From Bacilli bacterium (GTDB lineage: Bacteria > Bacillota_I > Bacilli_A > RFN20 > CAG-826), in contig JAKSVB010000011.1 of NCBI GenBank assembly GCA_024408335.1, forward strand, positions 1-38,868: 38,868 bases of DNA. The letters run 5' to 3'. The stretch's first letter is position 1. Every line of letters starts with the position of its first letter. Made by a program: the position numbers and the translations under genes. The notes beneath the pieces are model-generated. The model saw nothing but the letters and a program-made list of their open reading frames with translations. It did no database searches and was not told the origin of the DNA. Positions 1-38,868 of the stretch are shown here, piece after piece.

Positions 1-717
1 TGCCTTAATGAATTCAATAAGATTCGCGCATACGCATACCCATACGCGTATTTTGATAAGGACAATGATGTGATTGAAGGGACCAAAGGCGATTTCGTTT
101 TCCGTAACAAAGACGAAAACGGAACCGAATATCTCTCCATCATGTTCGAGATGAAAAACGAAGCAGAAGAAACCAAAACCAAACACAAGAACGAGGATTT
201 CTTCAGAAAGCTCGATGAAGATAGAAAGAAGAAGGGGTGTGAGTACGCAGTTCTCGTTAGCCTTCTTGAACAAGAAAACGAATTCTATAACGCAGGCATT
301 GTCGATGTCTCTTACAAATATCCAAACATGTTTGTCATTAGACCCCAATTCTTCCTCCCTCTCATCGGTTTGTTAGATAAGGCAAGCAAGAAGAACGCAA
401 GAACCTTAGCGACCATCGAAGAAGAGAAGAAGCAAAGCGTCGATGTCGAGAACTTCGAAGCCAAGCTTAAGGAATTCCAAGAAGCGTTTGGAAAGAACTT
501 CACTTCAGCCTGCACCCATTACGATGCCGCGATAAAAGAGATCGATAACGCGATTGCTAAGCTAAACAAAGTGAGAGATGAATTAGATACATCAAGAAAT
601 CAGTTACGTTTAGCCAACGACAAAGCTCAAAAACTCACCATCAAAAAGCTTACGAAAGAGAGCCCAAGTCTTGCCGCTAAATTTGAAGCGATCGACATCA
701 CTTCAGAAAACGAATAG
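1..717 (+). CDS. DUF2130 domain protein, C-terminal part
   Basis: The reading frame is open from the first base, so the N-terminus lies outside the window; about 238 codons remain. The visible part carries the hallmarks of the DUF2130 family: an NEFNKIRA-like stretch, a GDFVFRNKDENG segment, an IMFEMKNE motif, KHKNEDF, GCEYAVLVSLLE, then VIRPQFFLPLIGLL and a C-terminal helical tail with LANDKAQKLTIKKLT. The acidic EMKNE and the lysine-rich motif after it look like nuclease-type conserved residues, but the biochemical role of the family is not settled. Complete members are usually roughly twice this length with a long coiled coil ahead of the conserved domain. It ends at TAG and is followed by a rho-independent terminator, so it is the last gene of its transcript. 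Confidence 0.85.
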   Translation, partial: CLNEFNKIRAYAYPYAYFDKDNDVIEGTKGDFVFRNKDENGTEYLSIMFEMKNEAEETKTKHKNEDFFRKLDEDRKKKGCEYAVLVSLLEQENEFYNAGIVDVSYKYPNMFVIRPQFFLPLIGLLDKASKKNARTLATIEEEKKQSVDVENFEAKLKEFQEAFGKNFTSACTHYDAAIKEIDNAIAKLNKVRDELDTSRNQLRLANDKAQKLTIKKLTKESPSLAAKFEAIDITSENE

Positions 718-740
718 ATCGTCACATAATTAATCAAATA

Positions 741-769
741 GAGCCTTACCTCACAGTTAGGCTCTTTTT
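741..769 (+). terminator. Rho-independent terminator after the DUF2130 gene
   Basis: GAGCCTTAC and GTTAGGCTC form a 9-bp stem with one mismatch around a short loop, followed by TTTTTG. It lies 24 nt after the DUF2130 stop. Confidence 0.8.
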
Positions 770-901
770 GCTTAGAAAAACGGAAAAAATCGCCAAGCCC
801 ACTAACTTTTTCAAAAAATTATAAAAAATGTTTTTTGCGGAAAATGTAGCGTTTTCCATATCCACATATCCCAGCGTATCAATAAACTAAAAAATATGTT
901 G

Positions 902-930
902 TTGACAGCCATTTCTCACGCACGTATGAT
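902..930 (+). promoter_or_regulatory. Promoter of the rpsL-rpsG-fusA operon
   Basis: A consensus -35 TTGACA (902-907) and a near-consensus -10 TATGAT (925-930) are separated by exactly 17 bp. Transcription should start near 937, giving a leader of about 62 nt before rpsL. The 120 bp upstream are very AT-rich and contain a GGAAAA/TTTTCC dyad at 839-857, which may act as an UP-like or regulator site. Confidence 0.85.
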
Positions 931-943
931 AGCACCCGGACGC

Positions 944-967
944 AAAAGTGGCAGAAGTGCCATTTTT
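944..967 (+). promoter_or_regulatory. Terminator-like hairpin in the rpsL leader
   Basis: AAAAGTGGCA (944-953), a GAAG tetraloop and TGCCATTTTT (958-967) form a 10-bp stem with one G-U wobble, a few nt from the predicted transcript start. Its 3' side is a run of five U. CGCAA (941-945) and TTGCG (969-973) can add an outer stem. The ribosome binding site AAAGGAGA (983-990) lies just beyond. It could be an attenuator, a 5' stabilising hairpin or a ribosomal-protein target; the sequence alone does not decide. Confidence 0.55.
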
Positions 968-998
968 ATTGCGACAAGAGAAAAAGGAGATTGGAAAT

Positions 999-1418
999 AT
1001 GCCAACAATCAACCAACTCGTCCGCTCAGGAAGAAAGAGCCTCGTCAAGAAGTCTAAGTCACCAGCCTTAGGCAAGAGATGGAACTCACTCCAAAAGCAC
1101 GAGTCTAATCAACCAAGTGCCCAAAAACGTGGCGTCTGCACCCGTGTCGGCACTATGACTCCTAAGAAGCCAAACTCAGCTCTTAGAAAGTACGCTCGTG
1201 TCCGTTTATCAAACGGCTACGAAGTCACCGCTTATATCGGCGGCGAAGGCCACAACCTTCAAGAACACAGCACAGTCATGATCCGTGGCGGCCGTGTTAA
1301 AGATTTACCAGGTGTCAGATACCACATCATCCGTGGCTGCCTTGACTGCTCCGGCATCGAAGCACGTCGTCAAGGACGTTCACTCTACGGTACAAAGACC
1401 CCTGAGGAAAAGAAGTAA
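999..1418 (+). CDS. rpsL: 30S ribosomal protein S12
   Basis: S12 (139 aa) sits at the decoding centre of the small subunit and contributes to tRNA selection accuracy. The protein begins MPTINQLVR and contains [11 protein letters not shown], the loop that carries the lysines altered in streptomycin-resistant mutants; they are the sensitive-type lysines here. [10 protein letters not shown] and [15 protein letters not shown]-like motifs follow, as does a normal basic tail. An upstream in-frame start at 948 exists, but the start at 999 has the AAAGGAGA ribosome binding site 8 nt ahead and gives the standard N-terminus, while 948 lies inside the leader hairpin. It is first in the str operon, 15 nt before rpsG. 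Confidence 0.97.
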
Positions 1419-1433
1419 TAGGAGGACTAAACA

Positions 1434-1904
1434 ATGTCACGTAAAGGCAAAATCGAAAAGAGAGACGTTCTCCCAGATCCAATTTATAATTCAAAGCTCG
1501 TCACCCGTCTTATCAACCGTGTTATGTACGATGGTAAGAGAGGTACCTCACAAAGAATTATCTACAACTCATTCAAGTTAATTGAAAAGAAGACTGAAAA
1601 GCCAGCTATGGACGTATTCGCTACTGCCATCGCTAACATCATGCCTGAAGTCGAATTAAAGGTTCGCCGTATCGGCGCTGCCAACTATCAGGTTCCAGTC
1701 GAAGTCAGCCCAGAGAGAAAGCAGACTCTCGGACTCAGATGGTTAGTCACCTACAGCCGTCTCCGTGGCGAAAAGACCATGGAAGAAAAGCTCGCTGGTG
1801 AAATCATCGACGCAGCAAATGGCGCTGGTGCCGCTGTTAAAAAGAAAGAAGACGTCCACAAAATGGCAGAAGCCAACAAGGCTTACGCACATTATCGCTG
1901 GTAA
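1434..1904 (+). CDS. rpsG: 30S ribosomal protein S7
   Basis: S7 (156 aa) is a primary binder of the 3' domain of 16S rRNA and organises the head of the small subunit near the E site. The sequence opens [10 protein letters not shown], followed by [43 protein letters not shown] and the C-terminal [10 protein letters not shown]; length is typical. AGGAGG lies 7 nt before the ATG. It sits between rpsL and fusA in the conserved str-operon order, with 15-nt gaps on both sides, so the three genes are surely cotranscribed. In other bacteria S7 represses this operon by binding its mRNA; no such site was identified here. Confidence 0.97.
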
Positions 1905-1919
1905 AGGAGGAACAACACC

Positions 1920-4016
1920 ATGGCTAATGATGAAAACCTCATTGAAGAAAGTGACGTCTACGATCTTCCTCACACCAGAAATATCGGTATCATGGCACAC
2001 ATCGATGCCGGTAAGACAACAACTTCCGAACGTATCCTTTACTACACCGGCCGTACACACAAGATCGGTGAAGTTCACGAAGGTACAGCAACCATGGACT
2101 GGATGGTCCAAGAACAAGAACGTGGTGTTACAATCACCGCTTCTGTAACCACCGCATTCTGGAAGAACCACCGTATTAACATCATCGACACTCCTGGGCA
2201 CGTCGACTTCACCGTTGAAGTTGAACGTTCACTCCGTGTCCTTGACGGCGCTGTCACTGTTCTTGACTCAAAGAACGGTGTCGAACCACAAACCGAAACA
2301 GTCTGGCGTCAAGCTGACGGCTTCGGTGTCCCAAGAATCGTCTTCTGCAACAAGATGGACGCTATTGGTGCCGACTTCTTCATGTGTCTTGATTCCCTTA
2401 AGGAAAGACTCGGCGTCAAGTATGCCGCATATCAACTTCCTATCGGACGTGAATCACAATTCACAGGTGAAATCGACCTTGTCGCTATGAAAGCTTGGTA
2501 CTACACCGGCGATCGCGACGTACCACCAGAGTGCAGAGACATCCCAGAAGACTTATTACCACAAGCTCAAGATTATCACCAAAGACTTCTCGAAGCCCTC
2601 AGCGACTACGATGAAGAATTCTGCATGATGCTTCTTGAAGGTGTCGAACCAAGCGTTGAAGACATCAAGAGAGTTACCCGTAAGGCAACCCTTACCGCTA
2701 AATTCTTCCCAGTCTTCTGTGGTACCGCCTTCAAAAACAAAGGCGTTCAATTACTCTTAGATGCAGTCATCGACTATCTCCCATCCCCACTTGATATTCC
2801 AGGTGAAAAGGGTGAAAAGGGCTCAGAAGAATATGTCTGTAAGACAACTGATGATGCTCCATTCGTTGGCCTCGCATTCAAGATCGCAACCGACCCATTC
2901 GTTGGCCGTCTTGCATTCGTCCGTGTTTACCAAGGACAACTCAAAGCTGGTTCATACGTCTACAACACCAACCGTGGTGTCCAAGAACGTATCGGCCGTC
3001 TCGTTCTTATGCACTCCAACCACCGTCAAGAAGTCAGCGTTCTCCACGCTGGTGAACTCGGTGCAGTTATCGGTCTTAAGAGCACAACCACAGGTGACAC
3101 CCTCTGTGATCCAAGCGAGAAAGTCATTCTCGAAAACATGGTATTCCCAGAGCCAGTCATCGAAGAAGCTGTCGAACCAAAAACCAAAGCTGACCAAGAG
3201 AAGATGGCAATCGCTCTTCAAAAACTTGCTGAAGAAGACCCAACCTTCCGTGTCCACACCAATGCCGAAACTGGTCAAACCATCATCGGTGGTGTCGGTG
3301 AGCTTCAACTCGACATCCTTATCGACCGTATGAAACGTGAATTCAACGTTGCAGTTAACGTCGGTCGTCCACAAGTCAACTACCGTGAAACAATCCGTAG
3401 CGGTGCAGAAACTCGTGGTAAATACATCAAACAGAGTGGCGGTCACGGTCAATACGGTGACGTCGCTATCCGTTTCGAACCAAACCCAGGCAAGGGCTTC
3501 GAATTCGTCGATGCCACTGTCGGTGGATCAGTTCCAAAGGAGTTCATCAAACCTACACAACAAGGTCTTGAAGATGCCCTTGGAAGAGGTCTTATTGCTG
3601 GTTTCCCAGTAATTGATATCAAAGCTACGCTTTTCGATGGTTCATACCACGATGTTGACTCATCAGAAGCTGCTTATAAAATCGCTGCATCCATGGCTCT
3701 CAAAGAAGCTGCTGGCAAATGTAGCCCTGTCATCCTCGAACCTATCATGAAGGTCACCATCACAGTTCCAGAGAACTACTACGGTGACGTCATTGGTGAC
3801 GTTACACGTCGTCGTGGTGAGATCAACGAAGAAAATCAACGTGGCAACGCGAAGATCCTTACTTGCTTCATCCCACTCGCCGAAATGTTCGGTTACGTCA
3901 CTGACCTCCGCTCCCTCACACAAGGCCGCGGCAACTTCATGATGACATTCGACCACTATGGAGAAACCCCAAGGTTTGTCCAAGACGCAATTGTTAAGGA
4001 GCGTGGCGCTCACTAA
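1920..4016 (+). CDS. fusA: Elongation factor G
   Basis: EF-G (698 aa) is the GTPase that drives translocation and, with RRF, ribosome recycling. All GTP-binding motifs are present: AHIDAGKT (G1), the threonine in RGVTITAS (G2), DTPGHVDF (G3) and NKMD (G4). Domain II, the [11 protein letters not shown] region of domain III, the [10 protein letters not shown] stretch of domain IV and the [10 protein letters not shown] and LRSLTQGRG motifs of domain V follow in order. The length is standard. AAAGGAGG precedes the ATG, 15 nt after rpsG. The gene is rich in C-ended codons, as expected for a highly expressed gene. Confidence 0.98.
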
Positions 4017-4030
4017 TAGGTTTATACCTA

Positions 4031-4059
4031 TTGCGAAAGCGTTTTCCTTGCTCTAAAAT
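4031..4059 (+). promoter_or_regulatory. Probable separate promoter for tuf
   Basis: TTGCGA (4031-4036) and TAAAAT (4054-4059) are spaced by 17 bp in the 86-bp gap between fusA and tuf. The same TTGCGA/T -35 form recurs before uvrA and the subtilase gene. There is no clear terminator after fusA (only a 5-bp ATAGG/CCTAT hairpin at 4015-4031), so tuf may receive both read-through and its own transcripts. Confidence 0.55.
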
Positions 4060-4102
4060 TAACTTGCTACTTTTCTAAAACCATTAATGGAGGAAAATCA
4101 CA

Positions 4103-5320
4103 ATGGCAAAACAGAAATTTAATCGTGACCGTGTCCACGTTAACGTTGGTACAGTCGGCCACATCGACCACGGTAAGACAACCCTTACCGCAGCTATCTG
4201 CCACGTTCTTAGCTTAGTTGGCAAAGAAACTGGCGGTGCAAAAGGTAATGCACAAGACGTCGGCTACGGCGGAATCGACAGCACTCCAGAAGAGAGAGCT
4301 CGTGGTATTACCATCAACTCAGCCCACGAAGAGTACGAAACCGAAAAGCGTCACTACGCTCACGTTGACTGCCCAGGGCACGCTGACTACATCAAGAACA
4401 TGATCACCGGTGCAGCTCAAATGGACGCTGGTATCCTTGTTGTCTCAGCAGCTGACGGCGTTATGCCTCAAACTCGTGAACACGTCCTTCTTGCTCGTCA
4501 AGTCGGCGTTCCACAACTCCTTGTCTTCTTAAACAAGTGTGACATGGTTGACGATCCAGAACTCATCGACATCGTTGAAATGGACGTCCGTGACCTTCTC
4601 AGCAAATACGAATTCCCTGGCGATGAAATCCCAGTCGTTCGTGGTTCAGCTCTTAAGGCTTGCGAAGTTGCATCAAGCTCAGATCCAGCAGCTGCATGCA
4701 TCCTCGAACTCCTCAACCAACTCGATACCTACTTCCCAGATCCAGCACGTACTGATGACAAGCCATTCCTTCTCCCAATCGAAGACGTTATGACTATCTC
4801 TGGCCGTGGTACTGTCGTCACTGGCCGTGTCGAACGTGGTATGATCAAACTCAACGACGAAGCAGAAATCGTTGGTATCAAAGCTACCCAAAAGACCGTT
4901 GTTACTGGTCTTGAAATGTTCCGTAAGTTACTTGACTTCGCAGAAGCAGGCGACAACGTCGGTGCACTTCTCCGTGGTATCACCCGTGACCAAGTCGAAC
5001 GTGGCCAAGTTCTTGCAAAGCCAGGTTCAATCGTCCCACACGACAAATTCAGCGCAACTGTCTACGTTCTCACCAAGGACGAAGGTGGCCGTCACACCGC
5101 TTTCTTAAACGGTTACAGACCACAATTCTTCTTCCGTACCACCGATATCACTGGTAGCATCACTCTTCCAGCTGATGTCCAAATGGTTATGCCTGGTGAC
5201 CACGTTACCTTCACTGTCCAACTTATCAACCCAATCGCTATCGAAGCAGGCACTAAGTTCTCAATCCGTGAAGGCGGCAAGACCGTTGGTTCAGGAACTG
5301 TTTCAGAAATCCTTCACTAA
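4103..5320 (+). CDS. tuf: Elongation factor Tu
   Basis: EF-Tu (405 aa) carries aminoacyl-tRNA to the ribosome as a GTP complex. G1 is GHIDHGKT, G3 is DCPGHADY, G4 is NKCD and G5 is SALK; the switch I threonine is in ARGITIN. Domains II and III are complete, ending [15 protein letters not shown]. It is about ten residues longer than the usual 394-397. By comparison with recalled E. coli and B. subtilis sequences, most of the extra length is an insert of about eight residues in the switch I (effector) loop: the usual FDQID or YDQID is replaced by VGYGGID after a GGAKGNAQD stretch. GGAGG precedes the ATG by 9 nt. A strong terminator follows. Confidence 0.97.
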
Positions 5321-5348
5321 TTTGTCTAGGATCTAAGATTCAAAATTT

Positions 5349-5377
5349 GACCTCTGAGCAATCAGGGGTCTTTTTTT
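5349..5377 (+). terminator. Terminator of tuf
   Basis: GACCTCTGA and TCAGGGGTC form a 9-bp stem (one G-U pair) around GCAA, followed by seven T. It ends the str-tuf transcript. Confidence 0.9.
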
Positions 5378-5381
5378 GCAC

Positions 5382-5415
5382 AAAAAAAGCTCGACTTTGA
5401 TGAATCGAGCTTTTC
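5382..5415 (-). terminator. Terminator of pepO
   Basis: GCTCGA (5389-5394) and TCGAGC (5405-5410) are flanked by A and T runs. Read on the - strand, this is a hairpin ending in TTTTTTT just after the pepO stop. The A-rich 5' flank could also let it work for the + strand as a backup to the tuf terminator. Confidence 0.8.
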
Positions 5416-5430
5416 TAATAGTTTTAGCTA

Positions 5431-7341
5431 TTACCAGATGATGATGCGCTTCTCTGGAGCGATATACATCTTGTCTGTCTCTTTGACATTGAATGCTTCA
5501 TACCACTCTTTGAAGTTTCTTGGCTGCATATTGCCACGAAGTACAACTGGAGCGTGAACATCGGTGTTAAGCAACATGTTAAGGTATTCAGGACGTCCTT
5601 TCATGCACCAGATACGTGCCCAGTTCTTGAAGTATGCTTGGTAATCGGCGTTAGGCATCTGGCTCATGATTTCAAGAGTGACAGCCATGCCGCCATTATC
5701 GGCGATGTTTTCGCTCACGATGAGTTCGCCATTGGCTTTGCCGCCATTGATTTCAATGCCATCAAATTGTTCGATCATGCCTTTGGTGAGTTCTTGGAAG
5801 CTCTTGTAGTCTTCTTCGGTCCACCAATTGTTGAGGTTACCATTTTCATCGCATTGAGCGCCGTTGTTGTCGAAGGCGTGGCTGATTTCGTGTCCGATGA
5901 CAGCGCCGATGCCGCCAAGGTTCTCTTCTGGCTTTTGTTTGATGCTGTAGAAAGGAGCTTGGAGGATAGCGGCAGGGAAGGTGATGTCGTTTGAGCTTGG
6001 ATTATAGCAAGCATTGACGAGGTGTCCAGGCATGCCCCATTCACCACGGTCAACTGGCTCATGGAGTTTGTTTAAAGCGTGGAAGAAGCATTGGGTGCCA
6101 AGCTTGTCGAGCATCGCGTAATATGAATCGTTTGGATCGACTTTAAGCTCATCATAGAAGGCGTCTGCTTTATCTGGATAGCCCATCTTGATTTTGATGG
6201 TACTGAGCTTAAGGATTGCCTTTTCTTTGGTTGCTTCCGCTAAGAATGTGCTCTTCTTCATTCTTCCTTTATAGGCTTCGATGATTTTCTTAACCATCTC
6301 AATGACGTCTTTCTTAGCTTCTTCGCCGAAATACTTCTCGCCATAGTAGATGCCGATGACTTCGCTGAATGAACTTTCGGCAACGCCAAAGGCGTGCTTT
6401 TCGTTGCTAGTCATCTTAGGGTTACCAGTTATTGCGCGGCGATACATGCCTGCGATTTCTCTAAGTTCTTCGGTTAAGGTTCCGCATGACCCAAGAAGCA
6501 TCCTGACATACGCCCATTTTTTGAAGAGAGGGAACATCTCTTCGTTCCAGTATTCACCAAACTCTTTGAGGGCACGTGGATCGTTAACGATGATGGTAGT
6601 AGGGGCTTTATCCTTATAAATATCTTCAAGGAATTTCTTAAATGGGAAAGGCTTCATTTGCTCTTCGACTTCATCGCTAGTCATTGGGTTATACGCTTTG
6701 ATGTAGTCGGCCCATTCGAGTTGGCTCTTAACGTGCTTTGAGATTTCTTTATCGTATGCAAGAGCAGCATTGACGTAATCTTCTTGTTCTTCTTTACTTA
6801 AGTCGGTGTAAGAGATGATCTTTAAAGCCATCTCTTTCCAAACGGAAAGAAGCTTCTCTCCTCTTTCGTTTCCTTCAGCATAGTAAGTGACGTCAGGAAG
6901 GATGATTGAAGGGCCTGCTATTTCGAAGCAGTGCTTGAGGCTATCTTTCATATCAGGGCTAACGCCGTATGAGAATGGGAGGCGAGAACCAATGACGCTA
7001 CTCATTTCAAAAGCTCTATCCATGAATTCATTCATGTCTTTGACTTCTTGAAGCTTATGAAGGTCAGCAAGAACTGGCTTTACGCCATCTTCGTCACGAC
7101 GTTTGGTGTCGAGTCCTGCTTTATAGATGGTGATGGCTTTAGCGAAGTTCTCGTTTGGGATTTCGAGTTTTCCCTCAGCCATATCATTGAATTCTTTCAT
7201 TAAGAGTTTTTCTACTTCGATATCGAGGTCAGCAAAGCCTCCAGCGCTTGATCTGTCATCTGGAATAACTGCTTTGTCGATCCATTCTTGGTTAACGAAG
7301 TGATATAAATCGTCTTGGATTCTGATTTCTTTCTTTTCCAT
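5431..7341 (-). CDS. pepO: M13-family metalloendopeptidase (PepO-like)
   Basis: A 636-aa zinc endopeptidase of the neprilysin/PepO family, which cuts oligopeptides. The zinc site is HEISH (His484, Glu485, His488) with the third ligand in SENIADNGG (Glu544, with Asp548). The upstream NACYNPSSNDITFPAA stretch matches the family's NAYY substrate-binding motif. It begins MEKKEIRIQDDLYHFVNQEW, the usual start of cytoplasmic bacterial PepO, and has no signal peptide or N-terminal membrane anchor. AAAGGAGA lies a few nt before the ATG. The family often ends in a conserved C-terminal Trp, and this protein ends IIIW. It stands alone on the - strand, with its own terminator, and diverges from the RDD gene across about 84 bp. 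Confidence 0.95.
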   Translation of the reverse strand: MEKKEIRIQDDLYHFVNQEWIDKAVIPDDRSSAGGFADLDIEVEKLLMKEFNDMAEGKLEIPNENFAKAITIYKAGLDTKRRDEDGVKPVLADLHKLQEVKDMNEFMDRAFEMSSVIGSRLPFSYGVSPDMKDSLKHCFEIAGPSIILPDVTYYAEGNERGEKLLSVWKEMALKIISYTDLSKEEQEDYVNAALAYDKEISKHVKSQLEWADYIKAYNPMTSDEVEEQMKPFPFKKFLEDIYKDKAPTTIIVNDPRALKEFGEYWNEEMFPLFKKWAYVRMLLGSCGTLTEELREIAGMYRRAITGNPKMTSNEKHAFGVAESSFSEVIGIYYGEKYFGEEAKKDVIEMVKKIIEAYKGRMKKSTFLAEATKEKAILKLSTIKIKMGYPDKADAFYDELKVDPNDSYYAMLDKLGTQCFFHALNKLHEPVDRGEWGMPGHLVNACYNPSSNDITFPAAILQAPFYSIKQKPEENLGGIGAVIGHEISHAFDNNGAQCDENGNLNNWWTEEDYKSFQELTKGMIEQFDGIEINGGKANGELIVSENIADNGGMAVTLEIMSQMPNADYQAYFKNWARIWCMKGRPEYLNMLLNTDVHAPVVLRGNMQPRNFKEWYEAFNVKETDKMYIAPEKRIIIW

Positions 7342-7390
7342 TGTCTTCTCCTTTGCGGTTCCTTATCATTTTGACTTTTCTTATTTCTTA

Positions 7391-7419
7391 TTCAAGAAAT
7401 ATCTTTCATTATGTATAGT
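7391..7419 (+). promoter_or_regulatory. Promoter of the RDD gene, leaderless type
   Basis: TTCAAG (7391-7396), 17 bp, then TATAGT (7414-7419). The ATG at 7426 begins 6 nt after the -10 element, which puts it at the expected transcript start. No ribosome binding site is visible. Confidence 0.5.
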
Positions 7420-7425
7420 ATTGTT

Positions 7426-8637
7426 ATGAACAAATTATTAGTTGAACCTTCTCCTTACAAACGCATATTCTCCTATGTCGTTGATTTCATCATTGCTTTA
7501 GTCCTTGGCCTATTCGTCTTCGCAACGCTTGGTAACAGCGTGCTTATGGACGCTTTAGGAGGAAATAGAGCCTTTGACAATATCACCAATTTCGCTGTTG
7601 ATAGCCATCTTGCTTACAAAACAAAAGAGACGCCATCCGCTGCATTATATTCTTTCGCACCAGATGGCAAAGAAGATAAAGCAAAAGGATATGTTGCCAC
7701 TCCTAATGGCGAAAAAGGATATGAAGCGTATTTAGACCGTGTCTGGTATTACTATACAGAATTTGTCAATGTCGCTAAAAACCCTGACGAAAGAGTCGTC
7801 TCTCGCACTAAAAGCGATGGAACTCCATTCTCGTCATTGGATTATTATCAGTCGTTTTTCTTCGATGTTTTAGGCTTTGACGCCTCCTCTTCGAAAGACA
7901 ACAAATATTTCGTATACGCAATGGATGGGGACGCCCCAGATTACTTTGCTAAGCCAGTCTTGAACGCGACATATCAAGCTGCGGTTGATTCAGGCAGCGC
8001 TCAAGACCTTGAGGTGTTGAATAACTATTTCTATTTCGCTAGCCAAGAAGCCGGCGGATCAGGCATTTATTACGATGCCGTATGTGATTTAGAAGGACCG
8101 CTTTTTAAGAAAGGCTCCGTCCAAACGTATTATCAAGAGCAATTTAGCAAATATTCCCTTTCAAGCTACATCACCGAAGTCATATGCATTCTCCCATTCA
8201 ACATCATCTTCTTCTTCGTGATTCCTCTTGTTTCAAAGAAAGGACTCACTTTAGGAAAGCGCATCTTCGGTTTAGCGGTCGTTAATGAGGAAGGATATCT
8301 AATGAGTACCAAACAAAGAATCTTTAGACCTCTTATCGTCACCCTCATTAACTCTCTATTCTTGATGCCAAACATGCAAACGGGCATGACCATATATGTC
8401 ATTCTTGGGGCTATTAGTTTCTTCATGATGATGTTTAGCAAAAAGAAAAAGGCAAACATCCAAGAACGAATCACAAAAACAATTGTTGTCGATAACAAAC
8501 AATCTAAGATCTTTGCTTCTTTTGAAGAAAAAGAGGAGTACTTCAAAGATAATGACCTCGATAAATATGGAAACCCAAATAAAGTCATCGTCACTAGCGA
8601 TGGGGAACCAACAGTAAACCTCACAAAAGAAGAATAA
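7426..8637 (+). CDS. RDD-family membrane protein
   Basis: A 403-aa integral membrane protein. The first helix (about residues 13-35, YVVDFIIALVLGLFVFATLG) starts right after the Arg of YKRIFSYVVD, the R..D signature that names the RDD family. A long polar region (about 40-240) with no membrane segment follows. Then come two or more helices (LPFNIIFFFVIPLV and LIVTLINSLFLMP), with TLGKRIFGLAVV, the family's second conserved motif, between them. The C-terminus is charged. The role of RDD proteins is mostly unknown. The large inserted loop between helices 1 and 2 is unusual for the family, which typically is 130-200 aa. An in-frame ATG at 7411 would lie upstream of the predicted -10 box, so 7426 is preferred. 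A bidirectional terminator follows. Confidence 0.8.
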   Translation: MNKLLVEPSPYKRIFSYVVDFIIALVLGLFVFATLGNSVLMDALGGNRAFDNITNFAVDSHLAYKTKETPSAALYSFAPDGKEDKAKGYVATPNGEKGYEAYLDRVWYYYTEFVNVAKNPDERVVSRTKSDGTPFSSLDYYQSFFFDVLGFDASSSKDNKYFVYAMDGDAPDYFAKPVLNATYQAAVDSGSAQDLEVLNNYFYFASQEAGGSGIYYDAVCDLEGPLFKKGSVQTYYQEQFSKYSLSSYITEVICILPFNIIFFFVIPLVSKKGLTLGKRIFGLAVVNEEGYLMSTKQRIFRPLIVTLINSLFLMPNMQTGMTIYVILGAISFFMMMFSKKKKANIQERITKTIVVDNKQSKIFASFEEKEEYFKDNDLDKYGNPNKVIVTSDGEPTVNLTKEE

Positions 8638-8641
8638 GAAA

Positions 8642-8675
8642 AAGCCGGATTCAATTTGAACCCGGCTTATTTGTT
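8642..8675. terminator. Bidirectional terminator
   Basis: AAGCCGG (8642-8648) pairs with CCGGCTT (8662-8668), and TTCAA/TTGAA extend the stem inward. T-rich sequence follows on the + strand and A/T-rich sequence on the other side, so it can serve the convergent RDD and HTH genes. Confidence 0.75.
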
Positions 8676-8682
8676 ATCTCGT

Positions 8683-8904
8683 TTAGCGATTCTTAACAAG
8701 GACGTAGAGGTCCTTCTTTCTTAAATAATTGATTTCGGTTGTTGGCTCGAAGGCTCTAAGGAAACAACGGATTTCATTCATGTATCGCTTGAAAGTTACG
8801 TTTGAAAGCCCTGTGAGTTCCATAGCCGCTTTTTTGGAAAGAGCCTTCTCTTTTTCGAGCTTTGTGTAAAGGTATAAAAGCGTTTGTCCTTTTGTGAGTT
8901 CCAT
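8683..8904 (-). CDS. Small helix-turn-helix protein
   Basis: A 73-aa protein starting MELTKGQTLLYLYTKL. The middle, KALSKKAAMELTGLSNVTFKRYMNEIRCFL, reads as a helix-turn-helix of the DeoR/HTH_11 kind, in which the second helix recognises DNA. The C-terminal YLRKKDLYVLVKN could be the wing. It is too short to carry a sensor domain, so it may be a simple repressor or an accessory DNA-binding protein. An in-frame start 14 codons further up (8946) exists, but AAAAGGAGG lies directly before the ATG at 8904. It is convergent with the RDD gene and shares its terminator. The upstream 8947-9070 region is AT-rich and holds no other gene that I can see. Confidence 0.65.
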   Translation of the reverse strand: MELTKGQTLLYLYTKLEKEKALSKKAAMELTGLSNVTFKRYMNEIRCFLRAFEPTTEINYLRKKDLYVLVKNR

Positions 8905-9070
8905 TGTTTTCCTCCTTTTTCTTTCGGTGGATTCGTCACATAACATATGGGTTTTTCATATATTTGCGACTTAATGAATTAAATATAAGAAAAAAATACA
9001 ACGTGTAGCAATGCATTGGTTTACTTATTAGCGCTTTTTCAAAATTCTTTCGCAAAAGATTAGAATACAC

Positions 9071-9099
9071 TTGAAGGATTTGAATTACCGTTATATCAT
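9071..9099 (+). promoter_or_regulatory. Promoter of tRNA-Lys
   Basis: TTGAAG (9071-9076), 17 bp, TATCAT (9094-9099). The expected start is a few nt before the mature tRNA 5' end at 9110. Confidence 0.6.
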
Positions 9100-9109
9100 A
9101 TAGCGCACT

Positions 9110-9185
<76 letters not shown>

Positions 9186-9197
9186 GAAAAAAAGAAT

Positions 9198-9224
9198 GGC
9201 TTGATGAAAATCAGGCCTTTTTTT
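9198..9224 (+). terminator. Terminator of tRNA-Lys
   Basis: GGCTTGAT and ATCAGGCC form an 8-bp stem with one G-U pair around a GAA-containing loop, followed by seven T. Confidence 0.85.
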
Positions 9225-9288
9225 GTTCCTTGCGTTGGAGTGGTTTAAACCTTAACGCCTCCTTTAATACAAAAAAGAGGAAATAGCG

Positions 9289-9317
9289 TTGCGTTTGAAA
9301 TGCAATAAGCATACAAT
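9289..9317 (+). promoter_or_regulatory. Promoter of the subtilase gene
   Basis: TTGCGT (9289-9294), 17 bp, TACAAT (9312-9317). The start is expected near 9324, directly on the AAAGGAGA ribosome binding site (9324-9331), so the leader would be only about 13 nt. Confidence 0.6.
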
Positions 9318-9336
9318 AAAGGTAAAGGAGAGGCTT

Positions 9337-11505
9337 ATGAGATTATTCGCTGGCGCAATTGGGGTTCTTGCTTCTGTTCTGTTAACTGCAAATATGCATA
9401 ATGATATTTCTTCGAACAAACGGTTTTTCGAACGGAATGAATTGTCTTATGCTTTTGAAGCAAACGTTCCTTTGAAAAGAGAAATTGACATCAATGATAT
9501 TTTTTCTGAAAAAAATGTTTTGGTTACGCTTAAACCTGAAATTAGTAATCCTGAAGGAATATCGGATGAATTGATAAAAAGTATTTTTTCTGTTGTTGAT
9601 TACGTTGAAGCGAACGATCTATCGAAAGTTTCAATCACGCCAATATTGCAAGATTATTACAGTAAGAATTCCTTTAATCAAATTTTTTGTGTTGAATTGG
9701 CGTATCCGTCAAAAGAGGCTGTTGTTCAAGCTTGTTCTGTTTTGAATGAGGTCGAGGGTGTTGCTTATGCCGAACCTGATTACGCCTTTCTTACTGAAGA
9801 AACCGCATCACCTGACTCTACGGTCGATGAACAGTGGGGTCTTTTTGATGACGATGATCCGGAGAATCCGCAATATGGAATCGGGGCGCCAAAAGCATGG
9901 GAAACGACGAAAGGCAATCCTTCTCTTGTGTCTGTGGGTGTTATAGATTCAGGCATCAATGACCATGAGGATTTGAGCGTTAATATTTCTCCCGGTTGGG
10001 ATTTTGTGCACAATTCAAGCGTAACCAATGATGGTAAAGAGAACCATGGGACGCATGTTGCCGGCATTATTGCGGCCAGACAAAATTCAATAGGCATCAC
10101 TGGCGTTGCACCTCAAGTGAAAGTCGTGCCGCTTCAAACGGAATCCGACTTTGTGGATCAAGGGAAACACGTCCATTATGTTTCTACGCGCATTAGCGCC
10201 ATTAATTACGCAACAAAACTATGGGGGACTAACTCACAAATATCTGTTCTAAATCATAGCATCTCTGGATTCGGTCGCTCTGAAGCGTCCTTATATGGTT
10301 TATTAAATGCAATCCGAAATTTCCCTGGGGTCTTTGTTTGGTCAGCCGGCAACGAAGGCGATAACCTTGATGAAAGTGATTATATCGCTCAATACTCGTT
10401 GCCAAACCTCATTAGTGTCGGCTCTATTAACAATGGAGGGCGTAAAGCAATCTCTTCTTGCTACGGCAATTCTGTTTCGATTTACGCGCCAGGAGTGAAT
10501 ATTTTAAGCACGATTGGAGTTAACGGATATGACGAAGATAGCGGAACCTCGATGGCGGCTCCTTTCGTAAGCGGTGTAGCCGCTCTGCTTTATTCCATTG
10601 ATCCTGGCTTGGAAAGCTGGAAAGTAAAAGACGCTATTATCGGCGGAGCAAAAGATATTGTGATTGTTGGTGGAAACGGACAAGCTTACAATTCAAAAAG
10701 ATTGTATGCGCCTGGCGCAATCGAATACATAAAAAATAATTATCAAACCTCAAGGTCGCCAGTGAGAATAAGCGTTAAGCAAAAAAATGGAGCTGTTTGG
10801 AAGATACAAGTCACAAATCCAAATAAAGGTAGTGTTTTTGTAGCTTACAATTCAAAAATGTGTTTTGAAAGCGACGCAAAACAATTTACGAACCTCTTTG
10901 ACGTTGAAACGGTTAGCTTGCTCGGGAGGGAATCAAAAGATGTTCTTATTAGCGAAAACGGAACTGCGGGATGGATCAGTTTTGCTTATGGGTACGAAAC
11001 AAGTGATGGAAAAAGGATGCTGATGGTTTCCTGCGCAAACAATCTAAGCGCTAACAAGTCGACCTTCGATAATAAAGTTTATAGTGCAGAAGTGAATCTT
11101 GGCGAAAGGATCAGGAGAAAAAATGGCAATTTTACTAGCAATCAGTTTCCTAAGGTCACAAGCGCTCCAAAGCACCTTGCTTTGACCGTTAAAACGGCTA
11201 GTTCCTGGTTTTCGAGTGCCATCATTGAAGTCAAGAACACAAATAGCAAAACCGTCCAAACAAGGTATAGAACAAAACTCTGTTTCATTGATGACGCCAA
11301 AAAGATGATCGTCAGCGATGTTGCCAAAACTTCAATTAATGCAAACGCCTTTTTTAATGCTACGGTTAAGCCAAACGGGACGGCTGATTATTTTGCGGCT
11401 AGCATTGATTGCTATTACAAAGGTCTATACTACTCTTACACCACATATATAAATTCGCGATCAAAGGGTTCGTATTATTTAACGTCGATTAATTTGGTTT
11501 TTTAG
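9337..11505 (+). CDS. Secreted subtilisin-like (S8) serine protease
   Basis: A 722-aa exported protease. The start MRLFAGAIGVLASVLLTAN is a signal peptide. Residues about 40-150 have the size and position of an inhibitor-type propeptide, ending AYAEPDY. The S8 catalytic domain has Asp204 in VIDSGIN, His237 in HGTHVAG, oxyanion Asn339 in SAGNEG and Ser405 in GTSMAAP; all are intact, so it should be active. The last ~260 residues are two related beta-rich modules, each with V..SV/LTVK, V.N.N, a Tyr/Arg-rich strand, CF and DAK. There is no LPXTG or C-terminal membrane helix, so it may be released or held through the C-terminal modules. A TTG start at 9289 is possible but would overlap the -35 box; 9337 has AAAGGAGA. 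The ABC exporter gene follows 49 nt on. Confidence 0.88.
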   Translation: MRLFAGAIGVLASVLLTANMHNDISSNKRFFERNELSYAFEANVPLKREIDINDIFSEKNVLVTLKPEISNPEGISDELIKSIFSVVDYVEANDLSKVSITPILQDYYSKNSFNQIFCVELAYPSKEAVVQACSVLNEVEGVAYAEPDYAFLTEETASPDSTVDEQWGLFDDDDPENPQYGIGAPKAWETTKGNPSLVSVGVIDSGINDHEDLSVNISPGWDFVHNSSVTNDGKENHGTHVAGIIAARQNSIGITGVAPQVKVVPLQTESDFVDQGKHVHYVSTRISAINYATKLWGTNSQISVLNHSISGFGRSEASLYGLLNAIRNFPGVFVWSAGNEGDNLDESDYIAQYSLPNLISVGSINNGGRKAISSCYGNSVSIYAPGVNILSTIGVNGYDEDSGTSMAAPFVSGVAALLYSIDPGLESWKVKDAIIGGAKDIVIVGGNGQAYNSKRLYAPGAIEYIKNNYQTSRSPVRISVKQKNGAVWKIQVTNPNKGSVFVAYNSKMCFESDAKQFTNLFDVETVSLLGRESKDVLISENGTAGWISFAYGYETSDGKRMLMVSCANNLSANKSTFDNKVYSAEVNLGERIRRKNGNFTSNQFPKVTSAPKHLALTVKTASSWFSSAIIEVKNTNSKTVQTRYRTKLCFIDDAKKMIVSDVAKTSINANAFFNATVKPNGTADYFAASIDCYYKGLYYSYTTYINSRSKGSYYLTSINLVF

Positions 11506-11515
11506 CAAAGGATAT

Positions 11516-11545
11516 TTCAAGGCAAATTATGTCTTTGGGTACAAT
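11516..11545 (+). promoter_or_regulatory. Promoter of the ABC-FtsX gene, leaderless type
   Basis: TTCAAG (11516-11521), 18 bp, TACAAT (11540-11545). The ATG at 11555 lies 9 nt after the -10, with no ribosome binding site between. The -35 form matches the one before the RDD gene. Confidence 0.45.
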
Positions 11546-11554
11546 GTAATTGTT

Positions 11555-13609
11555 ATGATTGATTTAAGTAATGTAAGCAAATGTTATCGTAGTAGCCGCG
11601 GAGACTATTTTGCTTTGGAATCTATGTCCATTGACCTTCCAAACAATTCGTTGGTTATGCTGATCGGGGAAAGTGGCTCTGGCAAAACAACGTTCTTAAA
11701 TATTATTGGAGGGCTTGATTTGCCATCTAGCGGAACGGTTTCTTATAGAGGTGAGGCGATTAACAAAAACAACGTCGATGATTATCGTTCAAGTCACGTA
11801 GGCTTCGTTTTTCAAGAATACAATCTTTTGAATGAAGTGTCGGTTAGAGAAAATCTTAGAATAGCTTTTGATTTGCAAAACGAAGATGTAAGCGATAAAA
11901 AGATCGCGAAAGTTTTGTCTTCGGTTGGACTTCCCGATGAGAAAGACACTTTAGAGTCGTTTCTATCAAGAAGACCGGTTGAGCTTTCGGGGGGGCAAAG
12001 ACAGAGGGTTGCGATTGCAAGAGCCTTAATAAAAAATCCCGATGTCTTGCTTTTGGATGAGCCAACTGGTGCGTTAGATGAAAAAAATGCTTTCTCTTTG
12101 CTATCTTTGCTCAAAGACCTTTCGAAAACTCGCTTAGTTGTTGTGTCAACTCATAATCTAAAAGCAACGGCGGCTTATGCCGACAGGATTATTAAATTGT
12201 CGTCCGGAAAGATCGTTTCTGACGAAACTAAAAATATAAACGAAGAAACCATTGTGAACCTTTCAAACGCTGCGAAGAAGGGAAGTTTGTCGCCTTTTTC
12301 CACTGTTAGAAGCGCATTAAGAGGTCTTAAAGGTAAAACGGTAAAGCTAATTTCTTCGGTGCTACTCGCTTTCATAACCACGATGTGTTTAGGCGTTGTT
12401 TCTTCCGTTCAAACGGCCGATGTAGACAGAGTAATTTTGAGAACACAATACGAAGAAAAAGAGTCAAGCTTTTACATGATAAACGCAAGATGCAAATCCG
12501 ATGAACCCTACAAAGAAGATTTATACCCAAAATTTTCTGAAGAGCAAAAACGCATCCTTGAAAACGAGACGAGATACCCTTCAATTCCGATCGTGGATCC
12601 TGGCATTTTTATCGAGTCCATTGCCTCTTACGACTATCGCGGAGACTTCTTCGCTCCATTTTATACCTTCTTTCAAGCCGGTATCGGAAGAGGCAATGCG
12701 ATGGTTTTGAATTATGAATCCGGCCTTACTGATGCTTTGCTTTCAAGAGATCCTCGGTTAAAAAAGGAAACCGTATGTGAGTTGCCAAAAACTCAGGATG
12801 AGATTGCTTTGACCGATTTCCAAGCGGAGTACATTATGCTCTCGTCTTTTTATGGCGAAAAGATAACGTGCATCGATGAGTTAATTGGAAAAAGAATCGA
12901 AGAAAAATACACAATCACCGGAATCTTTTCCACTGAGACTTCGCTAGAAAAATGGAAGCAATATGGCCCAAGTAGGCGCCCTACTAGAGAAAGCAATATG
13001 GCGGAAGGTTTTTTTGAGGCTCAGCTATTGATAATGTCTGATGAAGTTTTAAAAGATAAAGCCGCTCTTTCTGATTTCGACAGACGGATGATGATTAGGC
13101 TTGAAGGGTCCGTTGAAAATGATTTGCGATTGATTTCAAAACTTTCAAAAGGAAATGAATATGTCGATGTTTCCAACATGTATATCGAGAACGCAAACAC
13201 TGTTGTTCAAGTAAGGTATTTGATGGGGCCTTTGCTTTTTGCTTTGGATGTCGTTTTTATTGTGATGGGCGCAATTCTTTCGTTAAACTTCTTCTACACA
13301 AACATAAAGCAGATGGAAAAGGAGCTTGGTGTATTGAAGGCTATGGGAGCAAGGAAGAAAGACATCTGGAAAATTGTGTTTATCCAAGGTTTGATAATAG
13401 TTACTGTTGAAAGTCTTTTGAGTTTTGTCGGAACTATGTTCGTCAATTCGTGCATAAATGGATCTGTCGGACTCTCCTTGCTTTCAATTAACTGGATTGT
13501 TGCCGCTTGTATCATCGGTTCGTTGTTTGGCGGAATGCTGATTGTTTCCCTGCCTGCTTCAAATAAGGCAATTAGGCAGAGGCCAATCAACGTTATCGAC
13601 AACAAATAA
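11555..13609 (+). CDS. ABC transporter, ATPase fused to FtsX-like permease
   Basis: A 684-aa MacB-type half-transporter. The ATPase occupies residues 1-225: Walker A GESGSGKTT (38-46), Q-loop FQEYN, signature LSGGQRQR (144-151), Walker B VLLLDEP (164-170) and the switch His in STHN. A first membrane helix lies near 260-285 (LLAFITTMCLGVVSSV). A large extracytoplasmic region of about 270 residues follows, then three helices at about 550-675 that hold the FtsX motif ELGVLKAMGARKKDIW. Transporters of this fold do not import; they move lipoproteins, peptides or drugs, or transmit mechanical signals. The gene directly follows the secreted protease, so a shared role in peptide or envelope biology is possible. 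No histidine kinase or response regulator of the BceRS type lies nearby. Confidence 0.87.
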   Translation: MIDLSNVSKCYRSSRGDYFALESMSIDLPNNSLVMLIGESGSGKTTFLNIIGGLDLPSSGTVSYRGEAINKNNVDDYRSSHVGFVFQEYNLLNEVSVRENLRIAFDLQNEDVSDKKIAKVLSSVGLPDEKDTLESFLSRRPVELSGGQRQRVAIARALIKNPDVLLLDEPTGALDEKNAFSLLSLLKDLSKTRLVVVSTHNLKATAAYADRIIKLSSGKIVSDETKNINEETIVNLSNAAKKGSLSPFSTVRSALRGLKGKTVKLISSVLLAFITTMCLGVVSSVQTADVDRVILRTQYEEKESSFYMINARCKSDEPYKEDLYPKFSEEQKRILENETRYPSIPIVDPGIFIESIASYDYRGDFFAPFYTFFQAGIGRGNAMVLNYESGLTDALLSRDPRLKKETVCELPKTQDEIALTDFQAEYIMLSSFYGEKITCIDELIGKRIEEKYTITGIFSTETSLEKWKQYGPSRRPTRESNMAEGFFEAQLLIMSDEVLKDKAALSDFDRRMMIRLEGSVENDLRLISKLSKGNEYVDVSNMYIENANTVVQVRYLMGPLLFALDVVFIVMGAILSLNFFYTNIKQMEKELGVLKAMGARKKDIWKIVFIQGLIIVTVESLLSFVGTMFVNSCINGSVGLSLLSINWIVAACIIGSLFGGMLIVSLPASNKAIRQRPINVIDNK

Positions 13610-13640
13610 ACGCAAGCAAGGCTAAGTATCTGATCAAAAA

Positions 13641-14834
13641 ATGAGCAATAAAACAAAAATAGTGATCGCAAACATATTGAGGCCAATTCTTACTGCAATC
13701 ATTTTTGCTCTAGATATCTTTTTGCTCGCCCGCTTTGACTATTTGAATAATCTCATGGCCGTGGATAACATCCTTGGCTCTCTCCCGCTTTCGCTTATCC
13801 TTTTATTCTCTGTTGCAGGGTGTCTTTTGATTTGGGTCAAATTTAAAAAGGAAAGAATGCCTTTCTCAATCGTCATGGCGGGATGGATGATCGTTAGCGT
13901 CGCTCTATTTCCAAACTCACTCACCAAGAATTGGTTTAGAGGGGAAGAGGTCAAATCGGTTGGAAGCGATGGAGAAGTCGAATCATACGCACCATTTAAG
14001 GCCGATACGAAAGCCGCGAAGCTTGATTATCCAGCTTCTATAAAAATAATGGACGACATGCCAACTATGGATGGGGCTCTTGCTTTGTATCCCGTTTATA
14101 GCGCCGTTGCTCAAAGCATCTATGATGAAGCGCACTATACCGACGAAGTGAGATTTACAAATACCATCAGAGGCTTCAAAGGACTGGTTGATGGATCTGT
14201 TGATATCTTTTTTAGTGCTAAACCAAGCGCATCGCAGTACGAATACGCGAAATCAAAAGGAAAAGAAATATATTTGACGCCTATCGGTCTAGAAGCATTT
14301 GTCTTCATGGTTCCTAAATCAAATCCAATTAACGACATCACAATTCAACAAATTAAGAACATCTATTCGGGAAAGACTGATTTTTGGCAAACACTTGGTT
14401 GGAAAGAGGGCGGAAAAATAATCAAGTTCCAGCGCCCTGAAGGAAGTGGTAGCCAAACCCTTCTCCAATATGTCATGGGTGATCTTCCAATCGAGAAACC
14501 TCAGCCTGCACCGAATATGGACATCATCGGCACCAATTCCTTAATGAAACAGATGACTGTTGAATATAGAGGTGTTCAACCTGCTTTAGGGTATTCTTTC
14601 AAGTTCTTCGCTTCGGTCATGAACCCTAATCCTGACGTCAAATTCCTTTCTTTGAATGGGATTGCCCCAACATCAGAAAACATATCTAATGGCACCTACA
14701 AATACGCGACGCCTTTCTATGCGATGACAGTAGGGGAGCCAAAAGGGAATTCAAAGAAGGTAATTGATTGGATCGTCTCATCCGAGGGACAATCCTTAAT
14801 TGAAAAATCTGGATACTCAAAAAGAAGTGTATAG
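13641..14834 (+). CDS. Membrane-anchored PstS-like substrate-binding protein
   Basis: A 397-aa protein with three predicted N-terminal membrane helices (about residues 8-30, 44-64 and 74-92) and then an extracytoplasmic periplasmic-binding-protein domain of the phosphate-binding (PstS) type. The domain shows SIKIMDDMPTMDGALALYPV, DIFFSAKPS, a hinge with YLTPIGLEAFVFMV, NIYSGK and FQRPEGSGSQTLL, which corresponds to the ligand-binding RxxGSGT loop. Normal PstS proteins are lipoproteins paired with PstC, PstA and PstB; no permease or ATPase of that set is present here. It might be a phosphate sensor or a scaffold. No Shine-Dalgarno is close to the ATG. It lies 31 nt after the ABC gene and is likely coupled to the following small membrane protein. 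Confidence 0.8.
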   Translation: MSNKTKIVIANILRPILTAIIFALDIFLLARFDYLNNLMAVDNILGSLPLSLILLFSVAGCLLIWVKFKKERMPFSIVMAGWMIVSVALFPNSLTKNWFRGEEVKSVGSDGEVESYAPFKADTKAAKLDYPASIKIMDDMPTMDGALALYPVYSAVAQSIYDEAHYTDEVRFTNTIRGFKGLVDGSVDIFFSAKPSASQYEYAKSKGKEIYLTPIGLEAFVFMVPKSNPINDITIQQIKNIYSGKTDFWQTLGWKEGGKIIKFQRPEGSGSQTLLQYVMGDLPIEKPQPAPNMDIIGTNSLMKQMTVEYRGVQPALGYSFKFFASVMNPNPDVKFLSLNGIAPTSENISNGTYKYATPFYAMTVGEPKGNSKKVIDWIVSSEGQSLIEKSGYSKRSV

Positions 14835-14845
14835 GAGGAAAAACA

Positions 14846-15178
14846 ATGGAAAGCTTAGAAAAAGAAAACGCGACGAAAAAAGAAAAAGGTGGATTAGGAA
14901 AAATCAGTTTTGTGATCGGTCTCATCTTCTCCATCCTTGCTATCTTTTTATGTGTGACTAACATGATAATTTGGGTCATCATTTTCTTCTTCCTTTGGAG
15001 TATACCTGTAGGACTTTTCGTCTCTTCAATAACCTGTGGAATGGTCGCTTTGGTTAAAAAAGGCAAAAGCAAAAAAGAGAAAACGTACGCTCTTGTTGGT
15101 GTCCTTCTCCCGCTGCTTACCATCTTTGCTTTAGGCATGTTATATTCAGGTGGGGTCCTTGTAATTAGATTCATGTAA
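14846..15178 (+). CDS. Small two- or three-helix membrane protein
   Basis: A 110-aa protein with a basic, charged N-terminus (about 18 residues), two hydrophobic segments (about 20-65, possibly two helices) and a third near 80-107. A cytoplasmic KKGKSKKEK stretch lies between. The pattern resembles DUF4190-like membrane proteins, whose function is not known. It begins 11 nt after the PstS-like gene with AGGAGG, so the two are probably translated from one mRNA. Confidence 0.6.
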   Translation: MESLEKENATKKEKGGLGKISFVIGLIFSILAIFLCVTNMIIWVIIFFFLWSIPVGLFVSSITCGMVALVKKGKSKKEKTYALVGVLLPLLTIFALGMLYSGGVLVIRFM

Positions 15179-15223
15179 AAAGCCCAAATAACAATTTTTC
15201 TTTTTTACGATCTATAACAACGC

Positions 15224-15229
15224 TAGAAT
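15224..15229 (+). promoter_or_regulatory. -10 element directly before the next start codon
   Basis: TAGAAT is followed by 8 nt and then the ATG at 15238. The -35 region is T-rich without a clear match. TATAAC (15213-15218) is an alternative. In either case no ribosome binding site is present. Confidence 0.4.
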
Positions 15230-15237
15230 ATTAACAA

Positions 15238-15714
15238 ATGGAAAAAAACTTCAACGTCTATCGTGTAAAACGTGCATTAAGCGCACTCAAGAAAAAGAAC
15301 AAAAAATATGTCACAATCGACATGCTTTCGAAGTGGGTCGGTGTGTACTCTGACGTTTTGATGGATGACCTAGTTTTCTTTGAGCCTATGGTTCGTATGG
15401 ACCCAACAATCAACATGAACGATCTTGTTCCGATGATTGAAGAATACTTTGCTAATGAGGCCAAAAAAGAAACGGCAAAAGGCACAACCAAACCTAAGAG
15501 AGTAACAATCAGAAAGAAAGAGCTTCTTGAATATGAATCAGTAAGCGATTTCGTATATAAGAAAATGGCGGGTCCTGGAGGACTTGTATCCCCATCGACA
15601 ACTCTTAGCGATCAAGACCTTGCTATTCTTGCTAAGCTTGTCAAAGAGGAGCAAGGAAAACGCAAAAAGGTCATGACAAAAACCAAAAAGAAAACAACTT
15701 CAAAGAAGAAATAA
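15238..15714 (+). CDS. Basic protein with a winged-helix-like N-terminus
   Basis: A 158-aa protein that I do not recognise with certainty. Residues about 8-70 (ALKKKNKKYVTIDMLSKWVG, then DDLVFFEPMV and NDLVPMIEEYF) resemble the pattern of the N-terminal winged-helix domain of Rex, the redox repressor, but no NAD-binding domain follows. Residues 77-158 contain RKKELLEYESVSDFVYKKM, a short polar segment and a tail of about 25 residues made mostly of Lys and Thr. A nucleic-acid-binding role is plausible; the name RpoE (delta subunit) was considered because of the charged tail, but that tail is acidic, not basic. It has its own promoter and a terminator after it. Confidence 0.5.
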   Translation: MEKNFNVYRVKRALSALKKKNKKYVTIDMLSKWVGVYSDVLMDDLVFFEPMVRMDPTINMNDLVPMIEEYFANEAKKETAKGTTKPKRVTIRKKELLEYESVSDFVYKKMAGPGGLVSPSTTLSDQDLAILAKLVKEEQGKRKKVMTKTKKKTTSKKK

Positions 15715-15746
15715 GTTTTTTAGTTACGAGTAACCTCAACAAAATC

Positions 15747-15771
15747 CTCGTTATTATTGACGAGTTTTTTT
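15747..15771 (+). terminator. Terminator after the basic protein gene
   Basis: CTCGT (15747-15751) and ACGAG (15760-15764) form a short stem, followed by seven T. Confidence 0.75.
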
Positions 15772-15821
15772 GTTTTGGCATACTAATATATAGGAAATGA
15801 ATTTGTATTAGGGCTTAGTAT

Positions 15822-16277
15822 ATGAAAAAAGGTTTTGTTTTTGCGTCGATGTCTTTGCTTCTTTTCTCGTGTAACGAGATACATGGGCACCCAATGCCAA
15901 CCGTTAATGGTGGCTACTATGAAGGGATCTCCGTTGAATGGAAGAACACATCTGATCGCGCAAAGATTTCTTTGAAAAAGAATTGGTCATTTTTCTCCTT
16001 CGCCATCGAACTTGTCCCTCATTGGGAATCAGCCAAAGACGTGGTTAAGTATAATTATGACTGCGGTCATTTCTCTTATTTGGATTCAACTGGAGATACG
16101 GTTACTTTCACTAAAAGCTTAGAAACACCTTCTTATCTCTTTAATGGAGAAAGAATGATAACGGTCATCTTCGATACTGAATTCCAAGCCGTCCTAGAAG
16201 CAGCGGAGAAAGTGAACTTCATTGTCTCTGGTCAAACTTTTCTTGGGCCTTCTAATTTCCTTCCGAACCGAAGCTAA
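15822..16277 (+). CDS. Small lipoprotein of unknown function
   Basis: A 151-aa predicted lipoprotein. MKKGFVFASMSLLLFSC is a lipoprotein signal peptide with Cys17 as the modified residue. The mature part is beta-rich, with EGISVEWKN, AIELVPHWE, HFSYLDSTGDTVTFTK and a C-terminal NFIVSGQTF. It has no family that I recognise. The ribosome binding site is weak. Lgt is encoded further along in this window and would be the modifying enzyme. It ends before a strong terminator. Confidence 0.65.
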   Translation: MKKGFVFASMSLLLFSCNEIHGHPMPTVNGGYYEGISVEWKNTSDRAKISLKKNWSFFSFAIELVPHWESAKDVVKYNYDCGHFSYLDSTGDTVTFTKSLETPSYLFNGERMITVIFDTEFQAVLEAAEKVNFIVSGQTFLGPSNFLPNRS

Positions 16278-16301
16278 ACGGATTTTGAAAAACCAATTTA
16301 C

Positions 16302-16335
16302 GCCTCCTCCTATGAAAACTAGGAGGGGGCTTTTT
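16302..16335 (+). terminator. Strong terminator after the lipoprotein gene
   Basis: GCCTCCTCCTA (16302-16312) and TAGGAGGGGGC (16320-16330) make an 11-bp stem with a G-U pair and a 7-nt loop, followed by TTTTT. Confidence 0.9.
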
Positions 16336-16403
16336 CAAAAAACTACGACCCGTTTAGTTTTTTGTCTTACCTGACACCCAAAGAAGAATATAAAATATTC
16401 GGT

Positions 16404-16934
16404 ATGAGGAACGCTTATCTTTTAAAACAATATGAGCTCCACCAATCTCTTGAAGGATATGACATCATCAAGTTCACTTTCCAATCCGTTTTTGGCGCGG
16501 AGCATCTTCTTCAAAATGTCGATGCTGCTAGAGAGTACCTGCATAAAGAAATCGAAAGTGTCAAAGGCATAAAGGAAAAAGAATCTGAACCTCTTTTCGA
16601 AGAGATATCCGATGAATATGTCAGGCTCAATCTTTACCCTTTCATTTACATCAAAGGGTGGAAGGAAGATGATCTTTTTAATCTTTTCTTTAAGACCGCA
16701 TCAACTCAAAGCGGTTCAAACTTAGGTTTTGATAAAGAGATAATGGACAATCTTGAAACGCTCAAGGAAGATATTGATTATAAGAAGGCTAAAAGCGATA
16801 TTGACGAATACCTTCAGTCGTACAAGTATCAGCCAGTCACTCATTCTGAGAACTATAGAATGATAGAGAAGCCTCATTATAGAGTCGTAAATAAGAAATA
16901 CCTAAATGAATTCCTAAAGGAAAAGGAGATGTAA
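16404..16934 (+). CDS. Conserved hypothetical protein next to DUF362
   Basis: A 176-aa cytoplasmic protein, mostly helical, with no membrane segment or signal. Recognisable stretches are FTFQSVFGAEHLL, ISDEYVRLNLYPF and a C-terminal HSENYR..EKPHYRVVNKKYL. I have no function for it. The ATG at 16404 lies 7 nt after TAAAAT (16391-16396), suggesting a leaderless start. A TTG at 16362 would add 14 residues but has no ribosome binding site. It ends 1 nt before the DUF362 gene, so the two are cotranscribed and probably act together. Confidence 0.6.
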   Translation: MRNAYLLKQYELHQSLEGYDIIKFTFQSVFGAEHLLQNVDAAREYLHKEIESVKGIKEKESEPLFEEISDEYVRLNLYPFIYIKGWKEDDLFNLFFKTASTQSGSNLGFDKEIMDNLETLKEDIDYKKAKSDIDEYLQSYKYQPVTHSENYRMIEKPHYRVVNKKYLNEFLKEKEM

Positions 16935-16935
16935 T

Positions 16936-17931
16936 ATGGAAAAGAAAACGAGAACAGATGGAGATAAATATCTTCCTTACGAGCAAAGAGTAGGCAACGA
17001 ATCAATCGTTTATTTCACTAGAGATCTTTCCCCAGAAGGTCTTCTCAAAATCTATAGGAAAGTCAGTGGCAACATCAAAGGAAAGACAGCAGTCAAACTC
17101 CATACTGGCGAGAAAAACGGACCAAACATTATCCCTTCATCTTGGGTCAAATATCTTTTTGAACAAGATGATTTCAAAGACGCGACAATCGTTGAAACCA
17201 ACACCTACTATGAAGGTGATAGGTATACAACAGAACAACATAGGGAAACTCTTAAAGTGAATGGCTGGACCTTCAAAGAAGTCGATATCCTTGATGAAGA
17301 TGGAACCGCTATGCTTCCTGTCAAAGACGCTAAATGGTTCACTGAAATGAGCGTGGGCAAAAACATCTTAAAATACGATTCTTTTGTCGCCCTCACTCAC
17401 TTCAAAGGTCACACCATGGGCGGTTTTGGAGGCTCAAACAAAAACATTGGTATTGGTGTGGCTGATGGAAGAATTGGCAAAGGCATGATTCACACAACAC
17501 CTGGCCAAGATGATATGTGGGACATCCATGGAGAAGAATTCATGGAAAGAATGACAGAGTCAACAAAAGCCACTGTCGACCATTTCAAAAACCACATTTG
17601 CTTCGTCAATGTCATGAGAAACATGTCAGTCTCTTGCGATTGCGAAGGATGTGCTGCAATGCCTGTCGTCACTCCTAATGTCGGCATTGTCGCTTCCTTA
17701 GATATCCTTGCCGCAGATCAAGCTTCGATCGATCTTGTCTACGCGATGGAAGAAAAAGACCACAAAGATCTTGTCGAAAGAATTGAATCAAGGCACTCGC
17801 ATAGACAACTTAGCTATATGAAAGAACTTGGCATGGGTAACGACAAATACATCCTCATCGATGTCGACAATGACGAAAAGAGAATATATCCAAAAGAAGC
17901 AGTGGAGCACGTCGTTCCGTTCGTCAAATAG
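16936..17931 (+). CDS. DUF362 domain protein
   Basis: A 331-aa member of the DUF362 family. Typical stretches are TAVKLHTGEKNGPN, TIVETNTYY, FVALTHFKGHTMGGFGGSNKNIGIG and GIVASLDILAADQASIDLV. Many family members end in a 2[4Fe-4S] ferredoxin domain; this one does not. It instead has a compact Cys cluster CDCEGC (near residue 235) that could hold a metal. The family's reaction is not established; the ferredoxin-bearing relatives suggest redox or metal chemistry. AAAGGAGA precedes the ATG. A terminator separates it from nifJ. Confidence 0.8.
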   Translation: MEKKTRTDGDKYLPYEQRVGNESIVYFTRDLSPEGLLKIYRKVSGNIKGKTAVKLHTGEKNGPNIIPSSWVKYLFEQDDFKDATIVETNTYYEGDRYTTEQHRETLKVNGWTFKEVDILDEDGTAMLPVKDAKWFTEMSVGKNILKYDSFVALTHFKGHTMGGFGGSNKNIGIGVADGRIGKGMIHTTPGQDDMWDIHGEEFMERMTESTKATVDHFKNHICFVNVMRNMSVSCDCEGCAAMPVVTPNVGIVASLDILAADQASIDLVYAMEEKDHKDLVERIESRHSHRQLSYMKELGMGNDKYILIDVDNDEKRIYPKEAVEHVVPFVK

Positions 17932-17936
17932 AACCT

Positions 17937-17964
17937 AATCCCTTGAAAAATAGGGATTTTTTCT
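17937..17964 (+). terminator. Terminator after the DUF362 gene
   Basis: AATCCCT (17937-17943) and AGGGATT (17952-17958) form a 7-bp stem followed by T-rich sequence. Confidence 0.85.
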
Positions 17965-18015
17965 TCGTTAGAAGTTACAAGCGCTAAAGTAAAATATTTT
18001 TTCAGTTTCTTATTT

Positions 18016-18042
18016 ACTAATAAGTAACTATACTTATTGAGT
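18016..18042 (+). promoter_or_regulatory. Palindrome over the nifJ -10 region
   Basis: AATAAGT (18019-18025) and ACTTATT (18032-18038) are perfect inverted arms 6 nt apart; ACT and AGT extend them with one offset. TATACT (18029-18034), the best -10 candidate, sits in the centre, while the -35 region (TTTCTT) is poor. A repressor bound here would block RNA polymerase. Confidence 0.5.
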
Positions 18043-18064
18043 ACAAAAAGGAGAGTACCTTTAA

Positions 18065-21000
18065 ATGTCTGAACAAATCAAAAAGACTTTCAAATCAGTA
18101 GACGGCAACACAGCTGCTTCTATTGAAAGCTACTACTTCACCGAAGTAGCCGCTATCTTCCCTATCACTCCTTCATCACCAATGGCCGAAAATGTTGACG
18201 CAATGTCAGCTAAAGGCGAATTGAACTTCTTTGATTCAACCGTCAAAGTTGTTGAGATGCAGAGTGAAGCCGGCGCATCAGGCGCTGTCCACGGAGCCCT
18301 TCAAGCAGGTGCCTTATCAACAACCTACACCGCTTCACAAGGTCTTCTTCTCATGATCCCAAACATCTACAAATGGGTCGGAGAATTACTTCCAGCTGTT
18401 CTTCACGTTTCAGCTCGTAGCTTAGCCACCAGAGCACTTTCAATCTTCGGTGACCACGCTGACGTTTATGCATGCCGCCAAACCGGCATCACCATGCTCT
18501 GCTCAGGCAGTGTCCAAGAAATCGCTGACTTAGCACCAGTTGCTCACTTAGCCGCAATCGACGCTTCAGCACCAGTTTTACACTTCTTCGACGGTTTCCG
18601 TACCTCACACGAAGTCCAAAACGTTGAATTCGTTGACAAAGAAGAATGGAAGAAACTTCTTCCTATGGATAAGGTCGAGGCTTACAAAGCACGCGCTCTT
18701 AACCCACACACCCACCCAGTTACCCGTGGTGGCGCTGAAAACGATGATATCTACTTCCAAGCACGTGAAGCTCAAAACTCACACTTCCAAGCTATCATCC
18801 CAGTCGTTGAGAAATACTTAAAAGAAGCATCACGTCTTACCGGACGTAACTACGCTCCATTCGTTTACTATGGTGCACCAGACGCAGAAAAGATCATTAT
18901 CGCTATGGGTAGCGTTACCGAAACCGCTAGCGAAGTCGTCGATGCATTAATGGCAAAAGGCGAAAAAGTCGGTCTTATCAAAGTCCACCTTTACCGTCCA
19001 TTCAGCACCAAGCTCTTAGTCGAAGCTATCCCAGCTTCAGTTAAGAAGATCGCTGTTCTCGACAGAACCAAAGAAGATGGTGCAGAAGGCGAACCTCTCT
19101 ATCTCGATGTCATTGCAGCTCTTGCTCAAGAAAACCGCCACATCGATATGGTTATCGGTGGCCGTTATGGCTTATCCTCAAAGGATACCCAACCAAAAGA
19201 CGTCAAAGCAGTCTATGACTTCCTTGATGCAGAAAAGACCTGGACTGGTTTCACCGTTGGTATCAACGATGACGTCACCCACCTTAGCATCCCAGTCGAT
19301 CCATCATTCCACATCGATTCAGATTGCACTGAATGCTTATTCTATGGCTTAGGCTCAGACGGTACAGTTTCTGCTAACAAGTCATCAGTCAAGATCATCG
19401 GTGATGCAACTGGCAAATATGCTCAAGCATACTTCCAATATGACTCACGTAAAGCTGGTGGTACAACCCGTTCACACTTACGTTTCGGTAGCACCCCAAT
19501 CCGTGCAGAATACTATGTCAAGAACGCAGACTTCATCTCCTGTTCACTTGATACATACATCTTCAAATTCGATATCATCAACAACCTTAAGGTTGGTGGT
19601 ACCTTCCTCCTTAACACAGACATGGACGATGCAGCTCTTGAAAAAGCAATGCCAAACCGCATGAAGCATCTCCTTGCTGAAAAGAAAGCAAACTTCTATG
19701 TCATCGACGCTAACAAGTTAGCTGCCGAATGTGGCATGGGCCGTCACACCAACACCACCCTCCAAGCTGCCTTCTTCAAACTTTCACCAGACATCATGCC
19801 TTACGAAGAGGCTGAAAAGTGGATGAAGAAGTTCGCTCAAAAGACCTATGAAAAGAAGGGTATGGATGTTGTCGAAAAGAACTGGAACGCTATCGACGCA
19901 GGTACCAAAGGTCTCCGTAAAATCGAAATCAAACCAGAATGGCTCGACCTCCCAGCTGCAAAAGCTGCCCTCGCAGATACAGGTGACACCTACTATGATG
20001 AATACATCGGTGTTATCGATCGCTTAGATGGTGATGAACTCCCAACCAGCGAATTCATGAAATATGAACTCCTCGATGGCACAATGAATGAAAACATCAC
20101 CTTCAGAACCAAGAGAGCTATCGCTGACCGTGTCCCACTTTGGAACCCAGCCAACTGTATCGAATGTAACCAATGTGCATTCGTTTGCCCTCACGCAACA
20201 ATCCGTCCATATCTCATTAATGAAGAAGAACTCGCTGGAGCTCCTGAACTCGTTAAGAATGGCGTCAAACCAGTCATCGGTCTTCCAAAGACAGCTGATC
20301 AATCACTCAAATACCGTATCCAAGTTTCAACCATGAACTGTGTCGGTTGTGGTCTCTGTGTTGCCGAATGTATGGCTAACCAAACCGCTAAGAAGATGGG
20401 TACTGACAAATACGCTCTTACAATGGTCGACGCTAAAGGACAATTCGCAGAACAAGCAGGCGCTGATTATCTCTACTATCACTGCGCTACTAAGGGTGAA
20501 GTCTTCCCAACCAACACTGTTAAAGGTGTCAGCTTCCTCCGTCCATACATGGAAGTCTCTGGCGCTTGCGCAGGCTGTGGTGAAGCTCCATACTACCGCT
20601 TACTCTCACAACTCTTTGGTAAAGACATGCTCGTTGCTAACGCAACCGGTTGTTCATCAATCTACTGTGGTTCAACCCCACTTACTCCATTCGTCAAAGA
20701 CGAAAATGGTGAAGGTGTCGCTTGGGCTAACTCACTCTTCGAAGACAACGCTGAATACGGCTTCGGTATGAGAATCGCTGCTGACTACCAAGTCAACCAA
20801 GTCATCCGCATCTTAAAGAAAGCTATGGCTTGCGACCAAGCAGAAGCAGAACTCAAAGACCTCGCTGCTAAATATGTCGCTGCTCTCGAAGGCAAAGACA
20901 GAAAGACCCAACGCGCTCTTGTCGAAGACCTCAAGAAGGCTGTCGACGCTTCAAAGTGCGAAGGTGTCAAAGAACTTCAAAAGTACTATCGCGATCTCAT

Positions 21001-21652
21001 CGACAAGTCAGTCTGGATCATCGGTGGTGACGGATGGGCATACGATATCGGCTACGGCGGTCTCGATCACGTTATCGCTAACGAAGCTGATGTCAACATC
21101 CTTGTCCTTGATACTGAAGTCTACTCCAACACTGGTGGTCAAGCTTCAAAATCATCACAAACCGGTTCCATCAACAAGTTCACCGCTTCAGGTAAGAAAG
21201 AAGCCAAGAAGAACCTTGCTCTCATCGCAATGTCTTATGGCCACGTCTACGTTGCACAAATCGCTCTCGGCGCAAACCCAATGAAAGCTATCCAAGCTCT
21301 CAAGGACGCTGAATCATACAACGGCCCATCACTCGTCATCTGCTACTGCCCATGTGCTGAACAACACATCAAAGGCGGCCTCGTCAACTCAATCAGCGAA
21401 GAAAAGAAAGCAGTTGAATGTGGTTACTTCACAACCTTCCGCTTCGATCCAAGAAATGCTGCCGCTGGCAAGCCACTCCTTGAAATCGACTGCAAGGAAC
21501 CAGATTGGACCAAGTTCCGCGACTTCTTAATGCTCGAGACTCGTTTCTCACAACTTCCATACATCAACCCAGAACACGCTGAAGAACTTCTCACCAAGTG
21601 TGAAAAGTACGCTCAAGCACGTTGGGCTGCTATCAAGAAGTTCGGCCTCTAA
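18065..21652 (+). CDS. nifJ: Pyruvate:ferredoxin (flavodoxin) oxidoreductase
   Basis: A full-length, 1195-aa single-chain enzyme that converts pyruvate and CoA to acetyl-CoA and CO2 and reduces ferredoxin. It uses thiamine diphosphate and iron-sulfur clusters. The N-terminal half holds the pyrimidine-binding and transketolase-C-like domains (FPITPSSPMAE near the start). The two-cluster ferredoxin domain has CIECNQCAFVCP (Cys698, 701, 704, 708) and CVGCGLCVAEC (Cys759, 762, 765, 769). The third cluster and TPP domain follow (CAGCGE, ATGCSSIYCG, GDGWAYDIGYGG, EVYSNTGGQ). GGAG lies 11 nt before the ATG. It is a single-gene transcript, and the product feeds fermentation and any ferredoxin-dependent enzyme. 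Confidence 0.97.
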   Translation: MSEQIKKTFKSVDGNTAASIESYYFTEVAAIFPITPSSPMAENVDAMSAKGELNFFDSTVKVVEMQSEAGASGAVHGALQAGALSTTYTASQGLLLMIPNIYKWVGELLPAVLHVSARSLATRALSIFGDHADVYACRQTGITMLCSGSVQEIADLAPVAHLAAIDASAPVLHFFDGFRTSHEVQNVEFVDKEEWKKLLPMDKVEAYKARALNPHTHPVTRGGAENDDIYFQAREAQNSHFQAIIPVVEKYLKEASRLTGRNYAPFVYYGAPDAEKIIIAMGSVTETASEVVDALMAKGEKVGLIKVHLYRPFSTKLLVEAIPASVKKIAVLDRTKEDGAEGEPLYLDVIAALAQENRHIDMVIGGRYGLSSKDTQPKDVKAVYDFLDAEKTWTGFTVGINDDVTHLSIPVDPSFHIDSDCTECLFYGLGSDGTVSANKSSVKIIGDATGKYAQAYFQYDSRKAGGTTRSHLRFGSTPIRAEYYVKNADFISCSLDTYIFKFDIINNLKVGGTFLLNTDMDDAALEKAMPNRMKHLLAEKKANFYVIDANKLAAECGMGRHTNTTLQAAFFKLSPDIMPYEEAEKWMKKFAQKTYEKKGMDVVEKNWNAIDAGTKGLRKIEIKPEWLDLPAAKAALADTGDTYYDEYIGVIDRLDGDELPTSEFMKYELLDGTMNENITFRTKRAIADRVPLWNPANCIECNQCAFVCPHATIRPYLINEEELAGAPELVKNGVKPVIGLPKTADQSLKYRIQVSTMNCVGCGLCVAECMANQTAKKMGTDKYALTMVDAKGQFAEQAGADYLYYHCATKGEVFPTNTVKGVSFLRPYMEVSGACAGCGEAPYYRLLSQLFGKDMLVANATGCSSIYCGSTPLTPFVKDENGEGVAWANSLFEDNAEYGFGMRIAADYQVNQVIRILKKAMACDQAEAELKDLAAKYVAALEGKDRKTQRALVEDLKKAVDASKCEGVKELQKYYRDLIDKSVWIIGGDGWAYDIGYGGLDHVIANEADVNILVLDTEVYSNTGGQASKSSQTGSINKFTASGKKEAKKNLALIAMSYGHVYVAQIALGANPMKAIQALKDAESYNGPSLVICYCPCAEQHIKGGLVNSISEEKKAVECGYFTTFRFDPRNAAAGKPLLEIDCKEPDWTKFRDFLMLETRFSQLPYINPEHAEELLTKCEKYAQARWAAIKKFGL

Positions 21653-21672
21653 TCCTTAGAAGCCTAAACTCT

Positions 21673-21701
21673 AGAGGGGGTCAATTGACCTCCTCTTTTT
21701 T
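21673..21701 (+). terminator. Terminator of nifJ
   Basis: AGAGGGGGTCA (21673-21683) pairs fully with TGACCTCCTCT (21686-21696), with one G-U pair, followed by TTTTT. Confidence 0.9.
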
Positions 21702-21713
21702 CGTTCTTGCGGT

Positions 21714-21719
21714 TATAAT
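21714..21719 (+). promoter_or_regulatory. -10 element before the xre gene, leaderless type
   Basis: A perfect TATAAT is followed by 10 nt and then ATG at 21730. The -35 is unclear; TTGACC (21685-21690) is within the nifJ terminator and spaced too far (23 bp). No ribosome binding site exists. Confidence 0.45.
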
Positions 21720-21729
21720 AATGGCAAGT

Positions 21730-22041
21730 ATGGAAGAAAGACTTAATAGAAGGATAAAGGCTCTTATGGAAGAGCGGGGGATGAACCAAAAAGAACTCGC
21801 TAGTAGAAGCGGCCTTACTGAAGCAAGCGTCTCCAAATATCTTAGCGGCGCTAGAAAGCCTCAGCTTGAAGCAATCATCTCTTTAGCGAAAGCCTTAGAT
21901 ACGGATGCCGATTACCTTTTAGGAATTCAAAAAGAATCATCTTCAACGTATAAGGATATAGAGAAGATGATTAGAGAAAAGAAAGCCTCTTTGACCTCTG
22001 AAGAAAGAATGAGGCTCATCATGCTTCTTTCGAAAGAATAA
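21730..22041 (+). CDS. XRE-family transcriptional regulator
   Basis: A 103-aa regulator. Residues 5-60 form a Cro/C1-type helix-turn-helix (RIKALMEERGMNQKELASRSG, then EASVSKYLSGARKPQLEAIISLAKAL), continuing with the common DADYLLG end of the domain. The C-terminal 35 residues are charged and helical, probably for dimerisation. An ATG three codons earlier (21721) is almost on the -10 box, so 21730 is preferred. It might control nifJ upstream or the lipoprotein gene downstream; nothing in the sequence proves either. Confidence 0.8.
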   Translation: MEERLNRRIKALMEERGMNQKELASRSGLTEASVSKYLSGARKPQLEAIISLAKALDTDADYLLGIQKESSSTYKDIEKMIREKKASLTSEERMRLIMLLSKE

Positions 22042-22134
22042 AAAACTTAAGAAATTATTGGCGTTTGATGGGGTTTTTGCTCTTTTTTTGCGCATAGATT
22101 ATAAATAGCCTCTTCTTTAAGTGGTTCCTTTCTT

Positions 22135-22140
22135 TATAAT
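22135..22140 (+). promoter_or_regulatory. -10 element of the lipoprotein gene at 22180
   Basis: A perfect TATAAT lies 39 nt before the ATG. The -35 region is weak (CTTCTT at about 22112). GGGGGCG before the ATG could be a ribosome binding site of reduced quality. Confidence 0.4.
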
Positions 22141-22179
22141 ATCTTCAAACAACCATTACGATATTTGGGGGCGATCATT

Positions 22180-22770
22180 ATGAGTAAAAGACAATTGTTA
22201 GCGTTTGTAACATCCGTTCTCTTTTCGACCGCGGTTTTTGGATGCTCAAAAATGAAAGATGATTCATTAAGGCTTTTGGAAGAAGGGGAAATCTCCTATG
22301 AATACATTACCGAATCAGACAACCCTCATGCATTGATGAACTTAAATGGACAACCGTTTTCCTTTAATGGCGATGTGTTTGTTGAAGATACGGCCAATAA
22401 ACTTGAATCTTTGGTAGCAGGGGATTTCGTGTCTCTTTATGAGAACGTGAAAACAAACGAAAGAATAATTAAATGTAAGCCCGCAATAATAGTAAAAGGC
22501 ATTATTGATCCTGTTCCAGGGACTGGGAAAAATGTGTTTCATGCAGATGTGCCTTTCACCTTTAATGGATATAGAGGTGATTTCCCAGAATACGGAATAA
22601 AAGAAGATATGAGCATTGTGAAGGCGCCATCTTCAGCGGATAACATTTATTACGTTTCCGGAGTCGATTCCGGTTTGAAAGACACGTTTGGCGACACCGT
22701 ATATGAGATGAAAGCCATGTATGAATACAATGTTTCAACAACAAATAGAGAGTTTGTTGACATTCATTAA
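22180..22770 (+). CDS. Lipoprotein of unknown function
   Basis: A 196-aa predicted lipoprotein. MSKRQLLAFVTSVLFSTAVFGC is a lipoprotein signal peptide with Cys22 as the modified residue. The mature domain is beta-rich, with PFSFNGDVFVED, LVAGDFVSLYENVKTNERI and PFTFNGYRGDF. FNG occurs twice in matching contexts, so the domain may be an internal duplication. No family was recognised. A TTG five codons up is possible, but the ATG gives a better signal peptide. A GC-rich hairpin follows the gene. Confidence 0.65.
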   Translation: MSKRQLLAFVTSVLFSTAVFGCSKMKDDSLRLLEEGEISYEYITESDNPHALMNLNGQPFSFNGDVFVEDTANKLESLVAGDFVSLYENVKTNERIIKCKPAIIVKGIIDPVPGTGKNVFHADVPFTFNGYRGDFPEYGIKEDMSIVKAPSSADNIYYVSGVDSGLKDTFGDTVYEMKAMYEYNVSTTNREFVDIH

Positions 22771-22775
22771 TTTGC

Positions 22776-22798
22776 GCCGCTACAGCAACAGCAGCGGC
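22776..22798 (+). terminator. Possible weak terminator hairpin
   Basis: GCCGCT (22776-22781) pairs with AGCGGC (22793-22798), 5 nt after the lipoprotein stop. No T-run follows, so termination is doubtful. A second AT-only dyad TTTCTTT/AAAGAAA (22842-22859) with TTTT behind it lies directly before the uvrA -35 and may complete the job or be an operator. Confidence 0.4.
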
Positions 22799-22861
22799 TA
22801 CCATAGGAAATAAGAAAGTTTTTGAGAAATATCAAGACGCCTTTCTTTTATTAAAGAAATT

Positions 22862-22891
22862 TTGCGAGTTGGACCACTTTAAGAGTATAAT
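22862..22891 (+). promoter_or_regulatory. Promoter of the uvrA operon, leaderless type
   Basis: TTGCGA (22862-22867), 18 bp, TATAAT (22886-22891). The uvrA ATG begins 9 nt after the -10, with no Shine-Dalgarno. No SOS box of the Gram-positive GAAC-N4-GTTC type is visible. Confidence 0.6.
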
Positions 22892-22900
22892 GTTTTCACT

Positions 22901-25756
22901 ATGGATTCCCGCAAATTTATTACTGTCAAAGGTGCTAGAGAGAACAACCTAAAGAACGTTGATCTCGTCGTCCCAAAAGAAACCCTCACAGTCTTCACTG
23001 GCCTTAGTGGCTCAGGTAAATCTACTTTGGCGTTTGAAACAATATACGCTGAAGGCCAAAGAAGATACGTTGAGTCTCTTTCTCCATACGCAAGACAGTT
23101 CTTAGGCGGAGTCGATAAACCAGACGTCGATTCGATTGAAGGTCTTTCTCCAGCGATCTCAATCGATCAGAAAACCACATCACATAACCCTCGCTCAACA
23201 GTTGGAACAGTCACTGAGATTTATGACTTCCTCCGACTTCTCTTTGGAAGAATCGGCGTTCCATATTGTCCTAAACATAACCGCCCAATCGTTGCCCAAT
23301 CACCTGTCGCAATGACTGAGGCCATTCTTAAATATGAAGTTGGCACAAAAATCCAAATCCTTTCGCCAGTTGTTAGACACGAAAAAGGAACCCATAAGCC
23401 AACTCTCGATAAACTTAGAAGCGCAGGCTTTGCCCGTCTTCGCGTCGATGGTGAATTCTATCTCATCGAAGAAGTACCTGAACTCGACAAGAACAAACGA
23501 CACGATATTGATATTGTTATCGACCGTCTTGTCATGAAAGAAGATGTTCGTTCACGTGTTGCCGAAGACGTTGATCTTGCAATCGACTGGAGTGATGGCT
23601 ACATAATCATCTACACCCCAGAAGAAGAAAGACTTCTTTCAAGCAATCACGCTTGTCCAGAATGTGGTTTTAGCATTCCAAAGCTTGAGCCTCGTCTTTT
23701 CTCATTTAACGCTCCGCTTGGCTCATGCCCTGATTGTCATGGCGTTGGCCTTACTAGAACGGTAGCAGAAGATCTCCTTGTTCCAGACCCAAAGCTTTCA
23801 ATCAACCAAGGAGCCATCCGTTTCTTCAAAAACCAAGTAGGTGGAACCACTCTTGAATGGCAGACATTCGTCATTCTTTGCGATACCTATAACATCGATA
23901 GAGATAAGCCATGGGAAAAATTGTCTGACGAAGATAAGCACATCGTTCTTTATGGCTCAGATAGGCCAATCAAGTACACTCTTGAATCCGTTAACGGAAA
24001 CATTAGCAAGAGAAACGCTCCAATCGAAGGCATCAAAGTCCTCATCGAAAGAAGATACAGCGAGACAACCTCAAAATGGATGATGCCTTTCTATGAATCG
24101 TTCATGCGTGACGCTGAATGTGAAACATGTCATGGCGCTAGACTTAATGAAGCCGCTCTTTCGGTTCGCATCAATAACCTCAACATCCACGAAGTCACTT
24201 GCCTAACAATCGACAAGCTTCTTGAATGGGTCAAAGACACCGAAACAAAACTCACAGAAACAGAACTTCAAATCGCTAGACTCGTCTTAAAAGAAATCAC
24301 TAACCGCGCTTCCTTCTTAGTGGACGTTGGTCTTGATTACTTGACCCTTAACCGCCTTGCTATGTCGCTTTCTGGTGGCGAGGCACAACGTATTAGACTT
24401 GCAACTCAAATCGGTTCACGTCTTTCTGGTGTTCTTTATGTCCTTGATGAGCCATCAATCGGTCTTCACCAAAGAGATAACGCAAAGCTCATCAAGACAA
24501 TGCAAGATATGAGGGATCTTGGAAACACCCTTATCGTTGTTGAGCATGACGAAGAAACGATGCTCAAAGCAGATTACATTGTCGATATTGGCCCAGGCGC
24601 TGGTGTGCATGGTGGCCAAATCGTTGCAGCAGGCTCCTTAGAAGACATTGAAAAAGTCGAAGAATCAATAACCGGACAATATCTTTCAGGTAAGAAATAC
24701 ATTCCAGTCCCTAAAGCAAGAAGAAAAGGAAACGGCAATAAACTCGTTATCAAAGGCTGCAAGTGTCATAACCTCAAGAACATCAATGCAACATTCCCAC
24801 TAGGAACCTTAACCGTCGTCACAGGCGTTTCTGGCTCAGGCAAGAGCTCACTTGTAAATCAAACCCTTTCTAAGATCCTTGCTAAAGCAATCAACAAAAC
24901 TGATGAGCTTCCAGGAGAATACAAATCAGTAAGCGGCCTTGAGTTCGTTGATAAAGTCGTCAACGTCGACCAAGAGCCAATCGGAAGGACCCCAAGAAGT
25001 AACCCAGCAACATACACAAAATTATTTGATGATATTCGCGCCCTCTTCGCAGAAACCCCAGAAGCAAGGGCAAGAGGCTTCGACAAAGGAAGATTCTCTT
25101 TCAATGTCGGCGGTGGCAGATGCGAAAAGTGTCAAGGCGCCGGCGTTGTCTATGTCCCTATGAACTTCCTTCCTGACGTCTACGTCAAATGTGACGAATG
25201 TGATGGCAAGAGATACAACCAAGAAACCCTTGCATGCACATATAAAGGCAAAAACATCTATGACGTCCTCGAAATGAGAATCGAAGATGCGCTGAAGTTC
25301 TTTGAGAATAGACCTCAAATCGCCCATAGATTACAAACGTTAGTTGATGTTGGCTTAGGCTATATCAAGCTCGGTCAACCAGCAACGACCCTCTCTGGTG
25401 GCGAGGCTCAACGTGTCAAGCTTGCTTATGAGCTTCAAAAGAGGCCAACAGGCAAGACGGTCTACATCTTAGATGAGCCAACGACAGGTCTTCATAGCGA
25501 TGACGTCAAACGTCTCATCAGCATCCTCCAAAGAATCGTGGATCATGGAGACACAGTCATCGTCATCGAACATAACTTAGACGTCATCAAATGCGCTGAC
25601 TACATCATCGATATCGGTCCTGAAGGCGGATATCGCGGAGGCAACATCGTTGCAGAAGGCAGCCCAGAAGAAGTGGCTAAAGTAAAAGAATCGTATACAG
25701 GTATCTTCCTTAAGGAAGTTCTCGAAACCGCAATAAAGAAAGGACAAATGGAATAG
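22901..25756 (+). CDS. uvrA: Excinuclease ABC subunit A
   Basis: UvrA (951 aa) finds DNA lesions and loads UvrB in nucleotide excision repair. It has two ABC ATPase modules: Walker A GLSGSGKST near residue 35 and GVSGSGKSS in the second half, and signatures LSGGEAQRIRLA and LSGGEAQRVKLA, each with DEP. The zinc modules are visible as CPECG...CPDC, CETC and CEKC...CDEC. The length is standard. uvrB, usually next to it, is not in the window. The start has no ribosome binding site and sits almost on the transcript start. The gene opens an eight-gene operon; lgt follows after 3 nt. Confidence 0.98.
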   Translation: MDSRKFITVKGARENNLKNVDLVVPKETLTVFTGLSGSGKSTLAFETIYAEGQRRYVESLSPYARQFLGGVDKPDVDSIEGLSPAISIDQKTTSHNPRSTVGTVTEIYDFLRLLFGRIGVPYCPKHNRPIVAQSPVAMTEAILKYEVGTKIQILSPVVRHEKGTHKPTLDKLRSAGFARLRVDGEFYLIEEVPELDKNKRHDIDIVIDRLVMKEDVRSRVAEDVDLAIDWSDGYIIIYTPEEERLLSSNHACPECGFSIPKLEPRLFSFNAPLGSCPDCHGVGLTRTVAEDLLVPDPKLSINQGAIRFFKNQVGGTTLEWQTFVILCDTYNIDRDKPWEKLSDEDKHIVLYGSDRPIKYTLESVNGNISKRNAPIEGIKVLIERRYSETTSKWMMPFYESFMRDAECETCHGARLNEAALSVRINNLNIHEVTCLTIDKLLEWVKDTETKLTETELQIARLVLKEITNRASFLVDVGLDYLTLNRLAMSLSGGEAQRIRLATQIGSRLSGVLYVLDEPSIGLHQRDNAKLIKTMQDMRDLGNTLIVVEHDEETMLKADYIVDIGPGAGVHGGQIVAAGSLEDIEKVEESITGQYLSGKKYIPVPKARRKGNGNKLVIKGCKCHNLKNINATFPLGTLTVVTGVSGSGKSSLVNQTLSKILAKAINKTDELPGEYKSVSGLEFVDKVVNVDQEPIGRTPRSNPATYTKLFDDIRALFAETPEARARGFDKGRFSFNVGGGRCEKCQGAGVVYVPMNFLPDVYVKCDECDGKRYNQETLACTYKGKNIYDVLEMRIEDALKFFENRPQIAHRLQTLVDVGLGYIKLGQPATTLSGGEAQRVKLAYELQKRPTGKTVYILDEPTTGLHSDDVKRLISILQRIVDHGDTVIVIEHNLDVIKCADYIIDIGPEGGYRGGNIVAEGSPEEVAKVKESYTGIFLKEVLETAIKKGQME

Positions 25757-25759
25757 CTT

Positions 25760-27580
25760 ATGAATTATTTACTCTTAATACTCGGCTTGATCCTTGGCCT
25801 AGGTGGAACTGGGTTCATCTTTTATTCGTTCATCAAATGGAATAAGGACAACCTCAAAGACAAATTCGAAAAGAAAGGTTGGCAGACATATATCATCACC
25901 CTCGCCGTCATTGGTTTAGGCTTTGCTGGACTAATCGGTTCAATCTTCCTTTTCCATCCTGAATGGGAAAGCATCAAGGCTTTTGCTAGTGGCGCTTTAA
26001 AAGACCGCCCAGTAAGCTTTGCTGGCAACCTCATCAAAGCGATGGTTGGCATGTTCTTATTCGCAGTTTCTTTTGCTGCCTTATGGACATCATTCTCAAC
26101 TTACTACTACAAACGCAAACTCGATCCTAAACAAAAGAAGATCTTTAGAATCATCAAGCTCGCTGCTATTGCTCCAGCTGTTTTGTCTTTCTTCTTCTGG
26201 ACCGATGCTTTTGGCGCTTATATCACCTATCCATTAGTAAGCGGCATCAAAATCGATGGCGAAGGAGTGGGATTCTTCACCCCGTTCTCTAGAACTGGCG
26301 AAGGTTTAAAAATTGCTTTCTATGCTATCGTCATTCTTTCAGGTGCCTTCATCTCATACGCAGTTGGAAACCACCTCATGTACAAGAAATACAAGAAGAA
26401 GGATGTCTTTGGAAGCACTCTTCTTGTTGGTTTTGCTTCTGGCGTCATCGGCGCTCGTATTTGGTATGTCGTCGGTAACTTCGAAAGAGAATTCTTAGGA
26501 CAGCCTTTCATGAAGTACATCGCTATTTGGGAAGGCGGCATCACCATTCTCGGTGGCGCTTTCGCAGGTATCGTCATGGGTGCTCTTTGGTTCAAACTCA
26601 CTCAAAAAGACATCGATATCAGAGATGGCATTGATTTCGCTGTTCCAACAGTTCTCCTTGCCCAGGCTTTAGGCAGATGGGGCAACTTCTTCAACGTCGA
26701 AGTTTATGGCGAACCAATCAAGGTTAGCGGCATTTGGAACCTCCTTCCTTCTTGGATCATCCAACAAATGAACCAAAGCAGCGGCGGAATGCCTCTTCCA
26801 GCTGGGGAAATGCATCTCCCATTATTCTTAATCGAAGCCGTCCTTAATTTAGGTGGCTACTTCATTATCGTCTATGGCGTTGGAAAAGGACTTAAGAAAT
26901 GGATCAAAGGCGGTGACCTTTGCGGTGCTTACTTCCTTTGGTATGGTATCGTCCGTATCATCCTCGAACCTCTTAGAGATGGTAGATTCAACATGGGTAC
27001 CGACAACTCATGGAGTGTCTGTAACTCTCTTGTCTATATCGTTATCGGCGCTGCAGTCATTCTCTCTGCTCACCTTTACCAAGCCCTCGTTGATGAAAAA
27101 GAAAAAGGCATCACTCCAATGGTAGCAGCAGGAATCCTTGTCCCAACCATCCTTTTCCCTCTCCTTCAAAGCGTCACTGTCACTAGTGGCAACGATGGAA
27201 CAGGAGCTCTTCTTGCAAAATATAGTGGCTTTGAAGCAATGGGCAAAGCGCCAGTCTTCTTAGTTTCATATATCCTTGTCGTCCTTGCTTGCCTTATGTT
27301 TGCCGCTTCATTCTTCTTAAAGAAGAAAGGCAAAAAGCAACCAGCTGAATACATCAATATCGGCGCCATGTGTTTAGCAGGCTTAGGAGCCGTCATGACT
27401 TTATTCGCCAAAGACTCCATCCCTTCAGGAAGCGACGAATTTGTTAACTTCTCATATGGATTCTTCCTCCTTGCCATATTCGCTATTTCTGCTTTAGCAG
27501 TATCCTTCATGCCTATCTTTAACGAGGCAAGACTCAAGAAAGAAAACAAAAAAGCGGAGGCAAAGAAAGACAATGCTTAA
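25760..27580 (+). CDS. lgt: Oversized prolipoprotein diacylglyceryl transferase
   Basis: Lgt transfers diacylglycerol from phosphatidylglycerol to the cysteine of prolipoproteins in the membrane. At 606 aa it is about twice the normal 260-290. The Lgt core is roughly residues 170-425: RWGNFFNVEVYG gives Arg306, Asn309 and Gly317 (E. coli Arg143, Asn146, Gly154), and YGIVR gives Tyr395 and Arg399 (E. coli Tyr235, Arg239). At the place of E. coli His103, in GGITILGG, Leu264 stands instead of the usual His or Tyr. About 170 residues with several helices precede the core, and about 150 residues with three or four helices and a Lys-rich tail follow. It overlaps the next gene by 8 nt, as in the lgt-ppaX arrangement of Bacillus. 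Confidence 0.88.
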   Translation: MNYLLLILGLILGLGGTGFIFYSFIKWNKDNLKDKFEKKGWQTYIITLAVIGLGFAGLIGSIFLFHPEWESIKAFASGALKDRPVSFAGNLIKAMVGMFLFAVSFAALWTSFSTYYYKRKLDPKQKKIFRIIKLAAIAPAVLSFFFWTDAFGAYITYPLVSGIKIDGEGVGFFTPFSRTGEGLKIAFYAIVILSGAFISYAVGNHLMYKKYKKKDVFGSTLLVGFASGVIGARIWYVVGNFEREFLGQPFMKYIAIWEGGITILGGAFAGIVMGALWFKLTQKDIDIRDGIDFAVPTVLLAQALGRWGNFFNVEVYGEPIKVSGIWNLLPSWIIQQMNQSSGGMPLPAGEMHLPLFLIEAVLNLGGYFIIVYGVGKGLKKWIKGGDLCGAYFLWYGIVRIILEPLRDGRFNMGTDNSWSVCNSLVYIVIGAAVILSAHLYQALVDEKEKGITPMVAAGILVPTILFPLLQSVTVTSGNDGTGALLAKYSGFEAMGKAPVFLVSYILVVLACLMFAASFFLKKKGKKQPAEYINIGAMCLAGLGAVMTLFAKDSIPSGSDEFVNFSYGFFLLAIFAISALAVSFMPIFNEARLKKENKKAEAKKDNA

Positions 27581-28208
27581 GCTTGCTATTTTCGATTTGG
27601 ATGGAACCCTCATTGATAGCGATCTCATGATCATTGATCTTTGGAGACTCATCTACAAAAAGTACCGTCCTGGCTATAGGCCAACAACAAGAAAACTCCT
27701 TTCCTTCAGCGGACCATCTTTTGACGATTCTCTTAGAGAAGAAGTCCCAGAGGTTCCTTCTCAGGAAATCATCGATCTTCATAACGAACACTTCGACGAG
27801 CTTTACGAAAGTGTCGTTGCCTTCCCATTTGCCAAAGAATTCCTTCTTTCGTTGAAAGAAAAAGGAATTAAGTTAGCGGTCAACACCAACAAAATGCACC
27901 TCCTTTCCGAGTGGTGCGTTAAACACGTTGGTTTTGGAGAAGACATGTTCGACGTCATTGTATCGTGCGACGATGTCAAAAACGTCAAACCAGACCCAGA
28001 AGGTATTTTCTTAGCCATGAAGCAAACAGGAATCACCGATAAGAGTGAAGTCATTTTCTTTGGCGATTCCGTCTTCGATATCAAATCCGCGAATAACGCG
28101 GGCGTTAAAATCGCCATCATGAAATCGCCAGTTCACGCCCTTCCAGAAGGAACAAAGGCTGACTATTTCTTTGATGGTTTCGATGAAGCGATGAGGGTGA
28201 TCAAATAA
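27573..28208 (+). CDS. HAD-superfamily phosphatase (PpaX/Gph-like)
   Basis: A 211-aa HAD subfamily IA hydrolase. Motif I is FDLDGTLID (Asp8, Asp10), motif II is the Thr of VNTNK, motif III a Lys in VKPDPEG and motif IV FFGDSVFDIKSANNAG. A helical cap lies between residues 15 and 80. Its position after lgt matches B. subtilis ppaX, which hydrolyses pyrophosphate, but phosphoglycolate phosphatases have the same motifs, so the substrate is open. GGAGG precedes the start inside lgt. It overlaps the trxB-like gene by 1 nt (TAATG). Confidence 0.85.
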   Translation: MLKLAIFDLDGTLIDSDLMIIDLWRLIYKKYRPGYRPTTRKLLSFSGPSFDDSLREEVPEVPSQEIIDLHNEHFDELYESVVAFPFAKEFLLSLKEKGIKLAVNTNKMHLLSEWCVKHVGFGEDMFDVIVSCDDVKNVKPDPEGIFLAMKQTGITDKSEVIFFGDSVFDIKSANNAGVKIAIMKSPVHALPEGTKADYFFDGFDEAMRVIK

Positions 28209-29119
28209 TGGAACAAATTGATATTGTCATCATTGGAGCTGGCCCAGCAGGTATTAGCGCGGCCCTTTACTTAAAAAGAGCGGGTGCATCTTTTACGTGG
28301 CTTGAAAAAGGCGCGCCTGGAGGAAAGCTCATCAATATCCATGAAGTTGGCAATTACCCAGGCATCCCTAACGCTAACGGTTTTGATTTGGCCATGTCTT
28401 TGCTTAAGAGCACTGAATCGGTTAACGCTTCCGTGACTTATGGCGAAGTCAAATCAGTTAGAAAAGAAAACGGTCTTTTTATCGTAAGCACCGAAAACGA
28501 GACTTACGAAGCTAAAGCGGTGATTGTCGCAACAGGCTTCTCAAACGTCCCATCGATCAAAGGAGAGAAAGAACATCTTAATAAAGGCGTCTCTTACTGC
28601 GCTACATGCGATGGACCTCTTTACCGTCAAAAGCATGTCGCTCTCTATGGAAGAGGGGACATCGTTCTTGAAGAGGCGATTTATCTTGAAGCGTTAGCAA
28701 GCAAAGTCACGATCTTTACCCCAGACGCAGAATATCAGGGAAATGAACTCATGAAAGAAATTCTTTCAAAGAAAGAAAAAGTTGAGTTCATTTATAATTC
28801 AAAAATCACCGAAATCCTTGGAGAAGCAGCTCTAACTTCAATCAAATATGAGGAAAATGGAGAAACAAAAGAAATGGAAATCTCCGCGCTTTTCCCTTTG
28901 TTTGGCGAGAAGAGCGCTTCATCTTTCCTTTCTCCATTAGGCATTGAAACAAATAAAGGGTTTGTCAAAGTCGACAATAATATGGCTTCTAGCGTCGAAG
29001 GGCTTTTCGCTGCTGGCGATATCGTAGATAAATCTCTTCGCCAAGTTGTTACCGCTGCTTCAGATGGAGCGATCGCTGCCACAAGTGTTCTGTCATTTTT
29101 AAGGAAGCGCAAACAATGA
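28208..29119 (+). CDS. trxB: Thioredoxin-reductase-like flavoprotein without NADPH motifs
   Basis: A 303-aa flavoprotein of the low-Mr thioredoxin reductase fold. The FAD site is IIGAGPAGISAALYL and the C-terminal AAGDI; the redox pair is Cys131 and Cys134 in CATC. The second dinucleotide site is degenerate: GRGDIVLEEA replaces GGGDSAxEEA, and FTPDAEYQ stands where NADPH-dependent enzymes have HRRxxxR. This is the pattern described for ferredoxin-linked and other pyridine-nucleotide-independent reductases of the family. NifJ would supply reduced ferredoxin. The gene order (lgt, ppaX, trxB) parallels Bacillus. It overlaps the next gene by 4 nt (ATGA). Confidence 0.85.
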   Translation: MEQIDIVIIGAGPAGISAALYLKRAGASFTWLEKGAPGGKLINIHEVGNYPGIPNANGFDLAMSLLKSTESVNASVTYGEVKSVRKENGLFIVSTENETYEAKAVIVATGFSNVPSIKGEKEHLNKGVSYCATCDGPLYRQKHVALYGRGDIVLEEAIYLEALASKVTIFTPDAEYQGNELMKEILSKKEKVEFIYNSKITEILGEAALTSIKYEENGETKEMEISALFPLFGEKSASSFLSPLGIETNKGFVKVDNNMASSVEGLFAAGDIVDKSLRQVVTAASDGAIAATSVLSFLRKRKQ

Positions 29120-29493
29120 AAATCTCATTTGAGTCATTTGGTTTTAAATATGGGTTACCTGATGATGGCCGCATGATCATCGATGTTCGTCACCTCCCTA
29201 ATCCTTATTGGGATGAAGCCCTAAGGCCTTTCACTGGCTTAGATGAGCCAGTTGCCGCCTATATTAGAGAAAGCGAAATCACCAAAGAGTTCTTAAAGAA
29301 CCTTACGGCAATGCTTGATCAATATTTTGAGGAGTCGCTCAAAAACGGAACCGAAAGCATTTGTGTTGGTATTGGCTGCACAGGCGGCCAACATCGCAGC
29401 GTTTTTGTAACCGAAACCCTCTACAAAGAATACAAAGGCAAATATAACTGCACCGTTTCTCATAGAGAACTAAGCAGATATAAGAGGAACTAA
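29116..29493 (+). CDS. Stand-alone RapZ C-terminal domain protein
   Basis: A 125-aa protein that matches only the C-terminal domain of RapZ/YvcJ: SFGFKYGLP, DVRHLPNP, LRPFTGLDEPVAAYI, IGCTGGQHRSVFV and a final HREL. The N-terminal P-loop kinase-like domain, about 150 residues in full-length RapZ, is absent: the gene starts with ATG inside the ATGA overlap with the trxB-like gene and no remnant precedes it. In E. coli this domain binds small RNAs and guides their decay. The position between trxB and whiA is that of full-length rapZ in Bacillus, and yvcK, normally between rapZ and whiA, is missing. whiA follows after 1 nt. Confidence 0.88.
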   Translation: MKISFESFGFKYGLPDDGRMIIDVRHLPNPYWDEALRPFTGLDEPVAAYIRESEITKEFLKNLTAMLDQYFEESLKNGTESICVGIGCTGGQHRSVFVTETLYKEYKGKYNCTVSHRELSRYKRN

Positions 29494-29494
29494 G

Positions 29495-30469
29495 ATGGCA
29501 AGCACAGGGAATGGAATCTCATTTGCAAGGCTAGTCAAAGAAGAATCCGCCAGAGCCGAAAGAAGCGAATCAGAAAAGAAAGCCGTTCTTTCTTCTTTCG
29601 TTCGCATCAATGGCTACATGAAGATGGGTGGAGGAAAAGTCGGACTTGAGCTTTCAAGCGAGAATAGCGCTATTGCCAAATGTGCTTATCAATATCTTCA
29701 TGACCTTTATGGCGTTGAAGTTAGATTCTCTTACACTCGTAGTGCGGGCTTATTAAAACGAATCACCTATCACGTCATCGTAGATGATGGGGCAGAGGAT
29801 ATCCTTTCCGATCTCGAAGTCGATTTCTTTAATCCAGAAAAGCCAAAAGAAGTTATTTCTTCTTCCAAGGAAGTCGCCGCCTATCTTACAGGTGCTTTCT
29901 TAGCAAGCGGATCCGTCAATAACCCTCTAGCTAGAAGCTACCATCTTGAGATCGCTCTCAAAGATGAGGGATACGCAAAATTCCTTCTTAAGCTTTGGTC
30001 AAAATATTCTCCTCATCCTTTCTCATGCAAGATGAGCAAAAGAAGAAACCAATACGTCCTTTATATCAAACGCGGAGATGAGGTTTCCGATTTCCTCATT
30101 CTTCTTGGTGCCAAAGATCAGTGCCTTGCTTTCGAAGACGTCCGTATCAGCCGTGACTTCAGTGGCATCGGCAACCGCTTAAGCAACCTCGATACCGCAA
30201 ACTATGGAAGGGTCGTCAAATCGAGTGAACGCCAAGTCGCAGAGATCGAATACTTGTTCCAAAAAGAAGGAAGGGAACATATTCAAAACAAAAACGAGAA
30301 ACTCTTTGCTCTAATGGAACTCCGTTTGTCAAACCACGATGCTTCTTTAGAAGAACTCGCTTCCTTATTAAGCGAATTGCTTAATACTGAAATCACCAAA
30401 TCAAACGTCAATCATCTTTTTAGATATATCCACACTCATGCTGAGGAGCTTAAAAATGGCGGTAGATAA
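29495..30469 (+). CDS. whiA: WhiA family DNA-binding protein
   Basis: WhiA (324 aa) combines a LAGLIDADG-endonuclease-like domain that has lost nuclease activity with a C-terminal helix-turn-helix. The start SFARLVKEES, the AYLTGAFLASGSVNNP segment (the degenerate LAGLIDADG-like stretch) and the C-terminal LSNHDASLEELASLL...ITKSNVNHLFRYI (HTH) agree with the family. In Bacillus it affects cell division and chromosome segregation; in Streptomyces it triggers sporulation septation. AGAGGA precedes the ATG. The xre gene overlaps its 3' end by 14 nt. Confidence 0.93.
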   Translation: MASTGNGISFARLVKEESARAERSESEKKAVLSSFVRINGYMKMGGGKVGLELSSENSAIAKCAYQYLHDLYGVEVRFSYTRSAGLLKRITYHVIVDDGAEDILSDLEVDFFNPEKPKEVISSSKEVAAYLTGAFLASGSVNNPLARSYHLEIALKDEGYAKFLLKLWSKYSPHPFSCKMSKRRNQYVLYIKRGDEVSDFLILLGAKDQCLAFEDVRISRDFSGIGNRLSNLDTANYGRVVKSSERQVAEIEYLFQKEGREHIQNKNEKLFALMELRLSNHDASLEELASLLSELLNTEITKSNVNHLFRYIHTHAEELKNGGR

Positions 30470-30725
30470 TAAGTCTTTTGGTGTCCTTTGGCAGTTAGGA
30501 AGAAGAATCGCTTTTCTTAGAAAGCAAAGACATCTTTCTCAGCTTTCTCTTTCGATAGACGCGGACATCGCAAAAAGCTACCTTAGCGATCTCGAAAGAG
30601 GAGAAAGAAATCCAAGTGTTCTCATACTCAATAGGATCGCTTTGGCTCTTGGAATCACTCTTTCAGAGCTCTTCCAAGGAATAGTTTCTTTGGAAGGATT
30701 AACCAATATCGAGGGAAGACAATGA
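30456..30725 (+). CDS. XRE-family transcriptional regulator
   Basis: An 89-aa protein with one Cro/C1 helix-turn-helix (residues about 12-70): RRIAFLRKQRHLSQLSLS, then KSYLSDLERGERNPSVLILNRIALALG and ITLSELF. A GAGGAG ribosome binding site inside whiA decides the ATG at 30456; an in-frame ATG at 30438 would lie before it. It is nested in the operon between whiA and the second HAD gene, which it overlaps by 4 nt (ATGA). The target is unknown. Confidence 0.82.
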   Translation: MAVDNKSFGVLWQLGRRIAFLRKQRHLSQLSLSIDADIAKSYLSDLERGERNPSVLILNRIALALGITLSELFQGIVSLEGLTNIEGRQ

Positions 30726-31369
30726 ACTTCGACTCTTTTGACACACTTGTAATCGACTTCAACGGAACCATCCTTGATGATAGGGAACTCTGCGTCACTA
30801 TCCTTAACGAGATGCTCGTGATGCAAGGACATGAACCAGTTACCCTCGATAAGTATCTTCACATCTTCACTTTCCCGATTATCGAATACTATAGACGCGC
30901 GGGTTTTAAACTAGAACCAGAAGGAAATGAGAACTTCGATTATCTTGCTAAGATCTTCGTAAGAAGTTTCAAAGAAAGATTCCCTGGCCTTCAAATATTT
31001 GACGATGCCATTTCGTTCCTCGAAAGCTTCAAAGGGAAGAAGAAACTGATTTTGCTCAGCGCTTCAGAGCAAAAAGCCCTCGAAAGCCAACTTGAACATT
31101 TTGGAGTGCTTAGTTATTTCGATGTTGTTCTTGGCATCAAAGACATATACGCCGCAAGCAAACTAAAGGAAGCGGAAAGATATTTTGAAGAGAACAAAAC
31201 CGATATGGGTAAGGTTCTCTTTATCGGTGACACCCTCCACGATGAAGAGGTCGCAAAAGCCTTAGGAGCCAAATCGATCTTCGTTTCTAGAGGCCATCAG
31301 CATCCTGATGTGCTAAAAAGCTTAGGCGAAAGCGAAATCTTCCCTGATCTTATGAGCCTTGTAAAATAG
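30722..31369 (+). CDS. HAD-superfamily hydrolase with Asn in motif I
   Basis: A 215-aa HAD IA-type protein. Motif I reads IDFNGTILDD: Asp12 is the nucleophile, but the second residue of the DxD pair is Asn14 instead of Asp, which normally acts as acid/base. Motif II is the Ser of LLSAS, motif III a Lys in ASKLKEA and motif IV FIGDTLHDEEVA. A helical cap lies at about 20-95. The role is unknown. It is the last gene of the operon, and the terminator overlaps its stop. Confidence 0.8.
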   Translation: MNFDSFDTLVIDFNGTILDDRELCVTILNEMLVMQGHEPVTLDKYLHIFTFPIIEYYRRAGFKLEPEGNENFDYLAKIFVRSFKERFPGLQIFDDAISFLESFKGKKKLILLSASEQKALESQLEHFGVLSYFDVVLGIKDIYAASKLKEAERYFEENKTDMGKVLFIGDTLHDEEVAKALGAKSIFVSRGHQHPDVLKSLGESEIFPDLMSLVK

Positions 31370-31380
31370 GCTCTTTTCTT
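31354..31380 (+). terminator. Terminator of the uvrA operon
   Basis: GAGCCT (31354-31359) and AGGCTC (31368-31373) form the stem, followed by TTTTCTTT. The stop codon of the HAD gene (31367-31369) lies inside the hairpin. Confidence 0.75.
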
Positions 31381-31395
31381 TACAAAATTCAACAA

Positions 31396-31435
31396 TTGAA
31401 AAAATGTATGCGCTTTTATGTATTCTAAATACATA
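31396..31435 (+). promoter_or_regulatory. guaB promoter region with a perfect palindrome
   Basis: A -35-like TTGAAA lies at 31396-31401. TATGTATT (31417-31424) and AATACATA (31428-31435) are perfect 8-bp inverted arms around CTA, covering the -10 region (TGTATT at 17-bp spacing or TATTCT at 19). It looks like an operator for a dimeric repressor. GGAG (about 31458-31461) precedes guaB. Confidence 0.55.
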
Positions 31436-31467
31436 TAAGGTGTTAATGTAAGAAAAAGGAGTAACCC

Positions 31468-32970
31468 ATGGCAAAAATCATCAACGAACCATCACACACA
31501 TTTAATGAATACCTTCTTATTCCAGGCTATTCAGATGACAGAGCAATCCCATCAAACGTCGATTTATCAACACCGCTCACAAGATTCAAAAAAGGTGAAG
31601 AACCAAAGATCAAAATGAGCATTCCAATGATCTCCGCTATCATGCAATCTGTCTCCGGACCAGATCTCGCCGTTGCCCTTGCAAGAGAAGGAGGCGTTTC
31701 CTTCATCTATGGCAACCAATCCATCGAATCTGAAGCGGAAATGATTAAAACCGTCAAACAATACAAGGCTGGTTTCGTTGAATCAGATTCAAACATCACT
31801 CCAGATTCCACAATCGCTGACCTTCTTAAACTCAAGGAGAAGACCGGTCACTCAACAGTGGCAGTCACAGAGGACGGCACCAAGAACGGGGTCCTCGTCG
31901 GTATCATCACTTCAAGAGACTATCGTCCATCAAAAATGGATTTAGACACAAAGGTTTCCGAAGTCATGACCCCATTCTCAAAGCTTATCGTCGGTCACGT
32001 TAACGATTCATTAAAACACTGCAACAACATGATCTGGGACAACAAACTCAATCAACTCCCAATCATCGACGAAGACAATAGACTCAGATACTTAGTTTTC
32101 AGAAAAGACTACGAAAACCACAAACTCTATCCAAACGAACTCTTAGACGAAGACAAGAGATACATCGTCGGTGCTGGCATCAACACCAGAGACTACAAGA
32201 CCAGAGTTCCAGCTTTAGTCGAAGCAGGCGCTGACGCACTTTGCTTAGATTCATCAGAAGGTTACTCAGCTTGGCAAGAACAAGCTCTTGATTGGATTAA
32301 AGCAAATTATCCAGATATCCCTGTTGGCGCTGGAAACGTCGTTTCAAGAGAAGGCTTCCGTTTCTTAGCAGACCACGGCGCTGACTTCATCAAAATCGGT
32401 ATCGGTGGTGGCTCAATCTGTATCACAAGAGAAACCAAAGGTATTGGTAGAGGCCAAGCTACTTCAGTCTTAGAAGTTGCAGCAGCTAGAGACGAATACT
32501 TCGCAGAAACCGGCATCTACGTCCCAATTTGCTCAGATGGCGGCATCGTTCACGATCACCACATCACCTTAGCTCTTGCTATGGGCGCTGACTTTGTCAT
32601 GTTAGGAAGATACTTCGCAAGATTCGATGAATCTCCAACCAACAAAATCATGATTAATGGCACCTACTACAAAGAATACTGGGGAGAAGGTTCCGCTAGA
32701 GCAAGAAACTGGCAAAGATACGACAATGGCGAAGCAAGCAAGCTCACATTCGAAGAAGGCGTCGATTCCTATGTTCCATACGCAGGACCGCTTAAGGAAA
32801 ATGTCGCAATGTCCATGTACAAAGTTAAATCAACAATGTGCAACTGCGGCGCTCTCTCAATCAAAGAACTTCAAGAGAAAGCTGTGCTCACTCTCGTTTC
32901 TGAAACATCCATCGTTGAAGGCGGCGCTCACGACGTTCTTGAGAAAAATAAAACAAGAAACTTCAAATAA
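31468..32970 (+). CDS. guaB: IMP dehydrogenase, Tritrichomonas-like type
   Basis: IMP dehydrogenase (500 aa) oxidises IMP to XMP with NAD, the committed step of GMP synthesis. The TIM barrel holds [18 protein letters not shown], the catalytic loop [13 protein letters not shown] with Cys318, CSDGGI, and the mobile flap with Arg417-Tyr418 (WQRYDNG). A CBS pair lies between about residues 100 and 220. From the start [15 protein letters not shown] to the C-terminal CNCGAL and [10 protein letters not shown], it follows my recollection of the Tritrichomonas foetus enzyme, whose catalytic Cys319 and Arg418-Tyr419 are one position on. Ordinary Bacillus-type GuaB differs at these stretches and is about 488 aa. 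It is a single-gene transcript with its own promoter and terminator. Confidence 0.95.
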
Positions 32971-32977
32971 GAAATCT

Positions 32978-33006
32978 AAGGGTCAAGCGATTGGCCCTTT
33001 TCTTTT
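32978..33006 (+). terminator. Terminator of guaB
   Basis: AAGGGTCAA and TTGGCCCTT form a 9-bp stem with one G-U pair around GCGA, followed by TTCTTTT. Confidence 0.8.
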
Positions 33007-33063
33007 AGAAAAAGTATTTGCCAAGCAAACGTTTCTTCTATAAGAAGAGAGTTATTAATTTGC

Positions 33064-33092
33064 TTCACATAAGGCAAAGTGCTTTGTATAAT
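33064..33092 (+). promoter_or_regulatory. Promoter of gap
   Basis: TTCACA (33064-33069), 17 bp, TATAAT (33087-33092). The start is near 33099, and AAGGAGGA (33109-33116) is the ribosome binding site. Confidence 0.75.
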
Positions 33093-33127
33093 TAAGCCGC
33101 AGTCTAATAAGGAGGACATGTAAACTT

Positions 33128-34159
33128 ATGTCAGTAAAGGTTGCTATTAACGGATTTGGCCGTATCGGCCGTCTTGCTTTCCGCCAAATGTGGGGAGCCC
33201 CAGGCTACGAAGTCGTCGCCATCAATGATTTAACCAGCCCACAAATGCTTGCTCACTTGCTCAAGTACGATTCAGCTCAAGGTCGCTATGCCTTAGCAGA
33301 TAAAGTCACCTGCAGCGAAGAAGGCGCAGCAGAAGGTTGGATCGCTGTCGACGGAAAGAAAATCCGTATCTATGCAGAAAAAGATGCCAACAACTGCCCA
33401 TGGGCAGCATTAGACGTTGACGTCGTTCTCGAATGCACTGGTTTCTACTGCTCAAAAGAAAAGAGCATGGCACACATCAATGCCGGTGCTAAAAAGGTTG
33501 TTATCTCAGCTCCAGCTGGTAAAGACCTCCCAACCATCGTCTACTCAGTTAACGAGAAGACCTTAACAAAAGAAGACAAAGTCATCAGCGCAGCAAGCTG
33601 CACCACAAACTGCTTAGCTCCAATGACCAAAGCTCTCAATGACGCTTTCCCAATCCAAAGCGGTATCATGACCACTGTTCACGCATTCACTGGTGACCAA
33701 ATGGTTCTCGATGGCCCACACCGCAAAGGCGATCTCCGCCGTGCTCGTGCAGCTGCTGTCAACATCGTTCCAAACAGCACCGGTGCTGCAAAAGCTATCG
33801 GTCTTGTCATCCCAGAACTCAATGGCAAACTCATCGGTTCAGCTCAACGTGTTCCAGTTCCTACTGGTTCAACCACAATCTTAGTCGCAGTCGTCAAAGC
33901 AGACGAACTCGATGCTGCTAAGATCAACGCAGTCATGAAAGCTGCTGCTAACGATTCATTCGGCTACACCGAAGAACAACTCGTTTCAAGCGACATCATC
34001 GGTATCACCTACGGCTCACTCTTTGATGCAACCCAAACCATGGTCATCAAACTTGCTGAAGGCCTCTACCAAGTTCAAGTCGTTTCATGGTACGACAATG
34101 AGAACTCATACACTTCTCAAATGGTCCGCACCATCAAATACTTCGCAGAAAATTGCTAA
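33128..34159 (+). CDS. gap: Glyceraldehyde-3-phosphate dehydrogenase
   Basis: GAPDH (343 aa) oxidises glyceraldehyde 3-phosphate to 1,3-bisphosphoglycerate with NAD. The Rossmann start is [15 protein letters not shown], the catalytic Cys158 is in [13 protein letters not shown] and the C-terminal [16 protein letters not shown] matches the family. The adenine-pocket region has an Asn-Asp pair (AINDLTSPQ), typical for NAD preference. Two potential insertions give a length a few residues above the usual 335. It has its own promoter and terminator. In many Bacillota it is joined to pgk; here a lipoprotein gene and about 700 bp of non-coding DNA separate them. Confidence 0.97.
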
Positions 34160-34188
34160 GCTATTTAAACACGAAACTAAAACTATCG

Positions 34189-34215
34189 AGCCACGCAGAG
34201 ATGCGTGGCTTTTTT
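34189..34215 (+). terminator. Terminator of gap
   Basis: AGCCACGCA and TGCGTGGCT form a perfect 9-bp stem around GAGA, followed by TTTTT. Confidence 0.93.
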
Positions 34216-34279
34216 GCATGCCCTAGCGAAAATTTTCTCATGAGGATATTTAAATAATTCTTCTGTCTTGATGAAAATA

Positions 34280-34308
34280 TTGAAAAGATTCAGTAGATGA
34301 GTAATACT
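34280..34308 (+). promoter_or_regulatory. Promoter candidate of the lipoprotein insert
   Basis: TTGAAA (34280-34285) with TAATAC or AATACT (34302-34308) at 16-17 bp spacing. The predicted start near 34315 precedes an AAGG element and the short reading frames at 34330-34521. Confidence 0.4.
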
Positions 34309-34329
34309 AAGTTGTAATTCAAGGTAGAA

Positions 34330-34521
34330 GTGCATGTTAAAGAGTTTGATAGCATTGATTCTCTCGGTGCTAGCATAACGAATATAGAAACAGCCGTTTT
34401 TTGCAATGGGCCATCAGCTACGGAGGCTATAAATAATAGCGGTCCGGCGAATAGGCCGATGCTAGAAAGCCCGTTTGATTTGACTTCGCTTGTGGGATAC
34501 TTCGAGGTTTATCGTTTATGA
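34330..34521 (+). pseudogene. Short frames before the lipoprotein; possibly a frameshifted secreted peptide
   Basis: An ATG at 34334, 8 nt after AAGGT, opens a 14-codon frame MLKSLIALILSVLA that looks like the core of a signal peptide and ends at TAA (34376-34378). The overlapping frame from GTG 34330 runs for 63 codons to TGA (34519-34521), overlapping the next ATG as ATGA. Joined by a frame change near the TAA, the two would make a small secreted protein of about 60 residues. It may be a broken gene, a leader peptide or a chance frame. The rest of 34216-34517 shows nothing else but the promoter. Confidence 0.3.
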
Positions 34522-35477
34522 AGAGTAAAAAGGAAATGTTATTCCCAATTTGTGTTGCGATAATGACAACCGCTTCCTCTTGTTCGCATATTTTTAATTC
34601 AGAGACAAACAGTCTGGAAAACGACTCATCTTCACTATCAAATTCTCGAAACGTGGGGGTCCTATCGGATTATTTGGACCCTTATAAACCTGAAGAGTCT
34701 GAGGAATTCGATCCAAACAAATCGTATTTGGGGATGGATAGTTATGATTTTTCCAACATGGCGATAAAATACACTTTTTGTCAAAGGATTCAGCCGCTTA
34801 GCTTTTCAAAGAATCCGGACAGGATTCTGCTGGTTAGCAATGGGAGAACATATTCGTTTAGGTTCGGAGACGAAGACGTTTTCGCTGTGGGGGACAACAA
34901 AGCCTCTCGTAATATTGAACTATATTCCAAAACAGCCAAGAAGCTGTTTACCATAAGCGAGGCAAGGGAGGAAGGTTTCTTCAAAACAAAAAAGACTGAT
35001 AGTTGGCCTATCTATTTTTGGCATGATAGGATTTGCGAATCAAACGAGACGTTTTGGGTCTCGGAAAAAAAGAACGGGCTTGATATAACTCAAGACGATT
35101 ATTTCACCAACATCCAAAAATATGGGGCTTGGGATGCGATGATGGTTTTTCTTGATCTTGGAAGCCAGTATTACGGAACATGGCCTAACGGAATCTCATC
35201 AACACTATGGCCGGCTATACCTATTTACTCTGACGATTATTCTGAGGTTTTGGGTGCAAGTGTGCTCGATACCAACTTAGAGTTTCGTACTTATCTCAAA
35301 GAAGATGGTTATGCAGACAAGATTACTATGGAGCAATACGAAGCAGGCATAAGAAAAGGCAAGGCTGATCATTCTGAGAATTTCGGAAGAGCGGCATTCT
35401 ACTTTGAGCCTAGTGAATTCGTCTCTCCTGGACCTGCCGCCTATTACAACCTTTTGGGAGGCGAAGCGGTCGCTTGA
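34518..35477 (+). CDS. Lipoprotein of unknown function between gap and pgk
   Basis: A 319-aa predicted lipoprotein. MKSKKEMLFPICVAIMTTASSC is the signal peptide, with Cys22 as the modified residue. A Ser/Asn-rich linker (about 25-50) leads to a domain with no family I recognise; notable are two Trp-rich stretches (DSWPIYFWHDRI and GTWPNGISSTLWPAIPIY). Codon use is poor in the C-ended codons typical of gap and pgk beside it, suggesting weak expression or recent arrival. GAGG lies 11-12 nt before the ATG, which also overlaps the stop of the preceding frame. The convergent end has only a short ACTCTC/GAGAGT hairpin at 35569-35584. Confidence 0.7.
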   Translation: MKSKKEMLFPICVAIMTTASSCSHIFNSETNSLENDSSSLSNSRNVGVLSDYLDPYKPEESEEFDPNKSYLGMDSYDFSNMAIKYTFCQRIQPLSFSKNPDRILLVSNGRTYSFRFGDEDVFAVGDNKASRNIELYSKTAKKLFTISEAREEGFFKTKKTDSWPIYFWHDRICESNETFWVSEKKNGLDITQDDYFTNIQKYGAWDAMMVFLDLGSQYYGTWPNGISSTLWPAIPIYSDDYSEVLGASVLDTNLEFRTYLKEDGYADKITMEQYEAGIRKGKADHSENFGRAAFYFEPSEFVSPGPAAYYNLLGGEAVA

Positions 35478-35744
35478 GTAGACCTGATTAGATATTCGGT
35501 CGAAACCATATAGTCTAGAATAATGAGATCTAGCAGTTCTAAAATATCCACTATTTGGTGATTACACAAACTCTCAAATGAGAGTAGGTACTGCGTTTTT
35601 CTATGTTCGTTGTTTTTTGATGCAAGCCGAGTCATGGCGAGTCTAGAAAAGCAAAGCTTTGGCTAATCAATAACATCGTAGTGCAAGGAAAAACGGGCAT
35701 ACAAGTTCCGTTTATGGTTAAACTTCTTGTTTTAAAGTCACTCC
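35478..35744. other. Non-coding stretch without a recognised gene
   Basis: About 270 bp between the lipoprotein gene and the inverted repeat. It holds an ACTCTC-AAAT-GAGAGT hairpin (35569-35584) without a direct T-run, perhaps a weak terminator. Two short - strand frames (35444-35635 and 35632-35841) lack ribosome binding sites and family likeness, and I do not count them as genes. Confidence 0.5.
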
Positions 35745-35822
35745 TAATAAGAGGATTTTTCCAGTAAATGAACAAAAAATGATATCTATCATTTCCATTA
35801 TTATGGAAACATCCTCTATTAG
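35745..35822. repeat. Nested inverted repeat over the pgk promoter region
   Basis: The left arm (35745-35767) and right arm (35801-35822) pair over 21 bp, with CTAATA, GAGGAT, TTTCC and TAA blocks interrupted only by three single-base bulges. The loop contains a second dyad, AAATGATA/TATCATTT (35777-35794). An alternative hairpin TTTCCAT/ATGGAAA (35792-35809) competes with the outer stem. The right arm reaches the spacer of the pgk promoter. It could be an operator, a switching RNA/DNA structure or a MITE-like remnant. Confidence 0.65.
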
Positions 35823-35831
35823 TGGTATGAT
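35804..35831 (+). promoter_or_regulatory. Promoter candidate of pgk-tpiA
   Basis: TATGAT (35826-35831) is the -10; TGGAAA (35804-35809) at 16 bp is the best -35. The -35 and spacer lie in the right arm of the inverted repeat. AAGGAG (35840-35845) is the likely ribosome binding site, 13 nt before the ATG. Confidence 0.45.
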
Positions 35832-35858
35832 TAACGAGCAAGGAGCTATTAGAAAATT

Positions 35859-37091
35859 ATGCTTACTGTTAAAGAAATGAAGGACTTACAAGGCAAATAC
35901 GTCTATGTCCGTGTTGACTTCAATGTCCCACAAACCAACGGTGTCATCCGTGATACCAACCGCATCAAGGCAGCTCTTCCTACAATCCAAGAGCTTCTCT
36001 CAAAGGGTGCACGTGTCATCCTTATGTCTCACTTAGGCAAGATCAAATGGAAAGAACCAGATCCAGAAAAGATCGAAGCCATGAAGAAAGCCAATGATAT
36101 GGCACCAGTTGCCAAGGCTCTCCAAGAACTTCTCCCAGAAACAAAGGTTCACTTCTGCGCTGCAACCCGTGGCGAAGAACTTAAGAATGCTGTTGCAGCT
36201 CTTAAAGATGGCGAAGTCCTCCTTGGACAAAACACCCGTTACGAAAAAGGCGAAGAAAAGAATGACCCAGCTCTCGCAGCAGAATGGGCAAGCTTAGCAG
36301 ATGCCTTCGTTATGGACGCATTCGGAAGCGCACACCGTGCACACGCTTCAACTGTCGGTGTTCCATCAATCCTCAAAGAAGCAGGCAAGCCAGTCGCTCT
36401 TGGCTACCTCATGATCAAAGAAGTCGAAAACCTCAGCCGTTGTGTTGAAGTTAAAGACGAAGATCGTCCTTACATCGCTGTTTTAGGCGGTCTCAAGGTC
36501 AGCGACAAGATCAAAGTCATCGAAACCTTACTCACCAAATGTGATTACATCATCATTGGTGGCGCTATGTCATACACCTTCCGTAAAGCCAAAGGTGAAG
36601 AAATCGGTATGTCATTCCTTGATGCCGATTCACTTGAATACGCAAAGAACTGCTTAGAAAAGGCTAACGGCAAGATCATTCTCCCAATCGACACAGTCGC
36701 AACAACCTCATTTGACCCAACCGTCGAAAGAGAAATCAAGATTGTTGATGCTGCCGAAGGCATCCCAGCTAACATGGAAGGCTGCGATATCGGTCCAAAG
36801 AGCCGCGAACTCTTCGCTTCATATATCGCAAAAGCAAAGATGGTCTTCTGGAATGGCCCAATGGGTGTTTTCGAACAAGCAGACTTCAAGAATGGCACTG
36901 TCGCAGTTTGCGAAGCTATCAAAGACCTCGAAGGCAAAGCTTTCTCAGTCATCGGTGGTGGCGACTCAGCTTCAGCAGCCAAAGCTCTTGGCTATAAGCA
37001 AAACTTCTCACACGTCTCAACAGGCGGCGGCGCTTCACTCGAAATGATCGAAAATGATGGCCACCTCCCAGGCGTTGACGTTCTTAAATAA
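35859..37091 (+). CDS. pgk: Phosphoglycerate kinase
   Basis: PGK (410 aa) makes ATP from 1,3-bisphosphoglycerate in glycolysis. The N-terminal substrate domain has VRVDFNVPQ, MSHLGK and DAFGSAHRAHAST; the C-terminal nucleotide domain has VLGGLKVSDKI, the FWNGPMGVFE motif and GGGDSASAAK, ending STGGGASLEM. It is about 15 residues longer than typical, mainly through a KWKEPDPEKIEAMKKAND segment after MSHLGK. tpiA follows after 8 nt. It is rich in the codons of highly expressed genes. Confidence 0.97.
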   Translation: MLTVKEMKDLQGKYVYVRVDFNVPQTNGVIRDTNRIKAALPTIQELLSKGARVILMSHLGKIKWKEPDPEKIEAMKKANDMAPVAKALQELLPETKVHFCAATRGEELKNAVAALKDGEVLLGQNTRYEKGEEKNDPALAAEWASLADAFVMDAFGSAHRAHASTVGVPSILKEAGKPVALGYLMIKEVENLSRCVEVKDEDRPYIAVLGGLKVSDKIKVIETLLTKCDYIIIGGAMSYTFRKAKGEEIGMSFLDADSLEYAKNCLEKANGKIILPIDTVATTSFDPTVEREIKIVDAAEGIPANMEGCDIGPKSRELFASYIAKAKMVFWNGPMGVFEQADFKNGTVAVCEAIKDLEGKAFSVIGGGDSASAAKALGYKQNFSHVSTGGGASLEMIENDGHLPGVDVLK

Positions 37092-37099
37092 GAAAAGAT

Positions 37100-37858
37100 A
37101 TGCGTAAGAAGTTATTACTCGGCAACTGGAAGATGAACAAGACTCCATCCGAGGCAAAAGCTTTCGCTTTAGCCGCGAATGAGATGGTCGATTACGCAGT
37201 TGCTCACGATATTGAAGTCGGTGTTGCTCCAACATTCGTTTGTTTAGCCACCGTCAAAGAAAACATCAACCCTAAGTGCATCGTCAGCGCTCAAAACGTT
37301 AACGAACACGCTAGTGGTGCATACACTGGTGAAATCTCCATTGGTATGCTCAAAGAAGTCGGTATTGACTGGGTTATCCTTGGCCACTCCGAAAGAAGAG
37401 AATACAATGGCGAAACATCCGAAGCATGCAATCTTAAGATCAAGGCTCTTCTCGCAGCCAATATGACTCCAGTCTATTGCTGTGGCGAATCCCTTGAAAC
37501 TTTTGAAAAAGGCGAAACCAAAGCTTGGGTTGCCGAACAAATCAAAGCAGGTCTTGCAGGCCTTAGCACAGAAGAAGCTCGTAAAGTCGTTATCGCTTAC
37601 GAACCAATTTGGGCTATCGGCACTGGCAAGAGCGCAACCAAAGAAATCGCAGAAGACACAATCGGCTACATCAGAGGAGTTCTCCGTGAACTCTTTGCTG
37701 AAGCAGCAGAAGATATGCGTATCCTCTACGGTGGTTCAGTCAAACCAGCTAACGTTACTGAATACATGAGTCAACCAGACATCGACGGCGCTCTCGTCGG
37801 CGGTGCATCTCTTGAACCAGATTCATTCAAAGCCTTGATCGAAGGAATGATCAAATAA
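37100..37858 (+). CDS. tpiA: Triosephosphate isomerase
   Basis: TPI (252 aa) interconverts dihydroxyacetone phosphate and glyceraldehyde 3-phosphate. GNWKMNKT holds the substrate Asn and Lys, HSERR the catalytic His, AYEPIWAIGTG the catalytic Glu and the mobile loop, and YGGSVKPAN and GALVGGASLEP the phosphate-binding ends. Length is standard. It is the second gene of the pgk-tpiA operon; no ribosome binding site of full strength lies in the 8-nt gap, so it may depend on coupling with pgk. A terminator follows. Confidence 0.97.
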   Translation: MRKKLLLGNWKMNKTPSEAKAFALAANEMVDYAVAHDIEVGVAPTFVCLATVKENINPKCIVSAQNVNEHASGAYTGEISIGMLKEVGIDWVILGHSERREYNGETSEACNLKIKALLAANMTPVYCCGESLETFEKGETKAWVAEQIKAGLAGLSTEEARKVVIAYEPIWAIGTGKSATKEIAEDTIGYIRGVLRELFAEAAEDMRILYGGSVKPANVTEYMSQPDIDGALVGGASLEPDSFKALIEGMIK

Positions 37859-37877
37859 TCCATAAAAAATATTTTCT

Positions 37878-37902
37878 GGGTCCTAGAAATAGGGCCCTTT
37901 TT
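37878..37902 (+). terminator. Terminator of pgk-tpiA
   Basis: GGGTCCTA and TAGGGCCC form an 8-bp stem with one G-U pair around GAAA, followed by TTTTT. Confidence 0.85.
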
Positions 37903-38048
37903 CTTTTTCTAGTTTTGCGAAGAAAAATAACGAGAAACAAAACAAAAAAATTAATAAGAAAACATATTAAAAAATAAGAAAAAGAAATTTTTTTAAAAAA
38001 TTTTTTTGTGTGAGAAATACGCTCCTATTACTCCTATATATTACGTAA

Positions 38049-38088
38049 GCGCACGTGCGTATATAAGGTACGCGTGCGCGCGTACACA
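38049..38088. other. Alternating purine-pyrimidine tracts upstream of the rRNA promoters
   Basis: Two strictly alternating purine-pyrimidine runs, 38049-38065 (17 nt, containing the palindrome GCACGTGC) and 38068-38088 (21 nt, containing GTACGCG/CGCGTAC arms), lie in an otherwise A/T-only region (37915-38030 and 38100-38150). Such GC/CA/CG alternation is prone to form Z-DNA, and the A-tracts around it to bend. Confidence 0.6.
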
Positions 38089-38155
38089 AGGCAAATTGTA
38101 AAAACACCGATAAAACGTGGCAAAAAAATATTTTAAAAAAAGTTTCATTTTCCTC

Positions 38156-38183
38156 TTGACCGCCATAAAAAAATGGCTAGAAT
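38156..38183 (+). promoter_or_regulatory. rRNA promoter P1
   Basis: TTGACC (38156-38161), 16 bp, TAGAAT (38178-38183). The 16-bp spacer is itself a perfect dyad, GCCAT-aaaaaa-ATGGC. A-rich DNA just upstream may act as an UP element. Confidence 0.7.
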
Positions 38184-38191
38184 ATGTATCA

Positions 38192-38260
38192 CTGCGGTAC
38201 GCAAGGAAGCAATTCTGAGTGAGTCGCAGAGAGCTAGTATCAGGTCATCTGAACAGGTCA
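38192..38260 (+). other. Structured leader segment between P1 and P2
   Basis: CTGCG (38192-38196) can pair with CGCAG (38225-38229). CAGGTCA occurs twice (38241-38247 and 38254-38260). The segment would be transcribed only from P1. It does not match a riboswitch or T-box that I know. Confidence 0.35.
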
Positions 38261-38294
38261 CAAAAAAAGAAATTAAAAATATTTCAAAAAGTTG

Positions 38295-38323
38295 TTGACA
38301 GGTTCAAATGAAAAGCCTATATT
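38295..38323 (+). promoter_or_regulatory. rRNA promoter P2
   Basis: A consensus TTGACA (38295-38300), 17 bp, TATATT (38318-38323). Tandem promoters are common before Bacillota rRNA operons. Confidence 0.8.
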
Positions 38324-38328
38324 AGTCA

Positions 38329-38400
38329 AGCACGCGAAATTTGGGACAGCATCCCATCGCTGAGCGAAGCGCGTGCTACTGATCTTTGAAAACTAAACAG
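38329..38400 (+). promoter_or_regulatory. rRNA leader: three-way stem and boxA
   Basis: AGCACGCG (38329-38336) and CGCGTGCT (38370-38377) pair, enclosing TGGGA/TCCCA (38342-38356) and TCGCT/AGCGA hairpins. TGATCTTTGAAAACT (38380-38394) matches the Bacillus-type boxA/leader sequence for Nus-factor antitermination of rRNA operons. The P2 transcript would begin almost at the first stem. Confidence 0.7.
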
Positions 38401-38482
38401 ATGTACAACATACACTAACGTCGATTCCTTTATAAATAAGGAACAACAATAACCAAGTAATTAATTTATGAACTAGATCTAA

Positions 38483-38868
<386 letters not shown>

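Follow-up and report, generated by a model that had tools for sequence, protein, structure and literature searches.

Thioredoxin reductases (TrxRs) that work independently of NADPH have already been described in Clostridia, in cyanobacteria, in Desulfovibrio and in archaea. The canonical NADPH-dependent enzyme (NTR) is recognised by the motifs GxGxxA and HRRxxxR, and the clostridial FFTR family is ferredoxin-dependent (PMC10880999). In FFTRs, electrons pass from ferredoxin to FAD, then to the CATC disulfide after a rotation of the domains, and finally to thioredoxin (PMC12796991; PMC10880999). The TRi of Desulfovibrio vulgaris (DvTRi) has lost the motifs; NAD(P)H does not reduce it, and no donor is known for it (PMC5627308). 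A survey of Firmicutes found several TrxBs, and ferredoxin-dependent TrxBs, in Clostridia only, and just one TrxB in Bacilli (PMC10880999).

Here we analyse a trxB-like gene in a stretch of 38,868 nucleotides (the window), contig C3 of a 1.35-Mb genome that is 96% complete. Those of its relatives that have a name are MAGs of uncultured Bacilli, with the labels Bacillales, Erysipelotrichaceae or Bacilli, and one of them comes from goat rumen. The encoded protein is probably a pyridine-nucleotide-independent thioredoxin reductase, one that would most likely be fed by ferredoxin.

The window protein and its operon slot

An earlier note on this DNA had described a TrxB-like protein with an intact FAD site and CATC pair, encoded at the normal trxB position of its operon, and these observations were confirmed (Table 1). 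The gene lies in the series uvrA-lgt-ppaX-trxB-rapZ(C)-whiA, and the order nifJ-uvrA-lgt-ppaX-trxB-(rapZ)-whiA is kept across the family. In other genera of the family (those of four genomes among them), the same slot holds a canonical enzyme with GGGN(A/T)ALKEA and HRRNEFRG, and nifJ is still upstream. The note had also connected the protein with ferredoxin through nifJ, which does end 6.6 kb upstream. Because the family-wide order also flanks canonical NADPH-type trxB, this proximity is uninformative about the donor, and it was rejected as a sign of ferredoxin coupling. The RapZ of the window is cut down to its C-terminal domain (125 aa), while relatives mostly have a RapZ of about 300 aa and several lack it at this position.

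Table 1. Coordinates of the trxB-like gene, its motifs and its neighbours in the window
Feature	Position	Strand	Size or basis
nifJ, pyruvate:ferredoxin oxidoreductase	18065..21652	+	1195 aa; proximity reflects family-wide synteny
uvrA, upstream part of conserved slot	22901..25756	+	synteny
lgt, conserved slot	25760..27580	+	synteny
HAD phosphatase (ppaX-like) of the conserved slot, overlapping the start of trxB	27573..28208	+	synteny
trxB-like gene for a low-Mr flavin thioredoxin reductase that lacks the NADPH motifs	28208..29119	+	303 aa; ATG at 28208, stop codon ends at 29119
GAGPAG, FAD-binding, residues 10-15, intact	28235..28252	+	invariant or nearly so, clade alignment
CATC, redox-active, residues 131-134, intact	28598..28609	+	clade alignment
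GRGDIV, residues 148-153, former pyrophosphate loop, replaces GGG(D/N)SA	28649..28666	+	alignment with canonical relatives
FTPDAEYQ, residues 170-177, former 2'-phosphate site, replaces (I/V)HRRxxxR; no Arg remains	28715..28738	+	alignment with canonical relatives
GEKSA, residues 233-237, clade-specific, conserved, replaces canonical GxxPN/T hinge segment	28904..28918	+	clade alignment
RKRKQ, basic C-terminal tail	29102..29116	+	charge comparison
RapZ, C-terminal domain only (PF22740)	29116..29493	+	domain match
whiA, conserved slot	29495..30469	+	synteny

The AlphaFold2 model of the protein (mean pLDDT 85) has the fold of low-Mr thioredoxin reductases, and the FAD GxGxxG, CxxC, GD and RQxxTA features of canonical NTRs are all kept. 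With the thioredoxin-disulfide reductase model TIGR01292 it scores about 293.5-293.8 bits, below the curated cut-off of 343.45. The change of GGG(D/N)SA to GRGDIV departs from the formal GxGxxA at the final residue only, where Val replaces Ala. Residues T171-P172-D173-A174-E175-Y176-Q177 align with the canonical H-R-R-D-E-F-R, and all three arginines are missing (0/3 kept). By GxGxxA plus HRRxxxR, a protein with GRGDIV and TPDAEYQ is not a canonical NADPH-TrxR; with the TrxR fold, CxxC and FAD and no NAD(P)H motifs, it belongs to the pyridine-nucleotide-independent enzymes in the broad sense. The earlier statement that the NADPH motifs are replaced is thus correct for this protein, but the formal GxGxxA pattern persists in many orthologues of its clade (GKGFQA, GEGSRA, GTGDRA). 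This persistence may leave some dinucleotide affinity, a point that we count against our preferred explanation given below.

Loss of the NADPH site across the clade

In a reference set of 41 canonical TrxBs, 54 positions are conserved at 80% or more. The core of the window clade, with 14 members, has lost ten of them, and eight of these ten fall inside the two NADPH segments, which hold 11 of the 54 conserved positions (p = 6.3e-6, hypergeometric). For ten positions of the NADPH site, canonical relatives have a mean entropy of 0.46 bits and the window clade one of 1.71; the protein-wide mean of the clade is 1.32, and its FAD/CxxC/GD positions stay at 0.19. Several orthologues are also 2-8 residues shorter, through deletion, in the former 2'-phosphate loop. 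Conservation extends to the reading frames and to the FAD/CxxC residues, with the KG before CxxC, the CATC and the FAD site invariant or nearly so, and dN/dS among close congeners is 0.04-0.10. The gene is therefore not decayed but maintained, with only the nucleotide pocket free to drift. The loss of the NADPH pocket is clade-wide and site-specific, under otherwise normal purifying selection.

The clade has also gained, and conserved, GEKSA at the hinge, GGKL, PLY(R/K) after CxxC and a basic tail, the mean charge of the C-terminal tail being +3.6 against +0.4 in canonical relatives. We infer that these elements may have roles of their own, and the basic tail is a possible candidate for the docking of ferredoxin.

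Redox partners, natural swaps and the electron donor

A search of the genome for a canonical trxB found none. Two full-length matches to the TrxR model have TrxR-like scores, both below the cut-off and both without HRR. The suggestion that the window TrxB is the sole thioredoxin reductase of the cell was therefore rejected as worded, given a second TrxB-like gene without NADPH motifs beside nrdD. This gene (contig C12 of the same genome, G000:C12:44223-45131; locus L002, 1453-2451, minus strand) adjoins nrdD and nrdG, and at each of the five loci examined a gene of this type has nrdD linked to it. GDANSALQYA and LFDKFF replace its NADPH motifs, in a clade conserved across the family (entropy 0.33). 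As a common clade of the window type and the nrdD type was rejected in the tree (p = 0.005), the two losses of NADPH motifs are separate. The neighbouring NrdD (L002, 2369-3838, minus strand) has a C-terminal glutaredoxin-like domain (PF00462), which suggests a built-in reductant that could be served by the adjacent TrxB2.

No match to the catalytic chain of the Fe-S ferredoxin-thioredoxin reductase (FTR; PF02943) was found in the genome. It encodes a single TrxA with WCGPC, a small single-cluster 4Fe-4S ferredoxin of 58 aa, PFOR, NfnAB, a NuoF/HydB-like ferredoxin-containing subunit and a fusion protein with flavodoxin and ferredoxin domains. TrxR-like ferredoxin/flavodoxin-NADP reductases, which keep HRR and have no CxxC, occur in some congeners (three loci), and none was detected in the window genome.

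Canonical NADPH-TrxR was not found in 31 of the 32 sampled genomes of the genus, the exception being G013. PFOR is present in 31 of the 32 congeners, and the genome without a match is 83% complete. One congener assembled as a single contig (G080; 1.06 Mb, 99% complete) encodes a TrxB of the window type, another of the nrdD type and a CxxC-less FNR-like protein, with no canonical NTR. Throughout the order, a TrxR-like protein reaching E <= 1e-40 was seen in 146 of 148 genomes, and only 19 have one above the NTR cut-off; class-wide, 91 of 245 genomes exceed this cut-off, which is a proxy only, because HRR is retained by some proteins that score below it. Among small-genome Bacilli, TrxB-like proteins that lack the NADPH motifs are of at least four kinds, and often no NADPH-TrxR is detectable beside them.

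Two congeners, G133 and G013, have no trxB in the slot. The only TrxR detected in G133 is a clostridial-type FFTR (L290; G133:C76:7489-8343) with 43% identity to 6GNC; the genome is 91% complete, and may hold a second, undetected TrxR. In G013, a canonical NTR is encoded elsewhere in the genome. Given that an FFTR in one congener and an NTR in the other take its place, the window-type gene fills a role that is open to a ferredoxin or an NADPH enzyme. These swaps are indirect evidence, and the best of that kind, both for a thioredoxin reductase role and for the plausibility of ferredoxin. Homologues of L290 were also seen in three further genomes.

Taken together, we put at roughly 0.6 the probability that the window TrxB is the general thioredoxin reductase of the cell, that it comes from the NADPH-dependent trxB of the slot, and that NADPH use has ended in favour of a low-potential carrier, likeliest ferredoxin. 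In the proposed route, electrons from pyruvate or H2 would reach the small 4Fe-4S ferredoxin via PFOR or hydrogenase, and this low-potential one-electron carrier would reduce the FAD of the window TrxB. Once the domains have rotated, the FAD would reduce the disulfide of CATC, which would in turn reduce TrxA. The enzyme would thus have no NAD(P)H activity, would dock ferredoxin and would use thioredoxin as its acceptor. Three features count against this explanation: the RQxxTA motif on the FAD side is kept here and lost in FFTR, the score is far higher with canonical NTRs than with FFTRs (203 against 123 bits), and the C-terminal Trp tail of cyanobacterial FFTR is absent (PMC12796991).

Motif loss alone does not identify ferredoxin as the donor, because DvTRi has undergone comparable losses and its donor is unknown (PMC5627308). 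As in DvTRi, a NADPH-independent enzyme might be served by flavodoxin, by a dedicated iron-sulfur/flavin partner or by an unidentified carrier. We regard this as unlikely, although several NADPH-less lineages occur together in the class and the genome encodes the fusion protein mentioned above, since PFOR is nearly universal in the genus and the enzyme swapped in by a congener belongs to a ferredoxin-dependent family (PMC10880999).

A switch to NADH, in which the 2'-phosphate arginines have gone and a relaxed Rossmann site still binds NADH, seems to us rather improbable. NADH-preferring TrxRs do exist, namely the T. maritima TrxR and DvTR3 (PMC5627308), and acidic residues are common near position 173 in orthologues, many of which formally keep GxGxxA. 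However, the end of strand 2 has no conserved acidic residue, this region is where the protein varies, with several residues deleted in some orthologues, and glycine loops of the clade such as STGDRG, ATHEKG, GHEEKA and GYKDHA are hardly compatible with selection for NAD binding. Finally, a relic or repurposed flavoprotein that has lost thioredoxin reduction, leaving the work to the nrdD-linked paralogue, is very unlikely: LY does replace the Trx-contact FF and a second TrxB-like protein is at hand, but the conservation of CATC, FAD and KG and the low dN/dS speak against it, both deleting congeners carry an FFTR or an NTR instead of showing plain loss, and the paralogue type is tied to nrdD and is itself without HRR.

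Should ferredoxin be the donor, these anaerobes would couple their thiol redox balance to the oxidation of pyruvate and to hydrogen metabolism, and not to the NADPH pool. A wider proposal, which we offer tentatively and hold to be somewhat doubtful, is that in this lineage of small-genome Bacilli the whole disulfide-reducing network, with its general thioredoxin reduction and its nrdD-linked branch for DNA precursors, is uncoupled from NADPH. On this proposal the trxB of the slot would have gone from NADPH to ferredoxin in place, as a third ferredoxin-TrxR family that is evolutionarily interchangeable with clostridial FFTR and NADPH-TrxR. The swaps between slot enzyme, FFTR and NTR inside one genus make the driver of the donor change directly testable. 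Bacilli proteins without NADPH motifs are likely to be mislabelled in annotation as ordinary NADPH-dependent thioredoxin reductases; the survey gives one TrxB per Bacilli genome and, among Firmicutes, ferredoxin-dependent TrxBs in Clostridia only (PMC10880999).

Phylogeny and comparison with known thioredoxin reductases

Trees were built with the motif columns removed and without the Gloeobacter FFTR sequence (5J60), the clostridial FFTRs being represented by chains from PDB alignments. When the wider FFTR/TRi set is left out, support for the window clade is 100/100 and 100/98; the broad set gives 87/43. In trees that include two FFTRs or none, the clade groups with the canonical trxB of the order (84/73; 88/91); in the broad FFTR/TRi set it falls between FFTR/TRi and the canonical enzymes. 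AU tests on the 65-row tree disfavoured the grouping with the canonical trxB of the order (p 0.019) and weakly rejected a union with FFTR (p 0.040), a union that the 51-row tree did not reject (p 0.27). An AU test on a quick 113-row tree had preferred FFTR plus window (p 0.657), and is superseded by the careful trees. Long-branch attraction probably lies behind the placement in the broad set. The tree does not settle the origin, and the slot, shared with canonical trxB, is the better evidence; in-place conversion of the slot's NADPH trxB is therefore more likely.

The FFTRs form a clade of their own (100/99) with the window TrxB outside, and membership of the clostridial FFTRs was rejected by motif and tree. 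Of the earlier interpretation, then, the loss of the NADPH site, now seen clade-wide, stands, and no canonical trxB was found in the genome, whereas the sole reductase, as worded, and the argument from nifJ have to be given up.

Compared with the Thermoplasma acidophilum TrxR (3CTY), the window TrxB shares a TrxR fold without the HRR motif, in an enzyme that has no NADPH activity (PMC5627308); that protein is archaeal, and the comparison was made by PDB scores alone. DvTRi (5NII) is likewise a NADPH-less TrxR, with a degenerate GxGxxA and a Ser substituted for the hinge Pro. Membership of this group was rejected, in that the window TrxB has TPDA and not TQ/NGK in place of HRRD and lies outside the TRi clade. 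Elsewhere in the order and class, other families have true TRi-like proteins (six loci), and in several genomes these are the sole TrxR match. The cyanobacterial FFTR of Gloeobacter (5J60/6XTF) is NADPH-independent too and has been described as the only TrxR that its cell possesses, but its C-terminal tail has a FAD-stacking Trp, whereas the window tail (SVLSFLRKRKQ) is short, basic and without Trp (PMC12796991).

The clostridial FFTR (C. difficile TrxB1, 6GNC/6GNA) has in common with the window TrxB the low-Mr TrxR fold, FAD, CATC and the lack of GGGDSA/HRRxxxR, as well as K-L after the FAD-domain loop (GGKL here, SNKL in FFTR), PLY(K/R) after CxxC and a setting of anaerobic metabolism rich in ferredoxin. 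It differs in that identity to 6GNC is 32%, that LRQVVTAASDG of the window TrxB corresponds to PYQYIKSAGQG, with QYxKxxGxG in place of RQxxTA, and that its pseudo-NADPH domain is shortened, the window protein being longer there. The canonical Firmicutes NADPH-TrxRs (B. cereus 7AAW, S. aureus 4GCM) are the best matches in both sequence (35-36% identity) and fold, and occupy the same operon slot in related genera, yet the window TrxB has neither the three 2'-phosphate arginines nor the GGGxSA loop and scores below the TIGR01292 cut-off. The window type is apparently a further, separate lineage of NADPH-independent thioredoxin reductase in small-genome Bacilli.
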